A stretch of 54,359 bases of DNA. Source: Nitrospirota bacterium (GTDB lineage: Bacteria > Nitrospirota > Thermodesulfovibrionia > Thermodesulfovibrionales > Dissulfurispiraceae). The notes beneath the pieces are model-generated. The model made no database searches and was not told where the DNA came from. It saw nothing but the letters and a program-made list of their open reading frames with translations. Shown piece after piece: positions 1 through 54,359 of the stretch. The translations under genes were made by a program, and so were the position numbers. The stretch covers positions 1-54,359 of the forward strand of contig JAJYVD010000014.1 in assembly GCA_021792185.1 (NCBI GenBank). The letters are read 5' to 3'. How positions within the stretch are numbered: the stretch's first letter is position 1; the number at the start of each line of letters is the position of its first letter.

Positions 1-25
1 TGTTGGTGGGTCGCGCTTCTGACAA

Positions 26-48
26 CCCCTAATTTAATATTTTAGGGG
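26..48. terminator. Terminator-like hairpin at the left edge
   Basis: CCCCTAA and TTAGGGG form a 7-bp stem with a 9-nt A/T loop. It may end the truncated response regulator on the minus strand or an unseen gene to the left. There is no clear U-tract, so the terminator role is inferred. Nothing else is recognisable in the first 100 bases. Confidence 0.3.
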
Positions 49-100
49 GGAGGCAAGCTTATTTGAAACAATGTATTACCGGACAAGGGTTTTAAAGCTT

Positions 101-343
101 TTAGCTTAAAAACTTTTGACAATACGTCAAAAGCTCTCTGGTAAGGGTAATGCCGTCTTTCTCAGGCATGACTATATCGGTAATAACGGCGTCAAATCCA
201 TTCGCAAGAGCCATCTCGAGAGCCTGGGCCCCGTCTACGGCTGTTTCGCATTTATGCCCTTTGGAGGACAGCACAGAGGAGATGAGATCCCTTGTCATGG
301 CCTCGTCATCTACGATGAGTATTTTATATGTGGAAATTGTCAT
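101..343 (-). pseudogene. Truncated CheY-like receiver domain
   Basis: The 80 residues match the first two thirds of a response-regulator receiver domain: the acidic pair D12-D13, the phosphoacceptor D56 in TDIVMP, then the loop and start of helix 3. A complete receiver is about 120 residues. The beta-4 Thr/Ser, beta-5 Lys and any output domain are missing, and the last residues (TYCQKFLS) do not look like the family. No continuation is visible in the 100 bases downstream. It has no clear Shine-Dalgarno. It is divergent from trxA, whose promoter lies in the shared spacer. Most likely a decaying or cut-off gene; a functional mini-receiver is unlikely because the switch residues are absent. Confidence 0.6.
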
Positions 344-402
344 TTATTTAATAATATCCATAAAAGCTTTTTTTTTCAAGTAATTGAACTAATTGAAGTA
401 AA

Positions 403-432
403 TTGACAAAATATTTACGCGGCAATTATAAT
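403..432 (+). promoter_or_regulatory. Sigma-70 promoter of trxA-ffh
   Basis: Perfect-consensus hexamers TTGACA (403-408) and TATAAT (427-432) with an 18-bp spacer lie about 68 bases before the trxA start. This predicts a leader of about 60 nt and strong constitutive transcription of trxA and the genes behind it. Confidence 0.8.
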
Positions 433-499
433 TGGCGAAGATGATGATTATGCAGATTATAAAATCTATGCAATCAATATTATTTATAAGGAGGACTTT

Positions 500-832
500 A
501 TGGCAGAAGGCATTATCGAGCTTACCAGCGCTACATGGGACAGCGAGGTGTTGAAGGCCGGCGGCGTGGTTATGGTGGATTTCTGGGCAGTATGGTGCGG
601 GCCGTGCAGGATGATCGCTCCGACTGTCGAAGAACTGGCAAAAGAGTATGCCGGCAAGATAAAGGTCGGAAAACTGAATACGGATGAAAATTCGGATATT
701 GCAAGCAGATATAAAATAATGGGCATCCCTACAATAATGTTTTTCAAAAACGGCGAAAAGGTGGACCAGATCGTAGGCGCGGTTCCAAAGCCGCAGCTTA
801 AGGCTAAAATAGACGCGCTTGTCGGAAGTTAA
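500..832 (+). CDS. trxA: Thioredoxin
   Basis: A 110-residue protein with the single thioredoxin fold and the redox motif WCGPC (about residues 32-36), the cis-proline loop GIPT and the usual length of TrxA. It reduces protein disulfides in the cytoplasm using thioredoxin reductase. The ATG is set by AAGGAGG just upstream. It starts the housekeeping run and ffh follows after 8 bases, so co-transcription is likely. Confidence 0.95.
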   Translation: MAEGIIELTSATWDSEVLKAGGVVMVDFWAVWCGPCRMIAPTVEELAKEYAGKIKVGKLNTDENSDIASRYKIMGIPTIMFFKNGEKVDQIVGAVPKPQLKAKIDALVGS

Positions 833-840
833 TTGTATTC

Positions 841-2169
841 ATGTTCGAAAACCTCAGTGAAAAACTTGACGGCATATTCAAAAAATTAAAGGGCCGCGGA
901 CTCCTCAGAGAGGAAGACGTAGACGTTGCCCTTAAAGAAATACGTCTTGCCCTGCTTGAGGCCGACGTAAACTTCAAGGTAGTAAAAGACTTCATTCAGC
1001 ACGTAAGAGAGCGGGCTGTGGGCAATGAGGTTCTGGAGAGCCTTTCCCCCGGACAGCAGGTAGTCAAGATAGTCAACGACGAACTTTGCGCGCTGCTGGG
1101 AACCGTAAATACGCGAATACAGCTTGCGCCAAACCCGCCTACGATAATAATGATGGTCGGACTTCAGGGTTCGGGCAAGACCACCACGTCTTCGAAACTG
1201 GCACGTTTTTTCAAGAAAGAAGGCAGGAGGCCCATGCTCGTGGCTGCCGATTTAAAGCGGCCTGCCGCCATCGACCAATTGATAACCCTCGGAAAACAGA
1301 TAGACATACCCGTATTTTATTCCAAAGAGACGCAAGACCCGGTAGTCCTCTGCGAAAACGCCGTAAAACAGGCGAAGATGGAGGGCAGGGATATTGTAAT
1401 TCTGGATACCGCCGGAAGACTTCACATCGACGAAGAATTGATGAGGGAATTGACCGAAATAAAGATGAAGGTCGATCCTAAGGAGGTTTTGCTCGTTGCC
1501 GACGCCATGACCGGTCAGGACGCGGTCAATATGTCGAAGAGTTTTAACGAAAAGATAGGCATAGACGGGATTATCCTTACCAAGATGGACGGAGATGCGA
1601 GGGGCGGCGCCGCGCTTTCCATAAGGCACGTAACCGGCAAGCCTATAAAATTCATAGGCGCGGGCGAAAAGATAGACATGCTCGAGCCGTTTTATCCGGA
1701 CAGGATAGCAGGCAGGATACTCGGCATGGGCGATGTGCTTACATTGATCGAGCAGGCCCAGCAGTCCTTTGACAGGAAAGAGGCGGAGAAACTCCATAAG
1801 AGGATTATGGAGGAGAGTTTTACCTTCGATGATCTGCGGGATCAGTTGAAAAAACTCAGGAGCATGGGGCCCATCGAAAATCTCTTAGGCATGATACCTG
1901 GTATGAATAAGGCCATGAAGGATGTAAAGGTGGATGATAAGGAATTCGTAAAGATAGAGGCCATTATCAATTCGATGACCGGGGAGGAAAGGCGTAACTA
2001 TAACGTAATCAACGGCAGCAGGAGAAAGAGGATCGCTATGGGGAGCGGAACGACCGTAACCGATGTCAACAGGCTGCTGAAGCAATATCTGGAAATGAAG
2101 AAGATGATGAAGATGTTTAAGGGCGGCGGCGGTAAAAAAGGCTTTCGCCTGCCCAAGATACCTTTTTGA
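841..2169 (+). CDS. ffh: Signal recognition particle GTPase Ffh
   Basis: A 442-residue SRP54 homologue. An N-terminal four-helix bundle is followed by the G domain with GLQGSGKTTTSSKL (P-loop), DTAGRLH and TKMDGDARGGAAL, then a methionine-rich M domain ending in a basic Gly/Lys tail that binds 4.5S RNA and signal peptides. It targets nascent membrane proteins to FtsY. Full length, in the conserved order ffh-rpsP-khpA-rimM-trmD-rplS. The ATG is close behind trxA with only a weak ribosome binding site, which suggests translational coupling. Confidence 0.97.
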   Translation: MFENLSEKLDGIFKKLKGRGLLREEDVDVALKEIRLALLEADVNFKVVKDFIQHVRERAVGNEVLESLSPGQQVVKIVNDELCALLGTVNTRIQLAPNPPTIIMMVGLQGSGKTTTSSKLARFFKKEGRRPMLVAADLKRPAAIDQLITLGKQIDIPVFYSKETQDPVVLCENAVKQAKMEGRDIVILDTAGRLHIDEELMRELTEIKMKVDPKEVLLVADAMTGQDAVNMSKSFNEKIGIDGIILTKMDGDARGGAALSIRHVTGKPIKFIGAGEKIDMLEPFYPDRIAGRILGMGDVLTLIEQAQQSFDRKEAEKLHKRIMEESFTFDDLRDQLKKLRSMGPIENLLGMIPGMNKAMKDVKVDDKEFVKIEAIINSMTGEERRNYNVINGSRRKRIAMGSGTTVTDVNRLLKQYLEMKKMMKMFKGGGGKKGFRLPKIPF

Positions 2170-2174
2170 AATGA

Positions 2175-2204
2175 TTGCATTATTTATTGCAAATATATTA
2201 CAAT
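2175..2204 (+). promoter_or_regulatory. Probable promoter of rpsP
   Basis: TTGCAT (2175-2180) and TACAAT (2199-2204) with an 18-bp spacer in the short A/T-rich gap after ffh. It would give the ribosomal protein genes their own transcript. Confidence 0.45.
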
Positions 2205-2241
2205 TTCAACTCGTCAGGAATTTATCGCAGGAGGTGATTGT

Positions 2242-2481
2242 TTGGTAAAGATCAGATTGACAAGAATGGGCGCCCACAAGAAACCCTTTTACAGAATAAT
2301 AGTGTCGGACTCACGCGCGCGAAGAGACGGCCCATTCATAGAGGTTATCGGTACGTATGACCCGAAGAAAGAGCCGTCGGAGATAAAGGTAGACGCTGAA
2401 CGGGCGAAATACTGGATCGGGCAGGGCGCGCAGCCGACGGATACCGTCAAGAAGCTTTTGAATAAAGCTGCGGCGCAGTGA
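2242..2481 (+). CDS. rpsP: 30S ribosomal protein bS16
   Basis: A 79-residue protein opening [18 protein letters not shown], the hallmark of bS16, with normal family length. It assembles early in the 30S body. The start is a TTG: AGGAGGTG lies 8 bases upstream and no in-frame ATG precedes the conserved N-terminus. It is first in the rpsP-khpA-rimM-trmD-rplS group. Confidence 0.96.
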
Positions 2482-2521
2482 TACCTGGTCTTAATTTTTT
2501 AAACCCTATGGAGGTGGAAGG

Positions 2522-2752
2522 ATGAGGACATTGATCGAGATGATGGCTAAGTCACTCGTTGATAGGCCCGACGAGGTTAAAGTTGCCGAGGTTGAAGGTG
2601 AGAAAACTACGGTTTTTGAACTCAGGGTGTCTCAGGGGGACCTCGGAAAGGTTATAGGGAAACAGGGTAAGACGGCCCGCGCAATGAGGACCATACTCGG
2701 CGCGGCAGGCACAAAGATCGGCAAGCGCTGCGTGCTCGAGATATTGGAATAA
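2522..2752 (+). CDS. khpA: KhpA-like KH-domain RNA-binding protein
   Basis: A 76-residue single KH domain with the RNA-binding loop [18 protein letters not shown] (GxxG type). This small protein, formerly YlqC, sits between rpsP and rimM in many bacteria and binds RNA, often as a dimer with KhpB. Shine-Dalgarno GGAGGTGGA precedes the ATG. An intrinsic terminator follows, so rimM-trmD may depend on read-through or a separate promoter. Confidence 0.92.
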
Positions 2753-2778
2753 AACCGGTTCGATAAATGTATTTTAAA

Positions 2779-2813
2779 GGGGCGTTTGAAATAAACGCCC
2801 CTTCTTGTTATTT
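2779..2813 (+). terminator. Intrinsic terminator after khpA
   Basis: GGGGCGTTT pairs perfectly with AAACGCCCC (9-bp stem, 5-nt loop) and a T-rich tract follows. It ends only about 6 bases before the rimM ATG, so it may act as an attenuator within the operon. Confidence 0.75.
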
Positions 2814-2818
2814 GGTAC

Positions 2819-3331
2819 ATGAAAGACGAAGAACTTGTTACAATCGGAAGGGTATTGAGGGAGCACGGCATTAAAGGCGAACTGGCGGTAGCGCCGCTGA
2901 CCTTCGATCCCGAAATATTCCTTCATCGCGACGAGGTGTTAGTTAAGACCCGCGGCTCAACGGAACGGAAAAAGATAAAATCGGCAAGGCGGCATAGGAA
3001 CTCTTTATTGATCCGTTTTGAAAACTGCGAGACTCCCGAGGATGCCCGGCTATACCGGGGCGCAGAGATATTGGCAGCGAAGTCCGGGATTCCGGAACTT
3101 CCGGAAGGCGTTTATTACCACAATCAAATAATCGGGCTGAAGGTTTATACGAATAACGGCGAATATTTAGGAGACGTAACGGATATAATAGAGACAGGCG
3201 GCAATGATGTGTATGTGGTAAAAGGCGCGGACAGGGAATACCTTATCCCCGCAATAAGGGACGCAGTTAAAGAGATAAATGTGGAGTCAAACAGGATGGT
3301 CGTTGAACTTATGGAAGCCGTAGAGGAATGA
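2819..3331 (+). CDS. rimM: 16S rRNA maturation factor RimM
   Basis: A 170-residue two-domain protein: an N-terminal RimM barrel ([17 protein letters not shown]) and a C-terminal PRC-barrel ([21 protein letters not shown]). It helps 30S maturation through uS19. No Shine-Dalgarno is visible before the ATG, which follows a terminator hairpin directly. The end overlaps trmD by four bases (ATGA), implying translational coupling. Confidence 0.94.
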
Positions 3332-4086
3332 TGGGCGCTGGATTCGACATAATTACCATTTTCCCTGAGATCTTTCACGCTTATCTCGGCGAGAGCATCC
3401 TCAACAGGGCGATCCAAAAAGGATTACTCGACGTTAAGGTCTGCAATCCGAGGGAGTTTGCGACAGACAAACACAGAACCGTGGACGATTATCCTTACGG
3501 CGGCGGGTCCGGCATGGTCATGAAGATAGAGCCGATACACGGCGCGGTGAATGCCGTAAAATCGGACGGTATAGAGAGATTGACGGTGCTTCTTACGCCG
3601 CAGGGCGCGACATACAATCAGGAAAAGACCGAGGCGTTATCCGCGTATCTCTCGGCGGGAAAGCGGCGTCTGCTTCTCATCTGCGGCAGGTATGAAGGGA
3701 TAGACGAAAGGGTGCGCGAATCCCTCGTCGATGAGGAGATTTCTATAGGCGATTACGTTTTGACTGGAGGAGAACTGGCAGCTTTGGTTATAATAGACAG
3801 CATTGCCCGTCTCATACCCGGCGTGCTTGGAGACGAGGAATCGGCAAAGGAAGAGTCTTTCACGTGGGGAATCCTTGATTATCCTCATTATACAAGGCCG
3901 CCTGAGTTTAAGGGCATGAAAGTTCCCGATGTCCTGCTTTCCGGGAATCATGGGGAGATATCGAAGTGGAGAAGACGGGAAGCGATAAGAAGGACATTGC
4001 AAAGAAGGCCGGACCTTCTGAAAAAGGCAAAATTAAGCGAAGAAGATAATGCTATAATAAACGAGCTTTGCTCGAACGAGAAATAG
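3328..4086 (+). CDS. trmD: tRNA (guanine37-N1)-methyltransferase
   Basis: A 252-residue SPOUT methyltransferase with the trefoil-knot signature [12 protein letters not shown] and [11 protein letters not shown]. It methylates G37 of tRNAs reading CNN codons with S-adenosylmethionine and prevents frameshifting. Length is typical. The start overlaps the rimM stop. Confidence 0.96.
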
Positions 4087-4088
4087 AG

Positions 4089-4172
4089 TTTATAGCGTTG
4101 AGCGCGAAGCGTTATAGCGATAAAAAAATAAACGCTATAACCCTAAAACGCCATAACGCGATAACGCAAATT
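4089..4172 (+). repeat. Repeat-rich leader of rplS with an inverted repeat
   Basis: The 97-base gap before rplS contains many variants of GCGTTATAGCG. TTATAGCG (4112-4119) and CGCTATAA (4133-4140) are a perfect 8-bp inverted repeat around an A-rich loop, and ATAACGC occurs twice further on. It could be an attenuator or ribosomal-protein leader, or one of the short dispersed repeats seen elsewhere in the window (compare 9027-9055). Confidence 0.45.
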
Positions 4173-4183
4173 GGAGGAGAAAG

Positions 4184-4543
4184 ATGAATCTTTTACAGCC
4201 TATAGAAGAGAGCTATAAGAAGGATGTCCCGAAATTTAACATAGGGGACACAGTAAAGGTATACGTCAAGGTAGTGGAGGGAGACAAAGAAAGGCTCCAG
4301 CCCTATGAAGGTGTTGTTATTTCACGCAGGGGAGGCAGTATACGCGAGACCTTTATGGTAAGAAAGATATCCTTCGGCGTCGGCGTTGAGAGGATATTCC
4401 CGGTGCATTCGCCTTCCATAGACAAGATAGAGGTGATAAAGCGCGGCGACGTCAGAAGGGCAAAACTCTATTATCTCAGAGACAAGAAGGGCAAGGAAGC
4501 AAAGGTTAAAGAGAAGGCAAGAGAAACAGCGGCAAAAGCATAA
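4184..4543 (+). CDS. rplS: 50S ribosomal protein bL19
   Basis: A 119-residue protein with the bL19 core ([20 protein letters not shown], then [20 protein letters not shown] and AKLYYLRD). It lies at the 30S-50S interface. Shine-Dalgarno TTGGAGGAGAA precedes the ATG. The Lys/Ala-rich C-terminal tail is normal for this family. Confidence 0.96.
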
Positions 4544-4558
4544 AAACGGACATGCCGC

Positions 4559-5170
4559 ATGGACCCTTACGAACATGACGAATCTATAAGACAAAGCGGC
4601 TTCGGTTCAATAGCCGGAGTGGACGAGGCAGGGCGGGGGCCGCTCGCAGGCCCCGTTGTGGCCGCAGCGGTAATACTTCCGGAAGATATCAGGATAGATG
4701 GCGTAAGGGACTCTAAAAAGATACCGCGAAAGGAAAGGGAAGAGCTTTTCTGGGCCATACTGCTGAACGCCCGGTCTATAGGCATCGGAATTATCGACTC
4801 GCTGGAGATAGACAGGCTGAACATTCTCAGGGCTACAAAGCTGGCAATGCACAATGCCGTGACTGACCTGACAACCAAACCGGATATGATCCTTATAGAC
4901 GCCCTTACCATTCCATCCATACCTATAAAACAGATGCCGATCATTAAAGGCGACGCGAAGAGCGCCTCTATTGCCGCTGCATCCATCATCGCAAAGGTGG
5001 TCAGGGACGGGATAATGATGAAGTGCCATTCCATGTATCCATGCTACGAATTCGACAAGCATAAGGGCTATGCAACCAAAGCGCATCTTGATAAAATAGA
5101 AAAGCACGGGCCTTGCCCGGTTCACAGAAAGACGTTTCATAAAGTTAAGGATTTAACATTGCCGTTTTAG
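4559..5170 (+). CDS. rnhB: Ribonuclease HII
   Basis: A 203-residue RNase HII with the catalytic DE of GVDEAGRGPLAGPV, the later Asp in DALTIP and SIIAKVVRD. It removes RNA from RNA-DNA hybrids and single ribonucleotides from DNA, using Mg or Mn. No clear Shine-Dalgarno precedes the ATG. It lies 15 bases after rplS, a common arrangement, and the next gene starts 8 bases after its stop. Confidence 0.94.
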   Translation: MDPYEHDESIRQSGFGSIAGVDEAGRGPLAGPVVAAAVILPEDIRIDGVRDSKKIPRKEREELFWAILLNARSIGIGIIDSLEIDRLNILRATKLAMHNAVTDLTTKPDMILIDALTIPSIPIKQMPIIKGDAKSASIAAASIIAKVVRDGIMMKCHSMYPCYEFDKHKGYATKAHLDKIEKHGPCPVHRKTFHKVKDLTLPF

Positions 5171-5178
5171 AGGTGAGC

Positions 5179-5829
5179 ATGGAAAAAGAACGGATAGACG
5201 AGGCTCTGGAACTTTTGTGGGAATTGAACGAAGAAGGGTATTCGGACATAAAGCGTTTTAAATTGAACTCCGATGACGCTGACGCGGACGGCCTGATTGA
5301 AGTATTGGTTAAGAAAGGGCTTGCCGCAGTCGAGAACGACAATATAAAGCCTACGGGCCGGGGGCATGAACTTGCAAAGGGGCTTATACGGAGGCACAGG
5401 CTCGCGGAGCGGCTGTTTACCGATGTTTTTGACCTTGCAAAAGACGCCGTCGAGGAAGATGCGTGCAAAATGGAGCATATACTCAGCGAGGAACTTACCG
5501 ACAGCGTATGCACGTTTTTGGGACATCCTACAACATGCCCTCACGATAAGCCGATCCCGAGGGGAGAATGCTGTAAAAAATACAGGGTGGACGTTCAGCC
5601 CGTGGTAGTAAGGCTCGCGGATTTCGAAGTAGGCCAGAGCGCTAAGATATTGTTCATAACGCCTTCAGAGGCTTCGGGCATAGGCCGCTTGAGTTCCATA
5701 GGCATTATTCCCGGAACAGTAATAAAGCTTGTGCAGAAGAGGCCGTCCATCGTCCTGCAGGTGGACGAGACGACCATAGCCATCGACCTCGACCTCGCAA
5801 AGGAGATATTTGTAAAGAAGGGCGCGTAA
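5179..5829 (+). CDS. DtxR/MntR-type metalloregulator with FeoA-like domain
   Basis: About 216 residues. The N-terminal winged-helix segment leads to LAKGLIRRHRLAERL and the metal-binding dimerisation segment with EEDACKMEH, then a CPHDKPIPRGECCKKY cysteine loop and a C-terminal SH3/FeoA-like domain. Such proteins repress iron or manganese uptake genes when the metal binds. I chose the ATG at 5179 because GAGGTG is well placed before it; a GTG six bases earlier is possible. No feoB or mntH is nearby, so the target is unknown. It appears co-transcribed with rnhB. Confidence 0.8.
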   Translation: MEKERIDEALELLWELNEEGYSDIKRFKLNSDDADADGLIEVLVKKGLAAVENDNIKPTGRGHELAKGLIRRHRLAERLFTDVFDLAKDAVEEDACKMEHILSEELTDSVCTFLGHPTTCPHDKPIPRGECCKKYRVDVQPVVVRLADFEVGQSAKILFITPSEASGIGRLSSIGIIPGTVIKLVQKRPSIVLQVDETTIAIDLDLAKEIFVKKGA

Positions 5830-5832
5830 TTT

Positions 5833-6015
5833 TTAAGAATCCTTTTTCAATATCTTTATGATGTGCTTTGCGAGATTATCATTGATCTCGTTATGTCTCG
5901 GAACAGGTTGAGCGACTTTCGTTTTTGGATTCTGATACCAATCGTGATTTCCGCCATGCCTGATGAAAATGCAATCCATCTCCTCCAATTTCCGTATAAG
6001 GTCTTTGCGCTTCAT
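5833..6015 (-). CDS. hicA: HicA-type mRNA interferase toxin
   Basis: A 60-residue double-stranded RNA-binding-fold toxin: KRKDLIRKLEEM, then the active-site stretch IRHGGNHDWYQNP with the catalytic His, and QPVPRHNEIN. HicA cleaves mRNA when its antitoxin is lost. Unusually it lies downstream of the antitoxin gene and overlaps it by four bases. It converges on the DtxR-like gene with a 3-base gap. Confidence 0.88.
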   Translation of the reverse strand: MKRKDLIRKLEEMDCIFIRHGGNHDWYQNPKTKVAQPVPRHNEINDNLAKHIIKILKKDS

Positions 6016-6203
6016 GCTACTTCGAGTTCGGCAACTTTACGAATGCATGGGATGGCGCCGCTGGTTAAGTCATTATAAATATCTTTGAGATTCGCTTTTA
6101 ATTCCTCTAACGATTCTCCTTGAGTCATATAGTCCGGATATTCCTCCAGATACCCCAACCACATATTACCGTCCTGCCAGTATACAAACTTTGCGGTTTC
6201 CAT
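6012..6203 (-). CDS. hicB: HicB-type antitoxin
   Basis: A 63-residue protein with the HicB partial RNase H-like fold: FVYWQDGNMWLGYLEEYPDYMTQGESLEELKANL. It lacks a C-terminal DNA-binding extension, so it is a short HicB. It neutralises HicA (overlapping by four bases). GGAGAA before the ATG is a fair ribosome binding site. Order antitoxin-toxin. Confidence 0.85.
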   Translation of the reverse strand: METAKFVYWQDGNMWLGYLEEYPDYMTQGESLEELKANLKDIYNDLTSGAIPCIRKVAELEVA

Positions 6204-6511
6204 AATTATTCTCCTCTTATTGATTTCGTTAATGTTTTATCTATTTCACGGCGCTTGCGATTGCTTTGTTTTTTCGCGTCTACTTTTCGTCCCCAGTAAG
6301 CGCCGCAGCCTTTCTTTGCCACTGAATGCTCTGTCTTCTTCGCCTGATAAGCCATCCCGTTTTTATTTTACTATTAATGAGCTTAAAATTACACCGGCTA
6401 TGGAGGATTGATTGGTGTTTGGGATAAAGGAATTAAATAGAACCGTCCCGTTTATCTCGTTTATCTTTCGACTAATAACCCGCACTAATAACCCGCTAAT
6501 AACGCCTCGAA
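6204..6511. other. Intergenic region with a 13-bp tandem repeat
   Basis: No convincing gene is present. ACTAATAACCCGC occurs twice in tandem (6471-6483, 6484-6496) with a third partial copy to 6506. Just beyond, CACGGG and CCCGTG form an imperfect hairpin across the 3' end of the next minus-strand gene and could be its terminator. Confidence 0.5.
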
Positions 6512-6910
6512 TCACGGGGAGGGCAAAGCCCGATCCCGTGGATGAGATTGTTGTGTGCGATCCATTATGAATTTCTCAGCATGACCAATGGTTATCGGCT
6601 TCAGCAAGCCCACAGAAATAATTATTTCGTATTTTCCTTCACCTATTTTAGAACCAGTGATGTCAATCGAGTAGTTTTGTCCATTGCGTTGTATTGATTC
6701 GCGAAAGCCTTTATTTATTATTTCTATTGCCTTTTTCTCTCCGTCGTTCTCGAAAGACGTCCAATACTCTTTGATGACTGCCAATATGTCTTCACGATAA
6801 GGTGACTTCTTAAATTTTTTTTCGGATATCAATACGGCTACTCCCGCAGGTATAACCATTGCGAGGTAGAGTGCCACAATCACAGCAATGCCAATTAATA
6901 TCCATTTCAT
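6512..6910 (-). CDS. Small membrane-anchored protein of unknown function
   Basis: Not recognised. The 132 residues begin with one strongly hydrophobic helix (about residues 3-28, signal-anchor like), followed by a charged helical segment (YREDILAVIKEYW) and a beta-rich domain. The last ten residues (HPRDRALPSP) are encoded inside a hairpin and look unlike the rest, so the original C-terminus may have been replaced by a repeat. Its upstream region (6928-7013) is nearly identical to the one before the TPR-CHAT locus at 24.8 kb, suggesting shared control. It is divergent from hypF. Confidence 0.55.
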   Translation of the reverse strand: MKWILIGIAVIVALYLAMVIPAGVAVLISEKKFKKSPYREDILAVIKEYWTSFENDGEKKAIEIINKGFRESIQRNGQNYSIDITGSKIGEGKYEIIISVGLLKPITIGHAEKFIMDRTQQSHPRDRALPSP

Positions 6911-6927
6911 TTTATTTCTTCACACAA

Positions 6928-7013
6928 CAATTACTATACGAACTGTCGTATTTTCCGAAAACTGATTAAAATATAGCATACATTAAAGATTTTTAAAAGA
7001 GGAAAAATCTCAT
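6928..7013 (-). promoter_or_regulatory. Duplicated upstream element, copy A, with palindrome
   Basis: Read on the minus strand, about 86 bases are nearly the same as 24784-24869 on the plus strand. Both contain GCTATATTTTAAT, then CGGGAAATAC or CGGAAAATAC and the palindrome ATACGA-N4-TCGTAT (here 6936-6951). Each copy ends 17-25 bases before the start codon of an unrelated gene. Probably a promoter plus operator for one regulator. The homology stops before both coding regions. Confidence 0.65.
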
Positions 7014-7032
7014 GAAATCAATCATCATTCAT

Positions 7033-7061
7033 TTGCCGCGTGAGATGCTTTGTGTTAATAT
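7033..7061 (+). promoter_or_regulatory. Putative leaderless promoter of hypF
   Basis: TTGCCG (7033-7038) and TAATAT (7056-7061) with a 17-bp spacer. The -10 box ends 9 bases before the hypF ATG and no Shine-Dalgarno is visible, so the transcript probably begins at or next to the start codon. Confidence 0.5.
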
Positions 7062-7070
7062 GCATTAATC

Positions 7071-9452
7071 ATGAAGCGCCTCTATATTCAGATCAAAGGC
7101 ATTGTTCAGGGCGTTGGTTTCAGGCCATTTATCTACAATCTTGCAAAAAGTTTAGACATTAACGGCTATGTAACCAATACATCCGGCGGCGTGATTATCG
7201 AGGCCGAGGGCGAGCGCCTTGACGAGTTCCTCGAATCCATCCAAACCCAATGCCCTCCTCTCGCGAAAATAGACAACATCGAAACTCAAGGGATGCCTCC
7301 AAAAGGCTATGAAGGCTTTTCTATAATCGAGAGCGTTGATAAAGGAAGTTTTACCCTTATCTCGCCGGACATAGCCATATGCGATGACTGTCTGAGAGAA
7401 ATGCTCGATCCTTCGGACAGGCGCTATCTCTATCCGTTCATTAACTGCACCAACTGCGGGCCAAGATATTCGATCACTAAAAAAGTCCCTTATGACAGGC
7501 CGAATACGACAATGTCTGTTTTCAATATGTGCCCGCAATGCCTTTCGGAATATAACGACCCTTCAAACCGCAGGTTTCACGCGCAGCCTAACGCGTGTTT
7601 CAAATGCGGGCCGCACCTTGAATTTCAAATTTCAAATCTCAAATTTCAAATCGGAGAAGCCGCAGAGCCGGTAGAAGCAGCGATAAACCTGTTAAAACAG
7701 GGCGCGATATTAGCCGTTAAAGGCATTGGAGGTTTTCATCTTTGCTGCGACGCTGAAAATGAATATGCTGTAAAGAGATTAAGAGAACATAAGAGGCGGA
7801 GCAATAAACCGTTTGCTTTAATGTCGCCCGATATTGAAACAATAAAAAGATTCAGCGATGTCTCGCCGGATGATGAAGCTCTGCTCAATGACATGCGGCG
7901 GCCGATTGCGCTTCTCAAAAAGAAAGGCGATAGGCTTCCCGATGAGATTGCCCCGAACAATAAATATTTTGGTTTTATGCTGCCGTATGCGCCGCTGCAT
8001 TATCTCTTGTTTCATTATCCTATTGCCCATAGCCTATCGCCTATTGCCTCTCATTTCTCAGTTCTTGTTATGACGAGCGGCAATCTCTCAGAGGAGCCGA
8101 TAGTCATAGATAATGAAGAGGCGATATCGAAACTTTCATTTGCTGACGCCTTTTTGGTGCATGACAGGGATATTTTTATGAGGGTAGATGATTCTGTAAT
8201 TAAGGCAAGAGGCTTCATCCGCCGCGCCCGCGGCTATGTGCCGGAGCCGATCAGGTTGACCGATGACGGTCCTGACGTGCTGGGCTGCGGAGCGGATATT
8301 AAAAATACATTTACTGTCACCAGAGGCGATTATGCGGTAGTAAGCCAGCACATAGGAGATATGGAAAACATCGAAACCCTCCGGTTTTTTGAAGAAAGCC
8401 TTAATAATCTGAAGCAGGTTTACAGGGCAAATCCAGTTGCCGTTGCTTACGATCTTCATCCCAATTATCTGTCCACGCAATGGGCATTAAAGCAGGAGTC
8501 AGACAAAGAATCTCAAATTTCAAATTTCAAATCTCAAATTCTGTACCTTGGCATTCAGCATCATTACGCACACATCGCATCCGTTATGGCCGAGCATGGA
8601 ATTAAAGAAAAGGTTATCGGAGTTGCGTTTGACGGCACAGGATACGGCACGGACGGGAATATATGGGGCAGCGAGTTCCTTGTGTGCGATCTGAACGGTT
8701 TTGAGAGGGCAGCGCATTTTAAATATATCCCACTGCCCGGCGGCTCTGGAGCCGTAAAGGAATGCTGGAGAACGGCAATCGCTTATATTGCCGACTGCGG
8801 ACTGCGGAAGCCCGATTTATGGAACTGCCTCGACGATATAGGATTCGTAGAAAGATACGGTAGGGACAAGATTGAAAACATCCTGAAGATTCTCGACAAC
8901 AGGCAGTTCTCTCCCCTTTCATCGGGAGCCGGCAGGCTGTTTGACGCGGTGTCGGCTATTGCGGGGATATGCGATAAGAACACCTTTGAAGGCGAGGCTG
9001 CGATAGCGTTGGAAAGCGCAATAGAAGCGTCGAGCGTGGAGCGTCAAGCGTTAGAGAATAACATATACCCTTTTGAGATTTTATATGACTCTATTCCTAA
9101 CTCTCGACTCTCAACTCTTAACTCTATTATGGTTGTGGATTTTTCAAAAATGGTCCTGCGGATAATAGAAGATGTGAAACGAGATGAAGACAAAGGCATG
9201 ATCGCCGTCCGCTTCCATAATACTACAGTAAATGCGATAACGGAACTTGTAAGCAGAATAAGCGCAATATGCGGGATTAAAACCGTCGCACTCAGCGGGG
9301 GCGTTTTTCAGAATAATTATCTTCTCGAAGGGGTTTTAGGCAGGTTATCGTACCTCGGATTTGATGTCTATACCAACGAAAAAGTCCCTTGCAATGACGC
9401 CGGAATATCGCTCGGACAGGCGTATATAGCAAGGGAAAGGCTGAAGAAATAA
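7071..9452 (+). CDS. hypF: Carbamoyltransferase HypF
   Basis: A 793-residue [NiFe] hydrogenase maturation protein. Domains in order: acylphosphatase (GIVQGVGFRPFIYNL, near residue 10), two zinc-finger pairs (CDDC...CTNC, CPQC...CFKC), a YrdC-like domain that makes carbamoyl-adenylate, and a Kae1-like domain with HHYAHIASVM and FDGTGYGTDG. It passes the carbamoyl group to HypE for the Fe cyanide ligands. Two in-frame copies of an AATTTCAAAT-type repeat (7619-7653, 8509-8541) and other short repeats add loops absent from typical HypF, yet the frame stays open. It sits upstream of the hydrogenase structural genes; hypABDE are not in the window. Confidence 0.95.
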   Translation: MKRLYIQIKGIVQGVGFRPFIYNLAKSLDINGYVTNTSGGVIIEAEGERLDEFLESIQTQCPPLAKIDNIETQGMPPKGYEGFSIIESVDKGSFTLISPDIAICDDCLREMLDPSDRRYLYPFINCTNCGPRYSITKKVPYDRPNTTMSVFNMCPQCLSEYNDPSNRRFHAQPNACFKCGPHLEFQISNLKFQIGEAAEPVEAAINLLKQGAILAVKGIGGFHLCCDAENEYAVKRLREHKRRSNKPFALMSPDIETIKRFSDVSPDDEALLNDMRRPIALLKKKGDRLPDEIAPNNKYFGFMLPYAPLHYLLFHYPIAHSLSPIASHFSVLVMTSGNLSEEPIVIDNEEAISKLSFADAFLVHDRDIFMRVDDSVIKARGFIRRARGYVPEPIRLTDDGPDVLGCGADIKNTFTVTRGDYAVVSQHIGDMENIETLRFFEESLNNLKQVYRANPVAVAYDLHPNYLSTQWALKQESDKESQISNFKSQILYLGIQHHYAHIASVMAEHGIKEKVIGVAFDGTGYGTDGNIWGSEFLVCDLNGFERAAHFKYIPLPGGSGAVKECWRTAIAYIADCGLRKPDLWNCLDDIGFVERYGRDKIENILKILDNRQFSPLSSGAGRLFDAVSAIAGICDKNTFEGEAAIALESAIEASSVERQALENNIYPFEILYDSIPNSRLSTLNSIMVVDFSKMVLRIIEDVKRDEDKGMIAVRFHNTTVNAITELVSRISAICGIKTVALSGGVFQNNYLLEGVLGRLSYLGFDVYTNEKVPCNDAGISLGQAYIARERLKK
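7619..7653 (+). repeat. In-frame AATTTCAAAT micro-repeat, hypF copy 1
   Basis: An alternation of AATTTCAAAT and AATCTCAAAT encoding EFQISNLKFQIG between the second zinc finger and the YrdC-like domain. Related copies lie at 8509-8541, 40787-40822 (aroC) and 30198-30215. Confidence 0.75.
8025..8056 (+). repeat. Short C/T-rich micro-repeat in hypF
   Basis: A stretch built from variants of CCTATTGCCCATAG, CCTATCG and CCTATTGCC, encoding PIAHSLSPIASH. Similar text occurs on the plus strand at 40446-40481 in aroC and, more loosely, at 16258-16294 before trpE. Confidence 0.5.
8509..8541 (+). repeat. In-frame AATTTCAAAT micro-repeat, hypF copy 2
   Basis: The same repeat family as 7619-7653, in the same orientation and reading phase, encoding SQISNFKSQI just before the conserved HHYAH segment. 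Confidence 0.75.
9027..9128 (+). repeat. Micro-repeat cluster near the hypF 3' end
   Basis: Two short repeat types in one loop: GCGTCGAGCGTGGAGCG text (9027-9055) and ACTCTCGACTCTCAACTC text (9100-9128). The second is related, in reverse complement, to 16530-16560 in trpE. Both are translated through. Confidence 0.5.
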
Positions 9453-9502
9453 ACAGGCGTTTTTTGGTTTATAAGTTTTTTTTATACGTCTAAAAAAAAT
9501 TG

Positions 9503-9531
9503 TTGACAATCTAACTGTTTTGTCTTAATCT
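9503..9531 (+). promoter_or_regulatory. Promoter of the hydrogenase operon
   Basis: TTGACA (9503-9508) and TAATCT (9526-9531), exact 17-bp spacer, in the gap between hypF and the small subunit. It predicts a short leader containing AGGGGG before the ATG at 9566. Confidence 0.7.
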
Positions 9532-9565
9532 TATGCATATCAGAATCTTAATAGGGGGTATTTTT

Positions 9566-10645
9566 ATGAAAGAAGACAGCCTCTTAAGCAGCCTTTCGAA
9601 ACGTGGGGTGTCGCGAAGGGAGTTCATGAAGTTCTGTTCGGCAATGGCGGCGACTCTGGCCTTGCCGTCGGGCTTCGCAACCCAGATCGCTGAAGCCCTC
9701 GAAAAGAAGCAGAAACCGTACGCGGTCTGGCTCGAATTTCAGGACTGCGCCGGAGATACCGAATCCATGCTCAGGGCGACCAAGCCTACCATAACGGAAA
9801 TAGTATTGGATGTAATTTCTCTCGAATATCATGAAACAATTATGGCGGCAGCCGGAAAACAGGCTGAAAAATCCCTTATGGATGTCGTAAAGAACCATAA
9901 AGGTAAATACTTCGCCATCGTGGAGGGAGCCATTCCCAAGAAAGACGGCGGCGTTTACTGCACTATAGGCGGCAGGACAGCCCTCGATATCGCGACAGAG
10001 GTATGCGGCAATGCCCTCGTTACCCTTGCTGTAGGGTCGTGTTCGAGTTGGGGAGGCATTCCTTCGGCAAAGCCTAATCCCACCGGAGCTGTCAGCGTGA
10101 AAGAAGCCGTTCCGGGCATCACTGTCGTAAACCTTCCGGGATGCCCGATGAACGTAGAAAACGTTACCGCTACGATTGTTCATTATCTTACCTTCGGCAC
10201 CCTGCCTCCGCTTGACAGCCGCAACCGCCCGTATTTTGCGCACGGCAAGAGGATACACGACAACTGCGAAAGAAGGGCGCATTATGACGCCGGTCAGTTT
10301 GTGAGGCAGTGGGGCGACGATGGGCACAGGAAGGGATGGTGTCTGTACGAGATGGGATGCAAAGGCCCGGAGGCGCATTTCAACTGTCCTACGATAAAAT
10401 GGAACGAAGGCACGAGCTGGCCTGTTCAGGGAGGACACGGCTGCATAGCGTGCGCTGCGGATAATAACTGGGATTTGATGTCGCCGTTTTACAAGAGACT
10501 TCCGAAGGTGCCGGGCTTCGGCGTTGAAAAGACCGCCGACAAGATAGGAGTTGGCATAGCGGCAGCGGCTGCCGCAGGCGTAGCGGCTCATGCGATTGCG
10601 GGTGCGTCGAAGAAGAAAGAATCCAAAGAACAGGAAAAAGTATAA
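9566..10645 (+). CDS. hyaA: [NiFe] hydrogenase small subunit, Tat-exported
   Basis: About 359 residues. A twin-arginine signal (SRREFMKF, residues 16-23) is followed by a hydrophobic stretch, then the Fe-S subunit. The proximal-cluster motif reads DC61AGD64, with Asp where most group 1 enzymes have the second Cys of CxxC. Later cluster motifs are present: GSCSSWGGI, NLPGCPMN, and the Cys/His set around HDNCERR, GWCLYEMGCKGP, NCPTIKW and GCIAC. The Ala-rich C-terminal helix plus Lys tail probably anchors it on the outer face of the membrane. I start at 9566 because AGGGGG precedes that ATG; an upstream in-frame ATG (9533) lacks a site. It carries electrons from the large subunit to the cytochrome b encoded downstream. 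Confidence 0.93.
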   Translation: MKEDSLLSSLSKRGVSRREFMKFCSAMAATLALPSGFATQIAEALEKKQKPYAVWLEFQDCAGDTESMLRATKPTITEIVLDVISLEYHETIMAAAGKQAEKSLMDVVKNHKGKYFAIVEGAIPKKDGGVYCTIGGRTALDIATEVCGNALVTLAVGSCSSWGGIPSAKPNPTGAVSVKEAVPGITVVNLPGCPMNVENVTATIVHYLTFGTLPPLDSRNRPYFAHGKRIHDNCERRAHYDAGQFVRQWGDDGHRKGWCLYEMGCKGPEAHFNCPTIKWNEGTSWPVQGGHGCIACAADNNWDLMSPFYKRLPKVPGFGVEKTADKIGVGIAAAAAAGVAAHAIAGASKKKESKEQEKV

Positions 10646-10677
10646 AAATAAACGTATGGAAATAAAGGAGGGTTTTT

Positions 10678-12387
10678 ATGGCAAAAATAGCGATTGACCC
10701 TATAACGAGGATCGAAGGTCATCTCAGGATCGAAGCGCAGGTTGAAGGGGGTAAGGTGGTGGACGCGTGGTCGTCCAGCACCATGTTCAGGGGCATAGAG
10801 ATAATCCTTCAAGGCAGGGATCCGCGCGACGCATGGGCGTTTACCCAGCGAATATGAGGCGTTTGAACAACGGTTCACGCCACCAGCTCCGTGAGAGCGG
10901 TAGAAAATGCCTTGGGAATAACAATCCCGGATAACGCGAGGATAATCAGGAACCTTATAACCGGAATACAGTATGTTCAGGATCACGTGATCCATTTTTA
11001 TCACCTGCATGCACTTGACTGGGTGGATATCGTAGGCGCCTTAAAGGCCGATCCGGCAAAGACCTCGTTGCTCGCGCAGTCCATTTCGGACTGGCCTAAA
11101 TCATCGGCTTCGTATTTCAAGGGCGTCCAGAGCAAGGTCAAGGCCCTTGTGGACAGCGGACAGTTAGGGATCTTCTCCAATGCCTACTGGGGGCATCCTG
11201 CATACAAACTGCCTCCTGAGGCGAACCTGATGGCGGTTGCCCATTACCTTGAGGCCCTCGACTGGCAGAGGGATGTAATAAAGATTCAGACATTGCTGGG
11301 TGCAAAGAATCCGCATGCCCAGACGTATCTTGTCGGCGGCATGTCCATACCTGTTGATCCCAACAGCCAGAATGCCCTTAACGCAGGAAGCATCGCCTTT
11401 ATTTCAGGGCTGTCGAAAAAGGCTCATGAGTTCGTCGAAAAGGTCTATATCCCCGACCTGCTTGCGGTTGCTTCATTCTATAAGGAGTGGGCAGGTTACG
11501 GAGGCGGTGTGGGTAATTTTTTGGCGTGCGGCGAATTCCCGAACGACAACGAGACCAATACGGCCAATCTCTGGCTCCCGCGCGGGATAATCAAGAATAA
11601 GGATTTGAGCAAAGTCCATCCGGTTGACCACACAAAGATCATGGAATATGTTACGCATTCGTGGTATGAATACAAGGAGGGAGACGGCAAGGCAAAGCAC
11701 CCGTGGGACGGCGAGACGAATTACAAATATTCCGGCCCGAAGCCCCCATACGAGTTCCTCGATACGAACAAAAAATACAGTTGGCTTAAGGCTCCGAGGT
11801 ATGAAGAGATGCCTATGGAAGTCGGCCCGCTCGCCCGTATGCTTGTCGCTTACGGTTCCGGACATAAGCGCGTTAAGGAAGTCGTTGACAGCGTTCTTAA
11901 GAAACTCGGCGTAGGCCCCGAGGCGTTGTTCTCGACGCTCGGCCGCGTCGCAGCAAGGGGAATAGAGACACTCGTTACCGCAGAGATGCTTCCTGTCTGG
12001 TTAGACCAGCTTGCCGCGGGAATGAAAAAAGGAGATCTCCGCATTCACAACGGCAGCAAGTGGGAGCCTTCAACATGGCCGAAAGAGGCGAAGGGATTCG
12101 GTTTTCATGAGGCGCCGCGCGGAGCATTGGGGCATTGGATATTGATAAAAGACAAAAAGATAGCCAACTACCAGTGCGTTGTGCCGAGCACATGGAACGG
12201 CTCGCCGAGGGACGCGAAGGGACAAAAAGGGCCTTACGAGGCCGCGCTAATAGGTACGCCCGTAGCGGATATCAACAAGCCGGTGGAAATACTGAGGACA
12301 GTCCATTCCTTCGATCCCTGTATGGCTTGCGCGGTTCATGTGGTGGATGCAGCGGGTAAAGAACTTACAAAGATAAGGATAGTTTAG
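10678..12387 (+). CDS. hyaB: [NiFe] hydrogenase large subunit with two in-frame UGA codons (putative double selenoprotein)
   Basis: A 569-codon catalytic subunit that binds the Ni-Fe centre and oxidises H2. The frame from ATG 10678 (GGAGGG upstream) runs through two TGAs at 10855-10857 and 10864-10866 (codons 60 and 63). They fall exactly at the two Cys of the N-terminal motif, giving RI-U-GV-U-TTVH where relatives have RICGVCTTVH. Sequence on both sides is intact (ITRIEGHLRIE before; HATSSVRAVEN after). The C-terminal motif DPC548MAC551AVH554 keeps both Cys, followed by a 15-residue extension removed by the protease. TGA is a normal stop elsewhere here (for example rimM), so recoding is local. 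A SECIS-like hairpin lies at 10882-10901. Standard callers would start at GTG 10891 and lose the active site. Group 1 uptake type by context. Seen: the two TGAs and flanks. Inferred: selenocysteine. Confidence 0.9.
10858..10901 (+). promoter_or_regulatory. Putative bacterial SECIS for both UGA codons
   Basis: Hairpin 10882-10901: ACC, bulged A, GCTC, loop CGTGA, GAGC, GGT (4+3 bp). The loop GU at 10891-10892 lies 24 nt after the second UGA and 33 nt after the first, inside the 16-37 nt window used for bacterial SECIS searches, and a G is in the first two loop bases. An alternative, mutually compatible stem (GGCGT/ACGCC, UU bulge, GAAC/GTTC, 10858-10881) directly follows the first UGA and contains the second. 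Structure read by eye. Confidence 0.6.
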
Positions 12388-12396
12388 GAGGGGACC

Positions 12397-13044
12397 ATGT
12401 TAAAGAGGGTTTATGTATGGGAGTTCCCGGTTAGGATGACCCACTGGATAAATGTCCTCTGCATAGCGGCGCTTTCGGTTACCGGCTATTACATCGGAAA
12501 CCCGTTTATCCACGCTACCTCCACCGACCAGTATATAATGGGCTGGATGAGGTTTATACACTTTGTTGCGGCGTACCTCTTTACGGTGAGTTTCCTGATA
12601 AGGATTTATTGGGCATTAGCCGGAAACCAATATGCAAGCTGGAAAGCGTTCAATCCCTTTGCGCCGGGAAGATTCAAAGAACTGATGGATATCACCAAGT
12701 TTTACCTGTTTATAAAAAAAGAGCCTCCCAAGACGACACCGGGGCATACTGCCTGCGCGACATATGTTTATCTGGGATTGTTCGTACTGTTTGTGGTGGA
12801 AATACTCACGGGTTTTGCCCTCTACTCCCAGAGCCATGTCGGTTTGCTCTGGAATATTATGGGGGGATGGATGCTGATGATTTTCAGTGCTCCGACACTC
12901 AGACTTTACCACCATCTGATAATGTGGTTTCTTATAGCATTCGCGATAGCTCATGTCTATATCTCATGGTTCTATGACAGGGTTGAGAAGGCCGATGTCA
13001 TGAATTCGATATTCAGCGGGTATAAGACGTTAGAGGAAAAGTAA
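12397..13044 (+). CDS. hyaC: Hydrogenase cytochrome b subunit
   Basis: A 215-residue membrane protein with four hydrophobic helices and histidines placed for two haems: MTHWINVLCIAAL in helix 1, RFIHFVAAYLF in helix 2, and LRLYHHLIMWFLIAFAIAHVYI in the last helix. It takes electrons from the small subunit and reduces quinone. It starts 9 bases after the large subunit behind GGAGG, so it is in the same operon. Confidence 0.93.
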   Translation: MLKRVYVWEFPVRMTHWINVLCIAALSVTGYYIGNPFIHATSTDQYIMGWMRFIHFVAAYLFTVSFLIRIYWALAGNQYASWKAFNPFAPGRFKELMDITKFYLFIKKEPPKTTPGHTACATYVYLGLFVLFVVEILTGFALYSQSHVGLLWNIMGGWMLMIFSAPTLRLYHHLIMWFLIAFAIAHVYISWFYDRVEKADVMNSIFSGYKTLEEK

Positions 13045-13057
13045 TGAGTCTGACCCG

Positions 13058-13236
13058 GATTGTTCATAAATTACGGACAGTCGGGGCAGAAGACAAAGTA
13101 TTGGAGCGACTTCGACAGCCTAAGCTTTGACATGGAAGTCAAAGCAGGCTGTCGTAGCTTCGGAGAAAGGCTGGATGCCATTCGAGAATGAAGCGGAAAT
13201 ACTTTGTCTTCTGCCATAACTAAGTTTATGAATAAT
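13058..13236. repeat. Large nested palindrome in the hydrogenase operon
   Basis: The 215-base gap before the protease gene is one big inverted structure. Outer imperfect arms: 13058-13073 and 13221-13236. Middle: GGCAGAAGACAAAGTATT (13085-13102) against 13198-13215, 18 of 18. Inner: CGACAGCCT (13113-13121) with AGGCTGTCG (13146-13154), and GCTTTGAC (13124-13131) with GTCAAAGC (13138-13145) around loop ATGGAA. No ORF inside. It may be a miniature inverted-repeat element or a structured RNA processing site between structural and maturation genes. Confidence 0.75.
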
Positions 13237-13259
13237 GTGGGCTAAGGAAGGATATAATC

Positions 13260-13757
13260 TTGAATATAGCGGTTATAGGTCTCGGCAATATTCTTTTGAA
13301 GGATGAAGGGATCGGGGTTCATGCGGCAAACGCCGTTAAAGACAGATATCTCTTTTCTCCGGATGTGGATATAATAGACGGCGGAACCATCGGCCTCGAC
13401 CTCCTGCCTATCATTGAAGGCCGCGACAGGGTTATGATTGTCGATGCTGTGGATTTCTGCAAAGAACCCGGGCATATCGGAGTAATCAAAGATAACGACA
13501 TCCCCTCTGTCCTCAACTCAAAACTTTCAGTTCACCACATAGGACTTTCGGACGTACTTTTTACTGCGGCCTTTATGGGTATCAAACCTTCCGAGATATG
13601 TCTTGTAGGGATACAACCGAAGTCCCTCGATGTAGGGCTTGACATGACCCCCGAGATAGATGGGAAAATGGAAGATATGATTGACCTTATCATTAAGACT
13701 CTGCAAAGTTGGGGTGTGGAATGTGCCTTGCGGTCCCGTCAAGAATCGTTGAAATAG
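13260..13757 (+). CDS. hyaD: Hydrogenase maturation endopeptidase (HyaD/HybD family)
   Basis: A 165-residue M52 peptidase. The N-terminus IAVIGLGNILLKDEGIGVHA carries the nickel-sensing Glu, DAVDFCKEPG the Asp, and KLSVHHIGLSD the His. It removes the 15-residue tail of the large subunit once nickel is inserted. The start is TTG (13260): AAGGAAGGA lies about 7 bases upstream. Its 3' end overlaps hypC by 37 bases. Confidence 0.92.
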   Translation: MNIAVIGLGNILLKDEGIGVHAANAVKDRYLFSPDVDIIDGGTIGLDLLPIIEGRDRVMIVDAVDFCKEPGHIGVIKDNDIPSVLNSKLSVHHIGLSDVLFTAAFMGIKPSEICLVGIQPKSLDVGLDMTPEIDGKMEDMIDLIIKTLQSWGVECALRSRQESLK

Positions 13758-13963
13758 ACAATCTCCTTGCCGTTGTCGATGTTTACGGCGCGAGAAAGGA
13801 GATAAGCCTTTTGCTGATGCCTGAAGAAGCTCTCATCGGAGATTATGTGCTCGTCCACGCGGGCTTTGCGATACAGAAGGTAGATGAGGAAGCAGCGCAG
13901 GACGCGCTCAGGCTTATACGCGAAATCGCAGATGCGATGGAGCAGGAAGAGTTCAAGGAATAA
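13721..13963 (+). CDS. hypC: Hydrogenase maturation chaperone HypC
   Basis: An 80-residue HypC/HupF chaperone. The start at ATG 13721 gives MCLAVPSRIVEI with the essential Cys at position 2; upstream in-frame codons would bury it. It carries the Fe(CN)2CO unit with HypD and delivers it to the large subunit. It overlaps the protease gene, consistent with coupled translation. GGGGTG just upstream serves as a weak ribosome binding site. Confidence 0.92.
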   Translation: MCLAVPSRIVEIDNLLAVVDVYGARKEISLLLMPEEALIGDYVLVHAGFAIQKVDEEAAQDALRLIREIADAMEQEEFKE

Positions 13964-14042
13964 CCATCCGGTTTAAATCCAGTCGTCCGCTTTTTGTGCT
14001 ATAATTTTATTGAGATCATTTAGGAAGCGCGGAGGTGAAATA

Positions 14043-14357
14043 ATGATAACGAGTTGCAAGGCTCATGCATATATCGAGTCAATAAAAGATGTGTGCGGAG
14101 GCGAGCCTGTAGTGGCAGGCACGAGAATCCCTGTTAAGACAATCATTAACTGGATAAAGATGGGCAAAGAGGTTGATGAAATTGTTGCCATGTATCCAAA
14201 TATAACCCATGCGATGGTATATGATGTTCTTTCATACTACTATGACCATAAAGATGAGATTGACAGGTTAATAGCCGAGAGCACAAAGGAATCTCAATTG
14301 AAACTTACCGAGGGAGAGGGTTGGAGAAAGCAAAGCTATATCTTGACGAGGACATAA
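14043..14357 (+). CDS. DUF433-family antitoxin
   Basis: A 104-residue protein with the DUF433 winged-helix signature: CGGEPVVAGTRIPVKTIINWIKMG, then DEIVAMYPNITHAMVYDVLSYYYDH. These pair with PIN-like DUF5615 toxins. The ATG at 14043 follows GCGGAGGTG; an upstream in-frame ATG (14010) is less likely. The 3' end overlaps the partner gene by 37 bases. Confidence 0.82.
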   Translation: MITSCKAHAYIESIKDVCGGEPVVAGTRIPVKTIINWIKMGKEVDEIVAMYPNITHAMVYDVLSYYYDHKDEIDRLIAESTKESQLKLTEGEGWRKQSYILTRT

Positions 14358-14662
14358 CAGACCTGCTCGCAAGGGTTTTGAGGACAATGGGTTATGATGC
14401 CGTAAGTGCTCATGAAATAAAGATGGAAGGCCGTTCTGACGAAGATCAGCTTGATTATGCAATCATAAATCAAAGGGCTCTTTTAACGTGCAATGTCTCT
14501 CATTTTACCAATCTCGCAAGAATGTGTTATGAAAAAAATATTACGCATTACGGTATAGTGGTGACCCCTCAATTGGATTTTAAGGAGATGTTGAGACGTG
14601 TTATAGTCTTTCTGGATAATATTCCTACAACCGAGCTGAAAGATAGATATATATGGCTGTGA
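14321..14662 (+). CDS. DUF5615 PIN-like toxin
   Basis: A 113-residue PIN-like nuclease-fold protein: KLYLDEDITDLLARVLRTMGYDAVSAHEIKM with the acidic DED, and ALLTCNVSHFTNLA in the usual toxin position. It is translated from TTG 14321 inside the antitoxin gene. An RNA-cleaving toxin activity is inferred from the family, not shown. Confidence 0.78.
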   Translation: MEKAKLYLDEDITDLLARVLRTMGYDAVSAHEIKMEGRSDEDQLDYAIINQRALLTCNVSHFTNLARMCYEKNITHYGIVVTPQLDFKEMLRRVIVFLDNIPTTELKDRYIWL

Positions 14663-14987
14663 ACAAATAACTAAACTCTCGTTTAGGCATATTGCTTTAC
14701 ATGTGTTATTGACAAGCAATCCCTTTCCTTGCCTGTAGCAATCCCTTTATGCTATTTTAGTGATACAAAATAGTGCGCTTATAAAGAGGCATAAACGTCT
14801 AAAAGCCTTTACAAATCGCATTATTTATAAGTATCCTGTATTCTTAGGTTTATCTTCAAAAATTTAATTGTATTTGAAATTTATTATTGTTTGCTGAATG
14901 TGGCGATGGTAAAGTCTTTTATCCGCCCATGCCTCTTTATTTTAATGGCAACTGTATTTTTTATTTGGTATTAAAAGGGAGAACAAT
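14663..14987. other. A/T-rich intergenic region
   Basis: No gene is visible in 325 bases. AGCAATCCCTTT occurs twice about 25 bases apart near 14715-14750. The remainder is dominated by the inverted-repeat element at 14781-14940, listed separately. The dcd ribosome binding site AGGGAG lies at the right end. Confidence 0.6.
14781..14940. repeat. MITE-like element with 32-bp imperfect terminal inverted repeats
   Basis: Arms 14781-14812 and 14909-14940 match at about 26 of 32 positions. The outermost 12 (ATAAAGAGGCAT / ATGCCTCTTTAT) are identical. The 160-bp A/T-rich interior has no ORF. No clear target duplication is seen. Confidence 0.55.
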
Positions 14988-15536
14988 ATGGTCAAAAACG
15001 ACAGGTGGATAAGGGAGATGGCAAAGAACGGCATGATCGAGCCGTTTAATCCCAAGCAGTCGAGAAAAGGCGTTATATCATACGGCGTAAGTTCATACGG
15101 CTATGACATGCGCATCAATGATGAGTTCAAGATATTCACGAATATAAACAATACAGTCGTTGACCCTAAGATGTTCGATCCAAAAAGCTTCGCGGATTTC
15201 AAAGGAGATGTCTGCATAATCCCGCCTAATTCCTTTGTGCTTGCCACCTCTTACGAATATTTCAGGATTCCGAGGGATGTGCTGGTAATATGCCTCGGCA
15301 AGTCCACCTACGCGAGGTGCGGACTTGTCGTGAATGTAACCCCTCTTGAACCGGAATGGGAAGGCCATGTAACAATAGAGATTTCCAATACAACCCCGCT
15401 TCCCGCAAAGATATACGCCAACGAAGGAATAGCTCAGTTGATATTCCTTCAGGCCTCGGAAATATGCGAGACTTCGTATAAGGATAAGTCCGGGAAATAC
15501 CAGGCACAGAGGGGAATTACCCTTCCGAGGATGTGA
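14988..15536 (+). CDS. dcd: dCTP deaminase
   Basis: A 182-residue trimeric deaminase: [13 protein letters not shown] near the N-terminus, the catalytic region [47 protein letters not shown] in overlapping conserved blocks. It converts dCTP to dUTP for thymidylate synthesis. AGGGAG precedes the ATG. pyrF starts 1 base after its stop. Confidence 0.94.
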
Positions 15537-15537
15537 T

Positions 15538-16257
15538 ATGCGCTGGAAAGAGAAATTGATAATAGCCCTCGATGTGTCCGACGCGCAAAAGGCGCTCGAT
15601 ATAGTCGACAGGCTGAGCGATTATACGGCTGTTTTTAAGGTCGGTTTCGAGCTTTTTACAACTGCCGGTCCTAAGATAGTCGAGGATATACATAAAAAGG
15701 GCAAAGAAGTATTCCTCGATCTGAAATTCCACGACATACCCAATACGGTTTCAAAGGCCGCGGTTGCGGCAGCCAGGATGGGAGTGTATATGTTCAACCT
15801 CCATACATCCGGTGGTCTTGAGATGATGAATCGTTGCAGGGACAGCGTATCCGGATTCTGCGCAAAAGAGAATTTCCGTATGCCTAAGATGATAGGGGTA
15901 ACGGTTCTAACAAGCCTTAACAACGAATCGTTAAAAGGCGAGGTAGGAGTTCATCACAGCCTTAGAAATCATGTAAAGCATCTTGCATTATTGGCGGTTA
16001 AGGCAGGGCTCGACGGAGTTGTCGCGTCGCCCCACGAGATTTCCATAATAAAACAGCATTGTGGAAAGGATTTCCTCGTAGTTACGCCGGGCATCAGGCC
16101 GTCGTGGACCCCGCCCGATGACCAGCAGAGGACAGCTACACCGAAAGAGGCTTTAAAGAAGGGCGCAGATTATATCGTCATGGGCAGAGGGATATTGAAG
16201 CAGGAAGATCCTATCAAGGCGCTCGAGCTTATCTCGCTCGAAATATTGACGGCTTAA
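15538..16257 (+). CDS. pyrF: Orotidine 5'-phosphate decarboxylase
   Basis: A 239-residue TIM-barrel enzyme with the catalytic DLKFHDIPNTV (Asp-Lys-Asp array), ALDVSDAQKAL at the N-terminus and VVTPGIRPSW near the C-terminus. It makes UMP. Translationally coupled to dcd by a one-base gap. Confidence 0.95.
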   Translation: MRWKEKLIIALDVSDAQKALDIVDRLSDYTAVFKVGFELFTTAGPKIVEDIHKKGKEVFLDLKFHDIPNTVSKAAVAAARMGVYMFNLHTSGGLEMMNRCRDSVSGFCAKENFRMPKMIGVTVLTSLNNESLKGEVGVHHSLRNHVKHLALLAVKAGLDGVVASPHEISIIKQHCGKDFLVVTPGIRPSWTPPDDQQRTATPKEALKKGADYIVMGRGILKQEDPIKALELISLEILTA

Positions 16258-16294
16258 CCGTTTCCCGTTCACCCTTTGCCTTCAGCCATTTGCC

Positions 16295-17869
16295 ATGAAA
16301 CCGAACCTTAACAAAAAAGATTTTTTGGATATTGTCGGAAGCGGCGGCATTCCGCCTCTTTATATCGAAATCCCTTACGCCGAACCTTTTGCGGTTTATG
16401 AGTCGCTCGGATGCGGCCCCAACACTATTCTCCTTGAAAGCGTAAAAGGTCACTATAAAATAGCACGTTATTCGTTTGTCGCTTTTGATCCGTATCTCGT
16501 ATTTAGAGCTAAAAATGGAGAGGTGAAGATAGAGTTAAGAGTTGAGAGTCAAGAGTCAAGAGCTAAGAAACAAAAAAACTCTAAACTCCAAACTCTGAAC
16601 TCTATGTTTAGTTCCGTCTCATTCAGAAATCCTTTGGACAGATTAAAAGAACTCGTAACAGCATATCCTCAGAAGTCTGAACAGGAACTCCCTCCGTTTC
16701 AGGGCGGTGCGATAGGATTATTGAGTTACGACTTCGTCAGATACATCGAGAATATTCCCATGAAAGCCGTGGATGACCTTAATATTCCGGACGCCCATTT
16801 TTTACTGGTCGACAGGGTAATCGCATTCGATCATCAGGAACAAAAGGCATGGGCGATCCTTTCTCCCGGTGCGCGGCATATGGAATTAGGCTATAGAGAT
16901 ATTTCGGATATCGACTGGGAAGCGGCGTATGATGAAGCAAGTGAGATAGTCCTGAAGTTCGGAAGTTCGGAAGTTTGGAAGTTTAAAGACCAAAAAAGTT
17001 TATCTGTGAAGACTTCTGAGCTTCCGCACTTTTGCTCTTCCAAGCTTAATTACGAGATGTCCAAAGAGCAATACATGGACATAGTCAAAAAGACAAAGGA
17101 ATATATAGCCGCAGGAGATATATTTCAGGCTAACCTGTCTCAGAGGATTTCCGCCGATATAGGAGATAAAAAGCCGTGGGAGATATATAAGGTGCTTCGC
17201 AGTATTAACCCGTCGCCCTTTGCCGCATATGCCGATTTCGGTGGGTATCAGATAGCAAGCTCTTCTCCCGAGCGGCTGATACGCGTGAAGGACGGCATTA
17301 TAGAAACAAGGCCTATTGCCGGAACGAGGCCGAGGGGCGGCACTCTCAGGGAAGACGAGCTTATGAGGGCCGAACTGCTGTTGAATGAAAAGGAGAGGGC
17401 CGAGCACATAATGCTCATCGACCTCGAAAGGAACGACATTGGAAGGGTTGCGGAATACGGCAGCGTGGTTACGGACGAACTGATGATCACTGAAGATTAT
17501 TCGCATGTTATCCATATAGTCTCGAATGTGCGCGGGATAATGGAAAAGGATAAGACCTGTTTCGACGCGATCAAAGCGGCATTTCCCGGCGGAACGATAA
17601 CGGGTGTGCCTAAGGTCAGGTGCATGGAGATAATAGACGAACTCGAACCTACGGCAAGAGGCCCTTATACCGGCTCTTTGGGATACATAGGTTTTTCAGG
17701 ATCCCTCGATCTGAATATAATCATCAGGACGTTTGTCGTGAAGGACGGATTTGCCTATGTGCAGGCCGGCGCGGGTATAGTCGCGGATTCGGACCCCGAA
17801 CGCGAATACTATGAGACCTTAAAAAAGGCGGAGGCGTTGATACGCACCCTTGAGACCGTAGGCGGGTAA
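16295..17869 (+). CDS. trpE: Anthranilate synthase component I
   Basis: A 524-residue chorismate-utilising enzyme. The C-terminal catalytic half has PIAGTRPRGGT, LIDLERNDIGRVA, FPGGTITGVPKVRCMEIIDELE and YVQAGAGIVADSDPE. Ala in PIAGT favours TrpE over PabB. It makes anthranilate from chorismate with ammonia from TrpG, which is not here. Two repeat-derived insertions sit in the N-terminal half (16530-16606 and about 16956-17042), so it is slightly long. No Shine-Dalgarno is seen before the ATG. Confidence 0.88.
   Translation: MKPNLNKKDFLDIVGSGGIPPLYIEIPYAEPFAVYESLGCGPNTILLESVKGHYKIARYSFVAFDPYLVFRAKNGEVKIELRVESQESRAKKQKNSKLQTLNSMFSSVSFRNPLDRLKELVTAYPQKSEQELPPFQGGAIGLLSYDFVRYIENIPMKAVDDLNIPDAHFLLVDRVIAFDHQEQKAWAILSPGARHMELGYRDISDIDWEAAYDEASEIVLKFGSSEVWKFKDQKSLSVKTSELPHFCSSKLNYEMSKEQYMDIVKKTKEYIAAGDIFQANLSQRISADIGDKKPWEIYKVLRSINPSPFAAYADFGGYQIASSSPERLIRVKDGIIETRPIAGTRPRGGTLREDELMRAELLLNEKERAEHIMLIDLERNDIGRVAEYGSVVTDELMITEDYSHVIHIVSNVRGIMEKDKTCFDAIKAAFPGGTITGVPKVRCMEIIDELEPTARGPYTGSLGYIGFSGSLDLNIIIRTFVVKDGFAYVQAGAGIVADSDPEREYYETLKKAEALIRTLETVGG
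16530..16606 (+). repeat. In-frame GAGTTAAGAGTTGAGAG micro-repeat in trpE
   Basis: Variants of GAGTTAAGAGTTGAGAGTC and then ACTCTAAACTCCAAACTC, an imperfect inverted pair, encode the low-complexity loop IELRVESQESRAKK...KLQTLNS. The text is related to 9100-9128 in hypF. Confidence 0.6.
16956..17042 (+). repeat. In-frame GGAAGTTC/CTTCC micro-repeat in trpE
   Basis: GAAGTTCGGAAGTTCGGAAG text followed by its near complement (CTTCTGAGCTTCCGCAC, CTCTTCCAAGC) adds KFGSSEVWKF and SELPHFCSSKL to the TrpE linker between N-terminal and catalytic parts. Confidence 0.55.
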
Positions 17870-17945
17870 TAATCCCCCTTGTGATAACCGCATGTTTTAT
17901 GGTAAAAGAAAGGACTTTAACACCAGGGAAGAGAGCGGTTATTAG

Positions 17946-19760
17946 ATGAAAGTAAAATTTTTTCAAAGGGTTAATACGAGGATATCATTGCTTCCGATGT
18001 CGATTTTGCTGGTTATTTTAATTGCCGGCGGAATCGGTTTTTATTTTTTCGGATACGCGCGGTCATTGCAGGATTTTCATAAGGGATATTTTATTACTCT
18101 TGCTTCCGAAAAAAAGACCGCATTCGACTCATGGTTCGCATATCACAAAAGCGACCTCGACGGCCTTTCGAGTCTCGGCATATTGAAAGATAATGCCTCA
18201 ATACTCGCCGGCGCCCAGCCCGGCGTCAAACTTAAAAGGAAAATGGCGGAACAGATAAATCATTCTCAGGCTCTTATTTCAAAGCTGCTTGAAGATAAGA
18301 CGCTGTCAGGCAGGTATAAGATGCTTTCCGTTATATCTAAAGACGGCAGGGTTATATCGAGCAGCAGGCAGGATATTTTAAACGCGGATTGGTCCGGAAG
18401 GGATTTTTTCAAGCAAAAAACCGTCGATCTCAAGTCGCCTGTTGTAATAGGTTTTTACGGTGCCGACGGTGCGGATTACGGCATAGAGATGCTGTCGCCC
18501 GTGTTCGCGGGCAGCGAGCAGATAGCTTTTATACACGCGGTATTGCCGGTGAAGGAACTTGCGGGTTTTCTGAAAACAGAGAAAAGTTTCTATAGGACCG
18601 GCAAGATAGATGTCACGGATACGGATGGAAACCTGTTGCTGGTAAAAGACGGAGCGCCTCAAAGAAAGATCAGATACAATATACCGAAGGGCGGACATGA
18701 TATTTCCGGATATAGGGATGACATTTTCTTTTATGCTGTAGACCTTGAACAGGCTCCCCTGCGTCTTGTAGGAACGGCTGATAAGTCCGACGTTACAAGG
18801 CCGTTTAATATTCTCCTGATAGGTTATTGCTCCCTTGTCGGCGCCGTCCTGCTGATGACCATTATACAGAATTCGTACCTTGCGCAGCGGATTATTACAA
18901 AACCGATATATAGGCTGACAAATGCCGTTAAATCGTTTTCTTTCGGCGATCTGAACGTGGATATGGGAAAGGGGTATAAGGGCGAACTGACGGAGTTGAA
19001 GAAGTCTATAGAAGACATGTTCGAGGACATTAAGGCAAGGGAAGAGTCATTGAGGGAAAACATAAGGGGCAGAGAGAAAACACGGCTGAAATCGATGTTT
19101 TTTTCGAAAATGTCACGGGAATTCAGAGAGCCGTTGAATAATATTATAGGCAAAGTAAAATCCGTTCTTGACGGAGAAACCGACCCGTCCCGTAAAGCCA
19201 TAATCGACGATATCATCGGGGCGGCGCAAAACACGCTGCGCATGATGGACGATCTAATAGAGCTTTCACGGCTTGAGGAAGGAACGTTCTCCATGTCTCC
19301 CGAAAAGTTCAATATGTGCGAGATGGTGAAAGAGGTTGAGGATGCGGCGAGGAATCTTATAGGGTCTAAGGAGATAGAGCTTATAGCGGACTGTCAGGAT
19401 GTGTTGGCGGATAAAGCGGTATATGCCGACAGGCATCGGGTGAAACAAATACTCGAAAATTTTACAACTAATGCGATAAAGACAACGGAGGCCGGTACCG
19501 TAACTATTCTGTCTTCCTCAATAGTAAAGGACGGCGTGGAATACATGGAGGTCTCGGTTGCCGACACCGGAGCGGGCATAGAGCCGGAAATGCTGGAACA
19601 TATATTTGAAGAGCTTTCTGAGCAGCAGGCATCCATTGGCCTTGCTATAGCCAAAAAGGCCGCCGATGCCCTCGGCGGCAAAATCGATGTCGAAAGCGCG
19701 GCAGGCAAGGGAAGCGTATTTACCGTTACCATTCCGCTGAAGGCAATAATTTATCACTGA
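17946..19760 (+). CDS. Sensor histidine kinase lacking the phosphoacceptor His
   Basis: About 604 residues. TM helix 1 (residues 15-40), an extracytoplasmic PDC/Cache-like sensor region, TM2 (about 286-310), HAMP, HisKA-like dimerisation helices and HATPase_c. The H-box reads MSR391EFREPLNNIIG; the expected His in MSHELRTPL is Arg, a change needing two base substitutions. The N-box (ENFTTNAIKTT) and G1 (VADTGAGIEP) are recognisable, while the G2 lid is shortened (SIGLAIAKK). It is probably a pseudokinase, perhaps a scaffold or a heterodimer partner that supplies the ATPase part. No response regulator is adjacent. Confidence 0.8.
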   Translation: MKVKFFQRVNTRISLLPMSILLVILIAGGIGFYFFGYARSLQDFHKGYFITLASEKKTAFDSWFAYHKSDLDGLSSLGILKDNASILAGAQPGVKLKRKMAEQINHSQALISKLLEDKTLSGRYKMLSVISKDGRVISSSRQDILNADWSGRDFFKQKTVDLKSPVVIGFYGADGADYGIEMLSPVFAGSEQIAFIHAVLPVKELAGFLKTEKSFYRTGKIDVTDTDGNLLLVKDGAPQRKIRYNIPKGGHDISGYRDDIFFYAVDLEQAPLRLVGTADKSDVTRPFNILLIGYCSLVGAVLLMTIIQNSYLAQRIITKPIYRLTNAVKSFSFGDLNVDMGKGYKGELTELKKSIEDMFEDIKAREESLRENIRGREKTRLKSMFFSKMSREFREPLNNIIGKVKSVLDGETDPSRKAIIDDIIGAAQNTLRMMDDLIELSRLEEGTFSMSPEKFNMCEMVKEVEDAARNLIGSKEIELIADCQDVLADKAVYADRHRVKQILENFTTNAIKTTEAGTVTILSSSIVKDGVEYMEVSVADTGAGIEPEMLEHIFEELSEQQASIGLAIAKKAADALGGKIDVESAAGKGSVFTVTIPLKAIIYH

Positions 19761-19882
19761 AATCTCGCTTTGCATATTGCCGCAGATTCTGTTATTATTA
19801 AAAATCTTGTGCGGATTGGTGCTGATTCATAAAATATTCATATCTTTATTGATAATAACGTATGATATTTTTCATACCTTTT

Positions 19883-19928
19883 TGCCTGACGGCTGCGTAT
19901 TATAACCGGTGCGCTGCCCGGTCAGGCA
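19883..19928 (+). terminator. Hairpin between the kinase gene and resB
   Basis: TGCCTGAC (19883-19890) pairs with GTCAGGCA (19921-19928), 8 bp, around a G/C-containing loop. Without a strong U-tract it could be a terminator or a leader element of resB, whose GTG start is 29 bases later. Confidence 0.4.
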
Positions 19929-19957
19929 GCGAATAAAAACGTTAAGGAGCATATATA

Positions 19958-21388
19958 GTGAGCACTAAGAAAGAAGATCAGAATATGGTAGATAAAATCT
20001 GGAACTTTTTTTCGTCGATAACGCTTGCCGTAGTAATCTTTTCTCTCATATCCCTTACCTCGATAGTCGGCACTATTATCGAACAGGGGGCCGAGCCCGA
20101 ACGGAACATCAAATTGCTTACTAAGTTTTTCGGAGAGTCGTTCGCTCCCACCGCGTTAAGAATGCTCGATACTCTCGGTTTTACCAATATGTATCATTCG
20201 TGGTGGTTTATCACGCTGTTGTTTGTCTTTGTGGCAAACCTCATCATCTGTTCTTTAGACAGGTTCCCTAAGATATGGAAAGTGGTTAAAGAGCCTATAA
20301 AACCGCTCTCTCCCGAACTCCTGAATTCCATGCCTGTGAAAAAAGATATAATGCTGAAAGGACGCGTTGACAACGCGCGAAGCGCCGCAGAAGCTGCTTT
20401 GAAAGGCATAGGTTTTAAAGCGAACATACACGCGGAAGACGGCGGAGTGCAGATATGCGCCGAAAAAGGCAGATACAGCAGGCTCGGAGTGTACGTAACG
20501 CATTTCAGCATTATCCTTATACTCGTTGGAGCCGTAGTAGGCATATTTTTCGGATTTAACGCATCCCTGAATCTGCTTGAAGGCACAAGCTCTCCTGTGG
20601 CATATGCGAGGAACGGCAAGGAGATCCCGCTCGGATTTGAAATAGCTTGCAATGATTTCGAAACCACATTTTATGAAAATACAGATACACCAAGATCCTT
20701 CAAGAGCTGGCTTACAATATTCGAAAACGGCAGGCCTGTTAAAATAAACGGCAAAGAAGTAATAGAGATAGATGTCAACAGCCCGTTAAAATATAAAGGC
20801 ATTACCTTTTACCAGTCGAGTTACGGTTTTTCGCCTTCCAAAGATTCCCTGTTTAAAATCAGCGTAACAGCAGGCAGCGGCGGCAAAAAAGAGGATATAG
20901 CCCTGCGATTCGGCGAATCCTTCAGCATTCCCGGCACAAACATAACCGGCAAGATCGCGGATTTCAGTCCGGCCATAGCAGTGGACGAATCGGGCAGGCT
21001 CTTCACCTATGCGCAAACTATGAATAATCCCGCGGTCTTTATCGAATTTACAGAGAACGGAAAGCTCAAATACAGACAATGGATATTAAAAAGATATCCG
21101 CAGACATGGAGCGTGCCGGACGGCACTGTTGAATTCAAAGATCTCTGGGGCGCTCAGTATACGGGGCTTCAGGTGAGGAAAGACCCGGGCGTATGGATAG
21201 TCTATTTGGGCTGCATCGTTATGTCAATCGGACTATACGCGGCGTTTTTCATGAGCCACGCCAGAATATGGATAACCTTAAAAGACGAGAAAAGCGGCAC
21301 CAGGGCGCTTATCGCCGCATCTACCAACAAAAACAAAATAGCCTTTGAACAAAAGATAGAGAAGCTGGCAGGAGGTTTAAATGGATAG
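19958..21388 (+). CDS. resB: Cytochrome c biogenesis protein ResB/Ccs1
   Basis: A 476-residue membrane protein: FFSSITLAVVIFSLI (TM1), a helix near WWFITLLFVFVANLIIC, a third at VTHFSIILILVGAVVGIFFGF, a large periplasmic domain (GITFYQSSYGF) and a last helix VWIVYLGCIVMSIGLY. It works with CcsA in system II haem export and attachment. The GTG start follows TTAAGGAGC. It overlaps ccsA by 8 bases. Confidence 0.92.
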   Translation: MSTKKEDQNMVDKIWNFFSSITLAVVIFSLISLTSIVGTIIEQGAEPERNIKLLTKFFGESFAPTALRMLDTLGFTNMYHSWWFITLLFVFVANLIICSLDRFPKIWKVVKEPIKPLSPELLNSMPVKKDIMLKGRVDNARSAAEAALKGIGFKANIHAEDGGVQICAEKGRYSRLGVYVTHFSIILILVGAVVGIFFGFNASLNLLEGTSSPVAYARNGKEIPLGFEIACNDFETTFYENTDTPRSFKSWLTIFENGRPVKINGKEVIEIDVNSPLKYKGITFYQSSYGFSPSKDSLFKISVTAGSGGKKEDIALRFGESFSIPGTNITGKIADFSPAIAVDESGRLFTYAQTMNNPAVFIEFTENGKLKYRQWILKRYPQTWSVPDGTVEFKDLWGAQYTGLQVRKDPGVWIVYLGCIVMSIGLYAAFFMSHARIWITLKDEKSGTRALIAASTNKNKIAFEQKIEKLAGGLNG

Positions 21389-22466
21389 TTCTCATTTTTT
21401 CGGCATATCGGGCATTGCCTACATACTCGCAATGGTGGCCTATATAGCATATCTCGCATTTAAAAATTCCACAGTCGGGATCATAGCCACGACGATAACG
21501 GCCATAGGCTTTGTCTCACAGACAATAGCCTTTATCATGAGGGGAGCCGAGTTTTATGATTTAGGGCAGATGGGCATTATGAGGGCGATACCTCTTACAA
21601 ACCTGTATGAATCGCTCGTGTTTTTCGTGTGGTGCCTGATACTCGGCTATCTTGTGATAGAATGGAAATACAAGAACCGCTCTTTCGGCGCGTTCATTAC
21701 GCCCATAGCCGGAATGGCGCTGGCGTTCATCGACATATCCGGCATGGACAAAAACATACACCCGCTTATTCCAGCCCTTCAGAGCAACTGGCTTCTGGCG
21801 CATGTAACAATGAGCTTTATCGCGTATGCCGCATTCGCGATATCTTTTGCCACAGGCATAATGTATCTTGCAGTAACAACCGAAAACAAAAAGAGCGGGG
21901 CATACATATTCTGGACGGTTACGTTCGGGATATTTGCCGCAGTGCTCATAGCAATGGGAATAGATTTTCTGGCCTTTAAGGTCGCCGCAAGGTCACCCGA
22001 GGCATTTATCAAGAGCTATCTGTTCAAAGCGACGTTCAGAAACGATTCAGGGATTATCGCTCTCCTCAGCTATGTCGGCGCGGCAGGCATTGTGTTTTTG
22101 ACATGGAAATACGGCCACGCGCTTAAAAAGCTGATAGAATCATTTTCGATATCGCAGGAAATTCTCGATGATCTTACCTATAAAAATATTGCCATAGGGT
22201 TTCCGATTTTTACATTGGGCGGGCTGATCTTCGGCGCAATATGGGCGGATCAGGCATGGGGGAAATACTGGAGCTGGGACCCTAAAGAGACATGGTCGCT
22301 GATAACATGGTTTGTCTATGCGTTTTACATTCATGCAAGATTTTTGAGAGGATGGAGAGGCAACAAAATAGCCATAGTAGCGGTTGTAGGATTTATATCC
22401 ACGATATTTACATATCTCGGAGTGAACATTCTCCTGAGCGGTCTGCATTCATATGGAGGAGGCTAA
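21381..22466 (+). CDS. ccsA: Cytochrome c biogenesis protein CcsA/ResC
   Basis: A 361-residue polytopic membrane protein with the haem-handling WWD-type motif AWGKYWSWDPKETWSLITW and flanking conserved His residues (HVTMSFIAY, YIHAR). It is the haem translocase of system II. The last codons overlap tsaD by 14 bases. Confidence 0.94.
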   Translation: MDSSHFFGISGIAYILAMVAYIAYLAFKNSTVGIIATTITAIGFVSQTIAFIMRGAEFYDLGQMGIMRAIPLTNLYESLVFFVWCLILGYLVIEWKYKNRSFGAFITPIAGMALAFIDISGMDKNIHPLIPALQSNWLLAHVTMSFIAYAAFAISFATGIMYLAVTTENKKSGAYIFWTVTFGIFAAVLIAMGIDFLAFKVAARSPEAFIKSYLFKATFRNDSGIIALLSYVGAAGIVFLTWKYGHALKKLIESFSISQEILDDLTYKNIAIGFPIFTLGGLIFGAIWADQAWGKYWSWDPKETWSLITWFVYAFYIHARFLRGWRGNKIAIVAVVGFISTIFTYLGVNILLSGLHSYGGG

Positions 22467-23523
22467 AAATATCGGTTCTCCGCTGATCCTCGGCATCGAC
22501 ACCTCGTGCGACGATACTTCAGCCGCTGTCGTCGCCGACGGGAAAAGAATCCTCTCCAACATAGTTTCTTCGCAGTCCGACATCCACAAAAAATACGGCG
22601 GCATAGTGCCTGAACTTGCATCCAGAAGGCATATCGAAATGATATGGCCTGTGGTGGAAGAGGCATTGAGTTCAGCCGGTGTTACCCTCGACGATATTGC
22701 CGCTATTGCCGTATGCCACGGCCCAGGTCTGATAGGCTCTCTGCTTGTGGGCTGCGGATTCGCAAAGGCTGCGGCTTACGCTAAAAATAAACCCGTTGTC
22801 GCGGTGAACCATCTCGAAGGCCATATATTTTCGGTATTTTTAGAAGGCAGCCCTGAATTTCCCTTTTTATCGCTCATAGCATCAGGAGGTCATACAAGCC
22901 TTTCTATTGTCAACGGCTTCGGCCAATATACGGAACTCGGCAGGACAAGGGACGACGCTGCCGGAGAGGCATACGATAAAGTCGCAAAACTCCTCGGTCT
23001 CGGCTATCCCGGAGGCCCCGTTATAGACAATCTGGCTCAGGAAGGAAATCCAAAGGCATTCGATTTTCCGAGGGCGTATGTGCCTGAGTCATTCGATTTC
23101 AGTTTCAGCGGGTTAAAGACTGCGGTAAAGTCGGCAGTCAGCCGTAAGCCTTCAGCAGCAAGCGATGCCGGATTCATTAAAGACATTGCGGCGTCATTTC
23201 AGGCCGCTGTTGTGGATGTGCTTGTGAGAAAGGTTGAGTGGGCTATAGTGAAAAAAGGAATAAAAAGGGTAACTCTTTCAGGCGGTGTTTCTGCGAACAG
23301 TGAATTGAGAAGAAGATTTCAGGAAATGGCAGAGGAAAGAGAGATTGAGTTGTTCCTGCCTTCGATTTCATTCTGCACGGACAATGCGGCCATGATAGCA
23401 GCCGCAGGGTATCATCACTTCAAGGCAGGAGATATTGCGGGCATAGATTTAAATCCCAAGGCGTATCTGCCGTTGTATGGATGCTCCTTAACTAAAGACT
23501 CCGCCTCCTTTGGAACCGATTAA
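22453..23523 (+). CDS. tsaD: tRNA threonylcarbamoyladenosine transferase TsaD
   Basis: A 356-residue ASKHA-fold protein: GIDTSCDDTSAAVV, the metal site HLEGH, ASGGHTSL, DDAAGEAYDKVAKLL, and TDNAAMIA. With TsaB and TsaE it attaches the threonylcarbamoyl group to A37 of ANN-decoding tRNAs. The ATG lies inside the ccsA end. Its stop overlaps the stop of higA on the other strand. Confidence 0.96.
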   Translation: MEEAKNIGSPLILGIDTSCDDTSAAVVADGKRILSNIVSSQSDIHKKYGGIVPELASRRHIEMIWPVVEEALSSAGVTLDDIAAIAVCHGPGLIGSLLVGCGFAKAAAYAKNKPVVAVNHLEGHIFSVFLEGSPEFPFLSLIASGGHTSLSIVNGFGQYTELGRTRDDAAGEAYDKVAKLLGLGYPGGPVIDNLAQEGNPKAFDFPRAYVPESFDFSFSGLKTAVKSAVSRKPSAASDAGFIKDIAASFQAAVVDVLVRKVEWAIVKKGIKRVTLSGGVSANSELRRRFQEMAEEREIELFLPSISFCTDNAAMIAAAGYHHFKAGDIAGIDLNPKAYLPLYGCSLTKDSASFGTD

Positions 23524-23840
23524 CGGCCTGCCAGTGCCGTCTGCATTTTATTATAGGGCTTGATTTTGCGAAGCGTTTCTGACATCTCGTCACGGGCAAC
23601 TGCAAGGTCATAATCTATCTGCAGCCGCTCCCAAAAACCGTCAGACAGATCGAAAAATTTAGACAACCGCAGGCCTGTATCAGTAGTGATAGCGCGTTTG
23701 CCCGCTATAATTTCACCGATACGGCGCTGTGGTACTCCGATTTCCTTTGCAAGCCTGTATTGTGTGATTCCCATAGGTTTTAAAAACTCCTCAAGGAGTA
23801 TTTCTCCGGGAGTGGGATATGGAACTTGTCTTTTATTCAT
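23520..23840 (-). CDS. higA: HigA-type antitoxin
   Basis: A 106-residue Xre-type helix-turn-helix protein of the HigA/VapI family: PGEILLEEFLKPMGITQYRLAKEIGVPQRRIGEIIAGKR. It binds the toxin and represses the operon. It is downstream of the toxin gene by 16 bases, the typical higBA order. GGAGAT precedes the ATG. Confidence 0.9.
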   Translation of the reverse strand: MNKRQVPYPTPGEILLEEFLKPMGITQYRLAKEIGVPQRRIGEIIAGKRAITTDTGLRLSKFFDLSDGFWERLQIDYDLAVARDEMSETLRKIKPYNKMQTALAGR

Positions 23841-23856
23841 GATAACAATCTCCTTT

Positions 23857-24135
23857 TTAGTGATAATCCACTATTTCAACATCAAGGGCATTGCCGCCCT
23901 CAAACCTGAAGCATATCCGCCATTGATCATTAATGCGGATGCTCCATTGCCCTTTGCGTTTGCCGCTTAAAGCCTCAAGCCTATTGCCTGGGGGAACTCT
24001 CAGATCCTCAATCCTGCCTGCAACATTAATCATTGCGAGTTTTCTCATAGCTACCGTCTCAATGCGGGCAAGCCGTGTGCTGCGTTTTCCGTTAAACAGC
24101 GCTTCGGTATCCCGGCATTTAAACGATACGATCAT
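23857..24135 (-). CDS. higB: HigB/RelE-type toxin
   Basis: A 92-residue RelE-fold mRNA interferase: FNGKRSTRLARIETVAMRKLAMI then PGNRLEALSGKRKGQWSIRINDQWRICFRF, the classic HigB core. It cleaves translated mRNA at the ribosome. Co-transcribed with higA. Confidence 0.9.
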   Translation of the reverse strand: MIVSFKCRDTEALFNGKRSTRLARIETVAMRKLAMINVAGRIEDLRVPPGNRLEALSGKRKGQWSIRINDQWRICFRFEGGNALDVEIVDYH

Positions 24136-24186
24136 GGTTTAATAATAACGAATCGCAATAGTAATGTCAAATGTTAGTATTTCTCG

Positions 24187-24232
24187 CATGGGGTGCGCTC
24201 GAACCCGAGACCTTCAGCTATGGCAACCCCTT
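24187..24232 (-). other. Possible tRNA 3'-half remnant
   Basis: Read on the minus strand the stretch gives CTGAAGGTCTCGGGTTCGAG followed by CGCACCCC, very like the variable region and T-arm of a tRNA but without a complementary T-stem or 5' half. It may be a scar of integration at a tRNA gene, fitting its place at the edge of the accessory island. Confidence 0.3.
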
Positions 24233-24275
24233 TATGATATAATGAAATTAAATCTTATAGAGGCAGGTGAAACAT

Positions 24276-24512
24276 ATGGGCGCTACTTTAACAATAAGCG
24301 AGAATTTGTCTAAGAGGCTGGAGCGATTAGCTAAAACTACCAAGCAGTCGAAATCTTCTTTGGCGTCGCAAGCAATCGAGGATTTTTTAACAGTTCAGGA
24401 ATGGCACATTCACGCGATAAAGGAAGGCATCGAAGCGGCAGACAGGGGAGACGTTGTTAGCCATAAAGAAGCCGTTGCCGAATTGAAAAAGTGGGGTCGG
24501 CGTGCATCTTAA
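24276..24512 (+). CDS. Ribbon-helix-helix antitoxin (ParD/CopG type)
   Basis: A 78-residue protein: a short strand (ATLTISENLSKRLERLAK) and helices SKSSLASQAIEDFL of the RHH fold, then a charged tail that wraps the toxin. I take ATG 24276 over GTG 24267 because the AGGCAGGTG site fits it. It overlaps the toxin gene by 11 bases. Confidence 0.82.
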   Translation: MGATLTISENLSKRLERLAKTTKQSKSSLASQAIEDFLTVQEWHIHAIKEGIEAADRGDVVSHKEAVAELKKWGRRAS

Positions 24513-24783
24513 ATGGACGTGTCCTGCGATTAAAGACCTCAAAGACGCAGGAGATTTTATCGCTTTAGACAATCCTGCCGCTGCGGAGAGAATGGCTGAA
24601 AGGGTAAGAGAGGCAGTAGAGTATCTGTCGGAATATCCCAATATGGGCAAGCCCGGACGTGTCCAAGGAACAAGAGAGCTTATCATATCAAGCACACCGT
24701 TTATTATTGTTTATCGCATTTTATCCCCGGCAATTGAAATTTTAAGAGTGCTCCATCATGCAAGGAAATGGCCAGCCGTATAA
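24502..24783 (+). CDS. ParE/RelE-family toxin
   Basis: A 93-residue RelE/ParE-superfamily protein: KWTCPAIKDLKDAGDFIALDNP, PNMGKPGRVQGTRELIISSTPFIIVYRI and LRVLHHARKWP, the ParE-type C-terminus. It starts at GTG 24502 within the antitoxin gene. Gyrase or ribosome target cannot be decided from sequence. Confidence 0.85.
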   Translation: MHLKWTCPAIKDLKDAGDFIALDNPAAAERMAERVREAVEYLSEYPNMGKPGRVQGTRELIISSTPFIIVYRILSPAIEILRVLHHARKWPAV

Positions 24784-24869
24784 ATGACGATTTTTCTGTT
24801 TTTAAAATCTTTCAGATGTGCTATATTTTAATTAATTTTCGGGAAATACGACAGTTCGTATGGTAATTG
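24784..24869 (+). promoter_or_regulatory. Duplicated upstream element, copy B, with palindrome
   Basis: Near-identical to 6928-7013 read on the opposite strand. The palindrome ATACGA-CAGT-TCGTAT lies at 24846-24861. It precedes the small ORF at 24894 and, before the IS arrived, the TPR-CHAT gene. A likely -10 is TATATT near 24823. Confidence 0.65.
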
Positions 24870-24893
24870 GGTTCTATAAGGAGGCATAAAAAT

Positions 24894-25028
24894 ATGTCCT
24901 TAAATGAAAGGTTAAATAAATTTCTCATCGAGGATAAAGGGATTGAAAATATATTTAAAAAAAGAAGAGAGAAAAAGAGAAAAAGAGAAAAAGAAAGAGA
25001 AAAAGGGGACAGCGACGAATGGCGCTGA
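24894..25028 (+). pseudogene. Small basic ORF interrupted by the IS
   Basis: The ORF has a strong AAGGAGG site and opens MSLNERLNKFLIEDKGIENI, then turns into a Lys/Arg/Glu-only helix. The IS4-type element at 25016 changes its last residues. Joining the sequence across the target duplication gives an ending GDSDYL and a stop at about 26488, a protein of about 43 residues ending about 20 bases before the TPR-CHAT gene. It probably was the first gene of that operon. Function unknown. Confidence 0.5.
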
Positions 25029-26482
25029 CTTAAGGAAAATTCAAGAAAAGACCTCCAAGTATCGATTTATTTAGTGAGAGCTAAAAACAACCGACACAGG
25101 AGGTCTGATGAAACATACTACTGGTATCGGCGGAAGTGTCAGCAAACTTGAGGAAATGAGACGGAGATTAGAATCGACACAACTCAGTGCAGTACGTGAA
25201 CTGCTCGCAGACAGCGCAATCACGCGAATATGCAATGAATGCGAATACTATTTCAGAGAGCGTATTTTTACGCCATTAGTAACGATCTTTCATATGATAG
25301 GAGCGGCAATAAGCCGAGAGGGGAGTTTTCAGAGTTCTTGGCATAACATAGGAGAGACCGGGAACTCCGACACATTATCTAAAGCGCGAAAGAGGTTACC
25401 GGTAGCCGTATGGAAGAAAATCCACAAGTGGATAACAACGCAAATAGAGGATGACAACAGGGAAGTAAGGTTATGGCGAGGACATCGAGTGATAGGGGTT
25501 GACGGCACTTGTGTTTCAATGAGCGATGAACCTGAACTGCAACGGGTGTTTGGCAAGAGCGGATCAAGGCTTGGCAAAAGTCGTTTTCCCATTGCGCGGG
25601 CAGTATTTGGATTTGACCTTTTTAATATTACGGTGGTGGATTATAAAAACGGGTCATATAAAACAGGGGACAACAGATTGTTTTCAGAACTCATGCATCA
25701 ATTTAACAATAGCGATGTAATAGTCGGAGATCGTCGATTTGCCGGGGCAAAGCTATATGTGGATTACATACGTGCAGGTCTGCAATATATTACCAGAGCC
25801 CACCATCGGCTGAAAATAAACAGATTAAGAATACGGCGATATTTGGGCAAGAACGATTATATTGTGTTCATGCCTATCCCGAAGATATATAGTCATAAGG
25901 ACGCGACACTACCGGACAATATAGAGGTCAGGATACTCAAGGTGACAGCGATAGTAAGAGGGAGAAAAGAATCATTCTGGATAGTCACCTCACTGCTTTG
26001 CGCTGAGAACTATCCTGCGGATGAGATAAGGGCGCTTTACCAAAGGAGATGGCTGGTAGAGGGGCTGATGGTGAAATAAAGATATGGCTTGGCGCTGATG
26101 TTCTACGGTCAAAGACTGAAGAAGGGATTCAGAAGGAAATTTATGCCCGGATAATTGCCTTTAACTTGATTCGCTGGCTGATGCTAAGAGCAGCCGAACA
26201 ATACGGGAAGGATGCCGGAAGGATAAGTTTTGCAGCTACAGTTCGTTTGGTAGCCGCCTGTAGCCTTAAGATGAGCACGGCGCCTTTCTATATGCTGCCG
26301 TCGCTATATGCAGACTTACTTGAAAGAATAGCATGTTCCATTGTTCCCTATCGTCCGGGCAGGGTAGAACCCAGATTGAAAAAGCGGGATCAAAAACATT
26401 ATTCGATACTAAAAATATCACGTGCAGAATGGAGGGCGCTCAATGGCATCGCTGCTTAAGTCAGCGCCATTCGGGACAGCGA
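25007..26482. mobile_element. IS4-family insertion sequence with target duplication
   Basis: Terminal inverted repeats CGAATGGCGCTGACTTAAG at 25016-25034 and 26455-26473 (19 of 19, inverted). The direct repeat GGACAGCGA flanks the element on both sides (25007-25015 and 26474-26482), a 9-bp target duplication, so it inserted whole and recently. The element itself is 1458 bp and holds one transposase gene, which is frameshifted. Confidence 0.92.
25108..26459 (+). pseudogene. IS4-family transposase, frameshifted
   Basis: Two overlapping frames make one DDE transposase: residues from 25108 to the stop at 26079 (GVDGTCVSMSD with the first Asp, SDVIVGDRRF with the second, then LYQRRWLVEGL) and a second frame continuing KIWLGADVLRSKTEEGIQKE to 26459. 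The expected E-containing YxxRWxxE...LRSK join falls at the break near 26070, so a one-base loss (or a programmed shift) separates them. No classical slippery heptamer is visible. Confidence 0.88.
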
Positions 26483-26506
26483 CTATTTATAGAGGGATAG
26501 AATTAT

Positions 26507-29041
26507 ATGGAAAAGGGGAAAACTATAGGAATTTTGGCGATAGTAGCTCTATCTTTATTTCTAATATTCTCTTTCTCAGCATTTGGGCAAGAGCAGTCTC
26601 TTGATGAAGCCAAAAGGCTCAATCGGAAAGTTGTAGAACTATACAAGCAAGGAAAATATAATGAGGCAATTAATTATGCACAGCAAGTGCTGGCGATAAG
26701 GGAAAAAGCCCTCGGCAGCGAGCATCCCGATGTGGCAACGAGCCTGAGCAATCTGGCAGGACAGTATGAATCTACCGGCAGGTATGCAGAAGCCGAACCA
26801 TTATATAAAAGGGAGCTTGAGATAAGAGAGAAGGTATTTGGCAGGGAGCATCCTGAAACTGCGATCGTTCTTCGCATGCTGGCAGAGCTTTACAGAGTAA
26901 CCGGCAGGTACGCAGAGGCCGAACCACTGTATAAAAGATCGCTTGAGATAGTTGAGAAAGCATTTGGCAAAGACCATTTTTCTGTAGCGGCAAGTCTTAG
27001 CAAACTGGCCATGCTGTATTATTCAACAGGCAGATATGCAGAAGCCGAGCCATTGTATACGAGGGCACTTGCAATACAGGAGAAAACACTTGGCAGGGAA
27101 CATCCCGCTGTAGCACATATCCTAAGCCCTCTGGCAGAGCTTTACAGGGCCACCGGCAGGTATGGAGAGGCTGAACCATTGTATAAGAGGGCACTCGCGA
27201 TATGGGAGAAAGCACTCGGCAGCGAGCATCCTGCTGTAGCACTACGTCTTAACCATCTGGCGTTTCTTTATGCCGCAACAGAGAGACATCCGGAAAGCCA
27301 AAATCTTTTTAAAAGAAGTATTTCTATGGATGACTTAAAGAGAGAGAATGTATTTTTGGTCCTTAATGAAAAACAGAAAATCAGCTATATGAATCAGAAC
27401 GAAGGCTCTATCCATGCCTTTATGTCCCATTCAGTCAAACACATGCAATCATCCCCGCAGGCAATAACCGACACCTTTAACGCATGGCTCAAGTGGAAGG
27501 GCGCCGTTGCAGAGGCACAGGGAAGATACATGGATGCGGCAATGCAGTCCGGCGACCCTGAGGTAAAAAGGAAGCTTGATGAACTTACTGCTATCCGCAG
27601 GGAGATAGCAAAGATGCAGTTATCAAAGCCAGACAGGGATGGATTTGAGGCTTACAGAAATAGAATTGATGCGCTTCAAAAGCAAAAAGAGACACTTGAA
27701 GCAGAGTTGAGCAGACTGAGCAAAGATTTTGCCCTTGAAAAGACGATCGGCAGGGCTGATGTAAACAACATATCAGAAATATTGCCGAAAGATTCAGTCT
27801 ATATAGACTTTGCAAAGATTGAGTTTTATGACTTTAAGAAAAACAAATTGGACAAACCGAAATACCTTGCATTTGTCCTGATACCGCAGAAAGAGCCGCA
27901 AGTCAAACTAATTGAAATATCAGATGCCGGCGATATAGAAAAACATGTCAAGGCATACCTTCAGGAGATGAACAAAATAAAGACATCAGGCAATGTCCCT
28001 GATAAAACCGCCTTGGACACGGCCGCCCGTGCCATATATGATCTTGCAATTAAGCCATTGGAAAAATACATAAAAGGCAGGAAGCAGTTATTTATAAGTC
28101 CTGACGGTAATCTTAACCTGATACCATTTGAGGCGCTGGTAACACCTTCAAATAAATACCTCATGGAAGAATATACAATCAGCTACATATCAGCAGGAAG
28201 GGACATAATCAGGTTTACCGATACAAATATAGCAAAAGGTGACGCCCTTATCATCGCAGACCCTGACTACGACATGGGATTAATGGAAAGGGATAAAATG
28301 ACAAAGGAAATGAAAGTGGCGAAGACGATAAGAGGAGGATTATCTAAAGATGTCTTGAATATAAGTTTTGACAGGCTTCCTGATACAAAACAGGAGGCAG
28401 ACGCCATAGAGAAGGTCTTAAAGAACAAAAAGAAGCTTAAGGTAAAGAACTATCAGAACATAAAAGCGATTGAAGAAATGATATTCTCCGCAGAGACACC
28501 TAAAATACTCCATCTTGCAACTCACGGATATTTTCTTAATGACGAAGAGCTCAAAGTAAGCAGTGAAACGAGAGGCGTTAAAATAAAATTGAAAGACGAC
28601 TTTATGGCAAAAGATGAGGCGGTAAATATTGAAAACCCGATGCTCCGTTCCGGGATAGTGTTTTCAGGAGTGAATGCCTCACTCAAGGCCGGAAGGGATG
28701 ACGGCATGATGAGCGCAGAAAAAATACTCGGAGTGAACCTGAAAGGCACAGACCTTGTAGTGCTTTCGGCATGTGAGACAGGTGTCGGAGATGTGCAAAA
28801 TGGAGAAGGCGTGTTTGGTTTAAAGAGAGCTTTCATACTTTCAGGTGCAAAGACACTGGTGATGAGTTTATGGAGCGTTCCAAGCGCAGAAACTACAGAA
28901 CTTATGACAGATTTTTATACATTGATGTCCACAGGGAAGCCAAAGGCAGAAGCATTAAGGCAGGCGAAACTGAACATGATGAAGAAAAAGAGCAACCCTT
29001 TTTATTGGGGCGCATTTGTGATGACAGGAAAGCCAGAGTAG
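26507..29041 (+). CDS. Exported TPR-CHAT protease-like protein
   Basis: An 844-residue protein. Signal peptide (about residues 1-27, ending FGQEQ), then at least five kinesin-light-chain-type TPRs of about 42 residues (AEPLYKRALAI...LGxEHPxVA), a helical linker, and a C-terminal CHAT caspase-like domain. The catalytic dyad is His673 in LATHG and Cys756 in LSACETG; the fold ends NPFYWGAFVMTG. CHAT domains cleave proteins or scaffold them. The export signal makes this a periplasmic or surface protein rather than a cytoplasmic defence caspase, as I infer. The IS ends 33 bases before its ATG and has separated it from its probable promoter at 24.8 kb. Confidence 0.88.
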   Translation: MEKGKTIGILAIVALSLFLIFSFSAFGQEQSLDEAKRLNRKVVELYKQGKYNEAINYAQQVLAIREKALGSEHPDVATSLSNLAGQYESTGRYAEAEPLYKRELEIREKVFGREHPETAIVLRMLAELYRVTGRYAEAEPLYKRSLEIVEKAFGKDHFSVAASLSKLAMLYYSTGRYAEAEPLYTRALAIQEKTLGREHPAVAHILSPLAELYRATGRYGEAEPLYKRALAIWEKALGSEHPAVALRLNHLAFLYAATERHPESQNLFKRSISMDDLKRENVFLVLNEKQKISYMNQNEGSIHAFMSHSVKHMQSSPQAITDTFNAWLKWKGAVAEAQGRYMDAAMQSGDPEVKRKLDELTAIRREIAKMQLSKPDRDGFEAYRNRIDALQKQKETLEAELSRLSKDFALEKTIGRADVNNISEILPKDSVYIDFAKIEFYDFKKNKLDKPKYLAFVLIPQKEPQVKLIEISDAGDIEKHVKAYLQEMNKIKTSGNVPDKTALDTAARAIYDLAIKPLEKYIKGRKQLFISPDGNLNLIPFEALVTPSNKYLMEEYTISYISAGRDIIRFTDTNIAKGDALIIADPDYDMGLMERDKMTKEMKVAKTIRGGLSKDVLNISFDRLPDTKQEADAIEKVLKNKKKLKVKNYQNIKAIEEMIFSAETPKILHLATHGYFLNDEELKVSSETRGVKIKLKDDFMAKDEAVNIENPMLRSGIVFSGVNASLKAGRDDGMMSAEKILGVNLKGTDLVVLSACETGVGDVQNGEGVFGLKRAFILSGAKTLVMSLWSVPSAETTELMTDFYTLMSTGKPKAEALRQAKLNMMKKKSNPFYWGAFVMTGKPE

Positions 29042-29243
29042 CGTAGGAAATGAGGGACAACACCTCCTTCTTTTTTTCCTCTCCGAAAGGATTATAAACA
29101 TTTTCACCCTTTTTAATATGAAGTCCATTCCGTCTATTTCAGGCTATTATCTTTGACTTTAGCAAAGAAATTGATGCGCATATAACGCGGGAACTGGATA
29201 GGGGAGTAATGGTAAAATTAATGCATAAAAATATGGGTATGCT

Positions 29244-29528
29244 ATGAGAGAAGATAAGGAATTAGAGCCTGTTGAAATCCCGATAGACGGGGTACTGGAT
29301 CTGCATACCTTTAATCCTAAAGAGATAAAGGAGCTTTTGCCCGATTATCTTTCGGAATGCGGTAAAAAGGGAATCCTCGACGTGCGGATCATTCACGGCA
29401 AGGGAACGGGCGCTTTGCGTGAAACCGTGCATGCGATACTTCGCAAAATCCCGGAGGTTGAATCCTTCAGCCTTGCAGGAGAGGGCGGCGGAGGATGGGG
29501 CGCTACTGTTGTGAAACTTAAGAGTTAA
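29244..29528 (+). CDS. Smr-domain protein
   Basis: A 94-residue stand-alone Smr domain: LDLHTFNPKEIKELLPDYL then the HGKGTGALRETV loop and AGEGGGGWGATVVKL. Smr domains nick or bind branched DNA or RNA; here there is no MutS part. A clear Shine-Dalgarno is not visible. The next gene starts 19 bases on. Confidence 0.88.
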   Translation: MREDKELEPVEIPIDGVLDLHTFNPKEIKELLPDYLSECGKKGILDVRIIHGKGTGALRETVHAILRKIPEVESFSLAGEGGGGWGATVVKLKS

Positions 29529-29547
29529 AAATTATACGGAGGTTTTT

Positions 29548-30030
29548 ATGATCGTAGGCATTATTTCCGATACGCACGACCAGCTTGATAATTTAAGAAA
29601 GGCATTGAAAATATTCGAAGAGAAAAATGTCGCTCATATAATACACGCCGGGGATTTTTGTTCTCCGTTCACATGGAGGGTTATAAGGAATTTCAAGGGC
29701 GATTTTACGGGCATTTTCGGAAATAACGACGGCGAAAGGTTGTTGTTAAAGAAACTCTATCAGGACAGGATTTATACCCAGCCTTACAAATTAACTCTCC
29801 ATAACAGAAGAATAGTCGTTATGCACGAGTCCGATGTGGTTGATGATCTCGCTGCGAGCGGACATTTCGATCTCGTTGTTTTCGGTCATACGCATGAGCC
29901 TGTCATTAAAAAGGTCAAAGAAACTTTGATCGTAAATCCCGGCGAAGTGTGCGGATGGCTTTACGGAAAACCTACGGCGGCTGTCGTTAATCTTGAGACT
30001 ATGGATGCAAAAATAATTTCTATAACATAA
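29548..30030 (+). CDS. YfcE-type metallophosphoesterase
   Basis: A 160-residue calcineurin-like phosphoesterase: GIISDTHDQLDNL, HAGDFCSP, GNNDGE, and FGHTHEP, all metal-binding blocks present. Family members hydrolyse phosphodiesters with Mn. ACGGAGGT precedes the ATG. The biological substrate is unknown. Confidence 0.9.
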   Translation: MIVGIISDTHDQLDNLRKALKIFEEKNVAHIIHAGDFCSPFTWRVIRNFKGDFTGIFGNNDGERLLLKKLYQDRIYTQPYKLTLHNRRIVVMHESDVVDDLAASGHFDLVVFGHTHEPVIKKVKETLIVNPGEVCGWLYGKPTAAVVNLETMDAKIISIT

Positions 30031-30197
30031 TATGTCGGCGAGGTATAACCGGCTTTCGCAAAATAATTAGTCGTTAGTGCTTGATTATAACAAGAAAAGA
30101 ATATAGAAGTTTTCTCTGTGCGAGGTTGGGGGCAGTCGTTACTTTGCCCCTTGGAGAACCCAGAAATTTTGCTTCAAGCCAGCCATACCCCGCCTTG

Positions 30198-30215
30198 TTC
30201 AAATTTCAAATTCTT
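30198..30215 (-). repeat. AATTTGAAATTTGA micro-repeat forming a gene end
   Basis: The same repeat family as in hypF and aroC, here in the reverse orientation relative to the gene. It supplies the last residues (EFEI) and the TGA stop of the beta-CASP nuclease. Confidence 0.5.
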
Positions 30216-31581
30216 CCCCTTTATGAGGCACATGCGTTATAAAGCCGAATTTGTCTTTTACTGTTTCTTCGAATTCAAGAGCGACTTCTTCTTCGCCGTG
30301 GACAATGAATACCTCCGGTTTATTTGAGAATGCGCCAAGCCATTCGAGAAGCCCGTCCCTGTCCGCATGCGCCGAGAATCCCCCGATTGTATAGACCTTC
30401 GCCTTTACCGCGATCTCTTCTCCGAGGACATTTACTGTTTTAGCGCCTTCTATTATCTTTCTTCCGAGAGTTCCCTCTGCCTGAAATCCCGTGAATATCA
30501 GGCCGCATTCCGGACGCCACAGATTGTGCTTGAAGTGATGCCTTATCCTTCCTCCGTCGCACATGCCGCTTCCGGCGACAATAACGGCTCCGGATTTTAT
30601 TCTGTTTATTTTCTGAGAGTCTTCTATCGAGGTTGTGAAGTGAAGTTTTATTGCATTACCTTTTCTGTTCCTGAGCATCTTCATTGCATCTTCATCATAG
30701 CATTCGGGATGCGCTAAATAGACCTTTGTCGCTTCTTCCGCGAGGGGGCTGTCCACATAAACATTGAGACTGTTAAGCCTTCCTTCCCCGGACAATTTGT
30801 TCAAGGTGTATAAAATATCCTGCGTCCTTCCGACGGCAAAGGCAGGAATTAACACATTACCGCCTCTTTTGAACGTAACTTTTATTGCCTCCGCGAACTC
30901 GTCGATGCTCTCATTCATGCCTTTATGCAGCCTATTGCCGTATGTCGATTCCATTACAACATAATCCGCAGTCCCTGTGTGCTGAGGGTCGTTGATTATC
31001 GGATTTCCTTTTTTGCCTATGTCCCCGGAGAATACTATTTTTTTTTCGACAGGGCTGTCCTGATACCATAATTCCAATGTCCCGGAACCGAGTATATGAC
31101 CGGCATCTATAAACCTGTATTTCACGCCCTTGCCGAGATTTTCGATTTTTCCGTAAGATTTTTTCTCGAAGAACGGGATTGCCGCTTTTGCGTCTGCGGT
31201 TGTATATAACGGCTCAAACACAAGATCCTTTCCGGACCTGAATGCCTTTTTGGTCAGCCATTCAGCGTCTTTTTCCTGGATCTGAGCGGAGTCGTAAAGC
31301 ATGATCTCGGCGAGGTCTGCGGTGGCGTATGTGGCGAATATCCTGCCTCTAAACCCGTCTTTTACGAGTTTTGGAATAAGTCCGGAATGGTCTATATGGG
31401 CGTGGGTTAAAAAGAGGAAATCAATATCGTGCGGATTGAATTGAAACTGCGCTCTGTTCATCTCATCGGCATAGTCTCCCTGATACATCCCGCAGTCAAC
31501 GAGTATCTGCAAGTCGTTTATCGACAGGTGAAAACATGTGCCGGTGACCGTCCTGACGCCGCCAATAAATTTAATTTTCAT
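30199..31581 (-). CDS. Beta-CASP metallo-beta-lactamase RNA nuclease
   Basis: A 460-residue MBL-fold protein with the metal motif LTHAHIDHSGLIPKL, SGDIG, and beta-CASP motifs (VMESTYGNRLH, AFAVGRTQDILY, VAGSGMCDGGRIRHHF, GGFSAHADRDGLLEWL). It belongs to the CPSF73-like bacterial group that cuts or trims RNA. The C-terminus is shaped by a micro-repeat. It overlaps the upstream radical SAM gene by 4 bases. Confidence 0.92.
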   Translation of the reverse strand: MKIKFIGGVRTVTGTCFHLSINDLQILVDCGMYQGDYADEMNRAQFQFNPHDIDFLFLTHAHIDHSGLIPKLVKDGFRGRIFATYATADLAEIMLYDSAQIQEKDAEWLTKKAFRSGKDLVFEPLYTTADAKAAIPFFEKKSYGKIENLGKGVKYRFIDAGHILGSGTLELWYQDSPVEKKIVFSGDIGKKGNPIINDPQHTGTADYVVMESTYGNRLHKGMNESIDEFAEAIKVTFKRGGNVLIPAFAVGRTQDILYTLNKLSGEGRLNSLNVYVDSPLAEEATKVYLAHPECYDEDAMKMLRNRKGNAIKLHFTTSIEDSQKINRIKSGAVIVAGSGMCDGGRIRHHFKHNLWRPECGLIFTGFQAEGTLGRKIIEGAKTVNVLGEEIAVKAKVYTIGGFSAHADRDGLLEWLGAFSNKPEVFIVHGEEEVALEFEETVKDKFGFITHVPHKGEEFEI

Positions 31582-32492
31582 ATCGTTATGCCTTCTATTC
31601 TTTTCAAACCGGCATCCAGTGCGGCCTTTACAGCCTTTGAATATTCGTTATCTGTTATCCTCCTGTCGAGGGGCGGATGCTCGAATGCCTTGTAACAGGG
31701 ATAGTACTGATCCATGATGTTTATATACGTATTTGGTGAGATCTCATCCGCTATGAACTTCACGATCTCTTCTGTGCCCGCAACGCCTTCGGGAAGTATG
31801 AGGTGTCTTACGAGAAGCCCGCGCACTGCTATGCCCTTATCGTCCATTATCAAATCCCCGACCTGGCGGTGCATTTCTTTGATCACGGCCTTTGCAGTTT
31901 CGGGATAGTCTTTAGCCTTTGAGTATTTAAGAGCTGGCTCAGGATTTGCGTATTTGAAATCGGGCATGTAAATGTCGATTATACCGTCGAGGATTTCCAG
32001 CGATTCTATCGCTTCGTATCCTCCGCAGTTATATACAATGGGAATATTCAATCCTTTCTCTGAAGCTATGGCTATGGAATGCAGTATCATCGGCATTTGA
32101 TGGGTAGGAGTGACTAAGTTTATATTGTGGCATCCGGATTCCTGCAATTTCAGCATTATATCCGCAAGTTTTTCATGGGTTATCTCGTTTCCTTCGCCTA
32201 AGTGGCTTATGGTCCAGTTCTGGCAGAATATGCAGCCCAGATTGCACCAACTGAAAAAGATAGTCCCGGAACCGAAACGACCTACAAGCGGCCTTTCCTC
32301 TCCGAAATGGGGACCCCAGCTTGCGACAAATGGTTTGTCACCGGTCCTGCAAAAACCGACTTCTCCTGAAGTCCTGTCCACCCCGCAGTTGCGGGGGCAG
32401 AGCGTACAGTTTTTCAGTATTTCCACTGCGCGCCTTACCTTCTCCCATAATTCTTCACGCGACAGCTTTAGATAAGCCGCACTATCCGGCAT
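31578..32492 (-). CDS. PflX-like radical SAM protein
   Basis: A 304-residue radical SAM enzyme: an N-terminal CTLCPRNCGVDR...GFCRTG cluster motif, then the SAM 4Fe-4S site WCNLGCIFCQNW (CxxxCxxC). It resembles pyruvate formate-lyase activating enzyme homologues of the PflX group whose target is unknown. It starts 8 bases after the PhoU-like gene; transcription runs leftwards through the nuclease gene. Confidence 0.88.
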   Translation of the reverse strand: MPDSAAYLKLSREELWEKVRRAVEILKNCTLCPRNCGVDRTSGEVGFCRTGDKPFVASWGPHFGEERPLVGRFGSGTIFFSWCNLGCIFCQNWTISHLGEGNEITHEKLADIMLKLQESGCHNINLVTPTHQMPMILHSIAIASEKGLNIPIVYNCGGYEAIESLEILDGIIDIYMPDFKYANPEPALKYSKAKDYPETAKAVIKEMHRQVGDLIMDDKGIAVRGLLVRHLILPEGVAGTEEIVKFIADEISPNTYINIMDQYYPCYKAFEHPPLDRRITDNEYSKAVKAALDAGLKRIEGITI

Positions 32493-32500
32493 ACGCTTAT

Positions 32501-33118
32501 TTATTGCGCCTTAGGCAGCATCCATCCTACGAGTTTCGCGGTTATTTCCTTCGCATGCCACGCAATATTCTTTATAGAATCGAGCATGTTGATGTATATG
32601 GACGATGCGATAGGGAGACAGAGCCCCTCGATGAGCCTTTCTTCATGCAAGGTAGCGTATTCGGTGGCCCTTTTCACTATGCCCTCTTCGGATTCCTGAA
32701 CATATCTGCCGAGGATGGTATTCTTTGCGAGTATAATATCCGATGTCGGTCTCAGGACATCCACAATTCTCTGCAGGAGAAATGTGATCTCGGTAACCGC
32801 CTTGTCGCTGAAGAGGATATTGTCTTTAATCTTTTTATTCATCAGTTCGGAGAGCTTTTCGATATTCTCTCCTATTCTCAAAAGGTGTGCCGGCACTGAG
32901 ACGTACTGTTTTAAATCGGGGTTATCCTTTGCGAGTTCCGCGATTTTTTTTGTAATCGCGGTTTCGGCTTTTTTGATGTCATTTACCTTCGCTCCGCAGT
33001 CCTTCAGAGGCTTTGAAGAATTGTAGATAAGTGCTGTCTGTAAAAAAGATATGCAGTCTTCGGCATTGTCCGCCATGTCATACATAGTCTTTAACGCTTC
33101 TTTTATTCCTTCATTCAT
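32501..33118 (-). CDS. PhoU-like helical protein
   Basis: A 205-residue all-helical protein with two PhoU-type three-helix bundles (ENIEKLSELMNKKIKDN; ITFLLQRIVDVL). Such proteins bind metal and modulate phosphate transport; no pst or Na/Pi gene is nearby. GGAGGCGC precedes the ATG. It diverges from the first HDOD gene. Confidence 0.75.
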   Translation of the reverse strand: MNEGIKEALKTMYDMADNAEDCISFLQTALIYNSSKPLKDCGAKVNDIKKAETAITKKIAELAKDNPDLKQYVSVPAHLLRIGENIEKLSELMNKKIKDNILFSDKAVTEITFLLQRIVDVLRPTSDIILAKNTILGRYVQESEEGIVKRATEYATLHEERLIEGLCLPIASSIYINMLDSIKNIAWHAKEITAKLVGWMLPKAQ

Positions 33119-33181
33119 ATAAGCGCCTCCTGTGCTCTTTTTTAAAGCATATCAAATTGTTTGTCCTTCTGCAAGGTATGA

Positions 33182-33187
33182 TATAAT
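33182..33187 (+). promoter_or_regulatory. -10 box of the first HDOD gene (leaderless)
   Basis: A consensus TATAAT ends 7 bases before the ATG at 33195 and no Shine-Dalgarno is between them, so transcription would begin at the start codon. The -35 region is weak (TTGTTT with a 19-bp spacer). Confidence 0.5.
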
Positions 33188-33194
33188 GATAGCC

Positions 33195-34031
33195 ATGGAC
33201 GCATGGACATTACGCAGCAGGATAGAAAACATAGATAGTCTGCCGACAATACCGCCTGTCCTGAAGAGGCTGCTTGAAGTCATAGAAGACCCTAAGACAT
33301 CCCTCAGCGAAATAGGCAATTTCATATTAAAGGACCCTGCGCTTACATCGAGGATACTGAAAGTCGTCAATTCTCCCATTTACGGTTTTCCGGGCAGGAT
33401 ATCCACGGTAAGCCAGGCGCTGATCCTTTTAGGATTGGATGTCGCGCGGGGGGTGCTTCTGGGAGTTTCCGTATTCGAGGCCATGAAGAATATAATGACC
33501 GGGCTATGGGAGCATTCCGTGGGATGCGCGATTACTTCGAGGATAATATCCAAGAAAAAAGGTTTAGACCACTACGAGGAGGTTTCTGTTGCCGCCCTTC
33601 TTCACGACATAGGGAAGGTCGTATTGGGTTTGAAATTTCCGGATAAGTATAAAAAGATCATGGACGAAGCGGAGAAAAAAAATAATTTTATATTCGATTC
33701 CGAAACCGACCATTTTGATGTAACCCATGCCTCTGTAGGCGCCTGGCTTATGGAGAAGTGGGAATTCCCTCGAAGCCTTATAGAGGCTATAGAATACCAC
33801 CACAAGCCCCACCTCTCAAGGAATGCCCCTGTTATGACGGCGATAGTCCACCTGTCCGATATTCTTGTAAGGGCAAAGGGGTTCGGTTTTGCGGGTGATA
33901 AACTCGTGCCTGCTCTGAACCCATCGGTCTGGGAGATCCTCGACATTACGGAAACGGACATAAAGGAGATACTGGAGGAAATGGAAGACTCTTTGTACCA
34001 TAAAAACGATTTTCTCCTAATGGATATGTAA
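33195..34031 (+). CDS. HDOD-domain signalling protein 1
   Basis: About 278 residues, one HDOD domain: LPTIPPVLKRLLEVIEDP, LKDPALTSRILKVVNSPIYGFPGRISTVSQALILLG, then AALLHDIGKVVLG and EYHHKPHLS. The start is set by similarity to its paralogue at 34400. Upstream in-frame codons would extend past the -10 box. HDOD proteins act in c-di-GMP and stress signalling without proven catalysis; HD residues here (HDIGK) are retained. Confidence 0.9.
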   Translation: MDAWTLRSRIENIDSLPTIPPVLKRLLEVIEDPKTSLSEIGNFILKDPALTSRILKVVNSPIYGFPGRISTVSQALILLGLDVARGVLLGVSVFEAMKNIMTGLWEHSVGCAITSRIISKKKGLDHYEEVSVAALLHDIGKVVLGLKFPDKYKKIMDEAEKKNNFIFDSETDHFDVTHASVGAWLMEKWEFPRSLIEAIEYHHKPHLSRNAPVMTAIVHLSDILVRAKGFGFAGDKLVPALNPSVWEILDITETDIKEILEEMEDSLYHKNDFLLMDM

Positions 34032-34065
34032 TTTTTTTCTAACGGCTTGCGCGCATTCTTTATGG

Positions 34066-34071
34066 TATAAT
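34066..34071 (+). promoter_or_regulatory. Extended -10 promoter
   Basis: TATAAT preceded by TG one base upstream (TGGTATAAT), the extended -10 form, in the gap after the first HDOD gene. It would start transcription of the next three genes. Confidence 0.55.
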
Positions 34072-34102
34072 ACCCTTCAAATACGGATCAGGAGGTAATG
34101 GA

Positions 34103-34399
34103 TTGCCTAAGGTTCCAGCAAATAGTCTTAAACCCGGCATGAAGCTTTCAAAACCGGTGATGAACGACGCAGGCATGATTCTTTTGGGAGAAGGGACAGA
34201 GCTTACCAACGCCCTTATAGAAAGGCTTCAGAACATGAATGTGAGCAGCGTCTATGTCGAAGGGGCGGCCGCTCCGCAAAAGCCTCTGGAGGAGATACTC
34301 TCGGAACTGGACGCTCGATTTAAAAAAACCGAAAACGAGCCGAATATGGGACTTTTAAAGAAACTATTCAGAGATCACATAGAGGGGCTTTACAAATAA
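34103..34399 (+). CDS. Small DUF3391-like protein beside HDOD genes
   Basis: A 98-residue protein starting at TTG 34103, with AGGAGG at 34090-34095. LKPGMKLSKPVMNDAGMILLGEGTELTNALIERLQNMNVSSVYV is the small beta domain usually found at the N-terminus of HD-GYP proteins; here it stands alone. The stop is immediately followed by the next ATG. Its role is probably to pair with the HDOD proteins on either side. Confidence 0.7.
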   Translation: MPKVPANSLKPGMKLSKPVMNDAGMILLGEGTELTNALIERLQNMNVSSVYVEGAAAPQKPLEEILSELDARFKKTENEPNMGLLKKLFRDHIEGLYK

Positions 34400-35236
34400 A
34401 TGGATGTACAGGCGCTGCGCAGCCAGATAGAGAAGATAGATACGCTCCCCACGATACCGGGGGTATTGAGAAAACTGTTGGTTGTTATCGAGAATCCAAA
34501 GGCCTCCCTTAACGAAGTAGGAGGCTTTATAGCGAACGACCCGGTTCTTACATCGAGGGTTCTCAAGATCGTAAACTCTCCCATATACGGATTCCCCGGC
34601 AGGATATCGTCGGTCAGCCAGGCGCTTATACTTTTGGGCCTGAATGTCGTAAAGGGCATGCTTTTGGGCGTTTCGGTATTCGAGGCCATGCAAAAGACCA
34701 TGCTCGGGCTTTGGGAACACTCCCTCGGCTGCGCCATCACGGCAAGAATACTCGCCCAGAAAAAGGGATTGACCGAGCCGGAAGAGGTCTCGGTGGCCGC
34801 CCTTCTTCACGATATAGGAAAGGTCGTTTTAGGATTGAAGTTCCCTGAAGAGTATAAGAAAATCATGGCCGAAGCGGAAGATAAAGGCATTTTTATATTG
34901 GAGGCTGAAAAGAAACATTTCACTATAAGCCACGCCGAAGCCGGGGCATGGATCGCCCAAAAGTGGAATTTCCCCAGGAATCTGGTAGAGGTCATAGAAT
35001 ATCATCATAAACCGCACCTTTCCAATACTGTCCCGGTTCAAACGGCGATAGTCCACCTATCCGATATTATTGTAAGGGCTAAGTGCTTCGGTTTTGCCGG
35101 GGATAATTTTGTGCCCGCGGTCAACAGCGTCGCATGGCAGACCCTCGGCCTTTCGGAAACAGATTTAAAGGAAACATTGAGCGAGTTGGAGGATTCCTTA
35201 TCCAGCGCGGAAGACTTCCTCCTTTCGGAGGCTTAG
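34400..35236 (+). CDS. HDOD-domain signalling protein 2
   Basis: A 278-residue paralogue of the gene at 33195, alike along the whole length (shared KIVNSPIYGFPGRISSVSQALILLGL and VSVAALLHDIGKVVLGLKFP). A tandem duplication with the small gene in between is likely. AALLHDIGK is retained. Co-transcribed with its neighbours: no gap upstream and one base downstream. Confidence 0.9.
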   Translation: MDVQALRSQIEKIDTLPTIPGVLRKLLVVIENPKASLNEVGGFIANDPVLTSRVLKIVNSPIYGFPGRISSVSQALILLGLNVVKGMLLGVSVFEAMQKTMLGLWEHSLGCAITARILAQKKGLTEPEEVSVAALLHDIGKVVLGLKFPEEYKKIMAEAEDKGIFILEAEKKHFTISHAEAGAWIAQKWNFPRNLVEVIEYHHKPHLSNTVPVQTAIVHLSDIIVRAKCFGFAGDNFVPAVNSVAWQTLGLSETDLKETLSELEDSLSSAEDFLLSEA

Positions 35237-35237
35237 T

Positions 35238-36179
35238 TTGAAGACTATCGTAGTAATTACGAAAGACCCTCTTCTGACGAGTATAGTCAACAGATTTCTC
35301 AAGGATTCTTACAATCTGGTCAATTTTTTTAGCATGCAGTCTTCTCTCGATTATATTTACAACTCTATCCCGGACCTCATGATTATAGATATTGTCACGG
35401 ACGATCCCATGACCGTTAATATCCTTAACGAAATAAAGGGAGATCCCATTTTCGGACATCTTCCGGTTTTAGCCGTTTTTGGCGACAATTTTACGGTTTC
35501 CGACTGGGATTCCATGCTTATAGACGATTATGTAAGAAGGTCCTTCCTTGAAATGGAATTGACAGTTAAGGTCAGCTTATGCCTGCACCGCGCGGAGAGG
35601 ATCGTTGAGGTGAATCCCCTGACAAGGCTTCCCGGCAATATAGCCATAAACAAGCAGATACAGAAGAGGCTCGATGCTGGAGAGGTGTTCGCCCTCGCGT
35701 ATGCCGACCTCGATTATTTTAAGCCTTATAACGATCGATACGGCTTCAGCCGCGGCGACGAGGTTCTGAAAATGCTCGGCAGGCTTATCCTGAATACGGT
35801 TAAAGGCAAACAGCCTTCAGGCAGTTTTATCGGGCATATAGGCGGGGATGATTTTGTATTTATCGTGGATCCTGAAAATATTGAGGAGACGGCCGCCGCA
35901 ATTATCGATAATTTCACCAAGATAATGCTTACCTTCTATGACCATGAGGACAGGACAAAGGGCTGTATAGAGTCCGTTGACAGGGAAGGCAATAAACGGA
36001 CGTTCCCTCTCATAGGCATTTCCATAGGCATAGTACACAACAAGTTTAAAAAGTTTTCACACTACGGGGAAATGGCAGGGGCCGCGTCCGAGATGAAGAA
36101 ATACGCCAAGATTTCCGGAGGCCATTGTCTAAAGGTCGATAAAAGACACGTAGAACCGGATATCACTCAAAAAGCCTGA
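35238..36179 (+). CDS. Receiver-like plus GGDEF protein
   Basis: A 313-residue protein. N-terminal half (1-120) is receiver-shaped with a phosphoacceptor-like Asp in LMIIDIV, but the acidic pocket is replaced (VVITKDPL), so phosphorylation is doubtful. C-terminal half is a diguanylate cyclase with LTRLPGN, DLDYFKPYNDRYGF and active-site GGDDF. It starts at TTG 35238 with GGAGG upstream. Its 3' end overlaps zapA on the other strand by 17 bases. Confidence 0.85.
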   Translation: MKTIVVITKDPLLTSIVNRFLKDSYNLVNFFSMQSSLDYIYNSIPDLMIIDIVTDDPMTVNILNEIKGDPIFGHLPVLAVFGDNFTVSDWDSMLIDDYVRRSFLEMELTVKVSLCLHRAERIVEVNPLTRLPGNIAINKQIQKRLDAGEVFALAYADLDYFKPYNDRYGFSRGDEVLKMLGRLILNTVKGKQPSGSFIGHIGGDDFVFIVDPENIEETAAAIIDNFTKIMLTFYDHEDRTKGCIESVDREGNKRTFPLIGISIGIVHNKFKKFSHYGEMAGAASEMKKYAKISGGHCLKVDKRHVEPDITQKA

Positions 36180-36438
36180 TTATACTCTCCGCCTTGTTTT
36201 CGATGTTCTTTATGCTTTGGGATACCGACTTGTAATCGTTTTTGACCTTGTGCAGTTCATCGGCGATATTCAAGGCGGCAAGGATTGCCGCCTTAAGAGG
36301 CGTTATATCCGGCGAGTTGCCGTAAACCTCTTTGAGTTTCTCATCCACGAAATCCGCAAGGTGTTTGATGTATTCGGACGGCACATCGCCTTTTATGACG
36401 TAGTTTTGTCCGAGTATATGCACTTCCACGCTGCCCAT
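36163..36438 (-). CDS. zapA: Cell division protein ZapA
   Basis: A 91-residue ZapA: VEVHILGQNYVIKGDVPSEYIKHLADFVDEKL, then the C-terminal coiled coil. It bundles FtsZ filaments at mid-cell. It is 20 bases after the ZapB-like gene. Confidence 0.88.
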   Translation of the reverse strand: MGSVEVHILGQNYVIKGDVPSEYIKHLADFVDEKLKEVYGNSPDITPLKAAILAALNIADELHKVKNDYKSVSQSIKNIENKAESIIRLFE

Positions 36439-36458
36439 TACGCAATACCCCGAAATGT

Positions 36459-36674
36459 TTATTCGAGCGATTCGAGCTCGTTCAGGAGTTCGGCTATCTG
36501 TTCCTTTACGGATGCCTTTTCCATTACGAGCTGCTCGATTTCCATATCTTTCGATCTTACCGCGTCTTCGAGATCTTCTATCCTTTTTTCGAGATTATAC
36601 TTTTCTTCTTTTAACGCCTTGACCTTTTCGACCGCGTAAGTTATTTTTTCCTCGAATGTCTTAAGTATTTCCAC
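36459..36674 (-). CDS. zapB: ZapB-like coiled-coil protein
   Basis: A 71-residue protein that is one continuous heptad helix (VKALKEEKYNLEKRIEDLEDAV). Size, coiled coil and position in front of zapA suggest a ZapB-type division factor. Sequence signature is weak because any coiled coil would look similar. GGGAGG lies upstream. Confidence 0.65.
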   Translation of the reverse strand: MEILKTFEEKITYAVEKVKALKEEKYNLEKRIEDLEDAVRSKDMEIEQLVMEKASVKEQIAELLNELESLE

Positions 36675-37015
36675 AAATGCCTCCCTGTAGATTAATAATC
36701 AGTCACTAAAATAATACACAATTCATAAGAGAAAAATAAACCGCCGAAAATACGATTGCCTTCAGCTTTGACCTGCGTAGTTTATAATCTAATTTGAGCG
36801 ATTTTATGCAAGCAGGCACGGCTCAAAGTCTTTAAAAAGTGTCGGTTCAAGTGCATCTTTAAAATTATGAATGCATCGCTCAATAAGTATCCACCGATGC
36901 GGATGACGGATATAAGATAAATGTTAATACAAGTGCGGGGTTTAAAGTCTTTTCGCCGCACCTACTCGCATATCTCAGAACAAAAATTGCTCAATTTGGG
37001 TATGAATAATACGGG
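36675..37015. other. Unexplained 341-base gap upstream of zapB
   Basis: No ORF with family resemblance. A TATAAT occurs on the plus strand near 36781 without a convincing -35. A 6S RNA often lies near zapA in other bacteria, but I could not find its long bulged hairpin here. Otherwise nothing recognisable. Confidence 0.4.
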
Positions 37016-39016
37016 TTAAAGAGCCCCGATATGTTTTTTAACGGCCGATATGTCGGTGTCCTTAATTGCCCGCATGTATTCGAAATAGGTCGTCAGAACC
37101 CTTTTTACATAATTTCTCGTTTCATCGTAGGGTATATCCTCTATGAATTCGTCTATGGTGGAGTAGGTATTTTTCTTGAGCCATTCCTTTACCGCGTCTT
37201 CCCCGGCGTTATAGGCGGCAATGGCCGCCGGAGCCGAGTTGAAGGTTTTGAGCAGTTGTTTCAGGTAGTATGAGCCGATAAGGATATTGGTCTTTGCGTC
37301 GTGCAGTTGAGCCGGGTGTTTAATGTTCAGTTTGACATGCCTGTCAAGCCGCTGCGCGGTAGCGGGCATCAACTGCATAAGTCCCAATGCGCCCGCGATA
37401 GAGCGCGCCTCGGTATCGAATCTCGATTCTTCCCGCATGACCGACAGCACCAAGAGGGGATCTATATTATTTTTCATAGATGCCTCATCCACCTCTTCGG
37501 AGAATGCCGGCGGATATAATAATTCATGGAGGTTTTCGTTGTACGGAATTTTTGCTATAAGATTAACCGCCATTTTATGGTTGCCGAGATCTTTCAGGTA
37601 AGAGCTTAAATGCACGATATTGCCTGGATCGGTATTCTTTTTTGAAATGTATACAAGTTCAGAAACCGCTTCCCGCTTTAATCCGAGCCTGATCAGGATA
37701 TTTACCCTCTCCAATGAGGGAGATAATGACCGGGGCGGCTGTAATAGATCTAACTTCACATTTTTGGTTTTTCCTTTCGAATGAGTCTCCGGCATTGCAC
37801 TCAGCGGTTGCAGGCCGGCGTCGTCTTTAAGCATAGACAGGAAACCGTAATAATCCCGGTGGGTAACGGTCTTTTTATTTCGCGCAGCCTCCGTATCCGA
37901 TGAGGGCGAATTATAGGATTCGGATTTTTCAGAGCATCTGTTTTTCCAGTAGAGGTACTTTGAGTTTCCATGCGTGTCATAGAGCTGAGAGAATAATTCC
38001 GATGCGTTTCTATATTCGCCGGATAAATAATAAGTCCAGCCTTTAGCCCATAATATATCTTCCTTTTCGGAAGGATATTTCGACAGCGTGTTGTTGAATA
38101 CCTCCAATGCCTTTTCGATGTTGCCGTCCCTTCTTTTCTTTGTTCCATACGCTATCAGGAGGGACGCGAACCTTCTGTCTCCCGTCTTCATAAATTCCGG
38201 CAGTTCCGACTCAAAGGTCTCGATGTCCCCGGTTCTGAGAAGAGATCGCGCGCGCCAGTATTTGTTGTTTAAGGTCTTGTAAAGTTCCGCGGCTTCCTTA
38301 TACCGCTTTTGCCTGAAAACGGAATAGGCGAGTTTTTCCAAAATATCGTTTTTCAACTGCCCCTCGCTTCTGTGTAAAGCTTCCCTCAGGGATTTTTCCG
38401 CTTCCGCAAAGAGCCATGCCTTATTGAGGTTTTCGCCCCTTTTCATAAGGTCTTCCGCGGTTATATCCGCGTGTGAAAGCTCGCTCAACGCGCTTTTTGA
38501 CATTGACGATGGAGAGATGTAAATTTCTTTAAATATTTTTTTAGCCTTTTCCGTTTCATTATTCCCTTTTAGATATGCCGCGTAGGCGTATTTAACGCCG
38601 AGTTCGGACGGATAATCCCTGACAAAAACTTCGAATATTTTAAGCAGCGAAGGGTCGTTCTTTCTTTGGAGCAATTCTATTTCCTTAGTCCTTGCGCTTT
38701 TTATAACAGGCGAGTCTTTATATCCATCTTTAATCGTCTTTATATCGGCGAGAGCCTTGTCAATATCTCCTTTCGCTTCATAAGCCCGGGCCCTCCAAAG
38801 CAGTATGTAGTCGCCCAAAACAGGGACTTTTTCGTATGCTGCCGTTAATTTTTCTATCGCGGTTTCGTTATCTAATTTATTGAAGCTCGTCTTTCCTTCC
38901 GCAAGAAGCCGGAGTGGGGGGTCAGCATCCTGCAAGTCAGTGGCATTAGCGGCTGCGGCGAAAGACGGCAGCGCTGATATTAAGATGAAGGCTATTATGG
39001 TTAAAAGTTTAAACAT
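37016..39016 (-). CDS. slt: Soluble lytic transglycosylase
   Basis: A 666-residue periplasmic enzyme: signal peptide (residues 1-22), a long helical superhelix of degenerate TPR-like repeats, and a C-terminal goose-lysozyme-like SLT domain (SVMREESRFDTEARSIAGALGL with the catalytic Glu, MQLMPATAQ, IAAYNAGE). It cleaves peptidoglycan with anhydro-muropeptide formation. It starts 2 bases after ald, so they share a transcript. Confidence 0.92.
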   Translation of the reverse strand: MFKLLTIIAFILISALPSFAAAANATDLQDADPPLRLLAEGKTSFNKLDNETAIEKLTAAYEKVPVLGDYILLWRARAYEAKGDIDKALADIKTIKDGYKDSPVIKSARTKEIELLQRKNDPSLLKIFEVFVRDYPSELGVKYAYAAYLKGNNETEKAKKIFKEIYISPSSMSKSALSELSHADITAEDLMKRGENLNKAWLFAEAEKSLREALHRSEGQLKNDILEKLAYSVFRQKRYKEAAELYKTLNNKYWRARSLLRTGDIETFESELPEFMKTGDRRFASLLIAYGTKKRRDGNIEKALEVFNNTLSKYPSEKEDILWAKGWTYYLSGEYRNASELFSQLYDTHGNSKYLYWKNRCSEKSESYNSPSSDTEAARNKKTVTHRDYYGFLSMLKDDAGLQPLSAMPETHSKGKTKNVKLDLLQPPRSLSPSLERVNILIRLGLKREAVSELVYISKKNTDPGNIVHLSSYLKDLGNHKMAVNLIAKIPYNENLHELLYPPAFSEEVDEASMKNNIDPLLVLSVMREESRFDTEARSIAGALGLMQLMPATAQRLDRHVKLNIKHPAQLHDAKTNILIGSYYLKQLLKTFNSAPAAIAAYNAGEDAVKEWLKKNTYSTIDEFIEDIPYDETRNYVKRVLTTYFEYMRAIKDTDISAVKKHIGAL

Positions 39017-39018
39017 GG

Positions 39019-40125
39019 CTATACTATCGTATCGATATTTTTGTAATTGTGGCTTAGGGAATCCGCCAGCGCCTTGTGCACAATTTCGCCCATGTAAGCG
39101 TTAAGGGAGCTTTTTATAGCCTCATCTTCCATTACCGCCCTCCTAATACCTATTTTAGCGATAGTTTTAATATAAGGCAATGTCGCGTTTGTCAGCGCAA
39201 GGGTGGATGTCCTCGGATACGCGCCGGGCATGTTGGCAACGGTATAGTGCAGTATACCTTCGACCTCGTAAACCGGATTGTCATGGGTCGTGGGTCTGGT
39301 AGTTTCGACGCATCCCCCTTGATCTACGGATACATCGACTATTACCGAGCCTTTTTTCATCATTCCGAGCATATCACGCGTTATCAGAACAGGCGTCTTG
39401 GCACCGGGCACAAGTACCGCCCCTATTATAATATCGGCCTTTTGTATTTCTTCCTTTATATTGTGCGAGGTGAGCGGCAGGGTTTTAATTTTTCCCATGA
39501 AGATTTCATCCAGCCTCCGTAATTTCTCTATTCCTCTGTTCATTACAACGGTATCCATATCCATGCCTATACAAACACGCGCCGCGTTTGCGCCTACGTT
39601 CCCGGCGCCGAGTATCAATGCATTAGCGGGTTTTACGCCGGCCGCTCCGGTCGGAAGGATACCGCTTCCGTTGTGAATCCTCTGAAGATAATATGCCCCC
39701 ATCAGCGGAGCGATTCTTCCTGCAATCTCGCTCATGGGAGCAAGGAGCGGAAGATTGCCGTCTTTTTGGAGGGTTTCATACGCGAGCGCGGTGACCTTTT
39801 TATTTAGAAGCAGTTCTGTCAGTTCCCTGTTCGGGGCTAAATGCAGGTATGTAAATATTGCATGGCCTTCTCTGATTAAATCATATTCCTGTGGCAGCGG
39901 CTCTTTTACCTTAACGATAATGTCCGCTTTTTTGAAAGCGATTTTTCTGTCTACGATGTCGGCATCCGCCTTAAGATATTCTTCATCGGTAAACCCGCTG
40001 CCTTCTCCAGCGCCTGTTTCAATAAGGATAGTGTGTCCGTCCCTTTTGAGTTCCTCAACGCCGGAGGGCGTTATTCCGACCCTGTATTCGTGGGTTTTAA
40101 TCTCTTTCGGGACGCCGATAATCAT
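39019..40125 (-). CDS. ald: Alanine dehydrogenase
   Basis: A 368-residue NAD-dependent enzyme: IGVPKEIKTHEYRVGITP, the catalytic Lys/His region, the Rossmann loop GAGNVGANAARV, and DQGGCVETTRPTTHDNPVY. It interconverts alanine and pyruvate plus ammonia. It follows aroC by 3 bases. Confidence 0.94.
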   Translation of the reverse strand: MIIGVPKEIKTHEYRVGITPSGVEELKRDGHTILIETGAGEGSGFTDEEYLKADADIVDRKIAFKKADIIVKVKEPLPQEYDLIREGHAIFTYLHLAPNRELTELLLNKKVTALAYETLQKDGNLPLLAPMSEIAGRIAPLMGAYYLQRIHNGSGILPTGAAGVKPANALILGAGNVGANAARVCIGMDMDTVVMNRGIEKLRRLDEIFMGKIKTLPLTSHNIKEEIQKADIIIGAVLVPGAKTPVLITRDMLGMMKKGSVIVDVSVDQGGCVETTRPTTHDNPVYEVEGILHYTVANMPGAYPRTSTLALTNATLPYIKTIAKIGIRRAVMEDEAIKSSLNAYMGEIVHKALADSLSHNYKNIDTIV

Positions 40126-40128
40126 GGA

Positions 40129-41325
40129 TTAAAAGTTTTTTAAATGCTCAAGATACCCGGCAGCATTCCTCTTTGTTTCTTCCATGCTATCGCCGCCGAA
40201 TTTTTCGATTAGGGCATCGGCGATGACAAGGGCTGTCATTGCTTCGCCTATTACCGCGGCGGCAGGGACAGCGCAGGTATCCGAGCGCTCATAAGCGGCC
40301 TCAAAAGGCTCTTTTGTAATAATATCAACTGACCGTAGCGGTTTCCTTAATGTAGGGATAGGTTTCATAGCCGCCCTTATAATAACAGGCATTCCGTTTG
40401 TCATACCGCCTTCAATACCGCCAGCGTGATTCGTCTCTCTATAAAAACCTATTGTCTCTTGCCTCTTGCCCATTGCCTTTTCATAGAATATCTCATCCAT
40501 GACTTCCGAGCCGAATCTTTCCGACATCCCGAAGCCCGTCCCTATCTCGACGCCCTTTATTGCCTGAATCCCCATCATTGCCTGAGCGAGTTGTCCGTCG
40601 AGCCGTTTATCCCACTGTATATGGCTGCCGAGGCCGATGGGCAGTCCTGTTGCGACAACCTCGAAAATCCCTCCCAAAGTGTCTCCGTTTTTTGAAGCGG
40701 TGTCTATCAGCGCCATCATTTTTTTCGATGCCTCTTCATCAGGGCATCTAACCGAAGAATTTTCTGTCATAATGAAAATTTCTTCGGAATTTGAGATTTC
40801 AAATTTGAAATTTGAGATTTTCACGCTTCCAATCTGTATCACATAACTTCCGATATTGATCCCGAACTCGGAAAGGAATTTTTTTGCCACCGCTCCTATC
40901 GCGACGCGCATAGCAGTTTCCCGCGCGCTTGAGCGTTCGAGGATATTCCTTATGTCTTTGTGCCCGTATTTTAATGCGCCGGCGAGGTCTGCATGACCGG
41001 GCCTCGGTCTTGTTACGGCGTCGATAGAGCCTTCATGCCGGCTGTCGGATGACATGCCCTGTTCCCAGTTTTTCCAGTCTTTGTTCTCGATAAGAAGCGA
41101 TATCGGAGAGCCGATGGTTTTTCCCCATCTCACTCCCGAAATTATCTCAGCATGGTCGCTTTCTATCTTCATCCTGCCGCCTCGGCCGTATCCTGCCTGC
41201 CTTTTTTTGAGTTCTTTGTCTATATCTTCGGATGATAAAAGAAGACCTGCCGGAATTCCTTCGAGTATTCCGGTCAATCCCTTGCCGTGAGATTCGCCTG
41301 CCGTAAGAAATCTGAGTTTATTCAT
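40129..41325 (-). CDS. aroC: Chorismate synthase
   Basis: A 398-residue FMN-dependent enzyme: RFLTAGESHGKGLTGILEG, RRQAGYGRGGRM-type block (KKRQAGYGRGGRMKIE), RPRPGHADL, SSARETAMRVAIGA and EGGMTNGMPVIIRAAMKP. Last step of the shikimate pathway. It carries an extra loop (KISNFKFEISNSEE) encoded by the AATTTCAAAT micro-repeat. It has a leaderless promoter and no Shine-Dalgarno. It heads aroC-ald-slt. Confidence 0.95.
   Translation of the reverse strand: MNKLRFLTAGESHGKGLTGILEGIPAGLLLSSEDIDKELKKRQAGYGRGGRMKIESDHAEIISGVRWGKTIGSPISLLIENKDWKNWEQGMSSDSRHEGSIDAVTRPRPGHADLAGALKYGHKDIRNILERSSARETAMRVAIGAVAKKFLSEFGINIGSYVIQIGSVKISNFKFEISNSEEIFIMTENSSVRCPDEEASKKMMALIDTASKNGDTLGGIFEVVATGLPIGLGSHIQWDKRLDGQLAQAMMGIQAIKGVEIGTGFGMSERFGSEVMDEIFYEKAMGKRQETIGFYRETNHAGGIEGGMTNGMPVIIRAAMKPIPTLRKPLRSVDIITKEPFEAAYERSDTCAVPAAAVIGEAMTALVIADALIEKFGGDSMEETKRNAAGYLEHLKNF
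40446..40481 (-). repeat. Short C/T-rich micro-repeat in aroC
   Basis: Plus-strand text CTATTGTCTCTTGCC, CTCTTGCCC and ATTGCC, related to 8025-8056 in hypF, encoding EKAMGKRQETIGF on the minus strand. Confidence 0.45.
40787..40822 (-). repeat. In-frame AATTTCAAAT micro-repeat in aroC
   Basis: On the coding strand the copy reads ATCTCAAATTTCAAATTTG and ATCTCAAATTC, encoding ISNFKFEISN in the same phase as the hypF copies. Confidence 0.75.
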
Positions 41326-41331
41326 GCTTTT

Positions 41332-41360
41332 AAGATACCCTAAACGGCTCCTTCCGTCAA
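41332..41360 (-). promoter_or_regulatory. Leaderless promoter of aroC
   Basis: Minus strand TTGACG (41360-41355) and TATCTT (41337-41332) with a 17-bp spacer. Only 6 bases (AAAAGC) separate the -10 box from the ATG. Confidence 0.6.
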
Positions 41361-41560
41361 TAAGTTTGTTAATTCATAATCGTATAGGGCAGGCATGCTT
41401 TAAAAGCAAGCACCGTGCATGCGCTTACGAAAGATAATAAATGTTCACGAAAATCTTTGCAGGATGCCCGGTGGCTTGCCACGGGGATGAATGCATGCCT
41501 TTCACGGAGGGTTATAAGGGAGGCGTGAAGTCTCCCCTATCCGCACAGCCAAAAATTTTT
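41361..41560. other. Structured intergenic region before the GntR gene
   Basis: AGGCATGC (41391-41398) and GCATGCCT (41493-41500) are complementary. Inside, CCCGGTGGC and GCCACGGGG form a stem near 41467-41486. GGGAG/CTCCC follows near 41518-41536. It may hold a structured RNA or be the relic of an element. No known riboswitch pattern recognised. Confidence 0.35.
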
Positions 41561-41563
41561 TTC

Positions 41564-41606
41564 TTGACAGAGATAAAATCATGTGGTAATATCTTGTTAT
41601 AACAAG
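41564..41606 (+). promoter_or_regulatory. Promoter and operator of the GntR gene
   Basis: TTGACA (41564-41569), 17-bp spacer, TAATAT (41587-41592). The perfect 14-bp palindrome CTTGTTATAACAAG (41593-41606) covers the expected start point, as for an autoregulatory GntR operator. Confidence 0.75.
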
Positions 41607-41624
41607 TTGGAGGTGTTTCACAAA

Positions 41625-42419
41625 ATGTATAAATTCCCCTCGGTTCCAAGAGGTGCTTCTGCAACCCTAAATAAAAGGTCTCCAATTCCTGCCTATAACC
41701 AATTAATAGACATTATTTACAGTCAGATAAAGAATAGGATGCTACACCCTCACGATATGTTGCCCTCTGAAACAGAACTTTGCAAGGTGTACGGCGTAAG
41801 CAGAATTACAGTGAGGGAAGCTTTAAAAAAACTGACACAAGATGGATTGTTATATTCGATTAAGGGTAAGGGAACCTTTGTAGCAGAGCCTAAACTGGAT
41901 CTCATGATAAAGATTCCCGACTTTTTTGAAGATATGACTGAAAGAGGATTGAAGCCCGAAGTGAAGATTTTAGACGTTAGGCGTATTAAAGCCAGTAAAC
42001 TTGTGTCGGAGAAGCTTAGGGTGTCTCTAAACGAAGATGTATTTTGTATAAAACGACTCTTTCTTGCCGATAAAAAGCCCTATGTGCTTGAAAAAAAATT
42101 CATAGTCTGTACGGATTGTAAGATACTCAATTCCCATATCTATGAAGACCCCACAAGTATCGAGAGTCAAGCTGTCTTTGATGTTTTGGCTGGGAAATGC
42201 CACGTCTGTAATGAATATGCTGATGTCACCATCGAAGTAACAACAGTTCGGTCCGATGAATCAAAGTATTTGCAGGTGCCTGCTGGTAGCATGGCATTTT
42301 ATGTCAATCTGGTAGCATATAAGAAAGACAATACCCCTTGTGGATGGATTGCTTCGGTTATGCGAGGAGACCTCTATAGATTTAAGACGAGGGTCTCTAA
42401 TTTTCCTATAACCAAATAG
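41625..42419 (+). CDS. GntR/HutC-family transcriptional regulator
   Basis: About 264 residues. N-terminal winged helix (PAYNQLIDIIYSQIKNRML, LPSETELCKVYGVSRITVREALKKL) and a C-terminal UTRA ligand-binding domain. AGGTG lies before the ATG at 41625; earlier in-frame codons overlap the operator. It probably senses a small metabolite and controls itself and the A/T-rich cluster downstream. Confidence 0.9.
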   Translation: MYKFPSVPRGASATLNKRSPIPAYNQLIDIIYSQIKNRMLHPHDMLPSETELCKVYGVSRITVREALKKLTQDGLLYSIKGKGTFVAEPKLDLMIKIPDFFEDMTERGLKPEVKILDVRRIKASKLVSEKLRVSLNEDVFCIKRLFLADKKPYVLEKKFIVCTDCKILNSHIYEDPTSIESQAVFDVLAGKCHVCNEYADVTIEVTTVRSDESKYLQVPAGSMAFYVNLVAYKKDNTPCGWIASVMRGDLYRFKTRVSNFPITK

Positions 42420-42461
42420 GAAAATTATTATTTTTTTATTTAAAACTTATTATATCAAGAT

Positions 42462-42478
42462 ATACCATGTAATGGTAT
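42462..42478 (+). promoter_or_regulatory. Palindrome before the flavin-fold genes
   Basis: ATACCAT-GTA-ATGGTAT, 7-bp arms, lies about 100 bases before 42581. It differs from the GntR palindrome, so it may be the site of another regulator or a short hairpin in the leader. Confidence 0.4.
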
Positions 42479-42580
42479 GGAGGAGGTGCAAAAAAAAATA
42501 ACATAGCATAGATGATAAGTAAAAAGTTCAAATTTTTGGAGAGACGAGAGCGAAATTTTTAAACAATGGGGGAGAGCAAA

Positions 42581-43060
42581 ATGAGATTGACAGATGAAAT
42601 GAAAGATGCCTTAAAGGTTGTTGGCAAGGGAGGCGTTGTAGTCCACTTAACAACGTGTAACGCTGATGGAAAATGTAATACTGTTGGGGAACGGTTTATA
42701 ACTGTTGTTAAGGACAAATATATTCTCATAGCAGATATGTTTGCACAAAAGACAAAGGTAAACCTTCAAGAAAATCCAATTGCAATCATCACAGTAGCTC
42801 ATCCGGTTAAAGACAGGACATGGGCATTTAGAGGGCCGACTACTTGTCTTATACCAGGACTTCCTCCGGATTATGAATTTCACGGGCTTAACGCAAAGGA
42901 GGTTCTTGACGAATGGGGCAACTGGGCTGAAAAGGAGCCGCCTGATGAGGTTCCACCTGATATTAGGCCGCCGGTATGCATGCAAAGGGGGCTAATAGCA
43001 ATGAAGGTTGAGGAAGTCTATAGCTATAAGCCTGATGAATCAGGTAAAAAAATATTATAA
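42581..43060 (+). CDS. Pyridoxamine 5'-phosphate oxidase-like flavin-fold protein 1
   Basis: A 159-residue split-barrel protein: VVVHLTTCNADGKCNTVGERFITVVKDKYILIADMFAQKTKVNLQENPIAIITV is the FMN-binding half typical of PNPOx-like proteins. ATG 42581 is preferred because GGGGGAG sits right before it; an ATG 15 bases earlier overlaps that site. No pyridoxal function is implied. It is paired with the similar smaller gene 12 bases on. Confidence 0.75.
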   Translation: MRLTDEMKDALKVVGKGGVVVHLTTCNADGKCNTVGERFITVVKDKYILIADMFAQKTKVNLQENPIAIITVAHPVKDRTWAFRGPTTCLIPGLPPDYEFHGLNAKEVLDEWGNWAEKEPPDEVPPDIRPPVCMQRGLIAMKVEEVYSYKPDESGKKIL

Positions 43061-43072
43061 GGGAGGGAGAGG

Positions 43073-43486
43073 ATGACACAGTTAACACCAAGAATGAAAA
43101 ATTGGATAGAGTATTTCGGGGGGCACATAGGAACAGCAACAAAGAGGGGGTTCCCCACAACGATTGTTGTAGAGACAGCTAAGGTAGAAGGAATTAACAT
43201 CATAAATTTCCCTTTAACCGATGCCCAAATAAATCACATCAAAGACAATATTTCCGAGAATCCGCAAGTGGCCATCGGTCCCGGAGGTCTCGGCTGTGTA
43301 AGGGCACCTTATCAACTTAAGGGAACAGCAAAAATAAATGGGAAAGATCTCACTGTAAAGGTAAACGAAATTTATTGCACAAAACCCGGACCCGAAGCTG
43401 GCAAAAGGTTGGATGTAATGCCTTACGGAGAAGTTGAGGAATTTGATCAGAGTCATTGGAAGGATTTAACGCCTCCGAAAGAATGA
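43073..43486 (+). CDS. Pyridoxamine 5'-phosphate oxidase-like flavin-fold protein 2
   Basis: A 137-residue protein with the same split-barrel outline (GGHIGTATKRGFPTTIVVETAKVEGINIINFPLTDAQ, NPQVAIGPGG). It has GGGAGGGAGAGG upstream. A paralogue or partner of gene 42581; both may reduce a flavin or bind an F420/FMN-type cofactor. Followed by a strong terminator. Confidence 0.7.
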   Translation: MTQLTPRMKNWIEYFGGHIGTATKRGFPTTIVVETAKVEGINIINFPLTDAQINHIKDNISENPQVAIGPGGLGCVRAPYQLKGTAKINGKDLTVKVNEIYCTKPGPEAGKRLDVMPYGEVEEFDQSHWKDLTPPKE

Positions 43487-43501
43487 TGATCTGTGTAAGA
43501 G

Positions 43502-43534
43502 AGAAGCTGCGGCCCAAAATGGGCCGCAGCTTCT
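43502..43534 (+). terminator. Terminator after the flavin-fold pair
   Basis: AGAAGCTGCGGCCC pairs perfectly with GGGCCGCAGCTTCT (14-bp stem, loop AAAAT). It separates this pair from the ferredoxin fusion gene, which would need its own promoter or read-through. Confidence 0.75.
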
Positions 43535-43628
43535 AAAAACTATTTTCTACTTCAGTGGGGAGAAGAAAAATAAGTTATAGCAAACCTGATTAATAAGCTG
43601 CCTAACTTGAGAAAATAATGGGGGAAGA

Positions 43629-44393
43629 ATGATTACCAAAAGCGAAGTTGAACAAGAAAAGAAAGTAGTGAAAAAGGCTTTACCATGGGTTATACCAGCT
43701 CAATGTGAAGGTTGTACTGATTGTGTTAATGCCTGTCCTGTGCATGGTCTCGAGATGTGGGAGACGGAAAATGAGGGGGTCTTTATACCCTGGCTGTCAA
43801 ATCCTGATGCATGTATAGGCTGTGGCAAATGTGAAAAGGCTTGTACATGGGGGGCAATCAGCCTCACTTCTTATGTGGATGATGCAAGACAGAGATTTTT
43901 GACAAAAAAACCATTGGGGTTAATCGCACATGATGAGAAAAGAAAATTTAACCTCAGAGATGCTGCATCTAAAAAAGTAGCGATGATACTCTGCATGGAC
44001 TGCAGACTGAATCTTGAAAATATTCTGCAACAAAACAAGGACAATGCATATATTCTAAGAAATGCAGGGCTTCTCATTGACGATTCTGAACTTAGAGCCT
44101 TAGTTTTTTCTACCAGGGTCTTTGGCATAGAGGAAATATTTATTATAGGCCATAGAGATTGCAGAATCAGAGAAGCAAACGTGAGGTTGATAGTGGATGA
44201 GCTTGATGAAAAATTACAGGGAAAGATGGAGAAAAAAGACATTAGGAGTCTAATCAAAAACTTTAAAGACCCGGAGGCCAATTTAAAAAAACAGGCTGAA
44301 GTTATAAGGCAATCAAAACTAATCCCTGAAAATATACCAATATCAGGGATAATGTACGAAGAATTTACAGGAGACATATTTAAGATTTTCTAA
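43629..44393 (+). CDS. Ferredoxin-beta-carbonic anhydrase fusion
   Basis: A 254-residue protein. N-terminal 2[4Fe-4S] ferredoxin: C26xxC29xxC32xxxC36P and C62xxC65xxC68xxxC72. The C-terminal part carries the beta-carbonic anhydrase pattern: C122MD124CR126, N145AG147 and GH175RDC178, that is the zinc ligands Cys122, His175, Cys178 and the Asp-Arg dyad. Family members interconvert CO2 and bicarbonate; joining a redox module is unusual. The start has GGGGGAAG. Chemistry beyond CO2 hydration is conjecture. Confidence 0.8.
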   Translation: MITKSEVEQEKKVVKKALPWVIPAQCEGCTDCVNACPVHGLEMWETENEGVFIPWLSNPDACIGCGKCEKACTWGAISLTSYVDDARQRFLTKKPLGLIAHDEKRKFNLRDAASKKVAMILCMDCRLNLENILQQNKDNAYILRNAGLLIDDSELRALVFSTRVFGIEEIFIIGHRDCRIREANVRLIVDELDEKLQGKMEKKDIRSLIKNFKDPEANLKKQAEVIRQSKLIPENIPISGIMYEEFTGDIFKIF

Positions 44394-44430
44394 ACAGATC
44401 TCTGTTTTTAGTATATCTAAGGAGGATAAA

Positions 44431-45309
44431 ATGAAATCTATCAAAGAGGCTTTAGAAACAGTTGAAGCTGTTATAACCATCCTTGTGGATAACACTATCA
44501 TGGAGTTAATTCCGGGGAGCAAAATGATAAGCCGTCTTTCTAAGCCAAGCTCAAATTTTATTGCTGAACACGGGTTTTCGGCACTGATAGAGACCGAGGG
44601 CAAGAGGATACTCGTGGATACAGGAGCTACAGGGATTGCTCTGGAGCACAATCTCAAACTTATTGGCCTGACTTTTAATGACATTGATGTTGTCTTTTTA
44701 TCTCACGGACATAACGACCACACAGGGGGGCTTCCTAAACTTAAAGGAAAGGTCATAGCTCATCCAGACTCATTTTATCAGCGATACCTCGTTCCCAAGG
44801 AAGGTGTAAGTTATGAATTAACAAGCCCTCAAATCGACTCCCGGAGACAGTTTCTGGAACTTCATAAAGAGCCGGTCAAGTTATCAAGGGGTGTCATTAC
44901 TACAGGAGAGATACCGAGGATTCATTTATGGGAAGAATTAAATGTGTTCAGAATAAAAAGGGATGGCGAAACATTGAACGACAGGGTTCTCGATGACCAG
45001 GGCGTCGTAATAAATACTAAAAAAGGACTTGTTATCATTGCAGGCTGCAGTCATGCCGGGATAATTAATACGATTGAGCAGGCTATAAAGGTAACCGGGA
45101 TAAATGACATCTATTGCGTGATAGGCGGCTTTCACCTGATAGGCCCGGGAGAAGCCAAGATTGAAAAAACGATAAGTGAGTTCAGACGACTTAATGTTAA
45201 AAAGATTGTTCCCATTCACTGCACCGGTTTTGAGGCAATAAAGAGAATATCCATAGAAATGCCTGATGAGTTTGAATATGGGACTGTTGGATGTAGAATA
45301 GATTTATAA
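44431..45309 (+). CDS. MBL-fold hydrolase (dihydropterin synthase-like group)
   Basis: A 292-residue metallo-beta-lactamase-fold protein: VDTGATGIALEHNL, FLSHGHNDHTGGLPKL (HxHxDH), AGCSHAGIINTIE and GGFHLIGP, PIHCTGFEA. These place it with the archaeal/bacterial group annotated as 7,8-dihydropterin-6-methyl-aminobenzene phosphate synthase-like. AAGGAGG precedes the ATG. It follows the fusion gene by 37 bases and closes the cluster. Confidence 0.85.
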   Translation: MKSIKEALETVEAVITILVDNTIMELIPGSKMISRLSKPSSNFIAEHGFSALIETEGKRILVDTGATGIALEHNLKLIGLTFNDIDVVFLSHGHNDHTGGLPKLKGKVIAHPDSFYQRYLVPKEGVSYELTSPQIDSRRQFLELHKEPVKLSRGVITTGEIPRIHLWEELNVFRIKRDGETLNDRVLDDQGVVINTKKGLVIIAGCSHAGIINTIEQAIKVTGINDIYCVIGGFHLIGPGEAKIEKTISEFRRLNVKKIVPIHCTGFEAIKRISIEMPDEFEYGTVGCRIDL

Positions 45310-45338
45310 ATTTTCCTATTTTGGCTCTGCTGGGATTT

Positions 45339-45521
45339 GTGTGGATACATATCCAGCTTCCCGCAGAAGAACAGGATCGCTATCCTGAAGTTCTCGAAGT
45401 TCCTGAAGCCTCATGCTGTTGACTTTACCCGTTGAATCTTGCTGTTAAGCCCCTCAGCTACAGCATTGGTTATTCGGTGCTTCAGCCCCGACTTTCGCCA
45501 ATAGCAAAAAGTATATGCTGA
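45339..45521 (-). pseudogene. ISL3-family transposase relic
   Basis: Reading the minus strand gives YWRKSGLKHRITNAVAEGLN, a stop in place of an Arg (TGA at 45413-45411), then GFRNFENFRIAILFFCGKL. This is the C-terminal end of an ISL3-type transposase with the rest missing. It marks the right edge of the GntR cluster. Confidence 0.75.
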
Positions 45522-45554
45522 GATGTTTTGATTACGGATTATGGTTAAATGTGA

Positions 45555-45560
45555 TACAAT
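45555..45560 (+). promoter_or_regulatory. -10 box of glgB (leaderless)
   Basis: TACAAT ends 7 bases before ATG 45568. TTACGG lies 17 bases upstream as a weak -35. No Shine-Dalgarno is present. Confidence 0.45.
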
Positions 45561-45567
45561 GTTTTTT

Positions 45568-47472
45568 ATGAAGAAACGTGTTTTGACGGATTTTGACCTC
45601 CACCTAATAGGAGAGGGGACTCATTACAAGAACTATGAGAAGCTTGGATCCCATGTTGCCGAGGTAGACGGCGTAAAGGGCGTCCACTTCGCAGCCTGGG
45701 CGCCGAATGCCAAAAGAGTAAGCGTCATAGGGAATTTTAATCATTGGGACGGGAAGAAACATCCGATGAAATTACTCGGAGATTCCGGCATATGGGAGAT
45801 ATTTATTCCCGGGCTCGGTGAAGGAGAATTATATAAGTTCGAGATCAAATCGAAATACGGGGGGTATAAAGAGCAGAAAGCGGACCCCTTTGCCTTTTAT
45901 TTCGAGTTGAGACCGAAAAGCGCCGCAATAGTATATAACATCGAAAACAAACATAAATGGCAGGACTCGGAATGGATGGAGATGAGAAGAAAGACAAACT
46001 GGTTCGAATCTCCCCTCTCCATTTATGAAGTTCATCCCGGTTCATGGATGCGCGTTCCGGAGGAAAACAACAGATTCCTTACATACAGAGAGCTCGCGGA
46101 TAAATTGATCCCGCATGTCAAAGAATTAGGCTATACGCACATCGAGCTTTTACCTCTTATGGAGCATCCCCTCGACGCCTCGTGGGGCTATCAGGTGATC
46201 GGATACTTTGCTCCCACGAGCAGGTTCGGCAGACCCGAAGACTTCATGTATTTTATCGATAGATGCCATCAAAACAATATCGGAGTGATTATGGACTGGG
46301 TTCCTGCGCATTTCCCGAAGGATGCGCATGGTCTCGGCTTTTTCGACGGCACATGCCTTTACGAGCATGAAGATCCTAAAAAGGGAGAACATAAGGAGTG
46401 GGGCACGCTGATATTCAATTACGGCAGACGCGAAGTCGCTAACTATCTTATTTCCAATGCCCTTTTCTGGCTCGACAAATACCATATCGACGGATTGCGT
46501 GTCGATGCGGTCGCATCAATGCTATATCTCGATTATTCGAGACAGCCCGGCGAGTGGATACCTAATATTTACGGCGGCAATGAAAATCTCGAAGCGGTGG
46601 CTTTTTTAAAGAGATTCAATGAAGTCGTCCATCAATATCATCCCGGCGTCCTCACAATAGCCGAGGAATCGACGTCATGGCCTGCCGTTTCGAGACCTAC
46701 ATACGTGGGTGGTCTCGGTTTCAGCATGAAGTGGAATATGGGCTGGATGCACGACACCATCGAATATTTTTCGAAAGACCCCATGTACAGAAAATACCAT
46801 ACGAATAATCTTACCTTCAGCATGCTTTATGCGTTCGCGGAGAACTTCATACTTCCCTTCTCGCATGATGAGGTTGTTCATGGTAAAAGGTCGATGCTTG
46901 ATAAAATGCCGGGCGATTTGTGGCAGAAATTCGCCGGGCTGAGGACGCTTTACGGGTATATGTACGGGCATCCCGGAAAGAAACTTCTGTTCATGGGTTC
47001 CGAATTCGGCCAGCGGAGCGAATGGAATTCCGCAGAGAGCCTTGACTGGCATTTGTTGAAATACGAACCCCATCAGAAGCTGCAGCGGTTTGTTCAGGAC
47101 TTGAATAATCTTTACAGATCCGAGCCTGCAATGCATGAGGTTGACTCCGAATGGCACGGCTTCGAATGGATAGATTTCCACGACTCCGACAGCAGTGTTA
47201 TTTCATTCATAAGAAGGGCAAAGGAACAGGACGATCTTCTCGTTTTTGTTTTCAATCTTACGCCAGTGCCGAGATTCGGATACAGAGTAGGGGTTCCTAA
47301 CGGCGGGTTTTACCGTGAAATCATGAACAGCGATTCGGAGATATATTGGGGCGGCAACTTGGGAAACGCAGGCGGTGTCTATGCCGACAATGTGCCGTGC
47401 CATAAGAGACGATTTTCATTGAATCTCACCTTGCCGTCCATGTCCGTACTGATATTTAAACCCTGCGATTGA
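45568..47472 (+). CDS. glgB: 1,4-alpha-glucan branching enzyme
   Basis: About 634 residues. N-terminal CBM48 ([23 protein letters not shown]), a GH13 barrel with [25 protein letters not shown] (catalytic Asp), [10 protein letters not shown] (catalytic Glu) and [14 protein letters not shown], and the C-terminal beta domain. It adds alpha-1,6 branches to glycogen. I start at 45568 since an in-frame ATG at 45541 lies upstream of the probable -10 box. No other glg gene is here. Confidence 0.94.
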
Positions 47473-47551
47473 CGCCTTATGTTGTTTGACTTTTTATCAG
47501 GGGATGTGGCATGCTAATTTTGAAGTTTTAGAAGTTTTTGTAACTGACAAG

Positions 47552-47585
47552 GCCGCAAAGACTTTTAGCTTTGCGGCTTTTTTGT
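47552..47585 (+). terminator. Terminator or attenuator before cspA
   Basis: GCCGCAAAG pairs with CTTTGCGGC (9-bp stem, 8-nt loop) and seven T follow. It can end glgB. It lies about 50 bases before the cspA start, so if the cspA promoter is upstream it would act as a leader attenuator. Confidence 0.75.
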
Positions 47586-47636
47586 TTGGCAGGTCTTTCT
47601 GAAACTTTAGTACAAGAGCAAGGAGGTATGTCCGAG

Positions 47637-47837
47637 ATGGCTAAGGGTACGGTAAAGTGGTTCAACGAATCCAAGGGATTCGGCTTTATCACAAGCGAAG
47701 ACGGCAGCGACGTATTTGTTCATTATTCTTCCATTCAGGGCGACGGATTCAAGTCGCTTGCTGAAGGCGATGCGGTCAGCTTTGATGTCGAGAAAGGTCC
47801 TAAAGGGCCGAAGGCAATCAATGTAGTTAAACTTTAA
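47637..47837 (+). CDS. cspA: Cold-shock protein
   Basis: A 66-residue OB-fold RNA chaperone: [17 protein letters not shown] (RNP1), DVFVHYSSI (RNP2). It melts RNA secondary structure. ATG 47637 follows AGGAGG by 10 bases. A strong terminator follows directly. Confidence 0.95.
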
Positions 47838-47849
47838 TTGTCTGCAAAA

Positions 47850-47883
47850 AAGCCCTCCTGCAACTCAGGAGGGCTTTTTTTTA
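47850..47883 (+). terminator. Intrinsic terminator after cspA
   Basis: AGCCCTCCTG pairs with CAGGAGGGCT (10 bp, loop CAACT), with an A-run before and eight or more T after; it works in both directions. Confidence 0.92.
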
Positions 47884-47955
47884 TGCCTTATTTTTTCTCT
47901 ATACAAGAAAACCGATTTTAGTGTATGCTTAATTTAAGCTTTTAAAGCTGCCGGA

Positions 47956-47988
47956 CCACGGAGTCTTTGGAAACTCTGTGGATTTTTT
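47956..47988 (+). terminator. Attenuator-like hairpin in the RRM gene leader
   Basis: CCACGGAGT and ACTCTGTGG (9 bp with one G-U pair, 8-nt loop) followed by six T, ending right at the GGAGGT site of the next gene. It could control transcription or hide the ribosome binding site. Confidence 0.6.
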
Positions 47989-48001
47989 GGAGGTGTCTGT
48001 T

Positions 48002-48340
48002 ATGGGCAAAAAGATTTATGTAGGAAACCTTTCATTTAACGCGTCGGAGGCTGATCTCAAGAATCTCTTTTCAAGTTACGGCGAAGTCGATTCGGTAAAG
48101 ATCATAACGGACGCGCAGACAGGAAGGCCGAGAGGTTTCGGTTTCGTAGAGATGCAATCGGAGGACGGCGCAGCCGAGGCAATAGCGGCACTGAACGGGA
48201 AAGACTTTATGGAGAGGGCGCTCATCGTATCCGAAGCGAGACCTCAGCAGCCTAAAGAACGGGGCGGTTTCCAGAGAGACAGGAAGGGCTTCGGCGGCGG
48301 CAGAGGCAGAGGTGGCTTCGGCGGAGGGGGAAGGAGATAA
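48002..48340 (+). CDS. RRM RNA-binding protein
   Basis: A 112-residue single RRM: KIYVGNLSF (RNP2), GRPRGFGFVEM (RNP1), then a Gly/Arg-rich tail (RGRGGFGGGG). This is the cyanobacterial/deltaproteobacterial Rbp type, often cold induced. GGAGGT precedes the ATG at 48002. It may work with the cspA product next door. Confidence 0.92.
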   Translation: MGKKIYVGNLSFNASEADLKNLFSSYGEVDSVKIITDAQTGRPRGFGFVEMQSEDGAAEAIAALNGKDFMERALIVSEARPQQPKERGGFQRDRKGFGGGRGRGGFGGGGRR

Positions 48341-48367
48341 GCGGCAGGTTCATTAGAAGCAGTTTGA

Positions 48368-48529
48368 TTATTTTAAAGATTGCTGCAGTTTTACAGACAG
48401 GCCGTTGGCAAGGACAACTACATCAGCGCCTTCATCGCCTACGTCTTTTAAGAGATTTGTAATATTACCCAGCGACGTATTCCTTTTTTCGTTCTCGCTC
48501 ACGTGAAATAAGACCTTCAACTTTTCCAT
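48368..48529 (-). pseudogene. Truncated DsrE-family protein
   Basis: A 53-residue ORF with a good site (GGAGG, 8 bases): MEKLKVLFHVSENEK..., then GDEGADVVVLANGLSVKL, the N-terminal half of a DsrE/DsrF-like sulfur-handling fold. The usual length is about 110 residues; the second half is gone and the RRM gene follows. It may be a remnant or a mini version. Confidence 0.55.
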
Positions 48530-48656
48530 GAATATATCCTCCGGTATTTTACGAGATGAATTGTATTATAAACATATGGACATTGTTGCGGCAAAGGGTT
48601 TGACAGAGGATTACGGTTCCCTGATGAGAAAAAAATGTGATAAAGCAGCATTGGAA

Positions 48657-48685
48657 TTGACAGGGAGTTCAATCTCTGATAGAAA
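48657..48685 (+). promoter_or_regulatory. Putative leaderless promoter of nifU
   Basis: TTGACA (48657-48662), 17-bp spacer, TAGAAA (48680-48685), then only 6 bases to the nifU ATG. No Shine-Dalgarno. Confidence 0.4.
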
Positions 48686-48691
48686 TGAATT

Positions 48692-49522
48692 ATGTGGGAA
48701 TACACAAAAAAATTAAAAGACATCTTTCTTCATCCCAAAAATGTCGGGGAGATAGAGAATCCCGATGCCGTCGGGGAGGTCGGCAGCATTATCTGCGGCG
48801 ATGCCCTTAGACTTACCCTAAAGATCGATAAAGAGACGAATAGGATTATCGACGCGAAGTTTCAGACCTTCGGGTGCGCATCCGCTATAGCCAGTTCGTC
48901 GGCCCTTACAGAGATAATAAAGGGCAAAACATTGGACGAAGCGCTCGAAGTCACAAATCAGGACATCGCGGAATATTTAGGCGGACTGCCGAAGGAAAAG
49001 ATGCACTGCTCCGTTATGGGAAGGGAGGCTATGGAGGCGGCTATTGCCGATTACAAGGGAGAAATAACTCCGCCGGAGGAAAAGGAAAAGCTTGTCTGCC
49101 AGTGCTTCGAGGTTACCGAAGAAAAAATACGGAGGGTTGCGATAGAAAATCATCTCACGACTGTGGAGGAGATAACCAATTACACAAAGGCAGGAGGCGG
49201 CTGCGGCTCATGCATACCTCGGATAGAAGAAATATTGAAGGACATATGGCATATCAAGATGCCGGAAATGCCGGCGGTAAAGAAAAAACTGACCAATCTC
49301 CAGAAGATAGCCTTAATTCAGGATATTATCGAAAAAGAGATAAGGCCGAGGCTTCAGGCTGACGGCGGGGACATCGAACTTATAGATATAGATGGAAACA
49401 CGGTTGTCATCGCATTAAGAGCGATGTGCGTCGAATGCCCTATGGGCGGTGTTACCGTCAATAATATTCAGGAAAAACTGAAAGAACTCGTGGATGAGAA
49501 TATCATTGTGGAGACGGGATGA
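48692..49522 (+). CDS. nifU: Fe-S scaffold protein NifU
   Basis: A 276-residue three-part NifU: IscU-like N-terminus (ICGDALRLTLKI, TFGCASAIASSSALTE, MHCSVMG), a central bfd-like [2Fe-2S] domain (CQCFEVTEEKI...GGGCGSC), and the C-terminal Nfu domain with MCVECPMG. It assembles clusters with sulfur from NifS and hands them to apoproteins such as the hydrogenase. It overlaps nifS by 4 bases. Confidence 0.95.
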   Translation: MWEYTKKLKDIFLHPKNVGEIENPDAVGEVGSIICGDALRLTLKIDKETNRIIDAKFQTFGCASAIASSSALTEIIKGKTLDEALEVTNQDIAEYLGGLPKEKMHCSVMGREAMEAAIADYKGEITPPEEKEKLVCQCFEVTEEKIRRVAIENHLTTVEEITNYTKAGGGCGSCIPRIEEILKDIWHIKMPEMPAVKKKLTNLQKIALIQDIIEKEIRPRLQADGGDIELIDIDGNTVVIALRAMCVECPMGGVTVNNIQEKLKELVDENIIVETG

Positions 49523-50676
49523 AGCCGATATATTTTGACAATAACGCAACTACACCGATAGCCCCGGAGGTATTGGACGAGATGCTTCCATATTTCAGGC
49601 AATTTTATGGCAACCCATCCAGCATGCACACCTTCGGCGGGCAGCTTCACAGAAAAATAGAAGAGGCGAGGGCAAAGATCGCAGCTCTTATCGGCGCGGA
49701 GCCGGAGGAGATAATATTTACAAGCTGCGGCACCGAAAGCGATAACACCGCGCTCATGAGCGCGGTGGAATCATATCCGCAGAAAAGGCATGTGATAGCA
49801 ACGAGAGTAGAACACCCGGCTGTCCTTAATTTCTGTAAACACCTGTCAAGAAAGGGCTGGCGCGTTACGTTCCTTCCTGTGGATAGTTCAGGCAGGCTCG
49901 ATATGGACGCATTCTTGAAAGCAGTAGATGACGATACTGCGATTGTATCGATAATGTATGCCAATAACGAAACGGGCGTAATTTTCCCGATACCGGAGAT
50001 AGGAAATATACTGCGTGAAAGGAACATTCTTTTTCACACGGATGCCGTTCAGGTTGCGGGAAAGATTCCCGTGAATGTTAAGGAGCTTCCGGTTGATATG
50101 CTTTCCATCTCAGGCCATAAATTACATGCGCCGAAAGGCGTCGGAGCGCTTTATGTGAGGAAGGGCACTCGTTTTTATCCCTACATAATCGGCGGGCATC
50201 AAGAACGCGGAAGGAGGGCAGGCACGGAGAATGTGGCGTCCATAATCGCGTTCGGAAAGGCATGCGAGCTGGCAAAGGAACATCTCGATAAAGAGGCGGA
50301 TTATCTTAAAAAACTTAGGGATAAGCTCGAAGGCGCATTGCTTAAACTATGCCCGGACGCGCAGATCAACGGCGATGTCAAAAATCGCCTGCCCAATACG
50401 ACCAACATAAGCTTTAAGTATGTGGAAGGAGAGGCCATACTCCTCAGACTCGATGAATATAATATATGCGCATCTTCCGGTTCGGCTTGCACTTCCGGGT
50501 CGCTCGAGCCGAGCCATGTATTAAGGGCAATGGGAATTCCATATACCGCCATTCACGGCTCCATAAGGTTTTCTCTCAGCCGTTATAATACGGAAGCTGA
50601 AGCGGATAAGGTTATAGAGGTGATGCCGGAGATAATAAAGGAACTGAGAACACTCTCTCCGTACGGGAAAGGTTAA
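49519..50676 (+). CDS. nifS: Cysteine desulfurase NifS
   Basis: A 385-residue PLP enzyme: FDNNATTPIAPEV, TSCGTESDNTAL, HTDAVQVAGKIPV, SGHKLHAPKGVGALY with the PLP Lys, and the active loop SSGSACTSGSLEPSHVL. It releases sulfur from cysteine, and such enzymes also act on selenocysteine. It is coupled to nifU. Its end overlaps yedF on the opposite strand by 4 bases. Confidence 0.95.
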   Translation: MKPIYFDNNATTPIAPEVLDEMLPYFRQFYGNPSSMHTFGGQLHRKIEEARAKIAALIGAEPEEIIFTSCGTESDNTALMSAVESYPQKRHVIATRVEHPAVLNFCKHLSRKGWRVTFLPVDSSGRLDMDAFLKAVDDDTAIVSIMYANNETGVIFPIPEIGNILRERNILFHTDAVQVAGKIPVNVKELPVDMLSISGHKLHAPKGVGALYVRKGTRFYPYIIGGHQERGRRAGTENVASIIAFGKACELAKEHLDKEADYLKKLRDKLEGALLKLCPDAQINGDVKNRLPNTTNISFKYVEGEAILLRLDEYNICASSGSACTSGSLEPSHVLRAMGIPYTAIHGSIRFSLSRYNTEAEADKVIEVMPEIIKELRTLSPYGKG

Positions 50677-51260
50677 CTTATCCACACAGTCTTTTTAAAA
50701 TCCTTCATTCCTTCCACAATATGGTTTGTTGTCCCTCTGTAACCAACCTTTAATTCCGATTCGAGGTTATAGTGCTTCAGGCATGTCCCGCAGGAGAAAA
50801 TCTCCACGCCCATTGCCTCAAGCCCTTTTAAGATTGGAATAATTTCTTCATTAACAGTTGTAAGCTTTACACCGGCATTAAGAAAAAATATTGTGTGCGG
50901 GATTTCCTTTGTCACCTTCATGGTTTCAAAGAATGCCTTCATGAGAATCTTGCCCAGATCATCTTCTTTACCCATGACATCAGAGCCGATTATAAGCAGC
51001 GTATCCTTTTCAGGTTCTTTTCTTTCTTCTTCAGCAGGCACCTCGCATGGATAACCTTTCACTATCTTTACCCTCCAGTAGTTATCTTCCCTGACAGTCT
51101 CAGAATAGAAGGCATTCTTTGTTGCAAAACGCGTGAGGTTTTTGACAGAAGCCTCATTGTCCACAAGCACATCCACTATGCCTTCTTCTAATTTTGACAA
51201 AGCCTCCTCAGCCATAATAACAGGCTTCGGACAGGCTTGGCCTCTCGCATCAATGAGCAT
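50673..51260 (-). CDS. yedF: Selenium metabolism-associated protein YedF
   Basis: A 195-residue protein. N-terminal TusA-like domain (LIDARGQACPKPVIMAEEAL with the CPxP cysteine) and a C-terminal DsrE-like domain (LLIIGSDVMGKEDDLGKILM, FFLNAGVKLTT, FSCGTCLKHY). The two-domain form is the family linked to selenium utilisation. It starts exactly at the transglutaminase stop. A role in selenium or sulfur transfer fits its place beside nifS. Confidence 0.85.
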   Translation of the reverse strand: MLIDARGQACPKPVIMAEEALSKLEEGIVDVLVDNEASVKNLTRFATKNAFYSETVREDNYWRVKIVKGYPCEVPAEEERKEPEKDTLLIIGSDVMGKEDDLGKILMKAFFETMKVTKEIPHTIFFLNAGVKLTTVNEEIIPILKGLEAMGVEIFSCGTCLKHYNLESELKVGYRGTTNHIVEGMKDFKKTVWIS

Positions 51261-52279
51261 TATTCCTCCTTAAAACTTATCTTATAACCGATATTAAAAC
51301 CGAATAAGTCTTCATTTAATGCCTTTCCGTCAACCTCTGCATACGGATACATGAAATAATTTAAAGGGCCTCTGCTCTGTGAAGGATTCAGCATAATATC
51401 CCTTCCTGTTCCGAATGCTATCCTGCTTTCATCGACGGCGCCAAAGTAATACTCTCTTACAGGTTTTGCCTGTTCGATAGTGAGCTTTTGCTCAAGTATT
51501 GCCTTTCTTACGTCTGCCGGATCAACCACGACCCACCCGTATCCCGGTAAATAGAATTCTGCCCAGCAGTGCTGCGCCTTTGTCATGTCACCTTCTTTGC
51601 CTTTTGGGATTCTGATACCGAAGACTTCTCTTGCAGGAATACCTGCAGCACGTGATAAGGCAACAAAGACAGAATGTATGTCAGCACATTTTCCACCCTT
51701 CGTTTCAAGGAGTGTCTCCACTACACCAAAGCCGCATCCCTTAACATTTGGATCGCGATGCATATTGTCCACAATCCAATCATAAATTGACCTTGCCTTT
51801 GCGCGTATGGTCTTTTTGCCCTTTGTTATTTTATCGGCATACTTTTTTACTTTTCCGCCTGTCGGGCAACTGCTTGTTGGCTCAAGATATTTGCTGAATT
51901 CATCCTCTGAAATAGACATCTCTTTTTTAGGGAAGTCCTTTGTAATATGTTCTTTCCTCTTTATATTGAATGAATAAGTCAACACTCTTTCCTTTCCCGC
52001 TTCTTTCCATTCTGCAAAAAGGGTGTTATTGCCAAATCTTGCATCCCTGTAAATACCTGTTGATGCGAAATTGCCCTTTATATCGGCATCTGTAATATCC
52101 TGATTCTCATCAGACATTGGATAGGGGATCCACAGCCTGACATTCTTTGCATCAGAAGGTGCATTCAGGTTGAACTGAATAGTGACATTCACTTTTCTCT
52201 CTTTAGCTAAGGCAATATTTGAAAGAGAGACTGTAAAAAGAATCGTGAGCAGAAAAATACAAACCTTTGATAAGCGCAT
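51260..52279 (-). CDS. Exported transglutaminase-like protein
   Basis: A 339-residue protein: signal peptide (residues 1-25), beta-rich N-terminal domain, then a transglutaminase core with the triad in GGKCADIHSVFVALSRAAGIPAR (Cys), QHCWAEFYL (His) and DPAD (Asp). It likely acts on protein or peptide bonds in the periplasm. Substrate unknown. It is upstream of, and coupled to, yedF. Confidence 0.8.
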   Translation of the reverse strand: MRLSKVCIFLLTILFTVSLSNIALAKERKVNVTIQFNLNAPSDAKNVRLWIPYPMSDENQDITDADIKGNFASTGIYRDARFGNNTLFAEWKEAGKERVLTYSFNIKRKEHITKDFPKKEMSISEDEFSKYLEPTSSCPTGGKVKKYADKITKGKKTIRAKARSIYDWIVDNMHRDPNVKGCGFGVVETLLETKGGKCADIHSVFVALSRAAGIPAREVFGIRIPKGKEGDMTKAQHCWAEFYLPGYGWVVVDPADVRKAILEQKLTIEQAKPVREYYFGAVDESRIAFGTGRDIMLNPSQSRGPLNYFMYPYAEVDGKALNEDLFGFNIGYKISFKEE

Positions 52280-52403
52280 AGGTAAACCTCCTATGTTGTT
52301 TCTTGTTTTAATATGCTATTTATTTGGGGATAGAAAATTCCAATAGTTTTTATAGATATAAATTAAAAGAATGATAGACAAAGTCTATAAATTGGAATTA
52401 GAT

Positions 52404-52428
52404 ACGGGCGGGCATAATGCCCGCCCGT
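52404..52428. terminator. Strong hairpin before the cytochrome gene end
   Basis: ACGGGCGGGCA pairs perfectly with TGCCCGCCCGT (11-bp stem, loop TAA). It lies just beyond the stop of the minus-strand cytochrome gene at 52446, as expected for its terminator, though the U-tract is weak. Confidence 0.7.
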
Positions 52429-52445
52429 CGATTCTGTTTTAAGGA

Positions 52446-53219
52446 CTATTTTGCTTTCGGAGCAGTAGGGATGTTTGAGCCGTGGCAGTCAGTGCAATTT
52501 TGCTGTCCGGTTATGCCGAAATGTTTAGCGGCGCTCCATTGTATCTTTTCATGATATTTTCCATCTTTCCATGCATTCAAATCCTCTACAAGTTTATATG
52601 CAACACTTGCGGCAAGCCTCGCGCATCTGTCTTTTCTTTCATTGCTGGCTAAGGCGTTCCCTGAAGCCTTCATCCATCTGCCGACAGACACATGGCAAAG
52701 AGGTGAATTGCTTGTGGTCTGAACTATCTTGTCTTTGTTGGCCTTTGGATTCTTCGGAACATACACAGGCAGATTCGTATCGCCGTACCATTTGTTAATG
52801 TTTGACCCGATTACATGCCCGTGCTCACAATCAGGGCCTGCGATCCTCGGACCTATTATCAGGTTTGACGCTATATTTGCTCCGGCAATGGAACCGCATA
52901 TGGTTCCCCATCCTGCCATGCCTCCTTCAAGCACTATAAACGGATCCACGGGGAACGATTTATAAGGTTCTCCGATTTTCTCGGCAAGCTGACTGAAAAT
53001 GCTGCTGATAACAGCCGCGCCGCAGAATACCCTGTACCACTCGTTATAGGCTAATTCTGCGGTTTTCTCCGGGTCAAGCTTTTCATACGGCCATGGCCAT
53101 TTTCCTTTTGCCTCGGCAGTTGATACAAAGTCTCCGAGTTTGGCAAGCAAGGCGCCTGCTCCAAGCATTCCTGCACCTACAATAATCTCTCTCCTTGATA
53201 GACTGCTGTTTTCAGACAT
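52446..53219 (-). CDS. Tat-exported split-Soret-type cytochrome c
   Basis: A 257-residue protein: Tat signal (SRREIIVG, residues 8-15), Cys-rich C_GCAxxG_C_C-type domain (FCGAAVISS, WGTICGSIAGANIASNLI, GPDCEHGHV) and one haem site CTDCH near the C-terminus. It is a periplasmic electron carrier, possibly for sulfur or selenium oxyanions. It is in the same direction as yedE (64 bases upstream). Confidence 0.78.
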   Translation of the reverse strand: MSENSSLSRREIIVGAGMLGAGALLAKLGDFVSTAEAKGKWPWPYEKLDPEKTAELAYNEWYRVFCGAAVISSIFSQLAEKIGEPYKSFPVDPFIVLEGGMAGWGTICGSIAGANIASNLIIGPRIAGPDCEHGHVIGSNINKWYGDTNLPVYVPKNPKANKDKIVQTTSNSPLCHVSVGRWMKASGNALASNERKDRCARLAASVAYKLVEDLNAWKDGKYHEKIQWSAAKHFGITGQQNCTDCHGSNIPTAPKAK

Positions 53220-53283
53220 GTTACCCCTCCTAACTAAGATATAAAATATCCCCCTGTAAAACAGGTGTCTCTAAACTCATCCC

Positions 53284-54159
53284 TTAATCCTTCATCGGTT
53301 TTATGAACATGAAATAGACCATTGTCCAGTTGCCGAGAATCATAAATACAGTTGCTACAATGCTTGATAGCGCCAAAGAAGAAACGCCTGTCAGTGCATG
53401 ACCTACAGTGCAACCACCTGCTGTTGCAGCGCCAAATCCCATTATAGAGCTGCCGCCGAAAACCCTCATGATCTCGCTCGCAGGAGGGGCCTGTAATTTG
53501 AATTCTCCGAGACCTCTTGCGCTCAGATAGGCGCCAAACGGAATCCCGAAAATATATAATGCGCTCCATGTACCTTTAAATATTCCCCAGAAATCGAACA
53601 TGGGATCGAACTTTGACATGCTGTCTCCCATTGTTAATCCAAGGAATGCCTCTGCTGTAGGTCCTGCAGCAGAAAGTCCTCTCGTCTGTCCTCCCCAATA
53701 GTTAGATGCCCATAGGGCAAATATCAGAACCAGTCCGAGCAAGACACCTGTAAGAGACCACGAGTAGCCTTTTTTAGGTCCTTTGGCAAAGGGTTTACCT
53801 CTAAGGACAACAGGGATGATTACGGCAGCGATTACTGCAATAGCTATCCATTTCATGGATTGACCTCCGAACAAGTCCCACAAAGCAGGATTGCTTATGG
53901 CATCTTCGCCGCTTCCTATGGATACTTTAAAGCTCTTTAGAAACTGCATAATAGGTTTAATCGGGCCGTGAATTGTAGCTATCAGAGAGGATGCAAAACC
54001 GAGGGTTGCTACAAAGGCTGAAACATATCCCTCTCCCACTCTGTAAACGATGCCGCTTCCGCAGCCTCCTGCCATTACAATGCCGAGGCCGAAAATGTAG
54101 CCGCCTATAATGTTTGCAACTATATTGAATGACTGGCGCCTTAAGCCGGATTCTCCCAT
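53284..54159 (-). CDS. yedE: YedE/YeeE-family membrane transporter, 5' end cut
   Basis: A YeeE/YedE channel-type protein, a family implicated in selenium or thiosulfate uptake. It shows the paired Gly-Cys motifs (GIVMAGGCGSGIVYRVGEG; GAATAGGCTVGHALTG) and about eight helices. The ATG at 54159 is internal: the frame stays open upstream through another hydrophobic helix (YLLALLIAIIGANFLEDIG, about 54163-54219) until an insertion-like sequence near 54245, with no ATG, GTG or TTG start. The original start is lost or lies in the element. It may be non-functional or expressed from a new start. Confidence 0.75.
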   Translation of the reverse strand: MGESGLRRQSFNIVANIIGGYIFGLGIVMAGGCGSGIVYRVGEGYVSAFVATLGFASSLIATIHGPIKPIMQFLKSFKVSIGSGEDAISNPALWDLFGGQSMKWIAIAVIAAVIIPVVLRGKPFAKGPKKGYSWSLTGVLLGLVLIFALWASNYWGGQTRGLSAAGPTAEAFLGLTMGDSMSKFDPMFDFWGIFKGTWSALYIFGIPFGAYLSARGLGEFKLQAPPASEIMRVFGGSSIMGFGAATAGGCTVGHALTGVSSLALSSIVATVFMILGNWTMVYFMFIKPMKD

Positions 54160-54239
54160 TAACCCTATATCTTCAAGGAAATTTGCGCCTATTATGGCTA
54201 TTAAAAGGGCGAGCAGATATGAGCGAAAGAGGGTGTCAA

Positions 54240-54359
54240 GCCAATTTAGAAATGTCCTATTTTTACCAAAATAGAAATGTCCGGTTTTATGCTGCTGCCT
54301 CCAAAGGAGGATTATTTATCATTGCCGCCGTTTTTCTATATGTCTTTCTCCACGGATGA
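54240..54359 (+). mobile_element. Insertion sequence end inside yedE
   Basis: TAGAAATGTCC occurs twice 25 bases apart (54247-54257 and 54272-54282), a pattern I associate with multi-repeat ends of IS21/IS481-type elements. The yedE frame loses family resemblance here and the window ends inside the element. No transposase is visible. Confidence 0.45.

Follow-up and report, generated by a model that had tools for sequence, protein, structure and literature searches.

The first TTRRRY of an integron cassette must match the complement of the R'' box of its own attC site, and integrons as a whole are pictured with a single integrase, a single attI and a single array, of which only the first cassettes are well expressed. 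This one-platform model is stated in the accessible text of PMC11023631, where attG sites are cited as well; according to the accessible parts of that paper and of PMC12444791, attG sites (Loot et al. 2024) belong to neither the attI nor the attC type. CALIN and In0 elements are defined in the available portion of PMC9024848, and the sections of PMC12444791 at hand describe CALINs at conserved loci in Xanthomonas that can be mobilised in trans. The part of PMC12901181 that was available covers delta-attI sites of unusual cassettes, reported to be functional with IntI1.

The window, i.e. the whole stretch of 54,359 nt from a Nitrospirota genome that was analysed here, contains an 86-nt repeat pair at 6928-7013 (minus strand) and 24784-24869 (plus strand). 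A repeat search gave 84% identity for it, and no inverted pair in the window is longer. An earlier note on this DNA had described the pair as near-identical blocks that include a 16-bp palindrome, and this holds: ATACGACAGTTCGTAT is present in identical form in both blocks, which also terminate at the same base (G6928 in copy B, G24869 in copy A). The features of the two blocks are as follows.

6928..7068, minus strand: copy B of the probable attI/Pc block, without integrase (R1 match 6925-7068, 93.7 bits, E 1.4e-26; alignment with intI-linked copies)
6936..6951, no strand: palindrome ATACGA-N4-TCGTAT of copy B (pattern scan)
6970..6997, minus strand: predicted Pc of copy B, consisting of TTTAAA, 16 nt, TATATT and a TG extension (consensus scan and conserved columns)
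24787..24869, plus strand: copy A, right half of the probable attI/Pc block (R1 match, model positions 60-142, 60.4 bits)
24822..24827, plus strand: TATATT of TGTGCTATATT, predicted -10 of Pc in copy A (alignment)
24846..24861, no strand: palindrome of copy A (pattern scan)

Judged from sequence comparison, the block is very probably the attI site together with the cassette promoter (Pc) of a Nitrospirota integron family, which has become dispersed and has mostly lost its adjoining integrase. In copy B the homology is longer (6925-7068), and the 86-nt repeat makes up its right part. The block itself ends on the right at the G of G^TT (6928^6927), and its left end nearly reaches the hypF start codon (7071, plus strand), with a few nt between them. 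Five strong copies were found in this genome with BLAST, and R1, a sequence-only model trained on the block family, detected 8 copies at E<=2.4e-9 in addition to weaker ones. The exact pattern ATACGA-N4-TCGTAT occurs at 3 sites in the 2.65-Mb genome, all within block copies, and the reversed control pattern at none.

The family extends to relatives. A consensus query returned block copies in 12 of 60 of them, and R1 matched 59 of 176 Thermodesulfovibrionales genomes, with up to 12 copies each, as well as 36 of 346 genomes sampled across the phylum. The named genomes that carry the block core belong to the Thermodesulfovibrionales and to other Nitrospirae/Nitrospiraceae MAGs. Most of the genomes compared appear to be draft MAGs, and since attI-like repeats break assemblies, some missing intI genes may represent assembly loss. 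In the alignment conservation spans about 145 nt and ends abruptly at ATAGTAATTG^TT, beyond which nothing aligns; in 21 of 24 copies with the core the block ends at AATTG^TT, and the sequence continues mostly with RNRY.

As the earlier note had proposed, the block is a conserved non-coding element with a promoter-like core, TGCTATATT, that stands upstream of unrelated genes, in relatives as well as here. Many copies in non-promoter positions, named there as the finding that would speak for a simple repeat, were not observed. The core is conserved across the family, and its TG.TA columns are invariant or nearly so among 22 block copies. The predicted Pc of copy B reaches a consensus score of 9/12, which is no higher than that of shuffles, and the consensus promoter scan makes no call at the predicted -10 of copy A. 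The palindrome is kept in many but not all family members. Its position within attI suggests that it is probably part of the integrase-binding region; an accessory site would be the other candidate role. Divergent attI-like blocks lie at the ppiC and uvrB loci of the present genome, G000 (L257 on C59; L258 at C2:120556). The ppiC block carries ATACCA-AG-TTGGTAT instead of ATACGA-CAGT-TCGTAT; at uvrB, G002 lacks any insert, and G000 and G019 have divergent variants. Upstream of the block, three further copies from two genomes (L136, L137 and L169) have some 85 additional nt in common that resemble an attC-type palindrome (AACTCGCG..CGCGTGTT); this segment may bear on dock dispersal.

At ten loci in relatives (G003, G027, two in G111, G041, G102, G106, G012, G146 and G159) the block lies, always in the same geometry, between a divergent intI of about 430 aa and the first cassette, and this placement marks it as attI plus the presumed Pc. 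The intI-type ORF tested, from G027, scored 416 bits against an NCBI integron-integrase cut-off of 265 bits. In a maximum-likelihood tree all block-linked integrases fall into one clade of 14 with support 93/94, and none of 500 label shuffles was as clustered. Three of the four unlabelled members of this clade end at a contig end at or near intI. A member of the clade is encoded on C77 of G001, which belongs to the same genus as the present genome.

In the window no intI lies beside either copy: copy B abuts hypF and copy A abuts ParDE. The only intact IntI of this genome (C84, beside acpS) belongs to another clade and has a different attI region. Both facts count against the proposed reading of dispersed docks loaded in trans, as do the missing attC and the altered junction of copy A. 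Integrase, attI and cassettes occur together only at the intI-linked copies in relatives, and the window copies were rejected as a complete integron. The C84 gene (L056, 7253-8527) is followed by one cassette (179 aa) with an apparently truncated attC; at the same acpS locus G019 carries a block without intI. Upstream of hypF, G001 and G002 show only a truncated trace of the block when inspected by eye.

Behind the blocks we found attC sites by a junction-guided search combined with covariance models (R2, built from 8 seeds, and R3, from 23). Many block copies have a classical attC after the first gene. A strict search for GTTRRRY/RYYYAAC found no attC. All 30 attC matches at block-bearing loci (E<1) lie downstream on the block strand, a zone that makes up 19% of the sequence searched, 8 of the 30 being model seeds chosen from this very zone. 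For 26 of the 51 examined docks a model that rests on few sequences detected no attC. In 11 of 16 cases the 7 nt that open the sequence behind the block are exactly the complement of the attC R''. At the variable positions junction and R'' agree in 55 of 64 comparisons, the permutation mean being 27 and the maximum 48 (100,000 permutations); an earlier permutation test, which took raw 1500-nt windows behind the blocks, had shown little signal (6 of 18 against 1.8 expected, maximum 7). Most of 20 first-cassette ORFs tested from other loci were without Pfam match, and the matches include an OmpA-like protein, an RsgA-like GTPase, a flavin-type oxidase, a methyltransferase and a Crp-like regulator. 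The block was also considered as an attC itself and rejected: a 180-nt copy folded as DNA does not exceed its shuffled versions in stability (z -0.5), and a classical R'' box is absent.

The two window copies have the following genes behind them.

6503..6927, minus strand: gene cassette B, 425 nt, from TTGTGT to the G before TTATTA
6497..6556, minus strand: attC of cassette B, R'' ACACAAC ... R' GTTATTA (R2 55.6 bits, R3 46.6 bits)
24894..25016, plus strand: start of an ORF of about 45 codons behind copy A, interrupted by an insertion sequence (read from the sequence)
25017..26472, plus strand: insertion sequence between copy A and the TPR-CHAT gene (DDE_Tnp_1 in 25108-26079, E 5e-15)
26507..29041, plus strand: TPR-CHAT protein, 844 aa (Pfam CHAT E 4e-74, TPR)

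Copy B is an intact-looking dock with one cassette. At its junction the conserved G is followed by cassette-specific sequence (G^TTGTGT), and GTTGTGT is fully complementary to R'' ACACAAC of the attC, this attC being one of R2's own seeds. The cassette holds a single ORF (6512-6910) for a 132-aa protein with a hydrophobic N-terminus, which has no match in Pfam, NCBIfam or PADLOC. At or directly after the end of its attC, window positions 6502-6470 repeat the motif CGGGTTATTAG, each time with a GTTATTA core-like heptamer; these could be successive core sites. Further downstream, at about 6200-5830 (minus strand), a HicB/HicA-like toxin-antitoxin pair was recognised by eye. Several docks have toxin-antitoxin-like pairs close by (ParDE at copy A, HicAB and RelBE-like on C2, MazF-like on C64). 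The hypF coding region contains AT-rich GAATTTCAAATTTCAAAT repeats at 7620-7651 and 8508-8539, with a related copy at 40787-40818. Rfam gave no attC-type match in the window; it did place a cspA thermoregulator RNA (RF01766) at 47552-47880 with 82.1 bits, just above the gathering score.

Copy A has kept only part of this organisation. In place of its left half stands a ParDE toxin-antitoxin pair, the end of which is at 24783. Its right end is the G equivalent to the crossover G of copy B, after which an altered junction, G GGTTCTAT, follows that lacks the complementarity to an R'' seen in copy B. The claim that both blocks stop just before coding regions stands insofar as each lies immediately upstream of unrelated genes; for the TPR-CHAT gene it fails, because the small ORF from 24894 and the insertion sequence intervene before its start at 26507. 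The insertion sequence has 18-nt inverted ends, GAATGGCGCTGACTTAAG, and is flanked on both sides by the 11-nt repeat GGGACAGCGAC (target duplication). The attC covariance model found no credible site at 23000-31500, the best score being 10.2 bits. Copy A looks like a decayed half-dock or degenerate platform with a putative cassette-platform role; the TPR-CHAT gene is a putative cassette only. Transcription of the small ORF may still start in copy A, as that of TPR-CHAT may once have done. The pair does not amount to a CALIN (at least two clustered attC, no intI), copy B having one attC and copy A none.

How the docks received their cassettes is a separate question. An integrase of the matching clade would recombine attI, at G^TT, with the attC carried by a circular cassette, and the inserted cassette would come to lie behind the promoter-like core and then be transcribed. 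Where the local intI has been deleted, the enzyme would be encoded elsewhere in the genome or would have been present earlier. We lean slightly towards solo docks being loaded in trans, a view that rests on comparing orthologous loci. The wider proposal has about an even chance of being right: a distributed integron, in which one integrase per cell, sometimes only transient, loads many dispersed intI-free docks in trans, and in which the docks would be kept by selection for having many cassettes first and expressed at once instead of one.

The main alternative leaves the attI identity untouched and disputes the trans step only. Solo copies would be dead relics, their cassettes having been inserted while a local intI was present that was then lost independently in each lineage. 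Among 51 block loci examined, nine have an adjoining long intI and about forty none that is recognisable, and a series of decaying genes lies between these states: N-terminal intI codons remain at L140, L148, L252 and L165 (in L165 they run in frame into a lipoprotein-like ORF), C-terminal pieces at L059, L060 and L251, and L249 has an internal deletion. Several many-dock genomes (G043, G019) moreover show no intI at E<=1e-60, as relics would lead one to expect. A C-terminal integron-integrase fragment at G000:C75:58385-58498 (L055, L135), with an attC about 700 nt away, represents another decayed integron in this genome.

Independent loss agrees poorly with the orthologous solo docks at an MFS locus (four genomes, two genera), at ppiC-mnmE (two genomes) and at yrdC (two genomes). 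At all three, conservation between species covers the flank, a left border without integrase and the block, and unrelated sequence follows directly after AATTGTT; in G000 the last approximately 15 nt of the MFS block are altered. Behind GTT, identity over 150 nt is 38-50%, as for unrelated DNA, against 80-91% in the blocks. A shared integrase-less border with differing cassettes would mean that intI was lost before the cassettes turned over, so that insertion after this loss would have occurred in trans. One RsgA-like 353-aa cassette was also found twice, in two genomes and behind docks whose loci are unrelated, with identity starting at GTT. The non-coding block equals its neighbouring gene in conservation at two loci (87.4 versus 84.4% and 90.8 versus 84.5%), which again speaks against relics; within one genus the MFS block is less conserved than the gene (80-83 versus 89-91%). 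Taken together we regard dead relics as rather unlikely.

That the block is a small non-autonomous, MITE-like mobile repeat with a chance promoter is very improbable. There are many dispersed copies, two of which, in G295, are 96% identical over 148 nt with unrelated flanks, and the left edge of solo copies is fairly sharp. This edge, GGACAATTTTGCCAT, consists in many of them of the intI start and about five codons, i.e. codons 1-5 of the integrase gene, truncated intI stands beside several copies, and on the right the block stops at an integron core site, behind which lie cassettes whose attC match. Nothing recognised at the copies amounted to convincing terminal inverted repeats or target duplications. 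Truncated intI at about eight examined loci favours dispersal together with intI and later deletion; the near-identical intI-less copies in G295 (148 nt) and G054 make movement of a short unit possible.

A shared operator or promoter of one regulator, serving a stress or conflict response as the earlier note had suggested, is scarcely credible. The promoter-like core, the palindrome and the position just upstream of genes would suit such a regulon. We reject it because the block exceeds an operator, ends at the G^TT recombination crossover rather than at a promoter landmark, and is followed by cassettes with attC. The conserved adjoining gene across genomes is moreover an integron integrase and not a regulator, the downstream genes at one orthologous locus differ between species, and the palindrome is broken in many copies. 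Off-target insertion at degenerate attG sites without a homologous dock would explain cassettes outside intI-bearing integrons but is barely conceivable, since a homologous block of about 145 nt precedes the cassettes and occurs with intI in relatives, and attG sites are neither attI nor attC in the accessible part of PMC12444791.

If the attI/Pc reading with loading in trans is true, some ten dispersed docks per genome would allow several cassettes to be first at once and genes to be taken up at many loci. Isolated cassettes would then have a source other than attG insertion, and docks can escape detection where at least two attC are required. A description of dispersed or solo integrase-less attI copies upstream of cassettes was not found in the literature searched, most subscription papers lying outside it.

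Compared with known systems, the block resembles the attI/Pc region of chromosomal integrons in its place between a divergent intI and the first cassette (in relatives), its G^TT insertion point, its promoter-like core and the attC-bearing cassettes downstream. Unlike chromosomal integrons, with one attI and one array, these genomes hold several homologous copies at unrelated loci, mostly without intI and each with one or few cassettes. With CALINs, which according to the available texts can be mobilised in trans and in part occupy conserved Xanthomonas loci, the docks share cassettes that lack a neighbouring intI; CALINs are defined there by attC (at least two by default), whereas docks are defined by the retained attI/Pc and often have one attC. 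Like attG sites as described in the accessible sources they place cassettes at dispersed chromosomal positions, but they are homologous attI copies with a promoter-like core. The delta-attI cassettes of mobile integrons, as far as the available part of PMC12901181 describes them, likewise carry attI sequence away from its usual place; there the attI remnant is a downstream recombination site, whereas here attI lies 5' of the cassette, as its putative dock.
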